A stretch of DNA of 64,000 bases from Paracoccus saliphilus. GTDB taxonomy: Bacteria; Pseudomonadota; Alphaproteobacteria; Rhodobacterales; Rhodobacteraceae. Position numbers and translations under genes: made by a program. Positions 1 to 64,000 of this stretch are shown piece after piece. The notes below the pieces were generated by a model. That model was not told the DNA's origin. It did not search any database and worked only from the letters and a program-made list of their open reading frames with translations. The DNA is taken from assembly GCF_028553805.1 (NCBI RefSeq), contig NZ_CP067140.1, positions 930,001 through 994,000 on the forward strand, in the 5' to 3' direction. Position 1 is the first letter of the stretch; each line of letters begins with the position of its first letter.

Positions 1-1
1 G

Positions 2-814
2 CGGGAGCGGCTGGAACGGGCCCGCGAAGAGGTTGCCACGGGTGCGATCTCGGGCGCGGTCGGAACCTTCGCCAATATCGATCCGCATGTCGAGGAACAT
101 GTTTGCGCGCAACTGGGCCTGCGGCCCGAGCCGATCAGCACACAGGTCATCCCGCGCGACCGCCACGCGATGTTCTTTGCCACGCTCGGGGTGATCGCGT
201 CGTCCATGGAAAATATCGCCATCGAGATTCGCCATATGCAGCGGACCGAGGTGCTTGAAGCCGAGGAATTCTTCAGCCCTGGCCAAAAGGGTTCTTCCGC
301 CATGCCGCACAAGCGCAACCCGGTGCTGACCGAGAACCTGACCGGCCTCGCCCGACTGGTCCGCATGGCGGTGATCCCGGCTATGGAGAATGTGGCGCTT
401 TGGCATGAGCGCGACATCAGTCATTCCTCGGTCGAGCGCGGCATCGCTCCGGACGCGACGATCACGCTTGATTTCGCGCTGAACCGGCTGGCGGGTGTGG
501 TCGACAAGCTGGTCGTCTATCCCGAGACCATGCTGGCCAATATGAACAAGTTCAAAGGCCTGGTGATGAGCCAGCGGGTCCTGCTGGCACTGACCCAAGC
601 GGGTGTTTCGCGCGAGGACGCCTATCGCCTGGTGCAGCGCAACGCCATGAAGGTCTGGGAGGAAGGCAAGGATTTCAAAGAGGAATTGCTGGCCGATGCG
701 GAAGTGACCGCGGCCTTGTCCCGCGAGGAGATCGAGGAGAAATTCGATCTCGGATATCATACCAAGCATGTCGATACGATTTTCGCGCGGGTCTTCGGAG
801 AAAAACCGGCCTGA
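2..814 (+). CDS. purB: Adenylosuccinate lyase, 5'-truncated by window edge
   Basis: Adenylosuccinate lyase acts twice in purine synthesis, releasing fumarate from SAICAR and from adenylosuccinate. The open frame runs in from the left edge with no start in the window, so the N-terminal part is missing and 270 residues are visible. The fumarase/aspartase superfamily signature GSSAMPHKRNP is present, preceded by a stretch (GAVGTFANIDPHVEE) typical of PurB. The C-terminal half is intact and ends in TGA. The next gene starts 84 bases downstream on the same strand. I am confident in the family; the start is outside the window. Confidence 0.95.
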   Translation, partial: RERLERAREEVATGAISGAVGTFANIDPHVEEHVCAQLGLRPEPISTQVIPRDRHAMFFATLGVIASSMENIAIEIRHMQRTEVLEAEEFFSPGQKGSSAMPHKRNPVLTENLTGLARLVRMAVIPAMENVALWHERDISHSSVERGIAPDATITLDFALNRLAGVVDKLVVYPETMLANMNKFKGLVMSQRVLLALTQAGVSREDAYRLVQRNAMKVWEEGKDFKEELLADAEVTAALSREEIEEKFDLGYHTKHVDTIFARVFGEKPA

Positions 815-862
815 AAAACCGCTCCGGGTAAATTCGGGTTAGGATCTTCGTGCCAGTTTAAC

Positions 863-888
863 CGTCAGCATGTGATCGATGGCTGACG
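863..888 (+). other. Inverted repeat before the FliG-like gene
   Basis: CGTCAGC (863-869) pairs with GCTGACG (882-888) across a 12-base loop, ending within the ribosome-binding site region of the following gene. There is no T-run, so a terminator is unlikely. It may be an operator or a structure that limits translation. This is sequence observation only. Confidence 0.3.
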
Positions 889-898
889 AGGGCGGATA

Positions 899-1909
899 AT
901 GAATGCGCAAACCGGGCTGAATCCACGGCAAAAGGCGGCGATCATCGTCCGGCTTTTGCTGGATGACGAGGCAGAGGTGAATCTGGAAGGGTTCGACAAC
1001 GACAGGCAGACATTGCTGGCCGAGGAAATGGCGAATATGGACCTGATCGATCGCCAGACCCGCGACGATGTGATCTCGGAATTCTGTGATAATCTCGAAG
1101 CAGTGGGGGTGACCTTTCCCGGCGATCTGGACGGAACGCTGGAGATCCTCGCGGACAGGTTGTCGAAGGATGCGACAGACCGTCTGAGGCGATTGGTCAT
1201 GATGTCGGGGCGTGGTGATCCATGGCCGCGTGTCACCGGGTTACCGCAGGAAGACATCCAGGTCTTGGCTGAGAACGAGGCGGTCGAACTGGTCGCCGTG
1301 ATGCTGTCCAAACTGTCCGTTGCACAGGCCTCCAAGACCTTCTCCGCGCTGGATCGCGAAAGGGCGCAGATGGTGGCTCAGGCGATGGCGATGACACGGG
1401 ATATCGGCCCGCAGGCATTGCAACGGATCGGCCTGGTCCTGGCCCAGGCGGCTGATGCCTTGCCGCATCCGGGCATGGAAGCACCGGCCAGCGGTCGGAT
1501 GGGCGACATATTGAATTTCGCGAGTTCCGATCTTCGTGACGATGTTCTTGATTTGCTGGATCGCGAGGACGCAGTTTTTGCCGAGGACGTTCGCCGGGCA
1601 ATTTTCACCTTCGCGCATATTCCGGAACGGATAGACCCGCGCGATATTCCGCGGATCGTTCGGGCGGTGGATCAGCAGGTCCTGGTCCGCGCTTTGGCGC
1701 AGAAAACCGAGAAGGAAGCTGCCGCTGCAGCCTTCATCCTGACGAATCTGTCGCAACGCATGGCCGACGGATTGCGAGAAGAGGCAGCGGCTCTTGGCAC
1801 TCTCCGTCCCAAGGATGCTGACGAGGCCGCGAACGAAGTCGTCGCTGCGATTCGCAGGTTGCAGATGGAGGAAGGTTTGACTTTGATACAGCCTGAAGAT
1901 GACCGGTAA
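899..1909 (+). CDS. FliG-like flagellar motor switch protein (orphan)
   Basis: The 336-residue protein has FliG length and the three-part FliG layout. The N-terminal region carries KAAIIVRLLL. The middle domain has ENEAVELVAVMLSKL, which corresponds to the family's EHPQ stretch. The C-terminal domain has DVRRAIFTFAHIPERIDPRD, matching the torque-domain segment, and it ends with a VVAAIRRLQMEEGL helix. FliG normally builds the switch ring and contacts the MotA stator. No other flagellar gene lies nearby; the neighbours are purB and gap. The ribosome-binding site is GAGGG about 6 bases before the ATG. It could be a functional paralogue or a relic; the family call is good, the role is unknown. 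Confidence 0.75.
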   Translation: MNAQTGLNPRQKAAIIVRLLLDDEAEVNLEGFDNDRQTLLAEEMANMDLIDRQTRDDVISEFCDNLEAVGVTFPGDLDGTLEILADRLSKDATDRLRRLVMMSGRGDPWPRVTGLPQEDIQVLAENEAVELVAVMLSKLSVAQASKTFSALDRERAQMVAQAMAMTRDIGPQALQRIGLVLAQAADALPHPGMEAPASGRMGDILNFASSDLRDDVLDLLDREDAVFAEDVRRAIFTFAHIPERIDPRDIPRIVRAVDQQVLVRALAQKTEKEAAAAAFILTNLSQRMADGLREEAAALGTLRPKDADEAANEVVAAIRRLQMEEGLTLIQPEDDR

Positions 1910-2018
1910 ACAAAGGCGGAATCGCCTTCACCAGCAGGCTGGCGGAATTTCGTCCGATATGACCATGATATCTTGCCGCCAGTCGAAAGAAGCGCAATAA
2001 GCACCGTCGGAGGCTCTC

Positions 2019-2162
2019 ATGAACAATCAGATTGCCATTTCTCTTGCGGTACTAATCATTGGCCTATTCGTCGTGGATCACTTCTGGCTGCATATGGGCT
2101 TGCCGGTGCTTGCCGGCAAAGAGTTCAGCCGTCTGATCGATTTTATCATCTTCTGGAGATAG
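2019..2162 (+). CDS. Small single-span membrane protein
   Basis: This is a 47-residue ORF (MNNQIAISLAVLIIGLFVVD...) with a clean CGGAGG ribosome-binding site five bases before the ATG. Residues 5-19 form a hydrophobic transmembrane segment. After it come DHFWLHMG and a C-terminal amphipathic tail ending in FIIFWR. I recall similar short proteins upstream of gap in other Rhodobacteraceae, but assign no function. It probably sits in the inner membrane. It lies 153 bases before gap on the same strand and could be co-transcribed with it. Confidence 0.7.
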   Translation: MNNQIAISLAVLIIGLFVVDHFWLHMGLPVLAGKEFSRLIDFIIFWR

Positions 2163-2315
2163 GATTGGCGAACATCTCCGGGTTCCATTCGTCTTCATAG
2201 ACATAATGGCAGAACCCCGCTCGCCACGCATTGCCTGAACCCTTCAGGGCATTTGCATCGGCCCTCAAGCCACGCTAGAGGAAACGCAACGTCATCTGGT
2301 CGGGAGAAAAAAACC

Positions 2316-3317
2316 ATGGCTGTCAAAGTCGCCATCAACGGTTTCGGTCGCATCGGGCGCAACGTGCTGCGCGCTATCGTGGAGTCAGGACGCACGGATA
2401 TCGAGGTCGTCGCCATCAACGATCTCGGCCCGGTCGAGACCAATGCCCATTTGCTGCGCTATGACAGCGTGCATGGCCGCTTTCCCGCCGAAGTCAAAGT
2501 GAACGGTTCGACGATCGATGTGGGCCGTGGCCCGATCGAAGTCAGCGCGATCCGCAACCCGGCCGAACTGCCCTGGAGCAATGTGGATGTCGTGCTGGAA
2601 TGCACCGGCATCTTTACCTCGAAGGAAAAATGCCAGGCGCATCTCGAGAACGGCTCCAAGCGCGTGTTGATCTCGGCTCCCGGCACGGATGCCGACAAGA
2701 CCATCGTCTTCGGCGTTAATGACGGCACCCTGACCAGCGATGACATCGTTGTCTCGAACGCGAGCTGCACGACGAACTGCCTGTCGCCGGTTGCCAAGGT
2801 CCTGAACGACAGCATCGGCATCACCCGTGGCTTCATGACCACGATTCACAGCTATACCGGCGATCAGCCGACGTTGGACACGATGCACAAGGACCTGTAC
2901 CGCGCCCGCGCCGCCGCGTTGTCGATGATCCCGACCTCCACCGGTGCCGCAAAGGCCGTGGGGCTGGTGCTGCCCGAGCTGAAAGGGCGCCTGGACGGTG
3001 TTGCGATCCGTGTGCCGACGCCGAATGTCTCGGTCGTCGATCTGACATTCGAAGCCGCGCGCGATACCTCGGTCGAAGAGATCAACACCGCCATCAAAGC
3101 CGCCGCAGACGGCCCGCTGAAAGGTGTGCTTAGTTACACCGAAGAACCGCTTGTCTCGTCGGATTTCAACCACGACCCGCATAGCTCGATCTTCCACATG
3201 GACCAGACCAAGGTCATGGAAGGCAAACTGTGCCGCATCCTGACCTGGTATGACAATGAATGGGGCTTCTCGAACCGCATGTCGGATACCGCGGTAGCGA
3301 TGGGCAAGCTGATCTGA
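2316..3317 (+). CDS. gap: Glyceraldehyde-3-phosphate dehydrogenase, type I
   Basis: A 333-residue NAD-dependent glycolytic/gluconeogenic enzyme that interconverts glyceraldehyde-3-phosphate and 1,3-bisphosphoglycerate in the cytoplasm. The N-terminal Rossmann motif NGFGRIGRN (residues 9-17) and the active-site motif SNASCTTNC, with catalytic Cys151, are intact. HSYTGDQ and the C-terminal [11 protein letters not shown] are also typical. The ATG at 2316 was chosen because the family begins [15 protein letters not shown] and a GGGAGA ribosome-binding site precedes it; the frame stays open further upstream. The gene is closed by a strong terminator. Confidence 0.97.
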
Positions 3318-3340
3318 TCAGTCAGAACCTTGGGAAAGTC

Positions 3341-3371
3341 AGGCGGCGAGGGTACACCTCGCCGCCTTTTT
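3341..3371 (+). terminator. Rho-independent terminator of gap
   Basis: An 11-bp perfect stem (3341-3351 with 3357-3367) with a five-base loop GTACA is followed directly by a run of T (3367-3371). It sits 23 bases after the gap stop codon. The convergent exporter gene ends 23 bases further on. Confidence 0.92.
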
Positions 3372-3393
3372 CTTGTTGTAGGGCCGTGCTGGC

Positions 3394-4614
3394 TCAGTCT
3401 TCCAAAAATCGCATCATGAACCATGCAAGGCCCGAGCAGATCAGCGTCGCCGTGATCACCGGCAGTGCCGTGCCATTATAGAGCAGGCCGACCGGCGCGG
3501 CGATGACGGTGGCCAGCACTGTCGAGATTGCCGCAACCACGGAAGCGGCCATGCCGGCGATATGACCCATTTTCTGCAGTGCCAGAGCATTAAGGTTGCC
3601 GAAGGTTACGCCGGCCATGAAGAACACGCTCACCGCCCAGAGAAAGAAGGCCGGAAACTGCAATGCGGCAGGCAGGATGCCGGTCATGATCAGGACCAAC
3701 ATGATCGAGGAAACGCAGGTTTGCATCGTATAGGCCCATTTGGCGATACGGCGCATACCGAAGCGAACGACGAATGTCGCGTTCAACACCGTGCCCGAAC
3801 CGGACAGCAATGCCATGGCCGCGAACCAAAACGGAAAGGCGTCTCCCTTGCCATATGCTTCGCCGAATAGCTGTTGGGCCGAGGACAGAAGGGCGAACAT
3901 CTGGCCGAAGCCGAGTGTCAGGATGAATGTGCACAGCATCACATGGCGGTTGGTCAGGACTTCGCGGGCGGCCTCTTTCAGCGGTGTGACCTGCAAGGGG
4001 CGGCGACGCTCGACGGGCAGGGTTTCGGCCTGGCGCAAGTTCAGCCAAGTGACACCAACCAATGCGAAAAACAGGAAGCCGTAAAAGACGCCATGCCAAC
4101 CCGCCAACCAGATCATGCCAGCCCCAATGGACGGTGCGAGCGCGGGAACAATGATAAAGACCATCATCACAAGGCTGGTGATCCGCGCCATCTCGCGGCC
4201 TGCGTAAAGGTCACGAACCAGCGCGAGGCCGACAATGCGCGGGCCAGCCGCGCCGAGACCCTGCACAAATCGGGCGAAAAGCAGCATCTCTATGGATTCG
4301 GCGAAGATCGCAGCAAGGGTGGCGCATGCGTAAATGGCAAACCCGATTGTGATCGCGCGCTTGCGGCCGATAGCGTCCGAAATCGGCCCCGCAAACAGTG
4401 TGCCGGTCCCCATACCCGCGACAAAGACCGTCAGGATCAGTTGTGCGCGGTTGTGATCCTCGGGGGTCAGGGCTTCGGCGATTTGCGGCAGGGCAGGCAA
4501 CATCGCATCGATGGAGAACGCGATGGTGGCGAAAAGAAAGGCCAGCATTGCGATGAATTCTGGCATCGGCAGACGCCGCACCGGCGCATGCTGAAAACTG
4601 ACGGTCTGGTTCAT
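3394..4614 (-). CDS. MFS multidrug exporter, Bcr/CflA type
   Basis: A 406-residue major facilitator protein with about twelve hydrophobic segments. The Bcr/CflA-type opening is present (MLAFLFATIAFSIDAMLPALPQI), as is the MFS loop motif between TM2 and TM3 (GPISDAIGRKRAI). The TM4-5 region is RFVQGLGAAGPRIVGLALVRD, close to the usual RFxQGxGAA of drug exporters. It sits in the inner membrane and is predicted to extrude small toxic molecules by proton antiport; the substrate cannot be read from sequence. It stands alone between gap and the pdh operon, both of which end in their own terminators. Confidence 0.85.
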   Translation of the reverse strand: MNQTVSFQHAPVRRLPMPEFIAMLAFLFATIAFSIDAMLPALPQIAEALTPEDHNRAQLILTVFVAGMGTGTLFAGPISDAIGRKRAITIGFAIYACATLAAIFAESIEMLLFARFVQGLGAAGPRIVGLALVRDLYAGREMARITSLVMMVFIIVPALAPSIGAGMIWLAGWHGVFYGFLFFALVGVTWLNLRQAETLPVERRRPLQVTPLKEAAREVLTNRHVMLCTFILTLGFGQMFALLSSAQQLFGEAYGKGDAFPFWFAAMALLSGSGTVLNATFVVRFGMRRIAKWAYTMQTCVSSIMLVLIMTGILPAALQFPAFFLWAVSVFFMAGVTFGNLNALALQKMGHIAGMAASVVAAISTVLATVIAAPVGLLYNGTALPVITATLICSGLAWFMMRFLED

Positions 4615-4733
4615 CGGAAGATACCTATCGGTTGAAGCCAGCCCATAGCGATTTTTTGCACGATGTGCAAGATATGGTTGCGGCGGAGATCACTCCGGGA
4701 CCATCGAATTGCAGGTGGGTCTGGCTGTCAAAG

Positions 4734-4761
4734 AAAAAGAGGGCCGCAAGGCCCCCTTTTC
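4734..4761 (-). terminator. Rho-independent terminator of the pdh operon (potentially bidirectional)
   Basis: GGGCC (4741-4745) pairs with GGCCC (4750-4754) around a GCAA loop. The stem extends through a mismatch into A-rich/T-rich flanks, so read on the minus strand it ends in a U-rich tail. It lies about 25 bases past the pdhC stop. T-rich sequence on the plus strand gives it bidirectional potential. Confidence 0.85.
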
Positions 4762-4785
4762 TTGTGCCGAATCTGTGTTTCGACC

Positions 4786-6078
4786 TCAGGCCAGCATGCC
4801 CATAGGGTTTTCCAGATGGTTGACGATGGCCTCGAGTAATTGGGCGCCAAGCGCGCCGTCGATGACGCGGTGATCGACCGAGAGGGTCATCGACATGACA
4901 TTGCGGATCACCACCTCGTCTTCCTCTACCACCGGAGTCTGGATGCCCGCACCCACGGCAAGGATCGCGCCATGGGGAGGGTTGATGACCGCATCGAAAT
5001 TCTCGATGCCGAACATGCCCAGATTCGAGATGGCGAAGCTTCCGCCCTGATATTCATGCGGGGCGAGCTTCTTGTTCTTGGCGCGGTTGGCGAGGTCCTT
5101 CATCTCGGAGGACAGGGCCGACAGCGTCTTTTGCTGCGCGTCCTTCAGGACAGGTGTGAAGAGACCGCCTTCGACGGCCACGGCGACCGCGACATCCGAA
5201 GGTTTCAGCTTGATGATCCGATCGCCCGCCCAGACCGCGTTGGCATCCGGCACCTCTTGCAGGGCCAGCGCGCAAGCCTTGATGATGAAGTCGTTAACGG
5301 ACAGCTTCACGCCACGCGCTTCAAGCTGCTTGTTCAGATCGCCGCGGAATTTCATCAGTGCGTCCAGCTTGGCCGAGCGGCGCAGGTAGAAATGCGGGAT
5401 GGTCTGCTTCGCTTCGCCAAGCCGCTGCGCGATTGTGCGGCGCATACCGTCGAGCGTGACCTCTTCGGTTTCCCGATCGGCATAAATCTTGGCGATGGCA
5501 TCCGCCGAGGGGCCTTGCGGGGCGGCGGCAGCGGGTGCCGGGGCAGCTTCGGCCTTGGCCGGGGCGGCTCCAGGCTTCGCGCTTTCGACATCGGCCTTGA
5601 CGATCCGGCCGCGCGGGCCGGAGCCCTCGATCGAGGCCAGATCGATGCCCTTCTCGGCGGCGATGCGCCGTGCGAGAGGCGAGGCGAATATGCGGTCGCC
5701 CGAGGCGGATTTCGGTGCCGCAGGCGCGGGGGCGGGATCAGGTTTGGCCTCTGCCTTTGGGGCTTCGGCAACAGGGGCGGCTTGGGTCTTGGCCGGTGCC
5801 GGGGCGCTGGCGGCGGCGATATCGTCGGCGTTCTCGCCTTCCTCCAGCAGTACCGCGATGGGCGTATTGACCTTGACGCCGGCAGCGCCTTCCTCGACGA
5901 GGATCTTGCCTAAGGTCCCCTCGTCGACGGCCTCGAACTCCATCGTCGCCTTGTCGGTCTCGATCTCGGCGATGATGTCGCCGGATTTGACTTCGTCGCC
6001 CTCTTTCACCAGCCATTTGGCCAGCGTGCCTTCCTCCATGGTCGGAGAAAGCGCGGGCATCAGGATTTCTGTCGGCAT
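4786..6078 (-). CDS. pdhC: Pyruvate dehydrogenase E2, dihydrolipoamide acetyltransferase
   Basis: A 430-residue E2 core of the pyruvate dehydrogenase complex, transferring acetyl groups from lipoamide to CoA. It has a single N-terminal lipoyl domain (residues 1-80) with the lipoylated lysine in ETDKATME (Lys43). An Ala/Pro-rich linker follows, then the peripheral subunit-binding domain ([17 protein letters not shown]) and a second Ala/Pro linker. The catalytic domain ends with the active-site motif [12 protein letters not shown]. It begins 12 bases after pdhB, third in a pdhA-pdhB-pdhC operon, and is followed by a terminator. No E3 (lpd) gene is present here. Confidence 0.95.
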
Positions 6079-6090
6079 CTCGCTTGCTCC

Positions 6091-7476
6091 TTACTTGTAG
6101 GTGACCTTCTTCACCGCCTCGACAACTTCCGCCGGGGTGATCAGGGCGTGCTTTTCAAGATTGGCGGCATAGGGCATGGGAACGTCCTTGCCGGTGCAGT
6201 TGATCACCGGGGCGTCCAGCCAGTCGAAGGCGTTCTCCATGATATGGGCCGAGATATGGTTGCCGATGGAGCCCACGGGGAACCCTTCCTCGACGGTCAC
6301 GCAGCGGTTGGTCTTCTGGACCGATTCGATGATCGTGGCATAATCGATTGGGCGCAGGGTTCGCAGGTCGATCACCTCGGCCTCGATCCCTTCCTCGGCC
6401 AGCTTCTCGGCGGCTTCCAGTGCATGGGTCATGCCGATGCCAAAACTGACGATGGTCACGTCGCTGCCCGCGCGGGCGATACGGGCCTTACCGAAGGGGA
6501 TGGTGAAGTCTTCCAGATCCGGAACCTCGAAGCTGCGACCATAGAGGATCTCGTTTTCGAGGAAGATCACCGGGTTCGGATCGCGGATCGCTTGCTTCAG
6601 CAGACCCTTCGCATCGGCGGCGGTATAGGGCATTACCACCTTGAGGCCGGGAATGGCGGCATACCATGCGGAATAATCCTGGCTGTGCTGGGCGCCTACA
6701 CGGGCGGCGGCACCGTTCGGGCCGCGGAACACCATAGGTGCGCCCATCTGCCCGCCGGACATGTAGAGCGTCTTGGCCGCCGAGTTGATGATATGGTCGA
6801 TGCCCTGCATCGCGAAGTTGAAGGTCATGAACTCGACAATCGGGCGCAGCCCGGCCAGCGCGGCCCCGGTGCCGATGCCGGTGAAGCCCATTTCCGAGAT
6901 TGGCGTATCGACCACGCGGCGCGGTCCGAACTTGTCCAGCAAACCCTGGCTGATCTTGTACGCGCCCTCGTATTCCCCGACTTCTTCGCCCATCAGGAAG
7001 ACGGTGTCGTCGCGGTCCATTTCTTCTTCCATGGCCTCGCGAATGGCTTCGCGGACGGTCATGGTCTTCATGCTCGTGCCTTCGGGCCAATCGGGGCTAC
7101 GGTCAGCCTGCTTCGCTACGGGCGCAGCTTCGGCACGCTGGATCGTCTGGCCGGTATCATTGGGATGGCCGCCCTTGTCATCCTCTGGCTCAGACGCGGG
7201 AGAGGCAGAGGTTTTTATATCGTCGGCGCTTTCGCCTTCCTCGATCAGGACGGCGATGGGGGTGTTGACCTTCACGCCCTCGGTGCCCTCATCGATCAGG
7301 ATTTTGCCGAGCGTTCCTTCATCGACCGCCTCGAATTCCATAGTGGCCTTGTCGGTTTCGATCTCGGCGATGATGTCGCCGGCCTTGACCTCGTCGCCTT
7401 CCTTTTTCAGCCATTTCGCCAGCGTGCCTTCCTCCATGGTCGGCGACAGGGCGGGCATCAGGATCTCGGTTGCCAT
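6091..7476 (-). CDS. pdhB: Pyruvate dehydrogenase E1 component beta subunit with N-terminal lipoyl domain
   Basis: A 461-residue protein made of a lipoyl domain (about residues 1-80, ETDKATME motif) fused through an acidic, Pro-poor linker to a transketolase-type E1-beta module (about residues 135-461; [14 protein letters not shown] at its start, [15 protein letters not shown] within). E1-beta pairs with PdhA to decarboxylate pyruvate with thiamine diphosphate. A lipoyl domain on E1-beta is known in alphaproteobacteria such as Sinorhizobium and is not a sequencing artefact. Its first 23 residues differ from those of PdhC by one position, suggesting duplication or gene conversion. Confidence 0.95.
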
Positions 7477-7493
7477 ATTCGTCGTCCCTTCCC

Positions 7494-8528
7494 TTACGCG
7501 TGCTCTTCAGCCGAGCCTTGCGGCAGCTCTTCGGCATAGATATCGGTCCACAGCTCTTCCGCTGCGGGCTCCGGGCTCTCCTTGGCGAATTCGGCCGAGT
7601 CGTTCACGATATCCTTGATCTCCTTGTCGACGGCCTTGAGTTCGTCTTCGGTGGCGTGTTTGCCTTGCAGCAGCAGCTCGCGAACATTCTCGATGGCGTC
7701 GCGTTCGTCGCGCATCTTCTGCACCTCTTCGCGGGTCCGGTACTTGGCCGGATCGGACATGGAGTGGCCGCGATAGCGATAGGTCATGATTTCAAGGATG
7801 TAGGGGCCCTTGCCCGCGCGGCAATGCGCGACGGCCTTTTCTCCGGCGGCCTTGACCGCCAGGACATCCATGCCGTCAACCTGTTCGCCCGGTATGCCGA
7901 AGGCTTCGCCGCGACCGAACAGAGAGGTGGATTTGGTCGAGCGCTTGACCGAGGTGCCCATGGCATACTGGTTGTTCTCGATCACGAAAACCACTGGCAA
8001 GTCCCACAACTCGGCCATGTTGTATGTTTCATAGACTTGGCCCTGGTTGGCCGCGCCGTCACCGAAATAGGTGAAGGTGACATTGTCATTGCCCAGGTAC
8101 TTATCGGCGAATGCCAGCCCCGCGCCAAGTGGCACCTGGGCGCCGACGATACCGTGTCCGCCATAGAAATGCTTTTCGCGGCTGAACATGTGCATCGAGC
8201 CGCCCTTGCCCTTGGAATAGCCGCCCTCGCGGCCGGTCAGCTCGGCCATCACGCCGCGCGGGTCCATGCCACAGGCCAGCATGTGCCCATGATCGCGATA
8301 CGAGGTGACACGCTTGTCGCCTTCTTTCGAGCTGGCCTCGAGGCCGACGACGACGGCTTCCTGGCCGATATAGAGGTGACAGAAGCCACCGATCAGGCCC
8401 ATGCCGTAAAGCTGGCCTGCCTTTTCCTCGAATCGGCGGATCAGCAGCATGTCGCGATAGTATTTCAGCAATTCGTCCTTGGAAGTATTGGACGGCGCCG
8501 ACTTGCTGGCAGCGGGTTTCCTGGCCAT
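7494..8528 (-). CDS. pdhA: Pyruvate dehydrogenase E1 component alpha subunit
   Basis: A 344-residue E1-alpha subunit that binds thiamine diphosphate and decarboxylates pyruvate together with PdhB. The cofactor motif [17 protein letters not shown] is complete, ending in the conserved Asn of [14 protein letters not shown]. The active-site loop [13 protein letters not shown] is also present. It is the first gene of the pdh operon, 17 bases before pdhB. Upstream lies an inverted repeat (8560-8579) that may regulate the operon. The start is set by the hydrophilic [10 protein letters not shown] leader. Confidence 0.96.
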
Positions 8529-8559
8529 GCGGGGCTTTCCTCCTGGGTGCTGGTTCGGA

Positions 8560-8579
8560 ATAGTTCAGCGTTAAACTAT
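8560..8579 (-). promoter_or_regulatory. Candidate operator upstream of pdhA
   Basis: ATAGTT (8560-8565) and AACTAT (8574-8579) form a perfect 6-bp inverted repeat with an 8-base spacer, 32 bases upstream of the pdhA start. Position and symmetry suit a dimeric repressor or activator. No regulator is encoded alongside, so the ligand is unknown. Confidence 0.3.
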
Positions 8580-8635
8580 CCGTAGCGTATCGCGCGGGAG
8601 GGTGCAATGCGGGAAACCCACAGGCCCGGAAAGGG

Positions 8636-8929
8636 CTATTGGATGATGATTTCGTCCGGGCGGATCACGCCCAGAACCTCGCGCGCGCGCTCGTCCAGAA
8701 GGTCGAGATCGAGGTATTCATCCGACAGGCGATGGGTCAGGTTCTGCATCCGGCCGACTTCTTTTCGCAGCCGGTCGCGCTCGGCGATCAGCTCCTCGGT
8801 CTCGGCTTCCACCTGAACCCGGCGCAGGATCCCCGAAGGCCCCTGCACGGCGGCAAAGGCGAAATATAGGCCCAGTGCAAAAATCAGTATGAAAAAGATA
8901 CTGGCACTGATCGATAGACGCTGCGACAT
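8636..8929 (-). CDS. ftsB: Septum formation initiator FtsB/DivIC family protein
   Basis: A short bitopic division protein of 97 residues that, with FtsL and FtsQ, links early and late divisome steps. A single transmembrane segment (IFFILIFALGLYFAFAA) is followed by a charged coiled coil (VEAETEELIAERDRLRKEV) and a conserved C-terminal region (DLDLLDERAREVLG). The frame is open to an ATG at 8962; I prefer 8929, which gives MSQRLSIS and the usual short cytoplasmic tail. It is monocistronic-looking, downstream of rlmJ on the same strand, and outside the dcw cluster as is usual for ftsB. Confidence 0.85.
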   Translation of the reverse strand: MSQRLSISASIFFILIFALGLYFAFAAVQGPSGILRRVQVEAETEELIAERDRLRKEVGRMQNLTHRLSDEYLDLDLLDERAREVLGVIRPDEIIIQ

Positions 8930-9000
8930 GAAAGACTGCCCGTTATGTTTTGCGCTGATCATGCCATATGCGGGCGGGCAGGGGAATCCCCCGCCGCGTG

Positions 9001-9780
9001 TCAGGGCAGTTGCCGGAAGAGCTTTTCAAGCCGCGCGGCCTCTTGGGCGAGGCTCCAAGGCGGATTTAGGATGAACATTCCCGATCCGATCATCGCGTGT
9101 CCCGGTCGGGCAGGCGGAAAATCGACTTCCGAGATCAGCGCGTCGGGATATGCGGTGCGGAGAGCGCCGGTCATGGTCTCGTGGCGCCCGTCGGCGAGGA
9201 TCGGATACCAGAGCGCGATGACGCCGACATTCCACTTTCGGGCAATCTGGCCGATGATCCGGGGCAGGGAGTCGTAATCGGCCTTGATTTCATAGCTTGG
9301 GTCGATCAGCAGCATGCCGCGCCTTGGCGTCGGCGGGCAGACAGCCTGCGCCATGCGGAAGCCGTCCTCGCGATGGATCGTGGCAAAGCCCGACACCTGC
9401 GACAAGGCTGCATGTTCCGTCGGGTGCAGTTCGGCCAGGTGGGCGCGATCGCCGGGGCGCAAGAAATGCGCGGCAATAAGGGGGGAGCCGGGATAGGCGG
9501 TCCTGCCATGCACGGCTCGGATATCTTGCAGAGCGCGCAGCAAGGGGTGGTCCGGGGCCAGCCAGCCTTCTGCTTCGGCCCGGAAGATGCCGGCTTGCGC
9601 CTCGCCGGTTTTTGCCGCTTCGGGGCTATTCAGGTCGTATAATCCGCGCCCCGCATGTGTTTCCAGATAGGTCAGCGGTTTGTCCTTGCGCGTCAGGTAA
9701 TCCAGCGCTGCGGCAAGCAGGGCGTGCTTGTGCAGATCGGCGGTATTTCCCGCGTGGTAGGCGTGCTGATAGCTGAGCAT
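9001..9780 (-). CDS. rlmJ: 23S rRNA (adenine-2030-N6)-methyltransferase RlmJ
   Basis: A 259-residue SAM-dependent enzyme that methylates A2030 of 23S rRNA. The family opening MLSYQHAYHAGNTADLHKH fixes the start at 9780. ETHAGRGLYDL is the SAM-binding motif I region, and LLIDPSYE (Asp160-Pro-Ser-Tyr163) is the N6-adenine methylase motif IV. The frame remains open upstream through the sRNA array, but that stretch is compositionally biased and not protein-like. It starts 47 bases beyond the U-tract of the array terminator on the same strand, so read-through could supply transcription. Confidence 0.92.
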   Translation of the reverse strand: MLSYQHAYHAGNTADLHKHALLAAALDYLTRKDKPLTYLETHAGRGLYDLNSPEAAKTGEAQAGIFRAEAEGWLAPDHPLLRALQDIRAVHGRTAYPGSPLIAAHFLRPGDRAHLAELHPTEHAALSQVSGFATIHREDGFRMAQAVCPPTPRRGMLLIDPSYEIKADYDSLPRIIGQIARKWNVGVIALWYPILADGRHETMTGALRTAYPDALISEVDFPPARPGHAMIGSGMFILNPPWSLAQEAARLEKLFRQLP

Positions 9781-9826
9781 GCCTCGGCAATAGACCTGTC
9801 TGGCTTGATCGGGAAGGGCGCTGTGC

Positions 9827-9872
9827 AAAAAAAATGCGGCGGCGCCCAGGGAGGAGGAGAGGGCGCCGCCGC
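9827..9872 (-). terminator. Rho-independent terminator formed by the last anti-SD hairpin
   Basis: Read on the minus strand, the perfect 12-bp stem GCGGCGGCGCCC/GGGCGCCGCCGC is followed after one A by eight consecutive U (plus-strand A run 9827-9834). The hairpin loop carries CUCCUCCUCCC, so the same structure is terminator and putative mRNA-binding element. Confidence 0.92.
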
Positions 9873-9906
9873 GCAACGCTGGCCCAGGGAGGAGGAGGGG
9901 CCGCGT
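9836..9906 (-). ncRNA. CcsR/cuckoo-like sRNA unit 5
   Basis: The 5' hairpin pairs ACGC/GGCCC (9876-9885, one bulge) with GGGCC/GCGT (9898-9906). The 3' hairpin is a perfect 12-bp GC stem (9836-9847 with 9861-9872) with a 13-base loop carrying the motif. This last hairpin doubles as the array terminator. Confidence 0.75.
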
Positions 9907-9912
9907 ATGGGC

Positions 9913-9986
9913 TGCGGTGAAGGCCAGGGAGGAGGAGAGGCCGGCACCGCACACGACAGGCTAGGGAGGAGGAGAAAGCCCGTCGT
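9913..9986 (-). ncRNA. CcsR/cuckoo-like sRNA unit 4
   Basis: The 5' hairpin pairs ACGAC/GGCT (9953-9957, 9959-9962) with AGCC/GTCGT (9977-9980, 9982-9986). The 3' hairpin pairs 9913-9919 with 9945-9951 and GGCC with GGCC inside. Both loops have the standard motif. Its 5' stem and preceding spacer closely resemble those of unit 3, suggesting a recent tandem duplication. Confidence 0.72.
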
Positions 9987-10018
9987 ATCGATTTGCCGCA
10001 AATAAGGCGGCTATGGGG

Positions 10019-10093
10019 TGCGGTGGCTGCCCGGGAGGAGGAGTAGGCGTCACCGCAAACGACGAGCTGGGAGGGAGGAGAAAGGCCCGTCGT
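10019..10093 (-). ncRNA. CcsR/cuckoo-like sRNA unit 3
   Basis: The 5' hairpin pairs 10059-10064 with 10088-10093 and has the variant loop CUCCUCCCUCCC. The 3' hairpin pairs 10019-10025 with 10051-10057 and GCC with GGC inside, with the standard loop. The two stand two bases apart. Upstream in the transcript (10094-10127) is a spacer with a small GCCGC/GCGGC hairpin, which is repeated before unit 4. Confidence 0.72.
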
Positions 10094-10127
10094 ATGGTCT
10101 TGCCGCTAAACAGGGCGGCTATCTTGT

Positions 10128-10205
10128 GCGGCGGCTCCCTAGGGAGGAGGAGAAGGAGCCGCCGCTCGCATCCGTAAGCCCAGGGAGGAGGAGAAGGGCT
10201 GCGGA
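10128..10205 (-). ncRNA. CcsR/cuckoo-like sRNA unit 2
   Basis: This unit has two hairpins. The 5' one pairs AGCCC (10177-10181) with GGGCT (10196-10200) and TCCG (10171-10174) with CGGA (10202-10205). The 3' one is a perfect 11-bp stem (10128-10138 with 10155-10165) with a 16-base loop. Both loops contain CUCCUCCUCCC. They are separated by five bases, and from unit 1 by ten. Confidence 0.75.
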
Positions 10206-10215
10206 GCTAACTTTG

Positions 10216-10290
10216 GGCGGCGCCCTCCGGGGAGGAGGAGAGGAGGGCGCCGCCAAATCCCGAACCCAAGGGAGGAGGAGAAGGGTCGGG
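10216..10290 (-). ncRNA. CcsR/cuckoo-like sRNA unit 1
   Basis: This is the first unit after the DUF1127 gene. The 5' hairpin pairs 10283-10290 with 10259-10267 around one bulged A. The 3' hairpin is a perfect 13-bp stem (10216-10228 with 10242-10254) with a 13-base loop. Both loops carry CUCCUCCUCCC, complementary to Shine-Dalgarno sequences. The two hairpins are four bases apart. Confidence 0.75.
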
Positions 10291-10301
10291 GAAGCGAATT
10301 C

Positions 10302-10523
10302 TTACTTGCCGTAGGCCGCTTCGTGGGCCAGGCGGGTGATCATCGAGCGGTTGATGCCCAGATCATCAAGGTCGCGGGTGGTCAATGCGTTCAGTTCGCG
10401 CAGTGTCTGGCGATAGACCGCACGGCGTGCGCGGTTTTCCTGCATCCGCTGAACCGCGTTCAGCAGGCGGCCACGCAGGCCGGTTTCGGCGGCGGCATTC
10501 TGTGCTTGAGCGATAACAGCCAT
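10302..10523 (-). CDS. DUF1127 small protein, CcaF1-like host gene of the sRNA array
   Basis: A 73-residue basic protein. The C-terminal part TLRELNALTTRDLDDLGINR is the hallmark of the DUF1127 domain; the N-terminal half is a predicted helix rich in Ala and Arg. In R. sphaeroides the equivalent protein (RSP_6037, CcaF1) is made from the transcript that also yields the CcsR sRNAs, is stress induced, and affects RNA maturation and turnover; that role is carried over here by inference. The start at 10523 has an AAGGAAA ribosome-binding site. The stop codon lies 11 bases before the first hairpin. Confidence 0.85.
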   Translation of the reverse strand: MAVIAQAQNAAAETGLRGRLLNAVQRMQENRARRAVYRQTLRELNALTTRDLDDLGINRSMITRLAHEAAYGK

Positions 10524-10858
10524 GATGTTTCCTTTCGTTCGTCTCGTCTGGCACCCGGCCCGGATGGCCCGGTGCTTCGTTGGGATTAAGATGGACCTTA
10601 TGCTGCAGTTGCACAATCCTCCCTTTTGCCAATGCTGCCATGCAGCAGGTGCATGACTGGCACGTAAGCCTGGGGTTGTAACCTCATGGAAATGTGATCG
10701 AAAAAGGCGAGCGCATTTGTCTTTAGCGCTAATGCTGCGACTGCAAACGATTTGTTCCGCGATGTTTGGTGGGGGATAGGCCGGGTTGCGGCGGGGTGGT
10801 TGCTGCGCCGTGCCGGATACACCATGTTGTTGGGGGATCCAGATACAAGGCCGATAAT
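10524..10858. other. Divergent intergenic region between DUF1127 and apbC
   Basis: This 335-base region must hold promoters for both flanking genes. Besides the candidate RpoH-type promoter I see a small GCTGC/GCAGC hairpin near 10634 and no convincing ORF on either strand. The section 10690-10760 is AT-richer than the surroundings. Confidence 0.5.
10589..10616 (-). promoter_or_regulatory. Candidate RpoH-type promoter for the DUF1127-sRNA transcript
   Basis: On the minus strand TTGTGC (10611-10616) is followed after 16 bases by CCATCT (10589-10594), about 65 bases before the start codon. CCATnT-like -10 elements are typical of heat-shock sigma factors in Rhodobacteraceae, and the R. sphaeroides counterpart depends on RpoHI/RpoHII. 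The -35 is not a perfect CTTG, so this is tentative. Confidence 0.35.
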
Positions 10859-11941
10859 ATGTCCGTAGACCGCGAAGTTGTCCTAAGGGAAATCTCCGAA
10901 ATCGTCCTTCCGGGGGGGAAGACACTGGAGCAGGCCGATCTGGTCCGCGCGCTTGTTGTCGAGAACGGCACCATCCGATTCGTGCTGGAGGTCGACAATG
11001 CCGAGACCGCCCGCGAACTGGCTCCGGTCGAGGCAGAGGCAAAGCGCCGCCTGATGGCTTTACCGGGGATCGAGCAGGTTCACATCGTCATGACCGCCCC
11101 GGCGGCGAAGCCCGCTGCCCCTGCGGATGGGGGGGCGCCATCTCTGAAGGTCGGTGGCCATCCGACCGCCCAGGCTGGGCCGCAATCCATTCCCGGCGTG
11201 CGTCACATCATCGCCATTGGCTCGGGCAAGGGGGGAGTTGGCAAATCCACCGTCACCTCGAATCTCGCGGTCGCGCTCGCCAAGGCTGGCCGCAAGGTCG
11301 GATTGCTGGATGCCGATATTTATGGCCCCTCGCAGCCGCGGATGATGGGTGTGTCGGGCCGCCCGGCCAGTCCCGACGGTCAGCGGATCGAGCCACTGCA
11401 TGCCCACGGAGTCACGGTGATGTCCATCGGGCTGATGTTGAAGGAAGGCGAGGCCGTGGTCTGGCGCGGCCCGATGCTGATGGGCGCGATCCAGCAATTG
11501 CTGCAACAGGTGAACTGGGGCGAGCTGGATGTGCTGCTGATCGACCTGCCGCCCGGCACCGGCGATGTGCAGCTCAGCCTTTGCCAAAAGGCGGCGGTGA
11601 CCGGCGCGCTTATCGTTTCTACGCCGCAGGATGTGGCACTACTGGACGCGCGTCGGGCCATCGACATGTTCCGCAAGCTGAAGGCGCCGGTTCTCGGGTT
11701 GATCGAGAACATGTCGAGCTATGTCTGCCCAAGCTGCGGCGAGGAAGCTCATCTCTTCGGTCATGGCGGCGTTGCGACCGAGGCAGAGGCGCTCGGCCTG
11801 CCCTTCCTTGGCGAATTGCCATTGGAACTGGACGTCAGGTTGGCGGGTGATGCCGGGCAGCCGGTGGCGCTCGGCGATGGCGCGACCGCGCAAGCCTATG
11901 CGCGGCTGGCCGATCGGCTGGTGAAGGGTGGTATCGGCTGA
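10859..11941 (+). CDS. apbC: Iron-sulfur cluster carrier protein ApbC/Mrp
   Basis: A 360-residue P-loop ATPase that carries and transfers [4Fe-4S] clusters to apoproteins. The N-terminal MIP18/DUF59-like domain (residues 1-80) is joined by an Ala/Pro linker to the ATPase. The deviant Walker A GSGKGGVGKST (121-131) and the C-terminal cluster-binding pair Cys290-x-x-Cys293 (VCPSCGEE) are intact. The start at 10859 fits the usual N-terminus and has AAGG eight bases upstream; the frame is open earlier. It is transcribed divergently from the DUF1127-sRNA unit. Confidence 0.93.
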   Translation: MSVDREVVLREISEIVLPGGKTLEQADLVRALVVENGTIRFVLEVDNAETARELAPVEAEAKRRLMALPGIEQVHIVMTAPAAKPAAPADGGAPSLKVGGHPTAQAGPQSIPGVRHIIAIGSGKGGVGKSTVTSNLAVALAKAGRKVGLLDADIYGPSQPRMMGVSGRPASPDGQRIEPLHAHGVTVMSIGLMLKEGEAVVWRGPMLMGAIQQLLQQVNWGELDVLLIDLPPGTGDVQLSLCQKAAVTGALIVSTPQDVALLDARRAIDMFRKLKAPVLGLIENMSSYVCPSCGEEAHLFGHGGVATEAEALGLPFLGELPLELDVRLAGDAGQPVALGDGATAQAYARLADRLVKGGIG

Positions 11942-12068
11942 CGCAAGGTCGGCATCCTGAGTGACTGGCTCAGCGTAGCCTCCGAACCGCATGATTCCGG
12001 GTTTGGGCCATTCAGTGGCCTCTCTCTGGTTGGCTCATCATGTTCGGCGGGGGCGTGTTCGGCAATTC

Positions 12069-12092
12069 TGGGATAGAATGGGAATTCTGGGA
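12069..12092 (+). promoter_or_regulatory. Direct repeats resembling MraZ boxes
   Basis: TGGGA occurs at 12069, 12079 and 12088, spaced 10 and 9 bases, with TGGAA at 12098. MraZ of E. coli binds TGGGN direct repeats separated by five bases in front of its own gene. These boxes lie 570 bases before mraZ, further than usual because of the long leader. Confidence 0.45.
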
Positions 12093-12372
12093 ATTCATGG
12101 AATCAGGTGGTGGAGCATACCTCCCGCGCCCGTGATTCGGCGTGATTACTATGGGATTTGGCGTGAATCATATGCTTCCAGGCCGATTTTTTCAAAGCAA
12201 TGCAGGGAGGTCTGGGATTTTCTGCCACACCAAGGCAAATGCCATATGTTGTGGTTGGTTGGCTCTTGTGTCCCAATAGTTGATTATTAGGGCGGATTGT
12301 TGGCAGATTATTACGCTGATGAACCAAAAAGTTCAAATAAAATTCGTTAAGAAAGCGCAAAATTCCGTTGCC

Positions 12373-12387
12373 TCCCATGAATTCCCA
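12373..12387 (-). promoter_or_regulatory. Second pair of MraZ-box-like repeats, inverted
   Basis: TCCCA at 12373 and 12383 (TGGGA on the minus strand, exact 10-base period) lies just upstream of the predicted leader RNA. It overlaps the right arm of the 13-bp inverted repeat shared with the upstream boxes. It is well placed for autoregulation of the leader promoter. Confidence 0.4.
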
Positions 12388-12404
12388 TGTCACAACGTAA
12401 TCAC

Positions 12405-12618
12405 GAAGACGGGCAGTGAAGGGGCATCAAGACCCCGCGAAGGCGAAGCAGGCTTCATACAGGCACCCGTTTTCCAAATTGATCCGCCCGCGCGTGCGAG
12501 CAGCACCAACCCCCAAGGTGGCGCGTGACAGGGTGGGCAACCCCGCAAGGGGCCCAGACAATGGGAACGAGGGCGGCGGATCGGGCAGTGGCAGCGGCCC
12601 GATCCGCCTTTCTCTTTC
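12405..12618 (+). ncRNA. UpsM-like leader sRNA upstream of mraZ
   Basis: In R. sphaeroides the dcw operon has a roughly 200-nt leader that is terminated to give the sRNA UpsM. Here the same position holds a structured stretch: GGGG/CCCC near 12421-12436, a compound hairpin TGGGC..CCCCGCAAGGGG..CCCA (12536-12556) and a terminator at 12575-12618. The 5' end is not defined by a clear promoter, so the start is approximate. The call rests on position and architecture, not on aligned sequence. Confidence 0.55.
12575..12618 (+). terminator. Intrinsic terminator inside the mraZ leader
   Basis: A perfect 12-bp stem (GGCGGATCGGGC 12575-12586 with GCCCGATCCGCC 12597-12608) and ten-base loop are followed by TTTCTCTTTC. 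It ends only 40 bases before mraZ, so the dcw operon can be transcribed only by read-through, if an internal promoter is absent. Confidence 0.88.
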
Positions 12619-12657
12619 GGGCGGGCGAAAGAGACGGACAGTGAGGACGGCAAGCAG

Positions 12658-13176
12658 GTGGCGCGGAAGTTCAGAGGCACCGAACACGTCAAGCTGGATG
12701 GCAAGGGTCGCATGTCGATCCCGGCCAAGATGCGGCGTGTCTTCGATGCGGGCGACCCTTCCTTCTCGACCTCGAACACCGGCCGCACGCAGATCGTCGC
12801 CGTTTATGGCCCGGACTGGTGGAACTGGATCGAGCTATACACCATCGAGGCCGCCGACGAGATCGACGAACAGATCGACAGCTTGACCCGCGGCAGCAAA
12901 GAGCGCCGCTGGCTCGAACAGTTGATGAACGGCCAATCCACCGATCTTGAAATCGACCGCGAGGGACGACTGGTCCTGCCGCTGCGTTTACGGGAAAGAC
13001 TGGGACTGGCCGAGGGGGCCGAGACGGTATTTGCTTCGCATGGCGACTACATCAAGGTCTATCACCCGGATTCGCCGCCGAAGGATATCGAGGAACTCGA
13101 GGAATTCACCGCTTCGAAAGGACCGGGATTCGATCCGCGAGAATTCCTGAGCGATGTCGATCCGGACGAGGGCTAG
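12658..13176 (+). CDS. mraZ: Transcriptional regulator MraZ
   Basis: A 172-residue DNA-binding protein with two AbrB-like halves, each with the family core: GTEHVKLDGKGRMSIPAKMR near the N-terminus and DLEIDREGRLVLPLRLRERL in the middle. It represses or tunes the dcw operon in other bacteria. The start is GTG at 12658, chosen because the family begins MxRKFRGTE; the nearest ribosome-binding site is a distant GAGG. It heads the dcw cluster, three bases before rsmH. Confidence 0.93.
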   Translation: MARKFRGTEHVKLDGKGRMSIPAKMRRVFDAGDPSFSTSNTGRTQIVAVYGPDWWNWIELYTIEAADEIDEQIDSLTRGSKERRWLEQLMNGQSTDLEIDREGRLVLPLRLRERLGLAEGAETVFASHGDYIKVYHPDSPPKDIEELEEFTASKGPGFDPREFLSDVDPDEG

Positions 13177-13179
13177 GCG

Positions 13180-14151
13180 ATGGATGCTTCGCATGTCCCG
13201 GTCCTGCTGAAATCGCTTCTCAAGGCGGTTTCTCCTGTTTCAGGCACCTGGCTGGACGGCACTTTCGGCGCCGGCGGATATGCGCGCGGACTGCTGGAGG
13301 CCGGAGCGGGCTGCGTGATCGGCCTCGACCGCGATCCGGCGGTTTTCGGGATGGCCAGTGGTTGGGCCGGTGAATATGGCGACCGGTTGCGACTGGTCGA
13401 AGGCGAGTTTTCCGATCTCGACAGGCTGGCCGGAGAGCCGCTTGACGGCGTGGTGCTGGACCTGGGGGTCAGTTCGATGCAGCTCGACCAGGCCGAGCGA
13501 GGCTTTTCCTTTCTGCGTGACGGGCCGCTGGACATGAGGATGGGGCAGGAGGGTGCTTCTGCCGCCGACCTGCTGAACGAGGCGGAAGAGGCGGTGATCG
13601 CGGATATCCTCTATCATTACGGTGAGGAGCGTGCCTCCCGCCGCATCGCCCACGCGATCGTGGCCGCGCGCCCATTGACCCGGACCGCGCAACTGGCAGA
13701 GGTGGTGGCCTCGTGCCTGCCGCGTGCCAAGCCGGGACAGAGCCATCCGGCGACGCGGAGTTTCCAGGCTATCCGGATCTGGGTGAATGACGAATTCCGG
13801 CAACTGGTCGATGGTCTCACTGCCGCCGAGCGCGCATTGCGGCCTGGTGGCAAGCTTGCGGTGGTCAGTTTCCATTCGCTGGAGGACCGGATCGTCAAGC
13901 GCTTCATGCAGGCGCGCGCAAGCAGCGGTGGCGGCGGGAGCCGTTATGCCCCGGCCGTCGAGGCCGCGCCGGCCGCGTTCACCTTGCCGTTCCGCCGGGC
14001 GATCGGACCGGATGCGGAAGAAATGAAGGTCAATCCCCGCGCCCGCTCCGCCCTACTGCGCGTGGCCATCCGTACCGATGCGCCCGCCGCGGATCCGGAC
14101 GAGGCGGGATTGGCCATGCCGAGACTGCCGGGCAAGGGGGGCAAGCGATGA
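13180..14151 (+). CDS. rsmH: 16S rRNA (cytosine-1402-N4)-methyltransferase RsmH
   Basis: A 323-residue SAM-dependent methyltransferase, also called MraW. The N-terminal [10 protein letters not shown] and the SAM motif [17 protein letters not shown] are typical. [18 protein letters not shown] and the later [17 protein letters not shown] and [13 protein letters not shown] motifs are all present. It modifies C1402 in the ribosomal decoding centre. It is second in the dcw operon and overlaps ftsL by four bases (ATGA), consistent with translational coupling. Confidence 0.97.
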
Positions 14152-14513
14152 AATCCATCGTTTACCTGACATGTGTTCTGGTGGTGATGGGGCTTGCCTT
14201 CTGGGCCTATCGCGAGAATTACCGAACTCAGGCCGCCATGAGCGAGATGAGCGATGTCCAGCGCGAGATCGCCGGACTTCGCGAGGAGCTGGGCGTGTTG
14301 AGGGCCGAATGGGCCTATCTGAACCGGCCCACTCGCCTGCGCGAGCTTGTCGATCTGAATTTCGACCGTCTGCAGCTCGTGCCGCTCGAGCCGGACCATT
14401 TCGTTGATCTTGATAACGTCGATTACCCCAAGCCGCCCCCCGTCCGTCCGCCATCGCGCCCGGAAATGGGTCGGGCCGATGCTGATGCCGTATCCAACGA
14501 GGAACAGCCATGA
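14148..14513 (+). CDS. ftsL: Cell division protein FtsL
   Basis: A 121-residue bitopic protein. One N-terminal transmembrane helix ([18 protein letters not shown], about residues 4-21) is followed by a coiled coil ([20 protein letters not shown]) and a Pro-rich tail. FtsL forms the FtsQLB divisome subcomplex in the periplasm. Sequence identity between FtsL proteins is low, so the call leans on length, topology and position between rsmH and ftsI. It overlaps both neighbours by four bases. Confidence 0.88.
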
Positions 14514-16339
14514 TCCGCACCCCATTGCGCCCTCTGGCCCGCATTCTTCGCGCGCGTGAACGTGGCGAGAATCCCGACGAGATCGAGGCCGAGAACCGGC
14601 GGATGCGGCATGAGCAAATCCAGGACAAGGCCCGGCGCCGCGCCGAGGGCCGTCTGATCCTGATGGCGAGCTGCTTCGTGCTGGCCTTTGCTACCGTAGG
14701 CGTGCGCATGGGCGCGCTGGCGTCGAGCGAGCCGAGCGAGCCGCGTGCCCAGGTCATGAGTGCGCAGATCATGTCGCAGCGCGCCGATATCACGGATCGG
14801 CGCGGGCGGGTGCTGGCAATGAACCTGTTGACCCATTCGCTCTATGCCCATCCTCACCAGATGGTCGACCCGGTCCGCTCGGCGCAGGGATTGGCGAAAA
14901 TCTTTCCCGATCTCGATCTGGAAGAGCTGACCGAGGATTTCACCTCCGAGCGCAAGTTCATGTGGATCAAGCGCAAGATCAGCCCCGAGCAGATGCAGGC
15001 GGTCCATGATCTGGGCGAGCCGGGCTTGCTGTTCGGCCCGCGCGAGATGCGGGTCTATCCGAATGGCCGCATAGCCAGCCATATCCTCGGTGGCTCGGGT
15101 TTCGGCAACGAGGGCGTAAGCAGTGCCGAGGTTCTGGGCGTCGCCGGGGTCGAGAAGGCTTTCGATGGCTGGCTGCGCGATCCCGCGAACGAAGGTGCGC
15201 CGCTGGCGCTGTCGATTGACCTGACCGTGCAATCGGCGATGGAGCGGGTGCTCGATTCGGGCATGAAACTGATGAACGCCAAGGGAGCGGCCGGGGTGTT
15301 GATGGAAGTCGAGACCGGCGAGATCGTCGCGATGGCGAGCCTGCCCGATTTCGATCCCAATGACCGGCCTCGTCCGTTACTGCAGGGCGATCCCTCTGAC
15401 AGCCCGCTGTTCAATCGCGCGGTGCAGGGACAATACGAACTTGGCTCGACCTTCAAGATTTTTCCGGTCGCGCAGGCCCTGGATCTGAAATTGATCAATC
15501 CCAATAGCGGCATCAATTCCAAGAGCCCGATGAAGATCGGCAAATACCTGATCCATGATTTCCACAATTACGGGGCGCAGCTCAGCGCGACCGACGTCAT
15601 CGTGAAATCCTCGAATGTCGGTACGGTGCGGATCGCCCAGATGGTGGGCCCCGAGCGTCAGAAGGAATTCCTGAAGGAACTCGGTTTCTTCGCGCCGACC
15701 CCGGTGGAGATGGTCGAGGCGCCGACCGGCCAGCCGCTGGTGCCGAAACGCTGGCCTGCCGTGACCTCTGCGACGGTCGCCTTCGGCCATGGCCTGGCCG
15801 CCAGCCCGCTGCACCTGGCAGCGGCCTATGCGACTGTTGCCAATGGCGGCAAGAAGGTGACGCCCACGCTGGTGCATGGCCGCAAGCGCCCCGAAGGCGA
15901 GCAGGTCCTGTCAACGCGTGCGGCCGAGATGGCGGTCAGCATGTTGCGGCAGGTGGTGACGCGGGGGACGGCGCGTCGCGCCGAGGTCGAAGGCTACGAG
16001 ATCGCCGGCAAGACCGGCACCGCCGACAAGCCGCGTCCGAGCGGCGGCTATTACGACAACAAGGTCGTGGCGACATTCGCCTCGGTCTTTCCCGCCAGCA
16101 ATCCCAAATATGCGCTGGTCGTATCGCTCGACGAGCCGTCGGTCTCGACAGGTGGCGGCGAGAGCCGCACCGCCGGGATGACTGCCGTTCCCGTCGCGGC
16201 CGAACTTGTCCGCCGTCTCGCGCCGCTTCTGGGGCTGGAGGCCAAGAGCGACGTGATCCTGCCCAGGATCGCTCCCAAGGTTATGGCGCATGTTGAACAG
16301 GGCGCGACGGATGCGGTAAAGCTCGTTTCGAACAAATGA
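14510..16339 (+). CDS. ftsI: Peptidoglycan transpeptidase FtsI (PBP3)
   Basis: A 609-residue class B penicillin-binding protein that cross-links septal peptidoglycan. A long basic cytoplasmic N-terminus precedes one transmembrane segment (LILMASCFVLAFATVGV), then the dimerisation domain (RADITDRRGRVLA). The transpeptidase domain has Ser313 in GSTFKI, the SSN motif at 367-369 and KTG at 501-503. All catalytic motifs are intact. Four-base overlaps with ftsL and murE mark it as part of one operon. Confidence 0.97.
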   Translation: MIRTPLRPLARILRARERGENPDEIEAENRRMRHEQIQDKARRRAEGRLILMASCFVLAFATVGVRMGALASSEPSEPRAQVMSAQIMSQRADITDRRGRVLAMNLLTHSLYAHPHQMVDPVRSAQGLAKIFPDLDLEELTEDFTSERKFMWIKRKISPEQMQAVHDLGEPGLLFGPREMRVYPNGRIASHILGGSGFGNEGVSSAEVLGVAGVEKAFDGWLRDPANEGAPLALSIDLTVQSAMERVLDSGMKLMNAKGAAGVLMEVETGEIVAMASLPDFDPNDRPRPLLQGDPSDSPLFNRAVQGQYELGSTFKIFPVAQALDLKLINPNSGINSKSPMKIGKYLIHDFHNYGAQLSATDVIVKSSNVGTVRIAQMVGPERQKEFLKELGFFAPTPVEMVEAPTGQPLVPKRWPAVTSATVAFGHGLAASPLHLAAAYATVANGGKKVTPTLVHGRKRPEGEQVLSTRAAEMAVSMLRQVVTRGTARRAEVEGYEIAGKTGTADKPRPSGGYYDNKVVATFASVFPASNPKYALVVSLDEPSVSTGGGESRTAGMTAVPVAAELVRRLAPLLGLEAKSDVILPRIAPKVMAHVEQGATDAVKLVSNK

Positions 16340-17835
16340 CGGGTGAAACGGTGAGTCGGGCGTCGAAGAAACTGTCGCAGCTTGGGCTGCGAGGCAGAGA
16401 CGGGCGCGATCCCGTGATTTCCGGAATTTCGGTCGATAGCCGAACGGTCAAGCCGGGGCATCTCTTTGCCGCCCTGCCGGGATCGACCGTGCATGGTGCC
16501 GAATTCATTTCCTATGCACTGCGGATGGAGGCAGGGGCCGTGCTGACCGACCGCGCCGGGGCACGGATGGCGGCCGAAGCCTTCGCTGATTGGGACGGTG
16601 CCGTGATCGTGGCCGAGGAACCGCGTGCGGCGCTTGCCGGGGCTGCGGCGCTGTGGTTCGAGGCGCAGCCCGAACATGTAGTGGCCGTCACCGGTACCTC
16701 GGGCAAGACCAGCGTGGCGACATTCACCCGCCAGATCTGGCAGGCACTGGGTTATCAGGCGATCAGCCTCGGCACCATGGGGGTCGAGGGCGATTACCAT
16801 GCCAAGCTGGCCCATACCACGCCCGAGCCGGTGACCCTGCATCGTGTCCTGTCCGAGGCGGCGGGGGCCGGCGTGACCCACGCCGCGATGGAGGCCTCCA
16901 GCCACGGCCTGGATCAGCGGCGGCTCGACGGCGTGCGGGTCGAGGCGGGCGCCTTCACCAATTTCAGCCAGGACCACCTGGACTACCACGCGGATTTCGA
17001 TGAATATTTCGCGGCCAAGGCGCTGCTCTTCAACTATATTCTCGAAGATGGCGAATCGGCGGTCATCAATATCGACAGCGAGCATGGCCGCAGGATGGCC
17101 GATATCGCCAAGGATCAGGGGCTGGCGCTGACCACGATTGGCACGGGCGATGACGCCATGCTGCGCATCCTCGGCCAACGCTACGACGCCACCGGTCAGG
17201 ATCTGCGTTTTTCCGTGATGGGACAGACCCATATGGTCCGCCTGCCGCTGATCGGCGGTTTCCAGGCCGAGAACGTGCTGGCTGCGATGGGACTCGCGTT
17301 AGCGACGGGCGGTGCGGCGGAGGCGATCATCGCGGTGCTGCCCGAGCTGCAGACCGTCCGGGGCCGGATGCAACTGGCGGCGCAGCGCGACAATGGCGCG
17401 GCGGTCTTCGTGGATTACGCCCACAAGCCCGGCGCGCTGATCGCTGCCCTGCAATCGCTGCGCCCGCATGTGATGGGCCGCATCATCGTGGTATTTGGTG
17501 CGGGCGGAGACCGCGACCGGGGCAAGCGCAAGCTCATGGGCGAGGCCGCACGGCAATATGCCGATGTGGCCATCGTCACCGATGACAATCCGCGCAGCGA
17601 GGATCCGGCCTCGATCCGCGCCGCTATCATGGAAGGGGCAGGGCCCGAGGCAACCGAGATCGGGGACCGGGCAGAGGCGATCCTGCGTGGCGTGGACGCG
17701 CTGCAACCCGGCGATGCCCTGCTGATCGCGGGCAAGGGGCACGAAACCGGCCAGATCGTGGGACAGGATGTCTATCCTTTCGATGATGCCGAGCAGGCCT
17801 CGGTCGCTGTCGCCGCGCTGGATGGCCGCATATGA
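16336..17835 (+). CDS. murE: UDP-MurNAc-L-Ala-D-Glu:meso-diaminopimelate ligase
   Basis: A 499-residue cytoplasmic Mur ligase that adds the third amino acid to the peptidoglycan stem peptide. The ATP-binding loop VTGTSGKT is at 118-125. The DNPR motif (417-420) is the signature of enzymes using meso-diaminopimelate rather than lysine. ASSHGLDQRRLDG and DYAHKPGAL are further family blocks. It overlaps ftsI and murF by four bases each. Confidence 0.97.
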   Translation: MTGETVSRASKKLSQLGLRGRDGRDPVISGISVDSRTVKPGHLFAALPGSTVHGAEFISYALRMEAGAVLTDRAGARMAAEAFADWDGAVIVAEEPRAALAGAAALWFEAQPEHVVAVTGTSGKTSVATFTRQIWQALGYQAISLGTMGVEGDYHAKLAHTTPEPVTLHRVLSEAAGAGVTHAAMEASSHGLDQRRLDGVRVEAGAFTNFSQDHLDYHADFDEYFAAKALLFNYILEDGESAVINIDSEHGRRMADIAKDQGLALTTIGTGDDAMLRILGQRYDATGQDLRFSVMGQTHMVRLPLIGGFQAENVLAAMGLALATGGAAEAIIAVLPELQTVRGRMQLAAQRDNGAAVFVDYAHKPGALIAALQSLRPHVMGRIIVVFGAGGDRDRGKRKLMGEAARQYADVAIVTDDNPRSEDPASIRAAIMEGAGPEATEIGDRAEAILRGVDALQPGDALLIAGKGHETGQIVGQDVYPFDDAEQASVAVAALDGRI

Positions 17836-19214
17836 GCCTTTGGACCGCAGTAGATGCTGCCGCCGCGACCGGTGGGCGGGCGCAGGGGAACTGGGTGGCT
17901 TCCGGTGTCTCCATCGACACGCGGACGATTCGGCCGGGCGATCTTTTCGTTGCGCTCAAGGATATCCGCGATGGCCATGATTTCGTGGCGCAGGCGCTGG
18001 AGAAGGGGGCCGCCGCCGCCCTTGTCAGCCGCATTCCCGAGGATGTGCCGCAGGATGCGCCGCTGCTCATCGTGCCCGAGATTCTGCCGGCGCTGGAGGA
18101 TCTGGGTCGTGCCGGCCGGGCGCGCATGACGGGCAAGGTCATTGCCATCACCGGCTCGGTCGGCAAGACCTCGACCAAGGACATGGCGCGGGTGGCGCTG
18201 TCCGGGCAGGGGCGAATCCATGCCGCCGAGGCCAGCTACAACAATCATTGGGGCGTGCCGCTGACCCTTGCGCGGATGCCGCGCGACAGCGATTTCGCCA
18301 TTATCGAGATTGGCATGAACCAGCCGGGCGAGATCGCGCCGCTCGCCCGGCTGGCCCGCCCGCATGTCGCCATGATCACCACGGTCGCCGCCGCGCATCT
18401 CGAGGCTTTCGGTGCCATCGAAGGCATCGCGCATGAGAAGGGCGCGATCTTTGAAGGGCTCGAGGCGATCGGCACCGCGATCATTCCCGAAGGCTTGTCC
18501 GTGACTTCGATCCTGCGCGATCACGCCGATGCGGCGGGGGCAATCCTGATGGGCTTCGGGCGCGAGGGCATGGCGCGGCTGGTACATACGAAGCCCGAGG
18601 ACGGTCAATTGAAATGCCGCGCAAGAATTGCCGCGGAAACGATTGATTTTACGCTGGAAACCACCGGCACCCATTTCGCCCTGAACGCGGTCGGCGTGCT
18701 TGCCGCGCTTGGCGCTGCCGGGGCCGATGTGAAAGAGGCGGCCCTGCGCCTCGCCGATTGGCAGCCACCCAAAGGCCGAGGCGCGGTCGAGGATCTGGGC
18801 GGCATCCACCTGATTGACGATGCGTTCAACGCCAACCCGACCTCGCTGGCGGCGGGCTTGGCGATGCTGGCCGGGTTGCAGGCGGGGCGGCGCGTGGCGA
18901 TTCTTGGCGACATGCTGGAACTTGGGCCCGACGAGATCGCACAGCACCGTGCCATGGCCGATGATCCGGCGATGGAGAAGATCGATCTGGTTCACGCCGC
19001 AGGCCCGCTGATGCGGCATCTTTACGATGCCTTGCCAGCGGGAAAACGCGGGACCTGGGCCGAGTCCTCCGCCGAACTCGCCGTGAACGCCATGGATCTG
19101 GTCGCGCCCGGCGATATCGTGCTGGTGAAGGGATCGAAATCCTCGAAAGTGTCGGCGGTGGTTGACGCGCTCCGGCAATCAGGGCAAAGGCCCACGCCGC
19201 AACAGAAGGGGTAA
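17832..19214 (+). CDS. murF: UDP-MurNAc-tripeptide:D-Ala-D-Ala ligase
   Basis: A 460-residue Mur ligase that attaches D-Ala-D-Ala to complete the UDP-MurNAc-pentapeptide. The P-loop ITGSVGKTSTK is at 107-117. YNNHWGVPLTLAR and IIEIGMNQPGEI follow in the usual order, and the C-terminal domain has LIDDAFNANPTS. It starts within the murE stop and ends three bases before mraY. Confidence 0.97.
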   Translation: MSLWTAVDAAAATGGRAQGNWVASGVSIDTRTIRPGDLFVALKDIRDGHDFVAQALEKGAAAALVSRIPEDVPQDAPLLIVPEILPALEDLGRAGRARMTGKVIAITGSVGKTSTKDMARVALSGQGRIHAAEASYNNHWGVPLTLARMPRDSDFAIIEIGMNQPGEIAPLARLARPHVAMITTVAAAHLEAFGAIEGIAHEKGAIFEGLEAIGTAIIPEGLSVTSILRDHADAAGAILMGFGREGMARLVHTKPEDGQLKCRARIAAETIDFTLETTGTHFALNAVGVLAALGAAGADVKEAALRLADWQPPKGRGAVEDLGGIHLIDDAFNANPTSLAAGLAMLAGLQAGRRVAILGDMLELGPDEIAQHRAMADDPAMEKIDLVHAAGPLMRHLYDALPAGKRGTWAESSAELAVNAMDLVAPGDIVLVKGSKSSKVSAVVDALRQSGQRPTPQQKG

Positions 19215-19217
19215 GCG

Positions 19218-20300
19218 ATGCTCTATTGGTTGAGCAGTTTTTCCGAAGGGGGCGACCTCTTCAACTTGTTTCGATATATTACATTTCGCGCCGGCGCCGC
19301 CTTCTTCACTGCGCTGATTTTCGGCTTCATCTTCGGCAGCCCGCTGATCAGCTATCTGCGGAAGGTCCAGAAAAAGGGCCAGCCGATCCGCGATGACGGC
19401 CCGGAAGGGCATCTGGTCAAGGCCGGGACACCCACAATGGGCGGTATCCTGATCCTCGCGGCGCTGTTCGTCTCGACCCTGCTCTGGGCGCGGCTGGACA
19501 ATGGTTATGTCTGGATCGTGCTGCTGGTGACGGCGGGTTACGCCGCCATCGGTTTTGCCGATGATTACGCCAAGGTCAGCAAGAACAATACCAAGGGCGT
19601 GTCTGGGCGGCTGCGGATGGGGCTGGGGCTGGCGCTGGCCTTCATCGCCTCGGCCTGGGCCATGTGGCTGCATCCGGCCGAACTGAGCGGGCAACTCGCC
19701 ATGCCGGTCTTCAAGGATGCGCTCATCAATCTCGGCCTGCTGTTCATCCCCTTCGGCATGATCGTGATCGTCGGCGCCGCCAACGCGGTGAACCTGACCG
19801 ACGGGCTGGACGGCCTGGCCATCATGCCGGTGATGATCGCTGCCGGAACCCTGGGCGTGATCGCCTATACCGTCGGGCGGGTGGACTTTACCGAATATCT
19901 CGGTGTGCACCAGGTGCCGGGAACGGGCGAGATCTTGATCTTTGTCGCTGCCCTGATCGGCGGAGGCTTGGGTTTCCTGTGGTACAACGCCCCACCCGCC
20001 GCCGTCTTCATGGGCGATACTGGCTCGCTTGCCCTGGGCGGTTCGCTCGGTGCCATCGCCGTCGTCACCAAGCACGAGATCGTGCTGGCCATTGTCGGCG
20101 GGCTCTTCGTGGTCGAAGCGCTCAGCGTCATCATCCAGGTGCTCTATTTCAAGCGCACCGGCAAGCGCGTCTTCCTGATGGCGCCGATCCATCACCATTT
20201 CGAGAAGAAAGGCTGGGGAGAGGCGCAGATCGTGATCCGCTTCTGGATCATCGCGCTGGTGCTTGCCTTGATCGGACTGGCGACGCTCAAGCTGCGCTGA
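19218..20300 (+). CDS. mraY: Phospho-MurNAc-pentapeptide transferase MraY
   Basis: A 360-residue polytopic inner-membrane enzyme with about ten transmembrane segments; it transfers phospho-MurNAc-pentapeptide to undecaprenyl phosphate to make lipid I. The motifs [26 protein letters not shown] and the loop [13 protein letters not shown] with its catalytic histidines are all present. A GAAGGGG ribosome-binding site precedes the ATG. A repeat hairpin separates it from murD. Confidence 0.97.
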
Positions 20301-20304
20301 TACG

Positions 20305-20362
20305 CTTCTTCTTCATGTAAATATCCTCTGGGGGTCCGGGGGGCGAAGCGCCCCCGGCCCGA
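20305..20362 (+). repeat. Intergenic repeat element with GC-rich hairpin, copy 1
   Basis: A CTTCTTCTTCATGTAAATATCC segment (20305-20326) leads into a hairpin CCGGGGGGCG/CGCCCCCGG (20336-20357, one bulge). The same block recurs at 22265-22312 and, without the hairpin, at 29937-29958. It lies between mraY and murD inside an otherwise tightly packed operon. It could act as an mRNA stabiliser or partial terminator; there is no T-run. Confidence 0.7.
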
Positions 20363-20382
20363 GGGCTGAAAAGGTGCAAGTA

Positions 20383-21786
20383 ATGATCCCTGTCCAAGGC
20401 GTAGAAGATCAGACCGTCGCCGTCCTCGGGCTTGGCCGCTCGGGCAAGGCGACCGCCGCGGCCTTGCAGGCGGGCGGGGCGAATGTCATCGCGTGGGACG
20501 ACAGCGTGGATACTCGTGAGGCGGCCGAGGCCGAAGGGTTGCACATCGCCGATCTGACCAGGGACGAGGCATGGCATGGCGTCACCATGCTGGTCACCTC
20601 TCCCGGCATTTCGCATCTATACCCCAACCCTCACCCGGTGATCGCCAGGGCCTATGCGCTTGGAATCCCGGTGGATAACGACATCGGCCTGTTCTTTCGC
20701 AGTTACGCCGAGGCCAGTTGGGCCGAATTCGATCGTTCGCCCAAGGTGATCGCGGTGACGGGGTCGAACGGCAAATCCACCACCACGGCGCTGATCCACC
20801 ATATCCTCGAGGAATGCGGTCGGCCCAGCCAGATGGGGGGCAATATCGGCACCGGGGTGCTTTCGCTGGAACCCGCGCAGGATGGCGAAGTCGTGGTGAT
20901 CGAGCTATCGAGCTATCAGACCGAGCTGGCGCGGGCGCTGACGCCGGATGTTGCCGTGTTCACCAATCTGACGCCGGATCACCTGGACCGTCATGGCGGG
21001 ACGGGCGGCTATTTCGCAGCGAAACGCCGCCTTTTCGCGGAAGGCGGGCCGGACCGCGCGGTGATCGGCATCGACGAGGCCGAGGGACTGTATCTTGCCG
21101 GACAATTGGCGACGGCGCCTTCGGATGACCGGGTGATCCGGGTTTCGGCCGGGCAAAAGCTGGATCGCGCGGCGTGGTCGGTCTTTGTGCGCAAGGGGTT
21201 CCTGGCCGAGTATCGCAAGGGGCGGCAGGTGGCATCGATCGATCTGCGCGGGATCGCGGGCCTGCCCGGTGCGCATAATCACCAGAATGCCTGCGCCGCC
21301 TATGCGGCCTGCCGGGCGGTGGGGCTGGCCCCGCGCGAGATAGAGGCGGCCTTCCACAGTTTTGCCGGTTTGCCGCATCGCAGCCAATTGGTGGCCGAGA
21401 TCGATGGCGTCCGCTATGTCAATGATTCCAAGGCAACAAATGTCGATGCTGCCGCCAAGGCGCTGCAGGCGTTCGAGCGTATCCGCTGGATCGCCGGGGG
21501 GCTTGGCAAGGATGGCGGGATCGCCGCGCTGACCCCTTATCTGGAGCATGTGAGCAAGGCTTATCTGATCGGCCACTCGGCGCGGGATTTCGCGCTGGAG
21601 ATCGGCCAGACGCCGCATGAGATCTCGGAGACGATGGAGCAGGCGGTCGCGAAGGCTCATGCCGAGGCCGAACCGGGCGAGACGGTGCTGCTTGCGCCGG
21701 CCGCTGCAAGCTTCGATCAGTATCCGAATTTCGAGAAACGGGGCGAGCATTTCACCGCGCTGGTCGAGGGGCTGAAAGCGCGCTGA
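20383..21786 (+). CDS. murD: UDP-MurNAc-L-alanine:D-glutamate ligase
   Basis: A 467-residue cytoplasmic ligase adding D-glutamate to UDP-MurNAc-L-Ala. N-terminal GLGRSG, the P-loop VTGSNGKST (125-133), GGNIGTG, and NDSKATN are diagnostic. The ATG at 20383 is preferred over an in-frame GTG at 20374: it gives the usual MIPVQG start and places AAAAGG eight bases upstream. It is the last dcw gene here; ftsW, murG, murC, murB, ddl, ftsQ, ftsA and ftsZ do not follow in the next 42 kb. Confidence 0.96.
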
Positions 21787-21907
21787 ACCGGCGGGTTTCA
21801 CGAACGGCCGTGGGTGTTGCGCAACAGTAGCGTGCGTTGCTAGGACAAAACTGTCGCATGCGCGGGTTTCCGGGCCAGCAAATGCTGGGCTTTGGGCTGT
21901 GACATGC

Positions 21908-21951
21908 GTACACCGAGCGTGCACAACCTGTACACAGAGTGTACACCGCTT
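21908..21951 (+). repeat. Four phased 11-bp repeats (GTACAC box array)
   Basis: GTACAC or GTGCAC occurs at 21908, 21919, 21930 and 21941, an exact 11-bp period, so all boxes lie on one face of the helix. The last two also form a perfect inverted repeat GTACAC-AGA-GTGTAC (21930-21944). The arrangement resembles a regulator array or iteron-like block. No gene starts close by on either strand. Confidence 0.75.
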
Positions 21952-22264
21952 TTGCGCAAATGCCGCTATGAGGTGACAGATTCTGCCACGCGAGCCGATA
22001 TTTGTGCCAAACGTGCCCCTTTCCGCTCTGCCGATCCTGACGGGAGGGATGGCGGGTTATACGCCCGCCCGTGTCGCTGAAGCAGCCCTTCGAGCGAACT
22101 GCGGTGAGTGACGGCATCGACCCGGCTGCTGCGCATCCATGAGCGAGTTCACATAGTGGCGAACCATGGTGAGTATCGAGGCCGCGAGTGAAACCCTGGC
22201 CAGAAAACAGCGGCTTTCTTAAGTAACTAGCTCAATTTGCGCTTGATCGAACTCACTTTCCCCG

Positions 22265-22312
22265 CTTCTTCTTCACCCAAATATCCCGGGGGTCCGGGGG
22301 CAGCGCCCCCGG
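22265..22312 (+). repeat. Intergenic repeat element with GC-rich hairpin, copy 2
   Basis: A CTTCTTCTTCACCCAAATATCC segment (22265-22286) is followed by a perfect hairpin CCGGGGGC/GCCCCCGG (22294-22301 with 22305-22312). It matches copy 1 between mraY and murD in order and spacing. Confidence 0.7.
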
Positions 22313-22641
22313 CCACCGCGGGACGCAATTCGGAACCGAGCCTGATTAAACGCAAACTGCTCTAACCCACTGTCTCGTGAATTTTTATGGCCATGCTTCT
22401 CATTGAGGCATTGAGGCTGCGAAGATGTTTGTGACCATTGGTCAGTGGCGCAGTGCTTCTGTTCCTGTCGGCGCCTTGTTGTTTCCGCTCGCGGCTTTCC
22501 TATTAGTTTTTCTAAACGGAGCTGCAAGAAATGATATTTTGACGCTCCATTTTGATCGTCATACACGAGATTAATACAGTTTTTCTCATGGTTCTGGGGC
22601 GATATGCATCGCGCCCGGCCAAACGCAAGGCAAGGATGATT

Positions 22642-23802
22642 ATGACCAGCGTTCGACTTTTCGGTTTCGCGGCTGCGATGCTCGCCGCCCCGGCTTATGC
22701 TCAGGGACTGACCGATCAGAAATTCCAGGAGATCAGCGAGAGGATCTTTCGCCCGGTCATTGAGGAATTTGACATTCCCGGCATCGCGATCGGTGTCACG
22801 TTCAAGGGAGAGTCCTATGTCTTCACGGATGGCTTGGCCGATCGCGCGGCGTCGCGCCCGGTAGACCCGGACACGATCTTCGAGCTTGGGTCGAATAGCA
22901 AGTTGTTCAACGTCGCGCTCGCCGCTCTGGGGGAAGAGCAAGGTTTGCTGTCGTTGCAGGACCCTGTATCCGCGAAGCTTCCTTCGCTAGCAGGCAGTGC
23001 TTTCGACAAGATCTCGCTTTATGATCTGGCTGCCCATGCTACCGGAGGCCTGCCCTTACAGGTTCCGGATGACATATCCGACAATCAGGAGTTGATGACA
23101 TATCTCGCAGCCTGGATGCCCGATGGAGTCACGAAATCTCTTCGCTCCTACTCTAACGTCAGTATTGGTCTGCTCGGCCTGATCACCGGAGAGCAGTTCG
23201 GAAAATCATACAAAGACGCCCTCAAAGAGGACCTGCTGCCCGGTCTTGGCCTCGACAGCACCTTCATCACCGTGCCGGAAGCTGCAATGGGGCGTTATGC
23301 CTTCGGCTATTCGCGAACCGATGACAGCCCGATCCGGGTAAATCCCGGTATGCTTGATGCCGAAGCCTATGGTATCAAGTCCACGGTTTCTGACATGATC
23401 CGGTTCCTTGACGCTCACCTCGGAAATCTCACGCTTGATGACGAAATAACAGCGGCATTGGCCAGGACGCGGGTGTCCGAATTCGATACCGTCCACTATG
23501 CTCAGGCCATGATTTGGGAGGGGTATCCGTGGCCGGTGAATACTTCTGAACTTGCAGCGGGCAATTCGGCAGAAATGGTCATGACGCCGCAACCGATGAC
23601 GCATCGTGCAGCGAAAGCCCTGGACGGCGAGGTCTTCCTCAACAAGACCGGGGCAACCAACGGATTCGGTTCCTATGTCGCGATGATACCATCCGAGCAG
23701 ATAGGCGTCGTCGTCCTAGCCAACCGGAACTATCCCAACCCTGTCAGAGCGGACGCAACAGTTGAACTGCTTCACCAGCTTTTGGAAGAGGGTGACGAGT
23801 AG
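22642..23802 (+). CDS. Class C beta-lactamase-like serine hydrolase
   Basis: A 386-residue periplasmic protein with a signal peptide (cleavage after APAYA, about residue 20). The AmpC motif set is complete: Ser84-x-x-Lys87 in LGSNSKLF, Tyr170-Ser-Asn172 (YSNVSIGLLG), and Lys335-Thr-Gly (LNKTGATNGFGSYVA). These match class C enzymes more than DD-peptidases or esterases, but substrate is not proven. Start 22642 has AAGG six bases upstream; 22636 is an alternative. Its weaker GC bias and place in the broken dcw cluster suggest acquisition. No ampR regulator is adjacent. Confidence 0.8.
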   Translation: MTSVRLFGFAAAMLAAPAYAQGLTDQKFQEISERIFRPVIEEFDIPGIAIGVTFKGESYVFTDGLADRAASRPVDPDTIFELGSNSKLFNVALAALGEEQGLLSLQDPVSAKLPSLAGSAFDKISLYDLAAHATGGLPLQVPDDISDNQELMTYLAAWMPDGVTKSLRSYSNVSIGLLGLITGEQFGKSYKDALKEDLLPGLGLDSTFITVPEAAMGRYAFGYSRTDDSPIRVNPGMLDAEAYGIKSTVSDMIRFLDAHLGNLTLDDEITAALARTRVSEFDTVHYAQAMIWEGYPWPVNTSELAAGNSAEMVMTPQPMTHRAAKALDGEVFLNKTGATNGFGSYVAMIPSEQIGVVVLANRNYPNPVRADATVELLHQLLEEGDE

Positions 23803-23897
23803 TCGGCAAATCATGGTGCGGCTGACGGCTGCATTAACCTGTATGGCCGCCACTCGGGCAGCGCATTGTTTGGCCGCAAAACAGCACAAACTCAGGT

Positions 23898-23925
23898 AAC
23901 AGAGGCAGAACCATCTGCCTCTGTT
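23898..23925. terminator. Hairpin between convergent bla-like gene and ecm
   Basis: A perfect 12-bp inverted repeat (AACAGAGGCAGA with TCTGCCTCTGTT) around an ACCA loop lies ten bases past the ecm stop. No U-run follows on either strand, so termination efficiency is uncertain. It probably separates the converging transcripts. Confidence 0.5.
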
Positions 23926-23934
23926 CAGGGCAGG

Positions 23935-25893
23935 TCACGCCGCGGCCGCTCCGGGTTCTACCAAGGCCACGATATCCATCATGATCCTGTTGAGCTGGAA
24001 ATCCTTGGGCGTATAGACCCGCGCCACGCCCATGGCGAGCAGGCGCTGCGCATCCTCTTCGGGGATGATGCCGCCGGCGATGACGGGAATATGGCCCAGC
24101 CCGGCATCACGCATCCGCTCGACCAGTTCCTCGATCAGGGGGATGTGGCTGCCCGACAGGATGGACAGGCCGACGACATGGGCCTCTTCCTCGCGGGCCC
24201 GGGTCACGATCTGTTCGGGGGTCAGGCGAATGCCTTCATAGGTGATGTCCATGCCGCAATCGCGGGCGCGGAAGGCGATCTGTTCGGCGCCGTTGGAATG
24301 TCCGTCCAGCCCCGGCTTGCCGACCACGAATTTCAGCCGCCGCCCCAAGCGGGTGCTGACCGCATCCACCGCCTCGCGGATCTCCTCCAGCCCCTCGGTC
24401 CGGTTCGAGGGCGAGGCCGACACGCCGGTTGGACCGCGATACTCGCCATGGACCGAGCGCATCACACCGGCCCATTCGCCGGTCGTGACCCCGGCCTTCG
24501 CCGCCGCGATGGAAGGAGGCATGATATTGTCGCCATTCTGCGCGGCCTCGCGCAGCGCGGTCAGTGCGGCGCGGGCGGCATCCTCGTCGCGGTTCTTGCG
24601 CCATTCGTTCAGGCGGGCGATCTGGTCCTGCTCGACCTCGGGATCGACGACAAGGATGCCGCCTTCTCCGGCGGTCAGCGGTGAGGGCTCCCCCTGTTCC
24701 CAACGGTTCACGCCGACCACCACGGTTTCGTTCGATTCGATCTTGCCGAACCGCTCGGCATTCGATTCGACCAGCCGGGACTTCATATAGTCGATGGATG
24801 CGATCGCCCCGCCCATCTCGTCCAGCAGCTTCAACTCGTCGCGTGCGCCCGCCTTGAGTTCCTCGACCTTGGCGGCGATGACCGGATTGCCGTCGAACAG
24901 GTCGCCATATTCCAGAAGGTCGGTCTCATAGGCGACGATCTGCTGCATCCGCAGCGACCATTGCTGATCCCATGGCCGGGGCAGGCCGAGCGCCTCGTTC
25001 CATGCGGGAAGCTGCACCGCCCGCGCCCGCGCGTTTTTCGACAAGGTCACCGCCAGCATTTCCAGCAGGATGCGGTAGACGTTGTTTTCCGGCTGCTGTT
25101 CGGTCAGGCCAAGGCTGTTCACCTGTACGCCATAACGGAAACGCCGGTATTTCGGATCCTCGATGCCGTAGCGGGTGGCGGTGATCTCGTCCCACAGTTC
25201 GGTGAAGGCGCGCATCTTGCACATCTCGGTGACGAAACGGATGCCCGCATTCACGAAAAAGCTGATCCGCCCTGCCATCGCCGGGAAATCTTCGGCGGGA
25301 ACCTTGCCCTTCAGGTCGTCCAGCACCGCGATCCCGGTGGCCAGCGCATAGGCCAGTTCCTGCTGCGGCGTCGCCCCTGCCTCTTGCAGGTGGTAGGAGC
25401 AGACATTCATCGGGTTCCATTTCGGCAGGCTCTTCGCGGTGAAGGCGGCCACGTCGGTAATCATCCGCAACGAGGGCTTGGGCGGGCAGATATAGGTCCC
25501 GCGCGAGAGATATTCCTTGATGATATCGTTCTGCACCGTGCCCTGCAGTTTCGCGACATCTGCCCCCTGTTCCTCGGCCACGGCGATATAGAGCGACAGC
25601 AGCCAGGGCGCCGTCGCGTTGATGGTCATCGAGGTATTCATCTGCTCCAACGGGATCTGGTCGAACAGCGTCCGCATGTCGCCCAGGTGGCAGACCGGCA
25701 CGCCGACCTTGCCGACCTCGCCCCGCGCCAGCACATGATCGCTGTCATAGCCGGTCTGCGTGGGCAGGTCGAAAGCCACCGACAAGCCCGTCTGTCCCTT
25801 GGCCAGGTTGCCCCGGTACAGCGCGTTCGACTTTTCAGCCGTGGAATGGCCCGCATAGGTGCGGAACAGCCAGGGTTTGTCCTTCTCGGCCAT
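23935..25893 (-). CDS. ecm: Ethylmalonyl-CoA mutase (MeaA-like)
   Basis: A 652-residue coenzyme B12-dependent mutase converting ethylmalonyl-CoA to methylsuccinyl-CoA in the ethylmalonyl-CoA pathway. The mutase barrel (AFDLPTQTGYDSDH, SMTINATAPW, GTVQNDIIKEY) is followed by a B12-binding domain whose DxHxxG motif includes His532 (GLDGHSNGAEQ). The single-chain form and the nearby ccr favour Ecm over methylmalonyl-CoA mutase. The start at 25893 has GAGG seven bases upstream. It is transcribed downstream of the carbonic anhydrase gene. Confidence 0.9.
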   Translation of the reverse strand: MAEKDKPWLFRTYAGHSTAEKSNALYRGNLAKGQTGLSVAFDLPTQTGYDSDHVLARGEVGKVGVPVCHLGDMRTLFDQIPLEQMNTSMTINATAPWLLSLYIAVAEEQGADVAKLQGTVQNDIIKEYLSRGTYICPPKPSLRMITDVAAFTAKSLPKWNPMNVCSYHLQEAGATPQQELAYALATGIAVLDDLKGKVPAEDFPAMAGRISFFVNAGIRFVTEMCKMRAFTELWDEITATRYGIEDPKYRRFRYGVQVNSLGLTEQQPENNVYRILLEMLAVTLSKNARARAVQLPAWNEALGLPRPWDQQWSLRMQQIVAYETDLLEYGDLFDGNPVIAAKVEELKAGARDELKLLDEMGGAIASIDYMKSRLVESNAERFGKIESNETVVVGVNRWEQGEPSPLTAGEGGILVVDPEVEQDQIARLNEWRKNRDEDAARAALTALREAAQNGDNIMPPSIAAAKAGVTTGEWAGVMRSVHGEYRGPTGVSASPSNRTEGLEEIREAVDAVSTRLGRRLKFVVGKPGLDGHSNGAEQIAFRARDCGMDITYEGIRLTPEQIVTRAREEEAHVVGLSILSGSHIPLIEELVERMRDAGLGHIPVIAGGIIPEEDAQRLLAMGVARVYTPKDFQLNRIMMDIVALVEPGAAAA

Positions 25894-26010
25894 GATGGTG
25901 CCTCGCAACAATCTTTCTGTCTGTGTTCAGATACAGAAACATTCATGCGCCGTCAATTCGCCGCGCCGCAGAAATTCGTGGCGATGCGGTTGCACCGCCA
26001 CATTTGCGCC

Positions 26011-26751
26011 TTATTGCTTGGGATGGATGACCAGCCGGTTGTTGACGTCCTGCACGGGGCGGTTGTTCTCACCCATGACTTCGGCCAGTGCCGCGATCTG
26101 ATCGGCCGAGGCGGTGACCGGGGTGCTCAGGACATGCCATGCCACGCCTTCGGAGCAGGGCGGCGTGGTCAATGAGCCGGAATAGCGGAAGGTTGCCAGC
26201 GATTCCGGCAAAAGCGCGGCCGGGTCGAATTCGACCCCGTCGATCTTCTGCGGTTCACCCTCATGCGCGGGCAGGTGCTTGATGATCTTGGCGAGTTCGG
26301 GGTTCTCTTTGCCTTCCGCGATCAGGATGGCAAGGACCGAAAGCTGCCCATCGGCCGATTTGTGAACGAAATGCGCCTCTAGCGGGAAATGTTTCCCGTG
26401 GATGGCATGTTCGCTCGGGTCATGGAAATGCACCTGGAGCAGGGGAAAATCCTTGCCATCCTCGGTCAGGGCCCCTGAATTGGTCGCATCCAGCTGGATC
26501 GTGTGACCGTTGTTCCAGATCGTCATCGGCAGCGGCTTGTAGCTGGAGGTGAATTGCGCTTCGCCCACCGCGTTCGATTCGTCCAGGTCGATGGGTGACT
26601 GGCTTCTGCCGAGTTTGCAGGCCAGGTATTGTGCGTCTAGTTCGGCCCAATGGTCGGGCCCGATTTGCCCCGTATATGACCAATGCGGCGCGGAATCATT
26701 CGCCAGGGCGAATTGCGGCAGGCAGAGCAGGACCGCTACATATCTTAACAT
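26011..26751 (-). CDS. Periplasmic alpha-carbonic anhydrase
   Basis: A 246-residue alpha-class enzyme interconverting CO2 and bicarbonate. A signal peptide (LRYVAVLLCLPQFALA) directs it to the periplasm. QSPIDL and the zinc site VHFHDPSEH plus EAHFVHK, giving His108, His110 and His127, are intact, as is SLTTPPCSEGV. The ATG at 26751 has a GAGG ribosome-binding site seven bases away. It lies between ecm and ccr, and Ccr consumes CO2, so a link to the ethylmalonyl-CoA pathway is plausible. That link is inferred from position only. Confidence 0.93.
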   Translation of the reverse strand: MLRYVAVLLCLPQFALANDSAPHWSYTGQIGPDHWAELDAQYLACKLGRSQSPIDLDESNAVGEAQFTSSYKPLPMTIWNNGHTIQLDATNSGALTEDGKDFPLLQVHFHDPSEHAIHGKHFPLEAHFVHKSADGQLSVLAILIAEGKENPELAKIIKHLPAHEGEPQKIDGVEFDPAALLPESLATFRYSGSLTTPPCSEGVAWHVLSTPVTASADQIAALAEVMGENNRPVQDVNNRLVIHPKQ

Positions 26752-26993
26752 CAAATTTCCTCTTTAAACGTCCGGATTTGTGCCCGGAACTCGGTAACAA
26801 CGACTGTAGGAATACGCCGATCGCGGCGATCCACCAGCCTTTTTCTAGATTGCATTTTCACGATTTGACGAGGGGATCGGAGAAGACATAATATTTCAAA
26901 ATTTGATCCTGCAGGATTGCATTGTTGCTAGATCGCTTTTAACAAGTCCTCAACCCGGTGATTCTGCACCGCGGCACGGTGAAGGAGATGCAG
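26752..26993. promoter_or_regulatory. Divergent promoter region of the carbonic anhydrase and ccr
   Basis: This 242-base AT-rich spacer holds a 9-bp direct repeat GATTGCATT at 26848 and 26915, and AT-rich ATTTCAAAATTTGAT near 26892. These may be sites for a carbon-source regulator, but none is named by the sequence. Confidence 0.35.
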
Positions 26994-28280
26994 ATGGCCC
27001 TTGATGCCCCGATCGCGCCCTACGAGGCGCCCGAGAAAGACCTTTACAAGATCGGCGAGATGCCGCCCCTCGGCCATGTGCCCAAGCAGATGCATGCCTG
27101 GGCCATTCGCCGCGAACGCCATGGAGAACCTGACCAGGCGATGCAGCTTGAAGTCGTGGACACTCCGGCCATCGACAGCAACGAGGTGCTGGTCCTGGTG
27201 ATGGCGGCCGGCGTCAATTACAACGGCATCTGGGCCGGGCTGGGCCAGCCGATCAGCCCCTTTGACGGGCATGGCGCGGAATATCACATCGCGGGATCGG
27301 ATGCGTCGGGGATCGTCTGGGCCGTGGGCGACAAGGTCAAGCGCTGGAAGGTCGGCGACGAGGTCGTGATCCATTGCAACCAGGACGATGGCGATGACGA
27401 GCATTGCAATGGCGGCGACCCGATGTATTCGCCCAGTCAGCGGATCTGGGGATACGAGACGCCGGACGGGTCGTTCTCGCAATTCACCCGTGTGCAGGCG
27501 CAGCAACTCATGCCCCGCCCGCGTCACCTGACATGGGAGGAATCGGCCTGCTACACGCTGACGCTGGCCACCGCCTACCGGATGCTGTTCGGCCATGAAC
27601 CGCATGAGCTGAAACCGGGCATGAACGTGCTGGTCTGGGGCGCCTCGGGAGGGCTTGGCTCATATGCGATCCAGTTGATCAACGCGGCGGGCGGCAATGC
27701 CATCGGCGTGATCAGCGACGAGGACAAGCGTGACTTCGTCATGAGCCTTGGCGCAAAGGGCGTGCTGAACCGCAAGGATTTCAATTGCTGGGGGCAACTG
27801 CCGACCGTGAACACGCCCGAATATGCCGACTGGTTCAAGGAGGTCCGCAAGTTCGGCAAGGCCATCTGGGACATCACCGGCAAGGGCAAGAATGTCGATA
27901 TCGTCTTTGAACATCCGGGCGAAGCGACCTTCCCGGTCTCGACCTTCGTGTGCAAGAAGGGTGGCATGGTGGTGATCTGCGCGGGCACCACCGGGTTCAA
28001 CTGCACCTTCGATGTCCGCTACCTGTGGATGCATCAGAAGCGCGTGCAGGGCAGCCATTTCGCCCATCTGAAACAGGCCAGCGCCGCCAATCAGCTGATG
28101 CTGGAGCGCCGTCTCGATCCCTGCATGTCCGAGGTTTTCCCCTGGGCCGAGATCCCGCAGGCGCATATGAAGATGTACAGGAACGAGCACAAGCCGGGTA
28201 ACATGTCGGTGCTGGTGCAGGCCCCGACGACCGGCTTGCGCACCTTCGAGGACGCGCTGGAGGCCGGGCGCAAGGGCTGA
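26994..28280 (+). CDS. ccr: Crotonyl-CoA carboxylase/reductase
   Basis: A 428-residue NADPH-dependent enzyme that reductively carboxylates crotonyl-CoA with CO2 to ethylmalonyl-CoA, the key step of acetate assimilation without isocitrate lyase. It belongs to the medium-chain dehydrogenase fold, with a nucleotide-binding loop WGASGGLGSYA. The family-typical blocks GVNYNGIWAGLGQPI and VQGSHFAH are present. Start 26994 is chosen because GAAGGAG lies seven bases before it and the family begins MALDxP. It is divergent from the carbonic anhydrase and ecm. Confidence 0.96.
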   Translation: MALDAPIAPYEAPEKDLYKIGEMPPLGHVPKQMHAWAIRRERHGEPDQAMQLEVVDTPAIDSNEVLVLVMAAGVNYNGIWAGLGQPISPFDGHGAEYHIAGSDASGIVWAVGDKVKRWKVGDEVVIHCNQDDGDDEHCNGGDPMYSPSQRIWGYETPDGSFSQFTRVQAQQLMPRPRHLTWEESACYTLTLATAYRMLFGHEPHELKPGMNVLVWGASGGLGSYAIQLINAAGGNAIGVISDEDKRDFVMSLGAKGVLNRKDFNCWGQLPTVNTPEYADWFKEVRKFGKAIWDITGKGKNVDIVFEHPGEATFPVSTFVCKKGGMVVICAGTTGFNCTFDVRYLWMHQKRVQGSHFAHLKQASAANQLMLERRLDPCMSEVFPWAEIPQAHMKMYRNEHKPGNMSVLVQAPTTGLRTFEDALEAGRKG

Positions 28281-28330
28281 TCCGGCGAATTGGTGACTGG
28301 GGCTGGCCGCGCCGGCGACACCGTCGAACA

Positions 28331-28361
28331 AAGGGGGATGCACAATCGCTGCATCCCCCTT
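28331..28361 (+). terminator. Terminator-like hairpin after ccr
   Basis: An 11-bp perfect stem (AAGGGGGATGC 28331-28341 with GCATCCCCCTT 28351-28361) with a nine-base loop lies 50 bases past the ccr stop. The following sequence is TCGCTTTCC, only mildly T-rich. Confidence 0.65.
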
Positions 28362-28394
28362 CGCTTTCCGGCCGTCACAGGCTACAGCTTGCCC

Positions 28395-29933
28395 ATGACC
28401 GGCCAGACCCTCACCACGACGCCCTCGCTGTCCTCCGACCAAGCCGATGCCTGGGACCGGCTGGCCGAAACCTTCGCTTCCGCCGGGGTGGACCTGACGG
28501 CCGAGGAACTCCGCCCGCCGCAGCCCGGCAAGGGGCGCGTCATGGCGGTGATCGGGAAGGCGGGCTCGGGCAAGACGCTGCTCTTGTCGGAGATCACCCG
28601 TGCCCTGCGCGAAGCCGGTGTCGAACTGGTCAGTGCCGATTACGAGGGCCGCCGCCGCAAGGACCGCCGCACCGTCGCGATCCTCGCGCCCACCAACAAG
28701 GCCGCCTTCGTGCTGCGCACCCGCGGCGTTCCCGCCACCACGATCCACCGCATCCTTTATACGCCCGTCTACGATCCGGAATACGAGCACATCGCCGAAT
28801 GGCTGACCGGCGAGGGAACCCGCCCCACAGTCGAAGGGCTGACCGATCTCGCGCTGGACCGCGCCAAGGCCTTCTACGGCCAGCATGCCTCGATCCCCGG
28901 CGCGCTGGCGGCGGCGGGTCTGCGCGGATCAGATTTCATCAAGGGCTGGAAACGGCGCGAGGACGGGCTGGATATCGGCCTGATCGACGAGGCCTCCATG
29001 CTGGACGAGCGCCAGTTCGAGGATCTGCGCGAGATATTCCCGGTTCTGGTCCTGTTCGGGGATCCGGCCCAGCTTGCCCCGGTCGGCCAGTCCGGCGAAA
29101 TGGTGTTTGACGGTCTCGCCCAATCGCAGCGCCTGATGCTGAGTCGGGTGCACCGGCAGGCCGATGACAGCCCGATCCTCGACCTGGCGCATGCGCTGTC
29201 CGACGAAAGCCTTGATTTCAGGGGTTTCGAGCAGATGGTCCGCGAGGCCGCCGCCCGTGATCCCCGGGTGATCTGGGCCGAGCGGGTGGAATCCGACCTA
29301 ATGGCCCGCAGCCCGGTGCTGGTCTGGCGCAACGCCACCCGCATTCGCCTGATCCATGCTTTCCGCACCGCCTTCGGCGCTCCCGGAGACGCGCTTTTGC
29401 CGGGAGAGCCGCTGGTCTGCGATGGGCTTGAATTGCCGCTGAAGCACCGCAAGAAACGCATCGACCTCGAGGCGCGCGGCCTCATCAAGGGCGCACAGGT
29501 CGTCTATCTGGGGCCGGGGCGCAAGCCCGGCTTCTCGCGCCTGCATGTGATCGGCGCCGAGGATCCGCGCCTGTCCGCTGCCAGCATCGTCAAGATCGAG
29601 ATGCCCGAAGCCGAGGAGCCCTTCATCCCCTTCGCCGCCCGCATGGGCGCGGCCTTCCTGCATGGTGCGGCGGTCACGATCCACAAGGCGCAGGGCTCGC
29701 AATGGCCCGATGTGCAGGTCTTCGGACCCGATATCAGCGCCGCCGCATGGTCCAACCGCACCGAGGCCGGTATCCCGCTGTGGAAACGGCTGACCTATGT
29801 CGCCATCACCCGCGCGCAGGAGCGTCTTTACTGGATCACCCGCCCGCGCCTCGCCCGCCCGTCAGCCGCGCTCTCGACCGCGGATCTGGAGGCGCCGACG
29901 GCCCCCCTCACGCTCGAAGCCGATCAGCCTTAA
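28395..29933 (+). CDS. RecD-like/UvrD-type ATP-dependent helicase
   Basis: A 512-residue superfamily I helicase or exonuclease subunit. Walker A GKAGSGKT is at 54-61, motif Ia APTNKAAFVLRTRG follows, motif II is DEAS (198-201) and motif III GDPAQLAPVGQ. The C-terminal half has TIHKAQGSQWPDV and YVAITRAQERLYW, the UvrD-like C-terminal motifs. It likely unwinds DNA in repair; partners are not encoded nearby. Start 28395 lies just after the ccr hairpin and lacks an obvious ribosome-binding site. Confidence 0.8.
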   Translation: MTGQTLTTTPSLSSDQADAWDRLAETFASAGVDLTAEELRPPQPGKGRVMAVIGKAGSGKTLLLSEITRALREAGVELVSADYEGRRRKDRRTVAILAPTNKAAFVLRTRGVPATTIHRILYTPVYDPEYEHIAEWLTGEGTRPTVEGLTDLALDRAKAFYGQHASIPGALAAAGLRGSDFIKGWKRREDGLDIGLIDEASMLDERQFEDLREIFPVLVLFGDPAQLAPVGQSGEMVFDGLAQSQRLMLSRVHRQADDSPILDLAHALSDESLDFRGFEQMVREAAARDPRVIWAERVESDLMARSPVLVWRNATRIRLIHAFRTAFGAPGDALLPGEPLVCDGLELPLKHRKKRIDLEARGLIKGAQVVYLGPGRKPGFSRLHVIGAEDPRLSAASIVKIEMPEAEEPFIPFAARMGAAFLHGAAVTIHKAQGSQWPDVQVFGPDISAAAWSNRTEAGIPLWKRLTYVAITRAQERLYWITRPRLARPSAALSTADLEAPTAPLTLEADQP

Positions 29934-29936
29934 CGC

Positions 29937-29958
29937 CTTCTTCTTCATATAAATATCC
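29937..29958 (+). repeat. Intergenic repeat element, short copy 3
   Basis: CTTCTTCTTCATATAAATATCC matches the AT-rich half of copies 1 and 2 with two or four differences, but the GC-rich hairpin is absent. It lies between the convergent helicase and EcsC-family genes. Confidence 0.6.
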
Positions 29959-29970
29959 AAAATCAGGCGC

Positions 29971-30765
29971 TTAAGCCCGGCGCACCGCCCGCCCGCTCTC
30001 GATTCGTTCGATCGAAAGCCGCAATGCCTCGACCAGAGCCTCTTGTGGAAGTCCGGTCTCCTGCGCCAGCCGCATGATCCCGAAATGCACCCGCGCCACC
30101 TCCTGGTAATAGCGTGCGAATGTGTAGTTGATCGAGGCGCCGACAAAGGCGCCAAAGACCGGAGCGGCCTGCGCGGCCAGTTTCTGTCCCAATGAAACGG
30201 ACAGCTTCGGCGCCACCTTGCTGATCAGCCCCTGCACCGTCTGTCCGGTCACCGACAGGCGCACCGCCAGCAGGCCGAAATCGGTGCCGTCATCGTCTTC
30301 CATCGGCCCGGCGGCGGCGAAGACGCGCAGGCATTCCATCCGCACATCCTCGCTGTCGGGGTCGAGCCCATGCTCTTCGGCGATCTCCAACATGGCCCGC
30401 AAGATCAGCGTCACCGTGACCGGCAGCTCCACCATTGCCCCCGCGAAACCGCCAGCGCCCCCCGCCGCGCCGCTGAAGGTGCTGGTCAGCCTGTTGAACC
30501 AGTCGCCCCGGTTGCGCAGCACGCGCCGCGACCCCGAGGCCGCGGTGAAGGCTCGCATCAGGGCCATACGGGTCAGCCGATCCATCCGTGCGCGGAGGAA
30601 TTCGGGCAGCCGCCCGATTAGCCCCTCGGCGCTGTTGCCGACGAGATTGAGGATTTCCATGCCGAGCCCACCGGCATCGACATAACGCCGCGCCAGCCGA
30701 TCGACCTGTTCATGAACGCTCGGATCGTTGATCGGAGGCAGCACCTGCTGCGGTTTCGTCATCAT
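29971..30765 (-). CDS. EcsC family protein
   Basis: A protein of about 264 residues with the EcsC-family pattern: an N-terminal helical region (RLARRYVDAGGLGMEILNLVG), a Gly/Ala-rich hydrophobic stretch (GAAGGAGGFAGAMVELPVTVT) and a C-terminal SINYTFARYYQEVARVHFG block. The family is named after a Bacillus protein linked to an ABC exporter; the biochemical role is not known. Two adjacent ATGs (30765, 30762) are possible starts. It overlaps the upstream acetyltransferase gene by 56 bases, suggesting coupled expression. Confidence 0.7.
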   Translation of the reverse strand: MMTKPQQVLPPINDPSVHEQVDRLARRYVDAGGLGMEILNLVGNSAEGLIGRLPEFLRARMDRLTRMALMRAFTAASGSRRVLRNRGDWFNRLTSTFSGAAGGAGGFAGAMVELPVTVTLILRAMLEIAEEHGLDPDSEDVRMECLRVFAAAGPMEDDDGTDFGLLAVRLSVTGQTVQGLISKVAPKLSVSLGQKLAAQAAPVFGAFVGASINYTFARYYQEVARVHFGIMRLAQETGLPQEALVEALRLSIERIESGRAVRRA

Positions 30766-31342
30766 CCTGTCCGTCTCTCGGCTGCCCTGTTTCGTGACAT
30801 GTCGGATAGATATGGGAAGGCTCGGCCCCGTCTGCCAGTCCGGACGTGGTTTCCGCCCCCGGATCGCGCGTGACCTCTCCCGCGATCCCGGCCCAGGCCC
30901 GGTCCTGCAACTCCAACCCCAGCACCCGGTCCGGGTTGGTGGGCGGCGGCATCTCGACCCCGTCCAGGCGAGCGAACCCGAAGCGCGAATAATAGGGTGC
31001 ATCGCCCACCAGCAGCACCCGCGCCCAGCCCATCTCGCGGGCCCGCTCCAGGCTGTCATGCATCAGGAACCCGCCCAGCCCTTCGCCCTGTGCCGTCGGG
31101 TGAACGGCGATCGGGCCCAGCAACAAGGCGCGATGCCCGGCCACGCGCACGGGCCAATAGCGGATCGCGGCCTGCAGGAAGCCCCCCGGATCGCGCAAGA
31201 GCAGGCACAGGTCCGCAACCCGATCCACGCCTTCTCGCAGGCGATAGGAGGACAATGCCGTGCGCCCCGGCGCAAAGCACAGATCGTAAAGCGTTTCGAT
31301 CTCGTATTCGTCTGCAGGCGTCTCGGGGCGGATTTCGAACAT
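30710..31342 (-). CDS. GNAT family N-acetyltransferase
   Basis: A 210-residue acetyltransferase. The acetyl-CoA-binding motif A is LGPIAVHPTAQGEGLGGFL, followed by LERAREMGWARVLLVGD and YYSRFGFA, as in the COG3153 (YhbS-like) group. The acceptor substrate is unknown. The start at 31342 gives the usual MFEIRPETPAD opening. The C-terminal 18 codons overlap the EcsC-family gene on the same strand. Confidence 0.82.
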   Translation of the reverse strand: MFEIRPETPADEYEIETLYDLCFAPGRTALSSYRLREGVDRVADLCLLLRDPGGFLQAAIRYWPVRVAGHRALLLGPIAVHPTAQGEGLGGFLMHDSLERAREMGWARVLLVGDAPYYSRFGFARLDGVEMPPPTNPDRVLGLELQDRAWAGIAGEVTRDPGAETTSGLADGAEPSHIYPTCHETGQPRDGQDDDETAAGAASDQRSERS

Positions 31343-31452
31343 GGCGGCTCCGTTTTCCGGGCCCATAGCACGTGAGAAAGGCATGCGGAACATTGCACAG
31401 GTCGAAAAGCGGTGGCAGGTTGAGCAGCAAGTCAAGCCAAAGGCGAAAATCA

Positions 31453-32055
31453 ATGTTCTACCGACCCGAGGCCGGCCACGGTCTGCCGCATAATCCCTTC
31501 AACGCACTTGTCGCTCCACGTCCTATCGGCTGGATTTCGACCCGTGGCGAGAAGGGCGACAATCTCGCGCCCTATTCCTTTTTCAACGCAGTCGCCTATG
31601 TGCCGCCGCAGGTGATGTTCGCCTCGACCAGCGCCAAGCCCGACCGCAAGGGCACCAAGGACAGCGTGGCGCAGATCATCGAGACGGGCGTGTTCTGCGT
31701 GAACATTGCCACCGGGGATCTGCGCGACCAGGTGAATGCCAGTTCCGCCCCGCTGCCAGCAGGCCGCAACGAATTCGAAACCGCCGGAATCGAGGCCGCC
31801 GAATGCGAAGGCATCGATTGTTCCCGCGTGGCCGGGGCCGCGGCGGCTCTGGAATGCCGCATGACACGGGTCCTGCCATTGGCGGGAAAGGCGAATTTCG
31901 CCGTTTTCGGCGTGGTGACGGGGGTGCATATCCGTGACGATTGCATTGTCGAGGGGCGCTTCGATCCGCGTACTGCGGGGGGCTGGATCGCTCGCCTCGG
32001 TTACAAGGATTATACCGCCGTAACTGACCTTTTCGAGATGGAACGCCCCGAATGA
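31453..32055 (+). CDS. Flavin reductase-like domain protein
   Basis: A 200-residue protein with an FMN-binding split-barrel fold. [25 protein letters not shown] and [18 protein letters not shown] are the flavin-binding blocks. Relatives reduce flavin or bind it in small oxidoreductases; the partner is not evident. The frame is open upstream to 31372, but 31453 starts at the conserved MFYRPEAG and has an AAGGCG ribosome-binding site. It overlaps apt by four bases. Confidence 0.8.
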
Positions 32056-32585
32056 GCAAGACCGTCAGGGATTATATCCGCAGCATTGCCGATTTTCCGC
32101 ATGAGGGAATCGTTTTCCGCGATGTGACCACGCTGTTCGCCGATGCGCGGGGTTTCCGGATGGCCATCGACCAGCTTCTGCATCCCTATGCGGGCCTATC
32201 CTTTGACAAGGTCGTTGGGCTCGAGGCGCGGGGGTTCATCCTTGGCGGCGCCGTCGCGCATCAGCTTTCGACCGGTTTCGTCCCGATCCGCAAGAAGGGC
32301 AAGCTGCCCGGAGCGGTGATCTCCGAGGCCTATCAGCTTGAATATGGCGAGGCGGTGATGGAGGTCCATGACGATGCGCTGCGGGCGGGCGAGCGGGTGC
32401 TGATCGTGGACGATCTGCTGGCCACCGGTGGCACCGCCGAGGCCGGGATCAAGCTTTGCCGCCGTCTTGGCGCAGAGGTGATCGGCTGCGCCTTCGTGAT
32501 CGACCTGCCGGAACTGGGCGGACGCAAACGACTGGAAGAGATGGACATGCCGGTTCACGCCTTGTGCGAGTTCGACGGCGCGTGA
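32052..32585 (+). CDS. apt: Adenine phosphoribosyltransferase
   Basis: A 177-residue purine salvage enzyme making AMP from adenine and [17 protein letters not shown] at the N-terminus and the PRPP loop [14 protein letters not shown] are canonical, as is the [11 protein letters not shown] segment. It is translationally coupled to the flavin-reductase-like gene by an ATGA overlap. Confidence 0.97.
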
Positions 32586-32589
32586 ACTG

Positions 32590-33147
32590 TCACCATTCGA
32601 GGCGATGCCCGGATTCCCGCGGAAGGTTCCTGCGCGATCGCAGGGCTTTCCTGATGGCTATGAACGCGCCAGCGGCGAGCCCGATCAGACCGCCCAGATA
32701 GCTGAAATCATGCATCAGCCCCGCCCGCGCGAAGGCGACCGGATCGGTGACGTCCCGCGCTGCCATCCAGCCGGGCAGTTGGTCGTCATGGATCGCAAGA
32801 TGCCCGGCGAACAAGGCGCCGAGCCCGGTCAGCAATGTTATCGCGACGACCACCAATGCAGCGAGCAGAAAGACCCGGACGAAAGCCTTCGTTCCTCGAA
32901 TGGCAAGGCATAGCAGATAGATCGGCAGGCCGATGACCAGCCCCATCCACCACGAGGCCTGCCAGCCGACAATCGCGGCACCGAGCCGGTTTTGCAGTTC
33001 GGGCTGAATGCCGAACTGGATGAACTTGAATTCGTGGAAATAACCGGGCGAGACTGTATAGGAGATCTGGTTGTGGCAAGCGCCGTAAAGCCCGGCGAGC
33101 AGGATGGTGGCGAAGATCAGTACAGGGGCGAGAAGCAGCTTCATCAT
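32590..33147 (-). CDS. Four-helix membrane protein of unknown function
   Basis: A 185-residue protein with about four hydrophobic segments: residues 3-22, 68-86, 90-114 and near 155-165. The periplasmic loop CHNQISYTVSPGYFHEFKF is well defined. I do not recognise the family beyond a conserved alphaproteobacterial membrane protein. Two adjacent ATGs start the frame, with AGGA seven bases upstream. It converges on apt with four bases between the stops. Confidence 0.65.
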   Translation of the reverse strand: MMKLLLAPVLIFATILLAGLYGACHNQISYTVSPGYFHEFKFIQFGIQPELQNRLGAAIVGWQASWWMGLVIGLPIYLLCLAIRGTKAFVRVFLLAALVVVAITLLTGLGALFAGHLAIHDDQLPGWMAARDVTDPVAFARAGLMHDFSYLGGLIGLAAGAFIAIRKALRSRRNLPRESGHRLEW

Positions 33148-33296
33148 GATGGCATCCTTCCCCGGAGCCGGTCATGATCAGGTTGGAAATGATTGTCCAC
33201 GATGTCCCGCCTTGCCGGGGGCTTTGCGTTCACCGTCGTCATTGCCACGACGACTCCTCCGCAGGATAATTGCATGATGAAGAAGCGACGCGGGGA

Positions 33297-35795
33297 TCAG
33301 CGGTCTCCATCCATGCCGCCCGCGTCGCTGCCTGTATCCGGAAGCCCATCGCCGTCTTCGGCCTCGTCAAAGGCAAGGCGCGGATCCGGTAGCCGTGTCT
33401 CGCCTTTCGATGGTTGCGGGGCAGGGGGCGCAGGTTGGGGTGTCTTGGCGGCCTCGCCTTGCAGCGCTTCGGGATTGCGCAGCCAGATATCGCGCTGTGC
33501 GAATGGAATCTCGAGACCTTCAGCGGCGAACCTCTCGGCAATCTGGTGACAGACCTCGGACGTGACGCCCAGCCCCGCGCCGACATCGGACAGGATCGCG
33601 CGAACCTCGAATTCAAGACTGTCGGCACCGAAGCCGCGGAACAGCACGAAGGGGGCCGGATCGATGGTGACGAGCGGCTGGTCCTCGATGATCTCTTGCA
33701 GGATTTGCTGAACCCTGCGGGTGTCGCTGCCATAGGCCACGCCGACCGGGATGATGATCCGCCCGGTCTGGTTGTTGCGGGTCCAGTTGATGACCGGTTG
33801 GCTGATCAGGTCGCTGTTCGGAACGATCACCTCGGTCTTGTCGAACGTCTCGACCTGGGTGGAGCGGACCGAGATGCGCTGCACGATGCCCTGCTGGCCC
33901 CCGGCTTGGATCCAGTCGCCGACGCTGATCGGACGCTCGATCAGCAGGATGATGCCCGAGACGAAATTCGACACGATGTTCTGGAGACCGAAACCGATCC
34001 CGACGGAGAGGGCGCCGGCGACGATGGCGAGCGAGCTGAGATCGATCCCGGCCGAGGTGATCGCCAGCAACGCGGCAAGGAAGATGCCGACATAGCCCAG
34101 GCCCGACACGACGGCATTTTGCCCGCCTGCATCCAGCTTGGTCTTGGGCAGAATGGTGTTGCGGAATGTTCCCTGCAAGCCACGGGTGGCCATGTAACCG
34201 ATGGTGAAAACGACCAGCAATGTCACCACGGTGCCGGGCGAGAGGTTGATTCCTCCGAAACTCACGCCTTGCTGGAAATTGGTCCAGAGCTCCGCAAGCT
34301 CGGCACCCCGTGCGCCCCAGATCACTAGGAAGAGCGGGAGGGCAAGAATGATGAGGCCGAAGCCGATCAGCATCGGGGTCAAGCCTTCGCGCGCGCCCTC
34401 TTCCCCGCGCTTGAGCATGCTGAAAACATCGGCGGCGAAATCCTTGAGCAGGATCAGCAGGCAGAAAAGCGCGAGGGTCAGGAGCCATGGCCAGAGCAGG
34501 CCATTCGCAAGATTGACGAAGCCCATTGCGCCAAGCGCCACGGTCACCACCGCCACGAGCCGGGAGAACCTGCCCATGACGGAGAGAATGCGATAGCGCG
34601 AGCCCTGTCCCGGCTCGATCCCGTCCCGGTTCAGTTTTCGTAACGCGTTACCCAATCGGAACAGCGCCAGGCTGGTGAGCGCGATCAGGACGAAATGCCA
34701 GACCGAGATCGCGGCGTCAGAGAATTCCAGCGGCACGCGGTTCGGCTTGTCGCCGACACGTTCATAGATGCCTGACAGGGGCAGGACGGCGCTGGACAGC
34801 AGGTGATGGATCGCGAAAAGTGCCGCCAGCGCATTCGTCATTCGCCGCGCGGAACCTTGGGCCTTCTGCTCCATGCGCAGGGTTTCATAGGCGACCATAT
34901 GCGCCGGGAAAAGTTGCCTGGACAGCCAGTGGCCACTGAACAGGATCAGGCCGGCGATTGGCAGCGCGTCCCAGAAGGGTTGGGTCCATTCTCCCGGCAA
35001 TCCGCTGGCCTTGATGGCGCTGACCAGCAGGAACAGCCCCGCGACGGGCAATGCGATCTGCCCGAGCGATACGGCAAAGGCGACGACCGCCCGCGAATAT
35101 TCCGACGCATGGGCCGACAGGCGGGAAGGCAGTCCGTTCACCCAACGCCGCCCAATCGTGAGCAACAGGATCGCGGCAACAAGGTAACCTGCGACATGAG
35201 GAAAATAGGGCCGCATCTTCGACCAGATCCCCTTGTCGGTGCTTCGCTCTCCGGCCTCTTCCGCGATCCCGGCGACCAGCTTTGCCCCATCCGTGAGGGC
35301 GTGGGGCCAGCTTGACGGCATGAGCGGCGACGGTGAAAGCTGCGCTAGAACCGTTGCCTGACGCTCGGCCGCGATCTCGTCGATACGTTTGATGATGGAA
35401 TCCGCGCGGCTGAAAGCCTCCACGGCCTGCAGGCGAGGGGCTTGCAGGGTCGACAGTTTCTTGTTCAGCTCGGCCCGGCGGCTGGCGATCTCTTCGTCCT
35501 CGGTCTCGCCCTCGGCGGGAGCGGGGCCGATGGCCTCGATCTGATCCCTGACGGTCGCGATCTCTCCGCTATTGGCGTTCTGGGCCTTTTGCAGCCTTCC
35601 GCGCCATTCGACGATCCTGCCGCGCATCTCGGAAAGTTCGTCATTGGTGGCCTCGGCATTGGCATTCAGCGTCTCGGCCTGCGAGGCGACATTCTCCCAG
35701 GCCTGATAGTCGATTCCATTGTCCTCCTGCGCGGCAAGAGGTTGGGCGATGACGAGCAGAACAGTCAGCAGGACGGCCAGGGACGCGCGTAGCAT
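33297..35795 (-). CDS. Large MscS-family mechanosensitive channel with DUF3772 domain
   Basis: An 832-residue inner-membrane protein. A signal peptide is followed by a periplasmic coiled region (about 30-180, DUF3772 type), around ten transmembrane segments, and a C-terminal MscS module. The MscS pore helix and beta domain are seen in VGIGFGLQNIVSNFVSGIIL and VGDWIQAGGQQGIVQRI, then EVIVPNSDLISQPVINWTR. A Pro-rich tail ends the protein. Such channels release solutes on hypo-osmotic shock. It sits six bases downstream of cysK on the same strand. Confidence 0.88.
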   Translation of the reverse strand: MLRASLAVLLTVLLVIAQPLAAQEDNGIDYQAWENVASQAETLNANAEATNDELSEMRGRIVEWRGRLQKAQNANSGEIATVRDQIEAIGPAPAEGETEDEEIASRRAELNKKLSTLQAPRLQAVEAFSRADSIIKRIDEIAAERQATVLAQLSPSPLMPSSWPHALTDGAKLVAGIAEEAGERSTDKGIWSKMRPYFPHVAGYLVAAILLLTIGRRWVNGLPSRLSAHASEYSRAVVAFAVSLGQIALPVAGLFLLVSAIKASGLPGEWTQPFWDALPIAGLILFSGHWLSRQLFPAHMVAYETLRMEQKAQGSARRMTNALAALFAIHHLLSSAVLPLSGIYERVGDKPNRVPLEFSDAAISVWHFVLIALTSLALFRLGNALRKLNRDGIEPGQGSRYRILSVMGRFSRLVAVVTVALGAMGFVNLANGLLWPWLLTLALFCLLILLKDFAADVFSMLKRGEEGAREGLTPMLIGFGLIILALPLFLVIWGARGAELAELWTNFQQGVSFGGINLSPGTVVTLLVVFTIGYMATRGLQGTFRNTILPKTKLDAGGQNAVVSGLGYVGIFLAALLAITSAGIDLSSLAIVAGALSVGIGFGLQNIVSNFVSGIILLIERPISVGDWIQAGGQQGIVQRISVRSTQVETFDKTEVIVPNSDLISQPVINWTRNNQTGRIIIPVGVAYGSDTRRVQQILQEIIEDQPLVTIDPAPFVLFRGFGADSLEFEVRAILSDVGAGLGVTSEVCHQIAERFAAEGLEIPFAQRDIWLRNPEALQGEAAKTPQPAPPAPQPSKGETRLPDPRLAFDEAEDGDGLPDTGSDAGGMDGDR

Positions 35796-35801
35796 ACGGT
35801 A

Positions 35802-36833
35802 TCAGTCCTCGAATACTTCAGGCAGGTCGGGAGTTTCCCGCGTCATCCAACCGGGCACGGGCAGTCCCTTGGCACGCAGGAAATCCGGGTTGAACAGCTT
35901 GGTCTGGTAGCGGTTGCCGTAATCGCACAGGGCAGTGACGATGGTATGTCCCGGTCCCATCTCGCGTGCCATGCGGATCGCCCCCGCGACATTGATGCCG
36001 GTGGAGCCGCCAAGGCACAGCCCTTCATATTCGAGCAGGTCGAACACGATCGGCAGGGCTTCGCTGTCCGGAACACGCCAGCTGAAATCGGGGGTGAAGC
36101 CTTCCAGGTTGGCGGTGATGCGGCCTTGCCCTATGCCTTCGGTGATCGAACTGCCAGGGCTGTCGAACTCACCGGTGGTATAGAAGGCGTGCAGCGCCGC
36201 CCCCTCGGGATCGGCCAGCCCGATCTTGACGCCCTTTGGTTGCAGCGCCAGCGCCACCCCGGCCAATGTCCCGCCCGAGCCCACGGCGCAGGTGAAACCA
36301 TCCACCTTGCCCCCCGTCTGTTCCCAGATCTCGGGGCCGGTGGTTTCGACATGGGCCTGCCGGTTGGCCACATTGTCGAACTGGTTGGCCCAGATCGCGC
36401 CATTCGGTTCGGTCTTTGCCAGTTCCTCGGCCAGGCGTCCGGAATAGCGGACGTAATTGTTCGGGTTCTTGTAGGGTGCCGCCGGCACCTCGACCAGCGT
36501 GGCGCCGGCCAGCCGCAGCATGTCCTTCTTTTCCTGGCTTTGCGTCTCGGGGATCACGATGACCGAGCGAAAGCCCATCGAGGCCCCGACCAGCGCCAGC
36601 CCGATGCCGGTATTGCCCGCAGTGCCCTCGACGATGGTGCCGCCGGGGCTCAACTCGCCGCGGGCAATGGCGTCGCGGATGATGAACAGCGCGGCACGGT
36701 CCTTGACCGACTGGCCCGGATTCATGAACTCGGCCTTGCCAAGTATCTCGCAGCCGGTTTCCTCGCTGGCCCGGTTCAGCCGGATCAGGGGCGTGTTGCC
36801 GATCGCATCGGACAGATCAGAGAAGATTCGCAT
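35802..36833 (-). CDS. cysK: Cysteine synthase A (O-acetylserine sulfhydrylase)
   Basis: A 343-residue PLP enzyme making cysteine from O-acetylserine and sulfide. The cofactor lysine is Lys44 in PGQSVKDRAA; EGTAGNTGIGLA and GSGGTLAG are the substrate and phosphate-binding loops. Starts at 36866 and 36833 are both possible; the latter gives MRIFSDLSDAIGNTPLI as in relatives. In R. sphaeroides cysK neighbours trgB in a tellurite-resistance locus, as here. Confidence 0.92.
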   Translation of the reverse strand: MRIFSDLSDAIGNTPLIRLNRASEETGCEILGKAEFMNPGQSVKDRAALFIIRDAIARGELSPGGTIVEGTAGNTGIGLALVGASMGFRSVIVIPETQSQEKKDMLRLAGATLVEVPAAPYKNPNNYVRYSGRLAEELAKTEPNGAIWANQFDNVANRQAHVETTGPEIWEQTGGKVDGFTCAVGSGGTLAGVALALQPKGVKIGLADPEGAALHAFYTTGEFDSPGSSITEGIGQGRITANLEGFTPDFSWRVPDSEALPIVFDLLEYEGLCLGGSTGINVAGAIRMAREMGPGHTIVTALCDYGNRYQTKLFNPDFLRAKGLPVPGWMTRETPDLPEVFED

Positions 36834-36926
36834 GGGGTCCGGCCTTCTTGCGGGTGATTGGAGCATCTCGAATACCTACACATGGCGAGCCATCCGGGGC
36901 AACCCCGCCGCGACAGGCGGGGCGCA

Positions 36927-38015
36927 TCAAACCGGCACCAGTTCTTTCCGGATGGTTGCGGCCTGGCCTTCCAGCCACAGGGTCAACATTGCCAGCGGGC
37001 CGTTGGTGATTTGTCCGGCCAGCACCATGCTGGTCAACTTGCCGCGTTCCAGCAGATGGCCACGAATATCCTCTGCCTCGCCATCCAGCCCGTGCACGCC
37101 CGCACTGCCATCCGGCAGATCGGCGATGGCGAGGAACTGATACAGGAACTCGGCAAGCGCGCCGGGGCTTGGATAATGATGAATCGCGGGGATCAGCCGG
37201 GTCAGGCGCAGATCGGCCTCCTCCAGCGCCTCGCGCCTTGCGGCTTCCTCGACGGTTTCCCCCGCATCGACTCGTCCGGCAATAGGCTCGAGCAGCCAGG
37301 GTTGCGGATCACGGCGCATGGCCGGAACCAGGCGGAACTGTTCAATCACCAGCACGCGGTCGCGGATGGGATCCCAGGGCAGGATGGCCACGGCATCGCC
37401 CGCGACAAAGCCTTCGCGCTTGATCTCGGGAGTGAAACCGCCCGCATGGGTGCGATGCGACAGCCGCCATTCGTCGACTGCGAAATAGCCCGCATAGGTC
37501 TGGCGCCGCGCATGAAGCCGGATGTCCGAGGCGTCGCGGGGCGCGACCACATCGCCGCCCGAGACCGGGGCCGAGGCCGCCCGCAACTGGCTGTCCGCCC
37601 AGATGCCGATCATGGGTAGGCGGCGCGCGACCTGTTCCGGGGGGCGGTCGCTTGCCTCATCAAGAATGATCCGGGCGATGGCGGTGGCGAGTTCGGGTAA
37701 CCAGCCGGAAACCGACCATTCCGCCCCGGCTTCATCGGGCCGCGGTTGAACTCCGAGCAACGTGCCGCCCTCATGTGCGATCATCGGCAGATCCATCACC
37801 GCGGCATAGCGTTGAAGTTCCGGTGTCATCGCCACCCGCAACGCTTCCAGCGGCTCGCGCCCCTCGACAAGTTGCGGCCAGTCCCCGGCCTCGATGCCAG
37901 CACGTGAACCGCCAAACAGTTGCCCCGAAATTATTGCCCTTGTACCGGACACGCCAAGGACATCGCATAGCGCAGGATGCGCCAGCGGACCCACCAACAG
38001 GATTTCGTCACTCAC
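36927..38015 (-). CDS. Nudix hydrolase, TrgB-like
   Basis: A 362-residue two-part protein. The N-terminal 150 residues resemble a gamma-glutamylcyclotransferase-like module (LLVGPLAHPALCDVLGV). The C-terminal part carries a Nudix box, residues 247-269 (GRVDAGETVEEAARREALEE), with Ala in place of the late Gly. ADP-ribose pyrophosphatase activity is likely. The fusion and its proximity to cysK match TrgB of the R. sphaeroides tellurite-resistance locus. It overlaps the DUF2059 gene upstream by four bases. Confidence 0.8.
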   Translation of the reverse strand: MSDEILLVGPLAHPALCDVLGVSGTRAIISGQLFGGSRAGIEAGDWPQLVEGREPLEALRVAMTPELQRYAAVMDLPMIAHEGGTLLGVQPRPDEAGAEWSVSGWLPELATAIARIILDEASDRPPEQVARRLPMIGIWADSQLRAASAPVSGGDVVAPRDASDIRLHARRQTYAGYFAVDEWRLSHRTHAGGFTPEIKREGFVAGDAVAILPWDPIRDRVLVIEQFRLVPAMRRDPQPWLLEPIAGRVDAGETVEEAARREALEEADLRLTRLIPAIHHYPSPGALAEFLYQFLAIADLPDGSAGVHGLDGEAEDIRGHLLERGKLTSMVLAGQITNGPLAMLTLWLEGQAATIRKELVPV

Positions 38016-38884
38016 AATTTGCGTCCTTCGATCTGACCGGCTGCGGCAAGCCCCATATCATGTGAAGTCTGCGCGAACAGCTCGTCGAAGCCGGCAAACA
38101 GAACCTGTGCCAGGGTCCGGCCGGCCGGGGAGGCCGAAAATTCGATATAGCGTTCGAGTTCGGCTTCGTTGAGTGGTGAATAGGCGAGAAACAGATAGGC
38201 CTCCATCCAGCCGAGCGTCTCGGCCCGGATCAGCGGCTCCTGAGCCCAAGCATCTGACAACATCTGTGCATCCGTCATCGGCGTCAGATAGCCCCCGCCT
38301 TCGTCGAAGCCGCGGGAAAAGGCCAGTGCGGCATTCATGCCGCCGGCGACATTCGGCCCGACCAGATCGGCCTCGTCGATTAGCCGCCCGATCTGCTCGA
38401 CACGCGGGAAGCCGTGACTGGCCGCCTTGGCAAAACGAGCCTTCGCCTCGGCTTCGGCATCTTTGTCGAGCATCACCTGCCGCGCAGAAGTTTCCAATCC
38501 GACCAGGCTTTGTCCAAGCGAGGTTTCGTAGAAGGCCAGTGCCTCGTCGATCAGTGCCGGAGATTCTTCCGTCACCGCTTCTTGCAGCCCTTGGCGGAAA
38601 AGCCCTTCGAGCCGTCCTGTCTCATGGATGCGCGCAACGATATCGATCCAGCGGCCATCGCCACCGTGCTCGAACAGGCTTCCCTGCATGGCCTCGGCTT
38701 CGGCCAGCGCCTCGTCACGCATGATCGGCATCAGATCGCCGAGGCGCAGTACTTGCCACAAGCGCTCCTCGAGGTCTTGTGCTTCGGTCGCAGCAGGCGT
38801 TTCGGTGGTCTGGGCCAAACCGGGCAGGCCGACAGCAAGTCCGACGGCAAGGCAGATCAATCGCAGCATTGGCGGGTCTTTCAT
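38012..38884 (-). CDS. Secreted DUF2059 family protein
   Basis: A 290-residue protein with a signal peptide (LRLICLAVGLAVGLPGLA) and a helical C-terminal DUF2059-like region (FYETSLGQSLVGLE ... YIEFSASPAGRTLAQVLF). Start 38884 is favoured by AGGA five bases upstream, rather than the ATG at 38869. The role is unknown; location is probably periplasmic. It is coupled to the Nudix gene by an ATGA overlap. Confidence 0.7.
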   Translation of the reverse strand: MKDPPMLRLICLAVGLAVGLPGLAQTTETPAATEAQDLEERLWQVLRLGDLMPIMRDEALAEAEAMQGSLFEHGGDGRWIDIVARIHETGRLEGLFRQGLQEAVTEESPALIDEALAFYETSLGQSLVGLETSARQVMLDKDAEAEAKARFAKAASHGFPRVEQIGRLIDEADLVGPNVAGGMNAALAFSRGFDEGGGYLTPMTDAQMLSDAWAQEPLIRAETLGWMEAYLFLAYSPLNEAELERYIEFSASPAGRTLAQVLFAGFDELFAQTSHDMGLAAAGQIEGRKL

Positions 38885-38967
38885 GGTTCCTGCGGGATTT
38901 TTTCTATGAAACCCCCTTGCGCTTCAACCCCTAGCCTTCTAAATCCCCGCCTCACCACACCAAGCGC

Positions 38968-39057
38968 GGAGAGGTGCCGGAGTGGTCGAACGGGGCGGTC
39001 TCGAAAACCGTTGAGCCTTCACGGGTTCCGTGGGTTCGAATCCCACCCTCTCCGCCA
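38968..39057 (+). tRNA. tRNA-Ser(CGA)
   Basis: A class II tRNA of 90 nt including an encoded CCA. The acceptor stem pairs GGAGAGG (38968-38974) with CCTCTCC (39047-39053); the T arm is GTGGGTTCGAATCCCAC. The anticodon loop CTCGAAA gives anticodon CGA (39002-39004), reading UCG. A long variable arm confirms Ser. Confidence 0.97.
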
Positions 39058-39414
39058 TTTATCATTGATTATAAACGTAAATATTGGCAATCAGCAGTCG
39101 CATTCGCCGTTGCGTCCGCTGTTGAAGTTACGCTTGGTTCAACCGTTGCCTCTACTGCGCCGCTTTCTGGTATTCCTCACCTGACACAGCGACAAAACCC
39201 GATAGAATCGCACTAAAGGTGATACTGGCCTTCCTGCGAATCTGGCCAAGGGGTGCGCGAGGTTCATGAACCCGGGAATTGGCTGGTAAACTCAAAGGGT
39301 GAGTAAGTTTACTATAGAGAACGAGCGTTCGTATCGGACCTGAGACCAGAACGCGGAGCACTGTGAAGCTGCACCGCGTCCTGCCCTTTTGGTAACGGCG
39401 GGCGAATTGTTAAG

Positions 39415-39519
39415 TCAGTCCCGCTTTCCTTCGACGTGCCGTTGCGCCTCGTCGTCGAGCTTGGGTTTGCAGATGCCTTGGGGCGCGGAGACACCTAGAG
39501 TCTGGCAATTCTTCGTCAT
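39415..39519 (-). CDS. Possible 34-residue ORF
   Basis: MTKNCQTLGVSAPQG... has two cysteines and a charged C-terminus (EAQRHVEGKRD). An AAGGAG sequence lies seven bases before the ATG at 39519; a second ATG at 39525 is too close to it. I recognise no family. It could be a real small protein or a fragment of decayed DNA. Confidence 0.35.
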   Translation of the reverse strand: MTKNCQTLGVSAPQGICKPKLDDEAQRHVEGKRD

Positions 39520-39625
39520 TGTCATTCTCCTTGATGAAAGTCTTCAATATCACGGGTGCGTGAATGGAATGTGACATTGCCCGCTTCTTGCACCCAAGTC
39601 TAGCTGCACAGCTGAATTAATTTCA

Positions 39626-39760
39626 GGCGGCAACCATGGCGAGGTTGGCGCCGCTGCATCATGGGCGAATGCAGGTAATTCGATTGCAGGTCGGTCAGGC
39701 ACAGGAAGACTGGACATTGCCGATGGTAGCGTGACGATGACAGAACATCACGGGATCTAA
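39626..39760 (+). pseudogene. Possible autotransporter passenger-repeat remnant
   Basis: The frame reads GGNHGEVGAAASWANAG then NSIAGRSGTGRLDIADGSVT. The pattern SW-N-G-x-G-x-SGTG-L-I-DG-V is typical of autotransporter passenger repeats. The frame is open only from 39575 to the TAA at 39760, has no start codon or ribosome-binding site, and the rest of such a large gene is missing. It looks like a relic. Confidence 0.4.
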
Positions 39761-39812
39761 CGGCTTCACCGCCGCCGGTGTGCCTGCCGCCTCGCTCCTC
39801 GACAGGATGGAA

Positions 39813-40679
39813 TCAGAAACGCAGGGATATTCGTGCTGCCTCTCTGATCGCCCGGGTGAGCGGCTCGAGGGCGTCGGTCGAGATGCGGGCGATCTGCCAG
39901 TAAAGCGGGACATCCAGTGGCCGTTCCGGGGCGAGATCGATCAGGCGGCCCATAGTGAGGTCCTCGGCAATCATCGCTTCGGGATTCATGCCCCAGCCAA
40001 GGCCAAGCCGGGTCGCTTCGGCGAAAGCCTGCGATGACGGGATGCGCTGAAGGGGCTGGGCGATGCGGCGGCCGGTCATTTGCCTGATCCAGCGGTCCTG
40101 CAGGCCATCCTTGCTGTTGAAATTGAGCGCCGGAGCGCAAGAGAGGCTGCCCGCGTCGGGGCCATCGGGGAAATGACGCTCAGCGAATTCCGGGGTGGCC
40201 GTGGCGCGATAGCGCATGCGGCCGAGCGGGATGCTGTCGCAGCCGGTGATCGGGCGGCTATCGCTGGTCAGCGCGGCCGCCACCTGACCGTTTCGCAGCA
40301 AATCCAGCGCGTGATCCTGATCGTCGATGACCAGATCGATCAGCCCCGGGGCTGCGGTCAGCGGCGTCATCGCCCAGGTGGCGAGGCTGTCGGCATTCAT
40401 GGCAATGCGGATGACGGGCGGCTGTGCGGGATGGAATCCACCCGTGAGCGTGCTTTCCAATAGCCGCACCTGATCGAGATGGGCGGCGAGCCGCAATCCG
40501 GCCTCGGTTCCCCGAACGGGTGGGCCCCGGTCGATCAGGACAGCGCCGCTTCGGTCTTCCAGGCCGCGGATGCGTTGCGAGATCGCCGAGGGCGTGATCG
40601 CCAGCGCATGGGCGGCGGCCTCGAAAGAGCCACGGCGGATTATTTCGGCGAGTGCCCGAAGGGCGGGATAGTCCAGCAT
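39813..40679 (-). CDS. argP: LysR-family regulator ArgP
   Basis: A 288-residue regulator. The N-terminal HTH LAEIIRRGSFEAAAHALAIT and SAISQRIRGLEDRSG are typical of ArgP/LysG. The start at 40679 gives MLDYPALRAL as in that group. It is divergent from an ArgO/LysE exporter, the usual regulated target, and would sense arginine or lysine. An AT-rich 82-base spacer separates the genes and includes inverted-type T-rich/A-rich stretches suitable for LysR binding. Confidence 0.88.
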   Translation of the reverse strand: MLDYPALRALAEIIRRGSFEAAAHALAITPSAISQRIRGLEDRSGAVLIDRGPPVRGTEAGLRLAAHLDQVRLLESTLTGGFHPAQPPVIRIAMNADSLATWAMTPLTAAPGLIDLVIDDQDHALDLLRNGQVAAALTSDSRPITGCDSIPLGRMRYRATATPEFAERHFPDGPDAGSLSCAPALNFNSKDGLQDRWIRQMTGRRIAQPLQRIPSSQAFAEATRLGLGWGMNPEAMIAEDLTMGRLIDLAPERPLDVPLYWQIARISTDALEPLTRAIREAARISLRF

Positions 40680-40761
40680 TAGGAAAACTTTATCAGCGTA
40701 AGTTATATTCATTTTACTTAAACTACGTCGATCGGCATGAGCAAGTCCGAAGGAGCTTGCC

Positions 40762-41355
40762 ATGATGTCTTACCTCGCAGGTCTGGGAACCGGATTGTCG
40801 TTGATCCTCGCAATCGGAGCCCAGAACGCTTTCGTGCTGAAACAGGGGCTGATGCGGCAGCATGTGCTGGCGGTGAGCCTATTTTGCGCGATATCGGACG
40901 CGATCCTGATAGCGGTGGGCGTCAGCGGCATGGCGGTGGCGGGCGCGCGCCTGCCGTGGTTGATCGAGGCGATGCGGTGGGGTGGGGTCGTTTTCCTGCT
41001 GTGGTACGGGTTGCGGTCATTCCGGGCGGCGCTTGCCGGAGGGGAGACCCTGCGGCCCGAGGGGCGCAGCAACGGATTGGCGACGACTTTGGCGGCAATC
41101 GCGGCGCTGACATGGCTCAACCCCCATGTCTGGCTGGACACGGTGGTGCTTCTCGGGGCGGTTTCGGCGCAATGGCCAGACCGTTTGGGATTCGCCGCCG
41201 GAGCAATCACCGGGTCGTTCCTGTTCTTCTTTGCCCTGGGCTATGGTGCGCGGCTACTGGCGCCGGTGTTCGCGCGCCCCCGGGCATGGCAATGGCTGGA
41301 GGCGGGCGTCGGCTGCGTGATGTGGGCCATTGCACTTAGGTTGGTGATCGGCTGA
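40762..41355 (+). CDS. argO: LysE/ArgO family amino acid exporter
   Basis: A 197-residue inner-membrane exporter with about six transmembrane helices. The N-terminal LSLILAIGAQNAFVLKQGL and TWLNPHVWLDTVVLLG are the LysE/ArgO signatures. AAGGAG lies six bases before the ATG at 40762. Divergent ArgP supports a role in exporting arginine, lysine or analogues. Confidence 0.92.
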   Translation: MMSYLAGLGTGLSLILAIGAQNAFVLKQGLMRQHVLAVSLFCAISDAILIAVGVSGMAVAGARLPWLIEAMRWGGVVFLLWYGLRSFRAALAGGETLRPEGRSNGLATTLAAIAALTWLNPHVWLDTVVLLGAVSAQWPDRLGFAAGAITGSFLFFFALGYGARLLAPVFARPRAWQWLEAGVGCVMWAIALRLVIG

Positions 41356-41396
41356 GAGGCCTTGCAACCATCCCCGAAAGCGTGTGATTGCACCAT

Positions 41397-42305
41397 ATGC
41401 AAATTGATCTTGATACGCGCCGGGATCTGATCGGCATCGGCTGGATGCTGGTGACAGGTCTGTGTTTCGTGGCTGTCAACGGTATCGTGCGTGGGCTGGA
41501 CGGGGCCTTGCCCGCTCCACAGGCGGCCTTCATCCGTTTTCTTTTCGGGTCGATCTTTCTTCTGCCGATGACCTGGCCCGCCATTCGTCGAGGCTTTCCC
41601 GCGCCTGTCTGGCGGTTATTCGCGTTACGCGGGGTGCTGCATGTGGTGGCGGTGATCGGCTGGTTTTACGCGATGTCGCGGATCACCGTGGCAGAAGTGA
41701 CCGCCATCGGCTTCCTCAATCCGATCATGGTCACGGTGGGAGCGGCGCTGTTCCTTGGCGAAAAGCTGGCGGCGCGGCGGATTGCTGCGGTTTGCGTCGC
41801 ACTGCTCGGTGCGCTGATCGTGTTGCGACCGGGGATACGCGAACTCGATCCCGGCCATCTGTCGCAACTTGGGGCGGCTGTGGCGTTCGGCGTGTCCTAC
41901 CTGCTGGCCAAGCAATTGACCGACAAGGTGCCGCCTGCGGTCGTTGTGGCGATGATGTCGCTGACAGTCTCTGTCGGCCTGGCGCCGCTGGCCTATGCGG
42001 TCTGGGTGCCGACGAGCATCGCGCAGATCGGCTGGCTCGGGCTGGTCGCGGTATTCGCGACATTGGGGCATTATACCATGACCCGCGCCTTCTCGGCCGC
42101 GCCTCTGACGGTGACGCAGCCGGTGACATTCCTGCAGCTCATCTGGGCCAGCATGCTGGGGGTGTTCATTTTCCACGAACCGCTTGATGGCTGGGTCATG
42201 CTGGGCGGCGGGCTGATGATCGGTGCGATCAGCTATATCACATGGCGCGAGGCCCGGAAGCGGGTGGAGACAAAGACTCCGCCTGTCAACGCGACCAAGG
42301 CATAA
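41397..42305 (+). CDS. EamA/DMT superfamily transporter
   Basis: A 302-residue protein with ten hydrophobic segments in two EamA repeats: FIRFLFGSIFLLPMTW, then AEVTAIGFLNPIMVTVGAALFLGEKL in the first half, and LTVTQPVTFLQLIWASMLG in the second. Substrate is unknown. ATG 41397 was used; TTG at 41388 is also open. No strong ribosome-binding site is seen. It lies 41 bases after argO and may be co-transcribed with it. Confidence 0.85.
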   Translation: MQIDLDTRRDLIGIGWMLVTGLCFVAVNGIVRGLDGALPAPQAAFIRFLFGSIFLLPMTWPAIRRGFPAPVWRLFALRGVLHVVAVIGWFYAMSRITVAEVTAIGFLNPIMVTVGAALFLGEKLAARRIAAVCVALLGALIVLRPGIRELDPGHLSQLGAAVAFGVSYLLAKQLTDKVPPAVVVAMMSLTVSVGLAPLAYAVWVPTSIAQIGWLGLVAVFATLGHYTMTRAFSAAPLTVTQPVTFLQLIWASMLGVFIFHEPLDGWVMLGGGLMIGAISYITWREARKRVETKTPPVNATKA

Positions 42306-42366
42306 CGCGTTCGCCTGCGCGTGCTGCAGGCATGTCCGGGCGATGTTTCGACGAAAAACCAGGGCA

Positions 42367-42390
42367 GGCCGGGGCGGATCAGCCCCGGCC
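42367..42390. terminator. Hairpin between convergent DMT gene and dctD
   Basis: A perfect 9-bp stem (GGCCGGGGC with GCCCCGGCC) and a six-base loop. On the minus strand it is followed by a T-rich stretch about ten bases on. It probably insulates the convergent genes. Confidence 0.6.
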
Positions 42391-42409
42391 ATTCAATCAA
42401 CTGAAGCCG

Positions 42410-43735
42410 TTACAGGTAGTCGCCGCGCTGCAGGCCGTATTTGGCCATTTTCTCGTTCAATGTCCGGCGCGGCAGGCATAGCTCGTCCATGACATTGGCG
42501 ATGCTGCCCCTGTGACGGCGCATGGTGTTGTCGATCAGCATGCGTTCGAAGCTTTCGACATATTCCTTGAGCGGCTTGCCTTCGGTCGTGGTGGCCTGCT
42601 GAGTGTCTTCGCCATCCGCCATCAGCAGCGATGCAATGCTGCCCGAGCCGCGCCGGTTCTGCAGAACCGCCCGTTCGGCCACGTTGATGAGTTGGCGGAT
42701 ATTGCCGGGCCAGGGTGCCTGCAACAGCTGCGCGGCCTCCTGTGCGCCGACCTGCGGGGCCTCGCATCCATATTCGTCAGAGAATTGTTCCGTCATCCGG
42801 TTGAAAAGCGTCAGGATATCCTCACCACGGGCGCGCAGCGGCGGCAGGGTGATATTCAGCGCCGAAAGGCGATAGAACAGGTCGGGGCGCAGTGAATCCT
42901 CGGCCTTGCGCCCTTCACCCCGGGCGTTCGAGATGGCGATGATGCGGGTCTCGGCGGGAGGGCCCTGATCGCTGATGAAAGCCAGCAGCCGCGCCTGCAA
43001 CGGTTCCGACAGGGCCTCGACATCTTCGAGGCACAAGGTGCCGCCACGCGCTTCCTCGACCGAGGGAAGCCCGTCATCCACCGGTCCGAACAGCCGTGCG
43101 GTCAGGGCCTCGTCATTATATGCGGCGCAGGAGATGGGTACGAATTTCTTCGTCGCGCGCGGTCCCACGGCATGCAGCGCATGGGCAACCAGAGTCTTGC
43201 CCGTGCCGGTTTCTCCGTCGATCAGCACATGGCCGTCCGCCTGCCCCAGATCGAGGATATCCTCGCGCAGGCGTTCCATCACCGGGCTGGAACCGATCAG
43301 CTTGGACATGACCTGTTGGCCGTCGGAGAGATCGCGGCGCAGCGCGCGATTGTCCAGCGTCATGCGCCGGGCTTGCGTGGCTTTCTTGGCCAGGGCGGTC
43401 ATCCTGTCGGGGTTGAAGGGCTTTTCCATGAAGTCCATGGCACCCAAGCGCATCGCCTCGACCGCCATGGGCACATCGCCGTGACCGGTGATCAGGATGA
43501 CCGGCAAGGCTGAATCCATGCTCATCAGGCGCTTGAGGAACGCGATACCGTCCATTCCAGGCATGCGGATATCCGAGACGATAATTCCCGGCCATTCCGG
43601 TCCGACGATCTTGAGGGCATCCTCTGCACTGGCGAAGGATTCGGTCTCGAAACCCGACAAAACCAACCACTGGCTGATCGACTCCCGCATGTCGGGCTCG
43701 TCGTCAACAATCGCAATCTTCAGTTTGCGGGACAT
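42410..43735 (-). CDS. dctD: C4-dicarboxylate response regulator DctD (GAFTGA-less)
   Basis: A 441-residue NtrC-family response regulator. The receiver domain has phospho-acceptor Asp55 (VSDIRMPGMDG). The AAA+ domain has Walker A GETGTGKT at 174-181. The sigma-54 contact loop GAFTGA is missing: the segment reads LFGPVDDGLP (215-224). The Walker B end reads CLEDVE instead of FLDEIE. The C-terminal Fis-type HTH (SIANVMDELCLPRRTLNEKM) is intact. It pairs with the kinase DctB, 20 bases upstream. It may activate without sigma-54. Confidence 0.88.
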   Translation of the reverse strand: MSRKLKIAIVDDEPDMRESISQWLVLSGFETESFASAEDALKIVGPEWPGIIVSDIRMPGMDGIAFLKRLMSMDSALPVILITGHGDVPMAVEAMRLGAMDFMEKPFNPDRMTALAKKATQARRMTLDNRALRRDLSDGQQVMSKLIGSSPVMERLREDILDLGQADGHVLIDGETGTGKTLVAHALHAVGPRATKKFVPISCAAYNDEALTARLFGPVDDGLPSVEEARGGTLCLEDVEALSEPLQARLLAFISDQGPPAETRIIAISNARGEGRKAEDSLRPDLFYRLSALNITLPPLRARGEDILTLFNRMTEQFSDEYGCEAPQVGAQEAAQLLQAPWPGNIRQLINVAERAVLQNRRGSGSIASLLMADGEDTQQATTTEGKPLKEYVESFERMLIDNTMRRHRGSIANVMDELCLPRRTLNEKMAKYGLQRGDYL

Positions 43736-43755
43736 CAGGCATCCTCTCTTGTATC

Positions 43756-45576
43756 TTATTCGGCAGCAAGCGCCTTGTCCGGCTCCTCTTCGGGCCGAAG
43801 TAAGGGCAACTCAACCTGAAACACCGCTCCACCACCTTCGGTTTCATTATGGGCGGTCAGACGACCTCCGAAATCCGCCACGATCGACGAAGAAATCGCC
43901 AGACCCAGTCCAGTACCCTCTCCGGGCTTCTTTGTTGTCCAGAACGGTTCAAACAGTTTTTCCAGGTCAGCGACACCCGGACCGTTGTCGCTGACGGACA
44001 CATAGGCGTGAGCGCCTTGGCTCACCTCGATATCGATTCGTCCCTCGCGCCGGTCCTTGACTGCATCGACGGCATTGCGCAGCAGATTGATGATGACCTG
44101 CTCGAGACGGATCCTGTCGGCCATGACCATAACCTTGTCGCGGGGCAGGTTGCGGCGCACCTGGACCGGGCGCTCGCGCAATTGCGGTTCCATCATCGTC
44201 AAGGCAGTGCTGACGGCCTCTCGCAAATCGACCGGCTCGACAGCTTCCCCGCCCTTGCGGGCGTAGGATTTGAGCTGCCGTGTGATCGTACCCATGCGGT
44301 CGATCAGGTCGTTGATGCGCTGGAAGCTGGACAGCGCCTCTTCAGGGCGTCCGCGCTGCAGCAATAGCCGCGCACCGGCCAGGTAGGTTTTCATCGCCGC
44401 CAGAGGTTGATTGAGTTCGTGGCTCACCCCCGCCGACATTTCGCCAAGCGCCGCCAGCTTCGAGCTTTGCTGGACGGTTTGCTCGGCCACCCGCAGCTCT
44501 TTCTGCACGCGTTCGCGTTCGGCGATTTCACGGGTCAGGCGAGCATTCAGCGCCCGCAGATCCGCCGATTCCCGCATATAAGCCACTGACTGCATCCGCG
44601 CCCGGCGTGACAGGATATAGAAGCTGGCCGCCAGCAGGATCGCGAAACCCATGATCTCGAGCGCCAGAACCGCGTTCACGCGTTCGCGGATCGAGGAATA
44701 GGTGGTGAAGCCGATCATCTTCCAGCCGCGAAACGGAATCCGGCTTTCGGTCCGCATCACCGCGCGACCTTTGACATAGGCGTCGGCAGGGGCGGTCGTC
44801 CAGTCGGTGGTAACCTGGAACGCCCGCTGGATTGCCGAAGGAGCGGAGCGCACCGATAATGCCTCGGGCATGGTGAGTCCCCGCCAGCGCGGCTCCGTCG
44901 ACAGGATGATGTCGCCCGAACTGTCCGTGACGGCCACCGCATCCGAAATGCCGGCCCAGGATTGTTCGAGCCGTGTCAGATCGGCCGCGACGACGATGAC
45001 ACCCATGGTCTTGTTTTCGGTGACGACGGCCCGCGAATAGGTGAATTCATAGGCTCCGCCACCTTCATTCGAGACCGTGAAAACAGTATCGCGCGAACGC
45101 AGTGCCTCTACATAATACGGGGTGAGCGAGTTGTTGGTGCCGATCTGATAGCGGTCGGTCGAACCTACGGTCCGGCCCGACGCGTCGAGGAGCCGGATCG
45201 AGACTGCGCCGATCTCTTTCTGTGCGGCGATCAGGCGGGCCGAGGTGCCTGAAAAATCGTTGCTGTTCAGTGATCCGATCAGTTCCGGATCACGGGCGAG
45301 CAGTTGCGGAACGACCGCCGTCCGTTGCAATTCGGAGATCAGGTTGCCTGTATAGAGCGCCAGTCGCAACTCGGCCCGCACTTCGGTGTTTTCAGAGAAC
45401 CGTTCCGTCAGCCAGGCATTGGTGGCCCAGATCGAGGCGACGGCCGTCAGGACAATGACTGCGATCGCACTGCGCGGCCACCAGGGACTGGTCGCTGGCG
45501 GGAAGCCCCGCTGCGGCCTGTTCGGCTTGGCCGTTGCGATGTCATCTTTCTCGGTCACGGACCGTACTTCCGCCAT
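43756..45576 (-). CDS. dctB: C4-dicarboxylate sensor histidine kinase DctB
   Basis: A 606-residue inner-membrane kinase. Two transmembrane segments (36-53 and 303-322) flank a periplasmic PAS-like sensor. The kinase core has a coiled coil, phospho-acceptor His386 (GVSHELNQPLAA), and the N, G1 and G2 boxes (NLLRNAVDAV, DNGPGV, GEGTGLGLAI). It likely senses succinate, fumarate or malate and phosphorylates DctD. No TRAP dicarboxylate transporter genes are adjacent. Confidence 0.9.
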   Translation of the reverse strand: MAEVRSVTEKDDIATAKPNRPQRGFPPATSPWWPRSAIAVIVLTAVASIWATNAWLTERFSENTEVRAELRLALYTGNLISELQRTAVVPQLLARDPELIGSLNSNDFSGTSARLIAAQKEIGAVSIRLLDASGRTVGSTDRYQIGTNNSLTPYYVEALRSRDTVFTVSNEGGGAYEFTYSRAVVTENKTMGVIVVAADLTRLEQSWAGISDAVAVTDSSGDIILSTEPRWRGLTMPEALSVRSAPSAIQRAFQVTTDWTTAPADAYVKGRAVMRTESRIPFRGWKMIGFTTYSSIRERVNAVLALEIMGFAILLAASFYILSRRARMQSVAYMRESADLRALNARLTREIAERERVQKELRVAEQTVQQSSKLAALGEMSAGVSHELNQPLAAMKTYLAGARLLLQRGRPEEALSSFQRINDLIDRMGTITRQLKSYARKGGEAVEPVDLREAVSTALTMMEPQLRERPVQVRRNLPRDKVMVMADRIRLEQVIINLLRNAVDAVKDRREGRIDIEVSQGAHAYVSVSDNGPGVADLEKLFEPFWTTKKPGEGTGLGLAISSSIVADFGGRLTAHNETEGGGAVFQVELPLLRPEEEPDKALAAE

Positions 45577-45623
45577 GTTTGCGCAACTTGCGCAATCTAG
45601 GGGCAGATCGGGCGACGCTCAAG

Positions 45624-46292
45624 TCAAGCGTAAGCCAGCGCTTCGACCAGCCCATTGAACAGGGGCTTTCCATCCGAGCCCCCCAATGCCGCATCGGCAG
45701 CGCGTTCGGGATGGGGCATCATGCCCAGAACCCGGCGATTGGCTGACAGGACCCCGGCAATATCCGCGACCGATCCGTTGATTCCGGGCGCATAGGTGAA
45801 GGCAATCCGGTTCTCGTCACGCAACTGAGCCAATTCATCGGCGTCGATCTGGTAATTGCCGTCGTGATGGGCGACGGGAATTGTAATGTTCTGGCCCGAC
45901 GAATAGCCCGAGGTAAAGGCGCTGTCGGCCGTGGCGACGTGCAGCGCAGTCGGTTTGCAAAGAAAGGTCAGCCCCTGGTTGCGCATCAGCGCACCGGGCA
46001 GCAGGCCCAACTCGGTCAGCACCTGGAAACCGTTGCATATCCCCAGCACATAGCCGCCCTTGCCGGCATGTTCGCGCAGGCTTCGCGCGATGGGGGAATG
46101 CGCGGCAATCGCGCCGCAGCGCAGGTAATCGCCATAGGAAAACCCGCCGGGAACCGCGATCAGATCGGTGCCAGATGGAAGCGCGTCATCCTTGTGCCAG
46201 ACCCGTGTCACATCGGCCCCGGCCTGCTCAAGCGCGACGGCAAGGTCGCGGTCGCAATTCGATCCGGGAAAGGTGATGACGGCGGCTTTCAT
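45624..46292 (-). CDS. purQ: Phosphoribosylformylglycinamidine synthase subunit PurQ
   Basis: A 222-residue glutamine amidotransferase subunit that supplies ammonia to PurL in purine synthesis. Nucleophile Cys86 in GICNGFQVL and the HPER motif near the C-terminus form the triad, with FPGSNCDRD at the start. purS and purL are not next to it. It is upstream of dctB on the same strand, 47 bases away. Confidence 0.96.
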
Positions 46293-46407
46293 GGGGCAGG
46301 GCTCCTGTGAGGGATGACAATGGTTTAGCGCAACCCGAGCGTCAAGGAAAGAGGCCGGCGCGCCCCGTGCCCTCGATCATGCGGGCAAGGGCAGGGGGCG
46401 AAGCCGC

Positions 46408-48465
46408 TCAGCCCTCGATCCGGGTGAAATCGGCGATCTGGCGGCCCGCCTCGCGGATGCGGGAAAGCAGGTTGAGCCGGTTGCGCCGGAGGATCTGGTT
46501 GTCGGTATTGACCTGCACCGCCTCGAAGAACGCGTCGATGGGCGCGCGCAGCCCGGCGATGGCGGACATGGCGGCGGGGAAATCCTCTGCCTCCATGGCC
46601 TCCTTGATGGCCGGCTCCGCCGTGTCGAGCGCCGTGAACAGGGCGCGCTCCTCGCCGGTTTCCGCGAATTTCTGATCGGCGCCGAAACTGTATTCGACGC
46701 CGTCCTTGTCCTCGGCCTGCGCAAGGATGTTTCCGGCACGTTTCAGTCCCTGCGTCAGGTTCTGCCCGTCCTCGGTCGTCAGCATCTCGTTCAGCGCGGT
46801 GGCGCGGTTCACCACCTGCACCAGATCGTCATTGCCGGGCTGCGCCAGCACCGCGTCGATGATGTCATGGCGGATGCCCTGATCGCGCAAATGGACCTTG
46901 AGCCGGTCATGGAGGAAGGTCAGGAGGTCGGCGGCATCCGCTCCGGTATAGCCTTTTGCCATGATTTCGAGCAGACCGACCCTCACACCATTCCCCAACA
47001 CCAACCGAATAACGCCCAACGCAGCCCGCCGCAGCGCGAACGGGTCCTTCGAACCGGTCGGCTTTTCATCGATGGCCCAGAATCCGGTCAACATGTCGAT
47101 CTTGTCGGCCAGCGCCACGGCAACCGAAACCGGGGCAGAGGGCACCGCATCCGAGGGACCAAGCGGCGAGTAGTGATCCCGCGCGGCATCGGCCACGGCG
47201 TCGGCATGGCCTGCAGACTTGGCGTAATACCTGCCCATGATCCCTTGCAATTCGGGGAACTCGCCGACCATGGCCGAGCGCAAATCCAGCTTGGCCAGTC
47301 GCGCCGCCTGTTCCGCCTGATCCGCATCGGCCCCGACCAAGGGCGCGATCTCACGCGAGAGCGCCGCGATCCGCTCAACCCGGTCCGCCTGAGAGCCCAG
47401 CTTGTTGTGGAAGGTCACGGATTTCAGCCCTTCGGCCCAACCCTCCATGCCCTCTTTCGCGTCGCGCAGGTCGTTTTCCCAGAAGAAGGCGGCATCCGAC
47501 AGTCGGGCTGCGAGCACGCGCTGGTTCCCGGCAAGGATCGTCGCACCGTCATCGGCAGTCTCGATATTGGCGACGGTGACGAAGCCCTCGATCCGTCCGG
47601 TCTTTGGATTGCGCGCCGAGAAGAATTTCTGATGCTCCTTCATCGAGGTCTGCAGCACCTCGGGCGGCAGGTCGAGGAAACGCTCCTCGATCACCCCCAT
47701 CAGCGGCACCGGCCACTCGACCAGCCCGGCGACCTCGGACATCAGCCCTTCATCTGGCACGATCTCCCAGCCACGCGCGAAGGCGAGGCTGTCGGCCTCC
47801 TGCCGGATCGCGGCTTCGCGTTCGTCATGGTCCAGCATGACCCGGGCGCGGCGCAGTTTCGCGGCATAATCCTCGAACCCCGTGACGGCGAAGGGTTCGG
47901 GCGCCATGAAGCGGTGGCCACGTGTCGTATCGCCTGCCGCGATCCCCTCGACCGTCAGTGGCACCACGGATGCACCGGATTCGTCGGTCAGAATGCACAG
48001 GATCGAATGCAGCGGGCGCACCCAACGCAGCGACCCGTCGCCCCAACGCATGGATTTCGGCCATGGAAAGTTGCGGATCGCGGCTTCCAGTACCTCGGCC
48101 ACAATCTCGGCTGCGGGGCGGCCCGGCCTCTCGATGGTCGCGAACCAGACCTGCCCTTTCTTGTCGTCCCGCTTTTCCAGTTGATCGCGGGTCAGTCCCG
48201 CACCGCGCAGGAACCCTTCCAACGCCTTCTCGGGCGCGTCCACGCGCGGACCCTTGCGCTCTTCGCGAATGGTGGGGCTGTGGTCGGTCAGACCCTCGAC
48301 GGCCAGCACCAGCCGGCGCGGGGTGCTGAACGCGCCCGCCGAGGCATAGGTCAGACCGCCTTCGACCAGCCCGTCGGTGATCAGGCGTTTCAGGTCCGCA
48401 CGGGCGCGAGATTGCATCCGGGCGGGGATTTCCTCCGAGAATAGCTCGATGAGAAGGTCGGGCAT
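46408..48465 (-). CDS. glyS: Glycyl-tRNA synthetase beta subunit
   Basis: A 685-residue beta subunit of the alpha2-beta2 glycyl-tRNA synthetase, involved in tRNA binding. The opening LLIELFSEEIPARMQ, GPRVDAPEKALEGFLRG and the central MGRYYAKSAGHAD and KIDMLTGFWAIDEKPTGSKDPFALRRA blocks are diagnostic. It overlaps the upstream small gene by one base. Confidence 0.96.
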   Translation of the reverse strand: MPDLLIELFSEEIPARMQSRARADLKRLITDGLVEGGLTYASAGAFSTPRRLVLAVEGLTDHSPTIREERKGPRVDAPEKALEGFLRGAGLTRDQLEKRDDKKGQVWFATIERPGRPAAEIVAEVLEAAIRNFPWPKSMRWGDGSLRWVRPLHSILCILTDESGASVVPLTVEGIAAGDTTRGHRFMAPEPFAVTGFEDYAAKLRRARVMLDHDEREAAIRQEADSLAFARGWEIVPDEGLMSEVAGLVEWPVPLMGVIEERFLDLPPEVLQTSMKEHQKFFSARNPKTGRIEGFVTVANIETADDGATILAGNQRVLAARLSDAAFFWENDLRDAKEGMEGWAEGLKSVTFHNKLGSQADRVERIAALSREIAPLVGADADQAEQAARLAKLDLRSAMVGEFPELQGIMGRYYAKSAGHADAVADAARDHYSPLGPSDAVPSAPVSVAVALADKIDMLTGFWAIDEKPTGSKDPFALRRAALGVIRLVLGNGVRVGLLEIMAKGYTGADAADLLTFLHDRLKVHLRDQGIRHDIIDAVLAQPGNDDLVQVVNRATALNEMLTTEDGQNLTQGLKRAGNILAQAEDKDGVEYSFGADQKFAETGEERALFTALDTAEPAIKEAMEAEDFPAAMSAIAGLRAPIDAFFEAVQVNTDNQILRRNRLNLLSRIREAGRQIADFTRIEG

Positions 48466-48938
48466 CAGTCCATCACTCCGCGTTCCGGGGTCTTGTCGTT
48501 ATATTGGTGCCAGCCATAGGCGCGGCCATCGGGATAGATGGCCAGCACGCGGTCCACATCCGGGTGGATCTCGGACTGGCTCAGGACGGCACGGGCAGCG
48601 CCGGATTCGAGATCAGCGCCGATCTGTTCGGCATCGAAGCAATCGAACCAGCGGGGGCCGATCAAGGGGGTGGCACCTTCGAAAGGGATCGCATCGGAGA
48701 AATCGCCCTCGATGCGGAAACAGGCGCGCCAGCGGATAGGAGAGCTGTCTGCGTCGATACCCTCGAAACCGGTCATCTGCAGATCTTGTGCCCCGTCTTC
48801 GGACTGAATTTGAACGATCGCCGCCGGACTGCCCGGCGCGATCTCGTCGTAGAAACCATATTCCTGCGCATACCAGATCCCGCCGCCAACAAGAATTGGC
48901 GCAAGGATCAGCACGATGACTGCCAGCTTGCCCTTCAC
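48465..48938 (-). CDS. Single-span secreted protein between glyQ and glyS (DUF6446-like)
   Basis: A 157-residue protein with an N-terminal membrane anchor ([20 protein letters not shown]) and a periplasmic domain containing [32 protein letters not shown] and [10 protein letters not shown]. The start is GTG at 48938, overlapping the glyQ stop (GTGA). I recall the same small gene sandwiched between glyQ and glyS in other Rhodobacteraceae; its function is unknown. The coupling to both synthetase genes implies coordinated expression. Confidence 0.72.
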
Positions 48939-49858
48939 GCCGCTTTTCCCGCTGCATCGGTGGTCACGAACAGGTCGGCACAGGCCTTGGCCAGCGCCCG
49001 GACACGCCCGATATAGGCCTGCCGCTCGGTGACCGAGATCACCCCGCGCGCGTCCAGCAGGTTGAAGACATGGCTGGCCTTGATGCATTGGTCATAGGCC
49101 GGGTGCGCCATCGGGATACGCCGCCCGGCGCTGTCGGTCTCGGCCGCGTCGAGGATGCGCGCGCATTCGGCCTCGGCATCCTCGAAATGCCGGAACAGCG
49201 TGTCCGTGTCGGCCTGGTCGAAGTTCCAGCGCGAATATTCCTGCTCGGTCTGAAGGAAGATATCGCCATAGCTCAGCGGAATGGCCGCATCGGGGTCGTT
49301 GAAGGGCATATCCATCACATGCTCGACGCCCAGCACATACATCGCCAGCCGCTCCAGCCCATAGGTCAGCTCGCCCGAGACCGGGCGGCAATCATGCCCG
49401 CCGACCTGCTGGAAATAGGTGAACTGGCTGACTTCCATGCCGTCGCACCAGACCTCCCACCCCAGGCCCCATGCGCCGAGGGTCGGGCTTTCCCAATCAT
49501 CCTCGACGAAGCGGACATCGTGGATCATCGGATCGAGGCCGATGGCGCGCAGGCTGCCCAGGTAAAGTTCCTGCAAATTCGCGGGGCTCGGTTTGATGAT
49601 CACCTGATATTGATAATAATGCTGCAACCGGTTCGGATTTTCGCCATAGCGGCCGTCGGTCGGGCGGCGCGAGGGTTGCACATAGGCCGCCGCCCACGGC
49701 TTCGAGCCAAGGGCGCGCAGGGTGGTCGCGGGATGGAAGGTGCCCGCGCCTACTTCCATGTCATAGGGCTGCAGGATCGCGCAGCCCTGTCCGGCCCAGT
49801 AATTCTGCAGGCGGAGAATGACCTCCTGAAAGCTGCGGGGGCGGTTGGGGCTGGTCAT
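48935..49858 (-). CDS. glyQ: Glycyl-tRNA synthetase alpha subunit
   Basis: A 307-residue catalytic alpha subunit of glycyl-tRNA synthetase. [18 protein letters not shown] at the start, [15 protein letters not shown] and [19 protein letters not shown] are family signatures. The ATG at 49858 has AAAGGA seven bases upstream, which decides it over an earlier ATG at 49888. It is the first gene of the glyQ-small ORF-glyS operon. Confidence 0.96.
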
Positions 49859-49965
49859 CTGGGCGTCCTTTTTGCATAGATCGTGCAAAGCGTCCCGCGC
49901 CTTCTAGGCGTGGCTTGGGGCAGGGTCAATAAAGGGGCGGGCAGCGGCCCGCAAAGGAGGCCGGT

Positions 49966-51372
49966 ATGCGGCACATGATTACGATGGTTCTGGCGGCAGG
50001 CTTGCCGGTGGCGGCATTCGCGCAGGACGCGGTGATACGGATCGAGGCCAAGCGGGGCGCGGCCCAGGCAAACGAGACCGCTGCGGGCTGGCGGCAGAAA
50101 TTCGACGATGTGGTGACTTTCCCTCTGAACGGGGGCTGGATCGGCATCGCGTTGGGTCCACTGTCGCCGGAAGAGGCCGAGGCACGGCTGGACGAGTTGC
50201 GGGCCGCCGGAGAGGTGCCGGCCGACAGTTTCGTGGCCGAGCCGGGGAAGAATGTGGAACTGATCCCGGTGGCCGCCACGCCTTCCGATGAGACCGGACC
50301 GGCCCGAGACAACGAGGCTGCGGCAACGGATCTCGAAAACCTGCAGGTCAATCCGGTGATTGTCGGGGAGCAATCTGACAATGAGCCCGAGCCAGTTGCC
50401 GAGCCTCCGGTCGCGGCACCTGGCACCTATATCCGGCTGCAATCCCTGCGTACGCAGGCCGAGGGCGAGGAGGCGCTGACTCAATGGCGCGAGAACTTTC
50501 CCGGTGCGGGGCTGTGGCATTTGCCGGGCGGCTGGTATGGCGTGGCCCTAGGTCCGCTGGAGGAGGAAACCGCCCTCGCATGGCTGGCTGCCTTCAAGCA
50601 GGCCGACCTGATGCCCGGAGACGCCTTTACCTCGGAAGCGGCAGAGATGGGCGAAGCGGTGACGCCGGGCGAGGCACCCGATCTGCCCGCACCGGGTGAG
50701 CCGCAAGAGATGCCGCCGATGGACGAGGTGCAGAAGGCGCTGCGTTGGGCGGGACTCTACGAGGGCGGGATCGACGGCAAGGCCGGACCCCAGACCCGCG
50801 CCGCGATCAGTGCCGAGATCATCGGGCAACGGTTTTCCCCCGATCCCGGCACGGCCATGCGCAATCTGATGGAGCGCCGCGCGGAATGGCGCGACGAGAT
50901 GGGGCTGACGGTGCTGGAGGACGCACATACCGGCCTTAGCCTCACGGCCCCCATGGACAAGCTGCAATTCGACCGCACCGAAAGGGCGCTGTCGATCTAT
51001 GCGCCGAAGAACGATTCCGGCGCGGCGCTGATCCTGTTCAGTCAGCCGGGCGGACAGCAGGAGCTTCTCGATCTGTCAGGGCTTGTCACGGCGCTTGGCT
51101 GGGTGCCTCGTCCCAAGCGGGTGATCGAGAAGGGCCATGTCCTGCTGACAGGCAAGAATACCGATCACCATGGCCGGGCCGAGGGCTGGGTCCGCGACGG
51201 ACGGGCCGAAGGCTTCGTTCTGATCTGGCCCGCGAACGACCCCGAGAACCAGACCCGCCTTGCCGCCGAGATGAGCGACAGCCTGGCCCGGAACGCTCGG
51301 GCTCAGGATGAACTGCCCGACGTGTCGGAAACGGATGGGGCTGCCTCGGACGACATCACGGAGCAACCATAG
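49966..51372 (+). CDS. Secreted protein with two SPOR-like repeats and a peptidoglycan-binding domain
   Basis: A 468-residue periplasmic or outer-membrane-facing protein with a signal peptide (AAGLPVAAFA). Two related repeats of about 70 residues occur at roughly 22-92 and 153-223; each contains GGW-(I/Y)G-(I/V)-A-LGPL and resembles SPOR-type domains. Residues near 254-275 (VQKALRWAGLYEGGIDG) form a peptidoglycan-binding helix motif. The C-terminal 190 residues are unassigned. The AAAGGAGG ribosome-binding site is very strong. Confidence 0.7.
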   Translation: MRHMITMVLAAGLPVAAFAQDAVIRIEAKRGAAQANETAAGWRQKFDDVVTFPLNGGWIGIALGPLSPEEAEARLDELRAAGEVPADSFVAEPGKNVELIPVAATPSDETGPARDNEAAATDLENLQVNPVIVGEQSDNEPEPVAEPPVAAPGTYIRLQSLRTQAEGEEALTQWRENFPGAGLWHLPGGWYGVALGPLEEETALAWLAAFKQADLMPGDAFTSEAAEMGEAVTPGEAPDLPAPGEPQEMPPMDEVQKALRWAGLYEGGIDGKAGPQTRAAISAEIIGQRFSPDPGTAMRNLMERRAEWRDEMGLTVLEDAHTGLSLTAPMDKLQFDRTERALSIYAPKNDSGAALILFSQPGGQQELLDLSGLVTALGWVPRPKRVIEKGHVLLTGKNTDHHGRAEGWVRDGRAEGFVLIWPANDPENQTRLAAEMSDSLARNARAQDELPDVSETDGAASDDITEQP

Positions 51373-51381
51373 GAGCGTGCT

Positions 51382-52833
51382 TCAGGAACGCCAGAACTTG
51401 GGCAGCAGCAGCACGAGCACCGAGACCAGCTCGAGCCGTCCGAGGAACATTCCGAAGATCATGATCCATTTGGCGCTGTTCGGGAATTCGACGATCGAGC
51501 CGTTCGCGGAGATCTCGGGGCCCCAGGCAGGTCCGACATTGGCGATGGCCGTCCATGCGGCGGTCAGCGCGGTTTTCGTGTGTAGCCCGGTCAGCGACAA
51601 CCCGACGATCAGCAGGCCGAATGTCAGCATGAACAGTGTGAAGAAGGCCATCACCGAATCCACCACCTCCTGGTCGAGGGCGCGCCCTTCATAGCGCAGC
51701 GGATAGACCCGATGCGGAGAATGCAGCCGCCGGATCTGCGCTCGAACGGCCTGGAACAGTACCAGGTAGCGGAAAACCTTGACCGAACAACCGGTGGAGC
51801 CGGTGCAGCCGCCGATCAACCCGCAGACGATCAGCAAGGCAAGTGGCAGATGCCCCCAGGCAGCCATGTCGGTCGAGGCGAAGCCGGTGCCGGAAAAGGT
51901 CGAGATAGTGTTGAAGACCGTTTCGCGGATCAGCTCGCCCGGGTGATCGCCCTGCTGCATGACAAGAAGCCGGTACAGGACGATGGCCATGCAAGCATAG
52001 AAAATCCAGCGCAGATAGGCGCGGATTTGGCTATCCTGCCATATCGGTACGAAATTCCCGCGCATGACCTGCACCATGCGGATGAAGGGGATCGAGGCGA
52101 GGATCATGAAGATCGACGCGGCCCATTCCGGCGCCCCGAGGAAAGCGCCGAAACTCGCATCGTAACTGGAGAACCCACCGGTGGACACGGTGGAGAACGC
52201 GTGGACAATGGCGTCGTATCCGTTGAGTCCCAGCAGGATATAGGTCAGCACTGCGGCGACCGTCAGCAGGACATAGATACGTGTCATCTCGGCCGCGATC
52301 TCGCCGGCGCGGGGCAGGATTTTTCCCAAAGTGTCAAAACCTTCGGACCGGAAGAACTGCATGCCGCCGACTTTCATCACCGGCAGGAAGACCATGGCGA
52401 CGACGACGATCCCCAATCCGCCGATCCATTGCAGGATTCCGCGCCATAGATGCGTTCCACGCGGTAGCTCGTTCAGCTCGGGAAAGGCGGTGGTGCCGGT
52501 GGTGGTGACGCCCGACATCGCCTCGAAATATGCGTCGGTAAAGCTTGCATGCGGCTGACCGAACATGAAGGGCAGCGCACCGAAGACCGGCAACACGGCC
52601 CAGAGCCCGGAGGTGATCAGAAAGGCCTGCTGGATGCTGAGCAGACGGTAGTCGCCGCGCGAGGCGACCGTGATCAGCAGCCCCGCGACGATGGTAATGA
52701 TGCCGGATTGCAGGAACACCGCCCAATGTTCGCTGCCCACCCACCAATCGGTCATCATCGGCAGGGCCATCGATGCGCCCAACACGACAATGACTTTTCC
52801 AAGCGGGTGAGCGACCGGGCGGATATCCATCAT
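51382..52833 (-). CDS. trkH: Potassium uptake protein TrkH
   Basis: A 483-residue inner-membrane K+ transporter subunit with four pore loops; each has a TG-type filter (SGVTTTGTTAF, STVSTGGFSS, STFSGTGFAS, ANVGPAWG). It works with the cytoplasmic regulator TrkA, which is not in this window. Two adjacent ATGs at 52833/52830 are candidate starts. It converges with the SPOR-like gene, leaving nine bases between stops. Confidence 0.92.
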   Translation of the reverse strand: MMDIRPVAHPLGKVIVVLGASMALPMMTDWWVGSEHWAVFLQSGIITIVAGLLITVASRGDYRLLSIQQAFLITSGLWAVLPVFGALPFMFGQPHASFTDAYFEAMSGVTTTGTTAFPELNELPRGTHLWRGILQWIGGLGIVVVAMVFLPVMKVGGMQFFRSEGFDTLGKILPRAGEIAAEMTRIYVLLTVAAVLTYILLGLNGYDAIVHAFSTVSTGGFSSYDASFGAFLGAPEWAASIFMILASIPFIRMVQVMRGNFVPIWQDSQIRAYLRWIFYACMAIVLYRLLVMQQGDHPGELIRETVFNTISTFSGTGFASTDMAAWGHLPLALLIVCGLIGGCTGSTGCSVKVFRYLVLFQAVRAQIRRLHSPHRVYPLRYEGRALDQEVVDSVMAFFTLFMLTFGLLIVGLSLTGLHTKTALTAAWTAIANVGPAWGPEISANGSIVEFPNSAKWIMIFGMFLGRLELVSVLVLLLPKFWRS

Positions 52834-52989
52834 GTCATTTGCTTGCCGCGCGAGGCGAGGAGCGTCAAGCGCCGAAACCTCGGCACCACGTCTTTCCAAT
52901 CCGAAACCTGACGCGTCAGGGGATGTATATCGATACCAGAGCGGTTATATTCGGCCAAGTGGCGTAACCGCGTATTCCACGGAGGAAAG

Positions 52990-53874
52990 ATGGCAGCCTA
53001 TCCTGTGACGACATCCATCAGGCCGGATGTCCAAGGCCATTTCGATCCCGCGACCAACACGATCAGCTATATCGTGAAGGATCCTGCCACGGATGCCTGT
53101 GCGATCATCGATTCGGTCATGGATATCGATTACGCGGCGGGCCGGATCACCTATGAGCACGCCGATATGCTGATAGACGAGGTCAACCGCCGCGGCTTGC
53201 GCCTCGACTGGATCATCGAGACCCATGTCCATGCCGATCACCTCTCTGCCGCGCCCTATATCCAGGACCGGTTGGGCGGCAGGATCGGCATCGGCGCGAA
53301 TATCATGTTGATACAGGATGTTTTCGGCAAGATCTTCAACGAAGGAACAGAGTTCCAGCGTGATGGTAGCCAGTTCGATCACCTGTTCGAGGATAGCGAC
53401 AGCTACATTATCGGCGAGATGTCCTGTTTCGCCATCCATACGCCCGGCCATACGCCAGCCTGCATGACCCATGTCATGGGTGATGCGGCTTTCGTGGGCG
53501 ATACGTTATTCATGCCTGACGGCGGCTCGGCCCGTGCGGATTTCCCCGGTGGGGATGCGGGCGTGCTTTACGACAGCATCCAGAAGGTGTTGGCGCTGCC
53601 CGACGAGATGCGGCTGTTCATGTGCCACGATTACGGCCCGAACGGGCGTGACATCCAGTGGCAGACCACCGTGGCCGAGGAAAAGGCGCATAATATCCAT
53701 GTCGGCGGCGGGCGAAGCCGCGAGGAATTCGTCCGCTTCCGGACCGAACGCGATGCGCAACTGGCAATGCCGCGCCTGATCATCCCCTCGCTTCAGGTGA
53801 ATATGCGGGCGGGCGAGGTGCCGACCGACAAGGAGGGGCGCCCGATGCTCAAGGTTCCGATCAACGGGCTGTAG
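52990..53874 (+). CDS. MBL-fold persulfide dioxygenase-like protein (ETHE1/Blh)
   Basis: A 294-residue metallo-beta-lactamase-fold enzyme. The metal site THVHADHL supplies His79, His81, Asp83 and His84; HTPGHTPACMTH and VGDTLFMPDGGSARADFPGG follow. These match ETHE1-like persulfide dioxygenases and the BigR-controlled Blh proteins, which help detoxify sulfide. No rhodanese or bigR lies next to it. GGAGG precedes the ATG. Confidence 0.85.
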   Translation: MAAYPVTTSIRPDVQGHFDPATNTISYIVKDPATDACAIIDSVMDIDYAAGRITYEHADMLIDEVNRRGLRLDWIIETHVHADHLSAAPYIQDRLGGRIGIGANIMLIQDVFGKIFNEGTEFQRDGSQFDHLFEDSDSYIIGEMSCFAIHTPGHTPACMTHVMGDAAFVGDTLFMPDGGSARADFPGGDAGVLYDSIQKVLALPDEMRLFMCHDYGPNGRDIQWQTTVAEEKAHNIHVGGGRSREEFVRFRTERDAQLAMPRLIIPSLQVNMRAGEVPTDKEGRPMLKVPINGL

Positions 53875-53883
53875 GACAGGGCG

Positions 53884-54756
53884 TCACGCAAAACGCTTGG
53901 CCCCCGCCACGCAGAGCACCACCAGAGCGGTTATCCCGACCATCGACGGGGCGACCGGCTCGTGCAGGAACAGCCATGCCAGCATCATGCCGAAGAAGGG
54001 TTGCAGCAATTGCAGCTGGCCGATCTTGGCGGTTCCGCCGATCGCCAGCCCGCGATACCAGAAGACAAAGCCGACCAGCATGGAAAAGACCGAGACATAG
54101 CCCAACCCGATCCATTCCGCCGAATTTACTCTGCCAAACCCGCTTGGCCACACTGCCAGGACAATTGCAGCCATGACCGGCAGCGACAGAACCAGTGCCC
54201 AGCAGATCACTTGCCAGCCGCCAAGCCGCCGTGACAGCACCGCCCCTTCGGCATATCCCAACCCGCAGACAAGCACCGCCGCGACCATCAGCAGATCGCC
54301 GCTCCATTGCATTTCGGTGCTCTGCGACAGGGCGTAACCCGCGACCAGCATGCTGCCCATGCAGGAAAACAGCCAGAATAGCGGGGCAGGGCGTTCGCCG
54401 CCGCGCAATGTGGCGAATATCGCGGTGGCGAGCGGCAGAAGACCGATGAACACGATGGAATGCGCGGCAGTGATATATTGCAACGCCATCGCGGTCAGCA
54501 GAGGGAACCCCACCACCACGCCAAGCGCCACGATCAGCAGCGACATCAGGTCGCTGCGGCCGGGCCGCGCCTCTCGTAACAGTTTCAGCAGGGCAATCGC
54601 GATACAGGCTGCCAGAACCGCGCGGACCGATGTCAGGAAAAGCGGGCTGAATCCCCCAACGGCAACACGAGTTGCCGGCAGTGAGCCACTGAAAATGAGC
54701 ATGCCCAGAAAGCCGCTCCCCCAACCTGACCCCCATCCCGATGTCGTTGCCTGCAT
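53884..54756 (-). CDS. EamA/DMT superfamily transporter
   Basis: A 290-residue protein with ten predicted transmembrane segments in two EamA repeats. ITAAHSIVFIGLLPLATAIFATLRGGERP and LQLLQPFFGMMLAWLFLHEPV are the conserved ends of each repeat. Substrate is unknown. It is divergent from a MocR regulator with a shared 120-base promoter region, which suggests the regulator controls it. Confidence 0.88.
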   Translation of the reverse strand: MQATTSGWGSGWGSGFLGMLIFSGSLPATRVAVGGFSPLFLTSVRAVLAACIAIALLKLLREARPGRSDLMSLLIVALGVVVGFPLLTAMALQYITAAHSIVFIGLLPLATAIFATLRGGERPAPLFWLFSCMGSMLVAGYALSQSTEMQWSGDLLMVAAVLVCGLGYAEGAVLSRRLGGWQVICWALVLSLPVMAAIVLAVWPSGFGRVNSAEWIGLGYVSVFSMLVGFVFWYRGLAIGGTAKIGQLQLLQPFFGMMLAWLFLHEPVAPSMVGITALVVLCVAGAKRFA

Positions 54757-54814
54757 TCCGCTGCTCCTTTCATGTCATGGCGCATGGCTAGAGAGACTGG
54801 GCTGGCAAAGACAG

Positions 54815-54866
54815 ATACAAACCAATACAATTTTGACATTCTGTATTGATACAACTGGGCATACAA
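54815..54866. promoter_or_regulatory. ATACAA direct repeats between EamA and MocR genes
   Basis: ATACAA occurs at 54815, 54825, 54849 and 54861, all on the plus strand. TGTATTGATACA (54842-54853) also forms an inverted repeat. MocR/GabR-type regulators bind such direct repeats (ATACCA for GabR), so this is a likely operator. Confidence 0.6.
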
Positions 54867-54876
54867 AGGGGGCGGG

Positions 54877-56259
54877 ATGGAAAGCCGGACAGAACAGGTC
54901 ATGCAGGCAATCCGCCGCAAGCTCGGCTCGGGCGCGATTGCACCGGGGGAGAAGCTTCCCTCGATTCGTGGTTTTGCGACGACGATGCGGGTATCACCCT
55001 CTACCGTGGTCGAAGCCTATGACCGGCTCGCCGCCGAGGGTGTGATCTTTGCACGCCGCAGATCTGGCTTCTATGCGGCGCAAAGCAATCGGCCTGTCGC
55101 ATTATCGGCAATGGGCCCAAGGCTGGAGCGCGAGATCGATCCGCTCTGGGTGTCCCGCCAGTCGCTGGATGCGGATGAGGAGGCGCCCAAGCCGGGCTGC
55201 GGATGGCTGCCTGCCGGTTGGATGCCCGTGGCTTCGCTCAGGCGGGCCATTCGTGCGGCGGGGCGGGCGGATGACGGGCTGCTATCCTATTATGGCGGAA
55301 CTCGGAGCGAGGGGAAACTGCGGCAATTCCTGTCGCGGCAGCTTTCGGACCAGGGGATCGAGGCTGGCCCGGGTCGCATCCTGCTGACCTCCTCGGGCTC
55401 GAACGCGATCGACCTTGTCTGTCGCCTGCTGCTTTCGCCGGGGGACAAGGTGCTGGTCGACGATCCCTGCTATTTCAATTTCCAGGCCCTGTTCCGGGCG
55501 CACCGGGTCGAGATCGTCGGGGTGCCGTATACGCCGCAGGGTCCGGATATCGAGCGTCTCCAAGAGGCGTTGTCCCTGCACAAGCCGCGCCTCTACATCA
55601 CCAATTCCGCCCTTCATAATCCGACGGGCGCGACGATATCGGCGCAGGTGGCGCATAAGGTGCTGACGCTCGCCGCCGTGCATGACCTGATCGTCATCGA
55701 GGATGATATCTTCACCGAGTTCGAGCCCGATCTCTCGCCGCGCCTGGCGGCAATGGACGGGCTGGACAGGGTGATCCGGATCGGCAGTTTCTCTAAGACC
55801 CTGTCGGCCTCTGTCCGCTGCGGCTATGTCGCGGCGCGGCCTGACTGGATCGAGGCGTTGATCGATCTGCAGGTGGCCACCAATTTCGGTGGCCCGAGCC
55901 CGCTCGCGGCAGAAATCCTGCATCACGCGCTGAGCGATGGCGGCTATCGCAAGCATATGGAGGCGCTGCGGGTGCGCCTGGCCAAGCTGCGCTGGAAGGT
56001 TGCAGTGCAGTTGGGCGAAATCGGCATTGCGCCATGGATCATGCCGCGCGGCGGTTTCTACCTTTGGTGTCAGTTGCCGGAAGGCACCGACGGGGCTGCG
56101 ATGGCACGGGCGGCGCTGGCCGAGAATGTCGTCCTGGCGCCCGGAAACGTGTTCAGCCCGTCGCAAGGGATGATGTCCTATATGCGTTTCAATGTTGGGC
56201 AGATGGGCGATCCCGGAATTTATCCGGCCCTTGATCGCGCCATGCGCGCCGCAGGTTAG
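54877..56259 (+). CDS. MocR-family transcriptional regulator with aminotransferase domain
   Basis: A 460-residue fusion of a GntR winged helix (residues 1-70, GEKLPSIRGFATTMRVSPSTVVEAYDRLAAEGVI) with a fold-type I aminotransferase domain. The PLP lysine is Lys307 in SFSKTLSA, and NPTGATIS is present. Such proteins use PLP and amino acid ligands to control amine or vitamin B6 genes. It is divergent from an EamA transporter, its probable target. Confidence 0.9.
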   Translation: MESRTEQVMQAIRRKLGSGAIAPGEKLPSIRGFATTMRVSPSTVVEAYDRLAAEGVIFARRRSGFYAAQSNRPVALSAMGPRLEREIDPLWVSRQSLDADEEAPKPGCGWLPAGWMPVASLRRAIRAAGRADDGLLSYYGGTRSEGKLRQFLSRQLSDQGIEAGPGRILLTSSGSNAIDLVCRLLLSPGDKVLVDDPCYFNFQALFRAHRVEIVGVPYTPQGPDIERLQEALSLHKPRLYITNSALHNPTGATISAQVAHKVLTLAAVHDLIVIEDDIFTEFEPDLSPRLAAMDGLDRVIRIGSFSKTLSASVRCGYVAARPDWIEALIDLQVATNFGGPSPLAAEILHHALSDGGYRKHMEALRVRLAKLRWKVAVQLGEIGIAPWIMPRGGFYLWCQLPEGTDGAAMARAALAENVVLAPGNVFSPSQGMMSYMRFNVGQMGDPGIYPALDRAMRAAG

Positions 56260-56392
56260 GCCTCGGATATCCGGCATGGGCGTGGCATCGCGCATACCCG
56301 GGGTGAAGCGCGACTTTAATACTCAACGCGCCCTTGATCGCATCCCCTCCGCAGGCTACCTTGAGGCCAAGTTGATATCGGAGGGCGTGATT

Positions 56393-57514
56393 ATGGCGCC
56401 CAGGCGTCCCGCGGGTGGGGGCGCGTTCCCGAAAAATACGGTTGAGCCGTCCGTCACCCGCCAGGCCGAGGAGGGCGCGCTTTATGCGGCTCTCGACCTC
56501 GGTACAAATTCATGCCGGATGCTGATTGCGCGGCCGCGCGGCAGTCAGTTCCAGGTCGTGGACAGCTTCTCCAAGCCAGTGCAGCTTGGGTTGGGGCTGG
56601 AAGCTTCGGGGCGGCTGTCCCGGAGCTCGATGGCGCGTACCATTCATGCATTGCAGGTATGTCGGCGCAAGCTGGAGCAGCACAACGTCAAGAGCATGCG
56701 TCTGGTTGCGACCGAGGCTTGCCGAAGGGCGAGGAACAGCCGCGATTTCATGCGCAATATCCGCCGTGAAACGGGCCTGCCGCTTGAAATCATCGATGCC
56801 GAGGAAGAGGCGAGGCTGGCCGTGATCTCTTGCGCGCCGCTGGTCAGCCACAAGACCGAGACCCTGCTGGTCGTCGATATCGGAGGCGGCTCGACCGAAC
56901 TGGTCTGGATCGATCTCGAGGATGTCGAACCGCGGGAGCGGCCGCGAGCGATCATGCGGCTGAGCGATGGTTTCGGTAATCCGCAGCCGGGCGGGGCGCG
57001 GGTGGTCGACTGGATCAGCGTGCCCCTGGGGGTGGCGACACTGCGCGACATGTTCGCCGATGTCGAGGACGACCAGGGACGTTTCGCGCTGATGAGTTGG
57101 TATTTCGAGGAACTCCTGGCCGATTTCGCGCCCTATGCGGATGGCTCTCCCGACGAGGGTTTCCAGATCATCGGGACGTCGGGAACCGTTACGACAGTCG
57201 CGGCGAGCCATCTCAACCTGCGCCGCTATGACCGCACCAAGGTGGATGGGTTGACGATGAGTACCGAGCAGATCGACAAGGTCATCCATTCCTATCTGGC
57301 CCTCGGGCCGATTGGTCGCCGCTCTGATCCGAGGATCGGGCGGGAAAGACACGCCCTGATCATGTCCGGCGCGGCGATCTTGCAAACCTTGATGCGGGTC
57401 TGGCCGACGAACAAGCTGTCGGTTGCGGATCGCGGGTTACGCGAGGGGTTGCTTTATGCCCAGATGGTGCGCGATGGGGTGCTCAGGCCGGAAGGGCTAA
57501 ATGGAGTGGCATGA
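56393..57514 (+). CDS. Exopolyphosphatase/guanosine pentaphosphatase family protein
   Basis: A 373-residue protein of the Ppx/GppA family. The ASKHA fold motifs are [15 protein letters not shown] near residue 35, [17 protein letters not shown], and [13 protein letters not shown]. Activity on polyphosphate or pppGpp is not settled by sequence. The ATG at 56393 has GGAGG eight bases upstream; the upstream frame overlapping the MocR gene end is not used. It overlaps rlmE by four bases. Confidence 0.9.
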
Positions 57515-58278
57515 TGGCAGCAAATGGTTCGGGCGGCAGCCGGGCGGGAAAATCCAGCGGTCGCGGAGAGCGTGACCTGCGGGTCCGGGTCAAGACCGCG
57601 AAGGGGCGCAAGCTGTCCAGCAAGCTATGGCTGGAACGGCAGTTGAACGATCCCTATGTCGCGCGGGCCAAGCGCGAGGGATATCGGGGGCGGGCGGCTT
57701 ACAAGATCCTTGAGCTGGATGACAAGTATCGCTTTCTCGTGCCCGGCGCGCGGGTGGTGGATCTGGGCTGCGCCCCCGGTGGCTGGTGCCAGGTGGCGGT
57801 GCGGCGCGTGAACGCGCTTGGCGAGAAATCCGGCAAGCCGGTGGGCCGCGTGCTTGGCCTCGACCTGCAAGAGGTCGATCTGATCGCCGGGGCCGAGATC
57901 CATCTGCTCGACTTCCTGTCCGAGGGGGCGGACGACAAGGTCAAGGACTGGCTGGGCGGAACCGCCGATGTCGTGATGTCCGACATGGCCGCGTCCTCTT
58001 CGGGGCATAAGGGCACGGATCATCTGCGTATCGTCGCATTGGTCGAGGCGGCGGCCGCACTGGCTCTCGATATCCTCGAACCGGGCGGAACTTTCGTTGC
58101 CAAGGTATTGGCCGGCGGCGCGGAAAGCGACATGCAGACGTTGCTGAAGCGGAATTTCCAGAAGGTCGCCAATGTCAAACCCCCCGCCAGCCGCCGCGAC
58201 TCGTCCGAGAAATTCGTGGTCGCGACCGGGTTCCGGGGGCGCAGGGAGTCCGTTGAGGCGGATGATCAGCCGGACTGA
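57511..58278 (+). CDS. rlmE: 23S rRNA (uridine-2552-2'-O)-methyltransferase RlmE
   Basis: A 255-residue FtsJ-type methyltransferase acting on U2552 in 23S rRNA. SAM motif [34 protein letters not shown] and [11 protein letters not shown] give the K-D-K-E catalytic set with [10 protein letters not shown]. The N-terminal basic tail is typical. It is translationally coupled to the Ppx/GppA gene. Its stop overlaps the convergent AraC gene by 13 bases. Confidence 0.95.
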
Positions 58279-59327
58279 TCCCGGAATGTTTCGGGGCGCT
58301 GCCCGGTCGCCTCGACAAAGCTGCGGGTGAAATGGGCGTGGCTGGTATAGCCGAGTTCCTTTGCGATCTGCGCCGGGCTTTGTCCGCCTTCGCGCAACAT
58401 CTCGACCGCCCGCTGCAACCGCACCTCGTGCATCAGTTCGATGGCGCGCTTGCCTCGGGCGTTCTGGCAAGCGTGATCCAGCGCCGCCGTGCTTGTCCCC
58501 AGAATGGCCGCAAGATCGGCGATGGTGGGCCCATGGCGCAACTGCGCCATGGCCAGTGTGAGAAAGCGTTCGACAAGCGGGCGTTGCGCCTCGTTCGGCA
58601 GGGGCGTCAGGGCTGCATTGGCCCGAGCCGGTTCGAGCCGGGCAAGGCGCAGGGCCAGAACGCCAAGCAGGCAATGCAGTGCCTTTTCGGAATTCGGCTT
58701 CGCGCTTTCGTCCGCCAGTTCCTTGAGGGTGGAAAGCAGCGCTTCTCCGGATTCGCCGGCGGAACCAGCCAGCGGATGCTGGGGAAACGGCGGATCGATG
58801 TCGCGGAGCAATGCCGGGGCGAGCAGGAGGGCATGGCCTTCGGTCTCCGGCTTCGGCCAAGCCGCAAAGGCGGTGCCGGCGGGGATATAGCGGACGGAAT
58901 CGCTTGGCATGACATGCTGTTGCCGCGGAAAGTCCAGATGCAATTGTCCGGCTGTCACCCAGATCAGGATATGGTCTGCCCGGGTTCGGGGCTGCGGAGG
59001 CGTGGCGCGGCTGCCCCAGATGAACCCCGCCAGCGGCAAGAGGCGCGGCCCCGATTGTCGCGCCACCGGGCGCTGCGCGAAGGAACGGGCCGCTACGGCC
59101 AATATCTTCGGCGGCGTGGGAGGAGAGGCCGTCCCGAGCCGGGCTGTGGCGGCGTGATAGCGGCGCATATCCAGGGCGCGGCCCTCGGGAATATCCGAGT
59201 CATTTATCCGGGCATTTGGCAAGCCGCTCGCCTTCGGGCGAGGCAGGCCCGTCAGGCTTCGTTCTGCGAAGGGGCTGGGCGAGAAGGGAAATCTGCCCTC
59301 CCAATCTGTTCGATCATGAGACGCCAT
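58266..59327 (-). CDS. AraC-family transcriptional regulator
   Basis: A regulator of up to 353 residues. The C-terminal AraC double HTH includes [19 protein letters not shown] and [21 protein letters not shown]. The N-terminal region resembles a cupin-like sensor ([30 protein letters not shown]). ATG at 59327 is used; 59168 is an alternative start. Its target is unknown and it is followed by no co-directional gene. Confidence 0.8.
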
Positions 59328-59430
59328 CTATAACCGTGAACTCGTATAAGCTGCGGATGAATTGTCGCTTAACTCTGGCGGTCCGACAACCGTGAATCCG
59401 GAAAAAATCCACGCCGCACGATTGGCCGGG

Positions 59431-60318
59431 TCAATCCGCTGGTCCGACCGGCCAGTTCTGCCAATCCTTCATCCGGTTTCGAAACCATATCCGTTGCGAT
59501 TTCGCATATTGCCGGGTGGCGATGATGGCACGTTCCGTCGCGGTCTCCAGATCGAGTCCGTCCCGCAAATGCGCAACCAGTTCTGGCGCCCCGATTGCGC
59601 GCGCCCATTGCTTGCCGGGTTCCCATTCGGGCAGCATCGCCTGCACCTCGGCCAACGCCCCTTCGGACATCATCGCATGAAAGCGCCGGGCGATGCGGTC
59701 GGCCAGCCAGTCCCGGTCGGCGTTCATGACCAGCCGCTGACAGTCGGTGGGAGGGATTAGCGGCGGAGGTGTGTCCGCTTGCCAGGACGCCAGTCCACGC
59801 CCGGTCGCGCGCAGCACCTCCCATGCGCGCTGAACCCGCGCCGGATTGCGAGTGTCGATGCGCTGATGCGTCTCTGGATCGAGTTCGGCCACCATCCTTG
59901 CCAATCCGTCCTCTTCGGCCAGCATCGCGTCACCGGCAGCCCGGATCTTGGATGAGACAGGCGGAACATAAGCCAATCCCTGCGTCAGCGCCGTCAGGTA
60001 AAGCCCCGTGCCGCCCACAATGATCAGGCGTCGGTCCGCGAGCTGGGCCACATCGCGCAGCCAGTCCCCGACGGAATAGCTGCGATCCGGCGTGACATGG
60101 CCATAGAGTGCATGCGGAGCCGCTGCCTCGTCCGCTTGCGAGGGCCGTGCCGTCAGCACCCGCCAGCAGGACCAGATCTGCAAGGCGTCGGCATTCACGA
60201 TCAATCCGCCCTGGGCCTGCGCCACTGCCAGCGCCAGTGCCGATTTGCCGCTGGCGGTCGGACCTGCGATCAGCAGGTGGCGCGCGGGGTCGATCTGTGC
60301 GAGGTCAGGCGCTTGCAT
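59431..60318 (-). CDS. miaA: tRNA dimethylallyltransferase MiaA
   Basis: A 295-residue enzyme that prenylates A37 of tRNAs reading UNN codons. P-loop IAGPTASGKSALA, NADALQIWSCWRVLTARP and VGGTGLYLTALTQG are the family motifs. The common DSMQ motif reads NADALQ here. ATG 60318 gives the usual length; 60360 is also open. It is divergent from pyrH. Confidence 0.93.
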   Translation of the reverse strand: MQAPDLAQIDPARHLLIAGPTASGKSALALAVAQAQGGLIVNADALQIWSCWRVLTARPSQADEAAAPHALYGHVTPDRSYSVGDWLRDVAQLADRRLIIVGGTGLYLTALTQGLAYVPPVSSKIRAAGDAMLAEEDGLARMVAELDPETHQRIDTRNPARVQRAWEVLRATGRGLASWQADTPPPLIPPTDCQRLVMNADRDWLADRIARRFHAMMSEGALAEVQAMLPEWEPGKQWARAIGAPELVAHLRDGLDLETATERAIIATRQYAKSQRIWFRNRMKDWQNWPVGPAD

Positions 60319-60408
60319 GGGTGGTTCCGGGCGGTTGATCCTGTCCGCTTTTTGCGACATTTTGCGCGGCAATGAAAGCGGCGAGCCCGGCGATGAAAAG
60401 GACAGGAC

Positions 60409-61143
<735 letters not shown>

Positions 61144-61264
61144 CAACGCACTTTCCTGTGATCGGCCGGACCGTCAAATGCCCGCCGATCGGCGGGTAAA
61201 GCCTTTGCCAAGCATGGGCATTGCGGTTACAAGCGGTAAAAATCCAATGCAGAGGCAGTCCGAT

Positions 61265-61828
61265 ATGGCAGAGGACATCGAAATCGACATAGATGATCTT
61301 GAACGGCGAATGAAAGGTGCGATGGAAAGTCTGCGCCACGAATTCGCGTCGCTTCGCACGGGGCGTGCTTCGGCCTCGATGGTCGAGCCGGTCCAGGTCG
61401 AAGCCTATGGCCAGATGACACCGATCAACCAGCTTGGCACCGTCAATGTGCCCGAGCCGCGCATGGTCACCATCAATATCTGGGACAAGTCGATGGTCGG
61501 CAAGGCGGAGAAGGCGATCCGTGAAAGCGGCCTCGGCATCAACCCGCAGACCAACGGCACCATCATCATGCTGCCGATCCCCGAGTTGAACGAGGAACGC
61601 CGCCGCGAGTTGACCAAGGTTGCCGCCCAATATGCGGAAAGCGCCCGGGTCGCGATCCGCAACGTGCGCCGTGACGGGATGGATCAGGTCAAGAAGGGCA
61701 AGGCCAGCGGCATGCCCGAGGACGACCAGAAATTCTGGGAAACGGCCGTGCAGGAACTGACCGACAAGATGATTGCCGGTGTCGACGAGGCGCTCGAGGC
61801 CAAGCAGGCCGAAATCATGCAGGTCTGA
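61265..61828 (+). CDS. frr: Ribosome recycling factor
   Basis: A 187-residue factor that, with EF-G, splits post-termination ribosomes. [16 protein letters not shown] and the C-terminal KWETAVQ-like [14 protein letters not shown] helix are typical. ATG 61265 has AGAGG nine bases upstream; the longer in-frame start is rejected because it overlaps pyrH. It is six bases before uppS. Confidence 0.96.
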
Positions 61829-61834
61829 GACATC

Positions 61835-62569
61835 ATGGCCGCCGAACCTGCACAGGCCCTGCCAACAGGGGGCACCGAGCAACGTCCGCGTCACGTTGCC
61901 ATCATCATGGACGGAAATGGTCGTTGGGCGACCGAGCGCGGCTGGCCGCGCCTGGTCGGCCATCGGCGTGGGGCGGAACGTGTCAAGCAGATCGTTCGCG
62001 CCTGTCCCGATCTCGGGGTGAACTGGCTTACCGTCTATGCCTTTTCGACCGAGAACTGGAAACGTTCGACCGAGGAAGTGCTTGGGCTGATGAAGATCTT
62101 CCGCCGCTATATCGAGCGCGAGGCAGAGGGCATGTCCGCCGAGGGCGTGCGGATGCGCTTTATCGGCGGCCGCGAACGGCTTGATCCCAAGCTGCAGGCG
62201 CTGATGTCCTCGATCGAGGCGCGCACCGCCGGCAATACGCGGCTGAACCTGACTGTCGCGATCAATTACGGCGGACGGGACGAGTTGACCCGCGCGGCCG
62301 GGCGTCTGGCGCAGAAGATCGCGCGAGGCGAGGTGGCGGAACCCGGCGAGGCCGATCTGGCGGGATGCCTGGATACCGCCGGCCATCCCGACCCGGACCT
62401 GGTGATCCGCACATCGGGCGAGACGCGGACCTCGAATTTCCTGCCCTGGCAGGCGGCCTATGCCGAATACGAGTTCACCCCGACGATGTGGCCGGATTTC
62501 ACGCCGGATCATCTGGGCACCATCCTCGATCGTTTCGGCATGCGCGAGCGTCGTTTCGGGGGCGCATGA
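61835..62569 (+). CDS. uppS: Undecaprenyl diphosphate synthase
   Basis: A 244-residue cis-prenyltransferase making undecaprenyl diphosphate for cell-wall carriers. IIMDGNGRWA with catalytic Asp26, and the C-terminal LVIRTSGETRTSNFLPWQ are diagnostic. In many relatives the latter reads GGExRLSNF. It overlaps cdsA by four bases. Confidence 0.97.
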   Translation: MAAEPAQALPTGGTEQRPRHVAIIMDGNGRWATERGWPRLVGHRRGAERVKQIVRACPDLGVNWLTVYAFSTENWKRSTEEVLGLMKIFRRYIEREAEGMSAEGVRMRFIGGRERLDPKLQALMSSIEARTAGNTRLNLTVAINYGGRDELTRAAGRLAQKIARGEVAEPGEADLAGCLDTAGHPDPDLVIRTSGETRTSNFLPWQAAYAEYEFTPTMWPDFTPDHLGTILDRFGMRERRFGGA

Positions 62570-63414
62570 GGAAAAAGGGGTCGATAGCGCCGAAAACTCC
62601 TGTCCCTCCGGGTAAATGGGCCGATCTTTCAAGGCGTATCGCCTCGACATTGGTGCTACTGGCAATCGGGCTGCTTCTGGTGGCCGCCTCGGGCGTCTGG
62701 TTGCGATTGGGCATGGCGGTGATCTCGGCCATCACCTTCTGGGAACTGGCGGCGATGACGGGCTGGCGGTATCCGCGTCTCCATGCCGGTTTCGGTCGGT
62801 GGCGCCCGATTGCGCTGGCGGTGATTGCCGGTTTGTCGCAATTTGCCGCGCTGATGATCCTGCATCCGCTGGCCTGGCTGCTGCTGGCCGTGCCGATCCT
62901 CGCCGGATTGCCCGGCGCATTGGCGCGCGACCGCTGGACTTATGCCATCTTCGGCATCGCGATCCTGCTGGTCGCCTTTGGTCTCGTCGGTTTCCGCGAA
63001 GAGTTCGGTCTGGGCTTCGTGCTGTGGCTGATGGGGATCGTGATCATCTCGGATACGATGGGCTATTTCTGTGGGCGCATCCTGGGCGGACCCAAGTTCT
63101 GGCCCGCGCTCAGCCCCAAGAAAACCTGGTCCGGCACGATTTCCGGCTGGATTGGCGCGCTGATTTTTGGCACGCTCCTGTGGTTGGCGGATTGGGGCGA
63201 TATTGCGCTGATCTGGTGTTCGCCGCTGGTGTGTTTCGCGGGCCAGATGGGCGATATCGCCGAAAGCTGGCTCAAGAGGCGGGCGGGCGTCAAGGACAGC
63301 TCGAACCTGATTCCGGGGCATGGCGGTTTCATGGATCGGTTCGACGCGGTGACAGGGGCGGTGCTTGCGGCAATGTTACTGGGAATTCTGGTCAGTCTAC
63401 CGGCGGTTAACTGA
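62566..63414 (+). CDS. cdsA: Phosphatidate cytidylyltransferase
   Basis: A 282-residue polytopic inner-membrane enzyme making CDP-diacylglycerol for phospholipid synthesis. The family signature occurs near the end: VKDSSNLIPGHGGFMDRFD. SPKKTWSGTISG and several transmembrane helices precede it. Translation is coupled to uppS. Confidence 0.96.
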   Translation: MRKKGSIAPKTPVPPGKWADLSRRIASTLVLLAIGLLLVAASGVWLRLGMAVISAITFWELAAMTGWRYPRLHAGFGRWRPIALAVIAGLSQFAALMILHPLAWLLLAVPILAGLPGALARDRWTYAIFGIAILLVAFGLVGFREEFGLGFVLWLMGIVIISDTMGYFCGRILGGPKFWPALSPKKTWSGTISGWIGALIFGTLLWLADWGDIALIWCSPLVCFAGQMGDIAESWLKRRAGVKDSSNLIPGHGGFMDRFDAVTGAVLAAMLLGILVSLPAVN

Positions 63415-63417
63415 GAC

Positions 63418-64000
63418 ATGCGACGCATTTCGATTTTCGGAGCGACCGGATCGGTCGGGGCCAATGGGATCGACCTGATCCGCCGCGCGGGCGGGGCAGA
63501 GGCGTTCCATGTCGTCGCGCTGACCGCCGGACGGAATATCGAGCGGCTCGCCAGGATGGCGCGAGAGTTGCGGGCCGAGGTCGCGGTAACGGCGCATGAG
63601 GAATTGCTGGACGATCTGCGCGCGCGACTGGTGGGGAGCGGTGTCGAAGCCGCCGCCGGACCTGCGGCCCTGAAAGAGGCGGCGGGACGTCCGGCGGATT
63701 GGGTCCTGTCGGCCATCGTTGGCGCAGCGGGATTGGCGCCGGGGCTGACCGCGCTGGCCCAAGGCGGTGTTTTGGCATTGGCGAACAAGGAATCGCTGGT
63801 TTGTGCGGGCCCGTTGATGCGCGCTGCGGCCGAACGAAACGGAACCACGATCCTGCCGGTGGACTCCGAGCATTCCGCGATCTTTCAGGCCCTTGGTTCT
63901 GAAACCCGCGATAGCGTCGAGCATGTGACCATTACCGCTTCGGGCGGGGCGTTTCGCGACTGGCCCCTGGAGCGGCTGGCGGCTGCGACGGTGGCCGAGG
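63418..64000 (+). CDS. dxr: 1-deoxy-D-xylulose-5-phosphate reductoisomerase, 3'-truncated by window edge
   Basis: The first 194 codons of the second enzyme of the non-mevalonate isoprenoid pathway. The NADPH-binding ISIFGATGSVGANGIDLIRR and ALANKESLVCAG with PVDSEHSAIFQAL are diagnostic. The rest is beyond the window. It starts three bases after cdsA. Confidence 0.95.
   Translation, partial: MRRISIFGATGSVGANGIDLIRRAGGAEAFHVVALTAGRNIERLARMARELRAEVAVTAHEELLDDLRARLVGSGVEAAAGPAALKEAAGRPADWVLSAIVGAAGLAPGLTALAQGGVLALANKESLVCAGPLMRAAAERNGTTILPVDSEHSAIFQALGSETRDSVEHVTITASGGAFRDWPLERLAAATVAE

Follow-up and report, generated by a model that had tools for sequence, protein, structure and literature searches.

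The DNA analysed here, referred to as the window, is a stretch of 64,000 nucleotides from Paracoccus saliphilus (contig NZ_CP067140.1, positions 930,001 to 994,000). Its minus strand carries a gene for a small DUF1127 protein followed by a run of hairpins, and a candidate promoter and regulatory box lie upstream of the gene. The features, in the direction in which the minus strand is read, are as follows.

10630..10644, minus strand: putative LsrB/VtlR-type box TGCATGGCAGCATTG, with 14 of 15 VtlR motif letters, conserved at near-fixed spacing
10588..10616, minus strand: RpoH-like candidate promoter TTGTGC-N16-CCATCTT, a conserved block in the upstream alignment
10302..10523, minus strand: DUF1127 gene, 73 aa, CcaF1-like, leader AAAGGA (PF06568, 43.5 bits)
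10216..10290, minus strand: unit 1, hairpins 1 (10290-10259) and 2 (10254-10216), from the fold and both-side changes
10128..10207, minus strand: unit 2, hairpins 3 (10207-10168, weakly conserved) and 4 (10165-10128), from the fold and covariation
10102..10119, minus strand: linker hairpin 1, GCCGC-CCTGTTTA-GCGGC, preceded by ATA, from the fold, recurring in relatives
10019..10093, minus strand: unit 3, hairpins 5 (10093-10059, variant loop CTCCTCCCTCCC) and 6 (10057-10019), from the fold and covariation
9995..10011, minus strand: linker hairpin 2, GCCGC-CTTATTT-GCGGC, preceded by ATA, from the fold, recurring in relatives
9914..9988, minus strand: unit 4, hairpins 7 (9988-9951) and 8 (9950-9914), from the fold and covariation
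9838..9912, minus strand: unit 5, hairpins 9 (core 9906-9876) and 10 (9870-9838), from the fold and alignment
9827..9834, minus strand: eight T (U8) after hairpin 10, from the sequence

The minimum free energy (MFE) fold of the window placed ten consecutive motif-loop hairpins on the minus strand between 10290 and 9838, as a sequence-only reading of this DNA had proposed. That reading gave all ten loops the motif CUCCUCCUCCC; nine carry it exactly, but the loop of hairpin 5 reads CUCCUCCCUCCC. It also described gaps that alternate between short and long, a pattern that is present in the first seven gaps of the MFE fold (4, 8, 2, 34, 1, 30 and 0 bases) although blurred at the end of the array. 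Hairpin 10 is followed by an A and then by eight T, and this hairpin and the U8 tract are likely to form an intrinsic terminator. A scan of the window for the 11-mer CTCCTCCTCCC that allowed up to one mismatch identified nine copies, all of them exact, against a mean of 1.72 in dinucleotide shuffles, none of 100 of which reached nine. The whole 4.6-Mb genome contains this 11-mer 11 times, nine of them inside the array.

The DUF1127 assignment was supported by Pfam (43.5 bits for PF06568 against a cut-off of 23.3), and the protein was 100% identical to that of one related locus (L001), which places the window close to P. methylarcula. With its stop at 10302 and the first hairpin starting at 10290 on the same strand, the gene lies directly upstream of the array, a layout that recurred in related loci. 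The leader AAGGA was found in 44 of 45 DUF1127 loci, the start having been set too late in the 45th. Downstream of the array lie rlmJ and, at a greater distance, the pdh genes that encode E1 alpha, E1 beta and E2 (window 4786-8528, minus strand). Further arrays in the same genome were considered and rejected: no array was seen in the 301 bases read at each of the other two copies of the 11-mer, and the 3-kb loci of the other two DUF1127 genes (L055 and L057) contained no chain of motif sites.

To assess the hairpins we used an alignment of ten arrays of similar layout, namely the window and nine of 54 related loci, with the structure taken from the fold of the window. Across this alignment 90.6% of cells were paired, a value that none of 500 shuffles equaled, and 28 of 117 pairs had changes on both sides (shuffle mean 14.4; none of 500 reached 28). 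The claims that the stems differ yet stay paired, and that they are conserved in relatives, were therefore borne out, with loops kept and with hairpin 3 as a weak exception (68% of cells paired). Among the five measures, the count of further pair types was the one that did not rise above the shuffles, 117 of 500 of which reached the observed value. Slid structures were 36-45% paired, in a control that is biased toward a structure derived from one of the aligned sequences. Unguided RNAalifold returned 107 pairs, 24 of them with both-side changes and mostly in the same hairpins. Unit 5 was the most conserved unit in sequence, stems included, and both linker stems were invariant, which makes them neutral for or against pairing. 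The folding energy of the array was 11 standard deviations below that of 100 dinucleotide shuffles (z -11). Energy alone is weak evidence here because the window is GC-rich and the most stable of its 32 tiles had a lower energy than the array (-243.8 versus -231.8).

Over the window, only a tRNA reached the Rfam gathering threshold. The best score for CcsR1 (RF02791) was 42.7 bits against a gathering cut-off of 65.3 (E 6.8e-08) and that for ar14 (RF02344) was 39.8 against 58.8; as both are below gathering, the array is not filed under either model. A DUF1127 gene with CcsR-like sRNAs is described as a CIN1 locus in the parts of two R. sphaeroides papers available to us (PMC10253847, PMC8625941), and the P. 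saliphilus locus has that composition: the gene on the same strand, followed by two-hairpin CcsR-like units with CCUCCUCCC loops. It also has the traits of cuckoo RNAs, which are adjacent hairpins, a kept loop motif and stems that vary, here in units 1-4, the stem of unit 5 being conserved. Together with the Pfam score, the sub-threshold CcsR1 and ar14 matches and the recurrence of the layout in relatives, these data supported the proposed identification of the locus as a CIN1/CcsR-type ("cuckoo") array. The main text of an sRNA screen in P. denitrificans (PMC5107571) does not mention CcsR, DUF1127 or ar14.

The sequence-only reading had pointed out that five units are more than the four of R. 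sphaeroides. Array size was compared as the number of motif sites, since hairpin counting misses hairpins in some loci, and arrays on cut contigs (L010 and L023) were included. The tally comprised 47 primary loci, the window among them, after setting aside second loci (L008, L031, L032, L034-L036 and L038) and L040, where motif sites do not form a chain. At least ten sites were present in 37 of the 47 loci: 15 had exactly ten, 22 had more than ten, and 12 sites alone accounted for 17. Some of the ten loci with fewer than ten sites are cut by contig ends or come from distant genera. The largest primary array, with 20 sites, was L014 from P. saliphilus. Beyond these, 295 Rhodobacteraceae genomes were drawn, one per genus but for one, and 216 of them hold at least one close pair of CCTCCTCCC; the longest arrays among the matches listed, which cover 43 of the 216 genomes, have 26, 14, 14, 13, 13 and 12 sites (L069/L090, L091, L101, L079, L092 and L074, respectively). 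Ten hairpins is thus an ordinary array size, and we rejected the view that five units are exceptional because larger arrays are common in relatives.

Some of these arrays have distinctive internal organization. The 26-site array (L090, G165:C1:333500-340500, the same as L069) is from another genus, lies behind a DUF1127 gene and is composed of near-identical three-hairpin blocks of about 140 bases each. In L014, downstream of position 4219, the same linker letters occur between four-hairpin blocks, which looks like the recent duplication of a block. The arrays at second DUF1127 loci of Paracoccus (L031, L034, L035 and L038) are shorter, at 4-6 sites, and in most of them a long extra hairpin (GGCGGCATTCTTCTGCC..) precedes the linker.

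Each of the two long gaps of the array is filled by one hairpin that lacks the motif, a feature absent from the sequence-only reading. Gaps between motif sites fell into two groups, mostly 15-39 and 50-59 bases. In the related loci and the window, 91 of 92 gaps of 46-99 bases contained a stem of at least five pairs compared with 13.4 predicted by shuffling, and with the cut placed at 55 bases the result was 40 of 41 compared with 6.3; as the loci are related, these gaps are not independent cases. The linker sequence is conserved in Paracoccus, with at least one in 37 of 44 loci (L001-L045 without L040), and CATA, GATA or TATA precedes 68 of 72 linkers. Other genera have different short hairpins in the corresponding gaps. 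After removal of loci with fewer than four sites, of L056 and of seven duplicate or cut loci, a stem of at least five pairs was present in 36 of 70 such gaps (15.5 expected) and the folding energy was in the lowest 5% of the gap's own shuffles in 48 of 70, about one-third showing none.

A long loop (..CCTCCCTCC) occurs in the first hairpin after the linker in 34 of 70 cases and in 3 of 381 other hairpins, and we read the linker and the hairpin that follows it as what may be one building block. That the linker is a cutting signal is a guess, prompted by its AU-rich flank and by what RNase E is known to do. An obvious dispersed element it is not: the linker pattern has six matches in the genome, two of which are the linkers themselves, compared with ten for the reversed pattern.

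Upstream of the DUF1127 gene, the core promoter looks like an RpoH promoter, an assignment based on what is reported in sections of PMC10253847 and on the -35 TTG in PMC10673084. The box TGCATGGCAGCATTG lies 28 bases upstream of the -35 element and has, on the other strand, 14 of the 15 letters of the reported VtlR motif CAATGCAGCCATGCA (PMC12595884, in part). It deviates by one letter, AG for TG, from the consensus GCAT-N3-TG-N3-T given in the accessible text of PMC7486931. The relatives were scanned for the VtlR motif after dropping rows that were distant, had a start out of alignment or lacked an array (L036, L040, L041, L045-L048 and L050-L054), L069 as the equivalent of L090, and L056 as the window's own. 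At least 11 of 15 letters were found in 40 of 43 closer loci and 42 of 46 loci from other genera, and 31 and 29 of these sets, respectively, had at least 13. The 13-letter level was never attained by shuffled upstream sequences, which had 11 or more matching letters in 47 of 860 and 97 of 920 trials; in this comparison the scanned rows are interrelated. The -35 TTG starts 27 or 28 bases past the box start in 40 of 40 closer loci; for other genera the first pattern match gave the same distance in 37 of 42 loci, and inspection by eye added two (L074 and L088). To us the -35 region TTGTGCAnnnGCAGCA looks like a second half-site about 32 bases further on, as would be expected of a LysR activation site.

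With up to two mismatches allowed, the box had 30 matches in the genome, two of them exact, versus one for the reversed pattern. The only other exact copy, AATGCTGCCATGCAG, is at L127 1501-1777 (G000:C1:2782042), upstream of a possible 53-residue ORF without an NCBIfam match. The SorX-type gene described below and one other DUF1127 gene of the genome had at best 11 of 15 box letters, a level that shuffles also reach.

These observations have parallels in Rhizobiales. In Brucella, VtlR is reported to activate three DUF1127 genes and AbcR2 (PMC12595884), and NfeR1, a cuckoo-type sRNA of S. meliloti, is activated by LsrB via a site at -72 to -57 (PMC10746234); the abcR1 promoter has an LsrB consensus site between -61 and -49 (PMC8844928), each as given in the available portions of these sources. 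The trxB-vtlR order is described, in part of PMC7486931, as well conserved in Alphaproteobacteria, with abcR genes after vtlR in A. tumefaciens. In the literature searched we found no earlier description of the linker block or of the LsrB-type box, and where the CcsR/ccaF1/CIN1 locus is discussed LsrB was found in a reference only (PMC12501420).

The P. saliphilus genome contains a candidate for a corresponding regulator.

G000:C1:2007778-2008656 (L241 2731-3687): LsrB-like LysR gene, identified by its match to trxB-linked LysR frames

The label LsrB-like is putative and comes from comparison with those trxB-linked frames, and the LsrB name was not among the top NCBIfam models for the protein. 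The protein is 50% identical to L191, a trxB-linked LysR, over 293 residues, with higher identity in the DNA-binding part. In a class-wide draw of 76 genomes, 16 of 30 trxB loci hold a LysR frame that matches it, 14 of them at E <1e-75. With L191 as query, a homologue at E <1e-70 was identified in 58 of 61 family genomes, and the remaining three genomes are 74-86% complete. A SorX match lies downstream of the P. saliphilus gene (L241 3947-4034, where L241 is G000:C1:2005000-2012000; 50.0 bits against a gathering cut-off of 46.6), and SorX or suhB-type matches adjoin the LysR in 5 of 14 trxB loci scanned, all five below gathering. The gene is not beside trxB; the LysR that adjoins trxB in this genome was rejected as LsrB-like, being GcvA-like.

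We propose that, throughout Rhodobacteraceae, an LsrB/VtlR-type LysR activator directly controls the CIN1/CcsR arrays by acting on an RpoH-type promoter, and that a third building block, the AU-flanked linker hairpin coupled to a long-loop hairpin, would punctuate the transcript. We consider the chances of this proposal to be evenly balanced. If it is correct, LsrB/VtlR control of anti-Shine-Dalgarno (anti-SD) sRNAs and DUF1127 proteins predates the split from Rhizobiales, contrary to a statement in the accessible part of PMC11975290 that LsrB appears unique to that order. Alternatively, the box may be that of OxyR or of a LysR-type regulator other than an LsrB/VtlR orthologue, a serious possibility to which we give somewhat less than even weight. 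LysR boxes resemble each other, this one is a letter off the reported VtlR motif, and the LsrB-like gene is away from trxB, whose neighbour is a different LysR. Against that, 14 of 15 letters and a near-fixed spacing recur in many genera, the LsrB-like LysR is present in nearly all family genomes searched, and in P. saliphilus its gene is followed by a SorX-type sRNA as abcR follows vtlR. The LsrB-type box is a better lead than the linker block.

The loop motif is an anti-SD sequence according to section 2.7 of PMC3927594, and therefore should pair with mRNA leaders. This reverses the suggestion that the array might titrate ribosomes, which we rejected, as anti-SD loops should bind mRNAs. For the related NfeR1, the accessible text of PMC10746234 reports silencing of mRNAs by such loops. 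The genome has 13 GGGAGGAGG-N3-9-RTG sites compared with five for the reversed pattern, a small excess, and the genes form a mixed set. Two of these sites precede short frames, of 17 and 61 codons. The products at ten scanned sites were a cupin protein, an acyl-CoA dehydrogenase, a class IV aminotransferase, PanC, a TRAP binding protein, an ABC permease, malate-CoA ligase beta, an MFS transporter of the lactate kind, an oxidoreductase, and a protein resembling sarcosine oxidase alpha, which is cut by the locus end and scored below its cut-off. In the candidate leaders (L113-L125) the GGAGGAGG site is the putative loop partner. Two copies of an MFS transporter with identical first 70 residues have the same GGGAGGAGG leader (L121 and L123, G000:C1:3745540 and 4221400).

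The presence of C1 metabolism and transporters among the candidate targets fits what parts of PMC10253847 report for CcsR, and reports for NfeR1, and with so few sites the list is a lead only. Among nine neighbouring starts, placed by our own reading, the pdhA leader (AGGAGG) was the best loop partner (-12.1 kcal/mol), and the pyruvate dehydrogenase (PDH) complex is reported to be CcsR-modulated in R. sphaeroides in the available sections of PMC8625941. The leader of the DUF1127 gene itself was a weak partner (-4.4).

Taken together, we think it very probable that the locus is a CIN1-type operon, in which a single stress-induced transcript would encode the CcaF1-like DUF1127 protein and, in its 3' UTR, five two-hairpin anti-SD sRNAs of the CcsR type that would be cut into units. 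Transcription would start at the RpoH-like promoter, probably with help from an LsrB/VtlR-type LysR activator, and would stop at the last hairpin. RNase E, assisted by the CcaF1-like protein, probably cuts the transcript, and the two CUCCUCCUCCC loops of each unit would then pair with strong SD sites of mRNAs and block their translation. The AUA-preceded linker hairpins would delimit the blocks, with a possible role in placing cuts or in protecting ends. For R. sphaeroides, the accessible parts of PMC10253847 and PMC8625941 place CcsR1-4 after ccaF1, with co-transcription from an RpoHI/HII promoter and with CcaF1 involved in the cutting of the transcript by RNase E.

The near-identity of the loops beside variable stems, and the wide range of natural array sizes, would also suit a different action, in which the mainly uncut array is a global decoy that lowers free SD-bearing mRNA, with the number of loops setting its strength and specific targets being minor. 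We regard this as unlikely, since the R. sphaeroides RNA, in the accounts just cited, is processed into units and affects named pathways, and since some loops differ systematically, those after linkers being long. A palindromic DNA repeat with no function as RNA, as tandem and partly near-identical units in some genera (G165) might suggest, is an extremely improbable account of the hairpins and was rejected: in the counted loci the loops always lie on one strand, which is that of the DUF1127 gene, stems change on both sides while loops stay, and no second array was seen around the two other genomic copies of the 11-mer.

The P. saliphilus array is one more, average-sized case of a known family of stress RNAs. 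Natural arrays of 8 to 26 loops offer a dose series in which decoy and target-specific action could be compared, and the linker hairpins are specific sites at which the cutting of long arrays can be investigated. The promoter could be of wider importance: if Rhizobiales share its box, then anti-SD RNAs, DUF1127 proteins and a single LysR regulator would belong together in an old Alphaproteobacteria module.

The closest known system is ccaF1-CcsR1-4 of R. sphaeroides, which, as described in part of PMC10253847, likewise has a DUF1127 gene and two-hairpin RNAs with CCUCCUCCC loops, together with a stress promoter and a 3' terminator, to which the RpoH-like candidate promoter and the likely terminator here would correspond; it has four units whereas P. 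saliphilus has five, and the stems differ. The cuckoo/ar14 sRNAs of Rhizobiales (NfeR1, SmelA075) similarly combine stems that vary with loops that all contain an anti-SD motif, but with 2-4 hairpins per RNA in separate genes, in contrast to ten in one 3' UTR here. The NfeR1 promoter is a sigma-70 promoter, whereas the core here appears RpoH-like, and NfeR1 is activated by LsrB via an upstream site, where for the box upstream of this array binding is a prediction. Finally, the VtlR/LsrB-controlled DUF1127 and AbcR genes of Rhizobiales have a comparable 15-base box upstream, as presented in the available sections of PMC12595884 and PMC7486931, from which the box of P. saliphilus differs by one letter.
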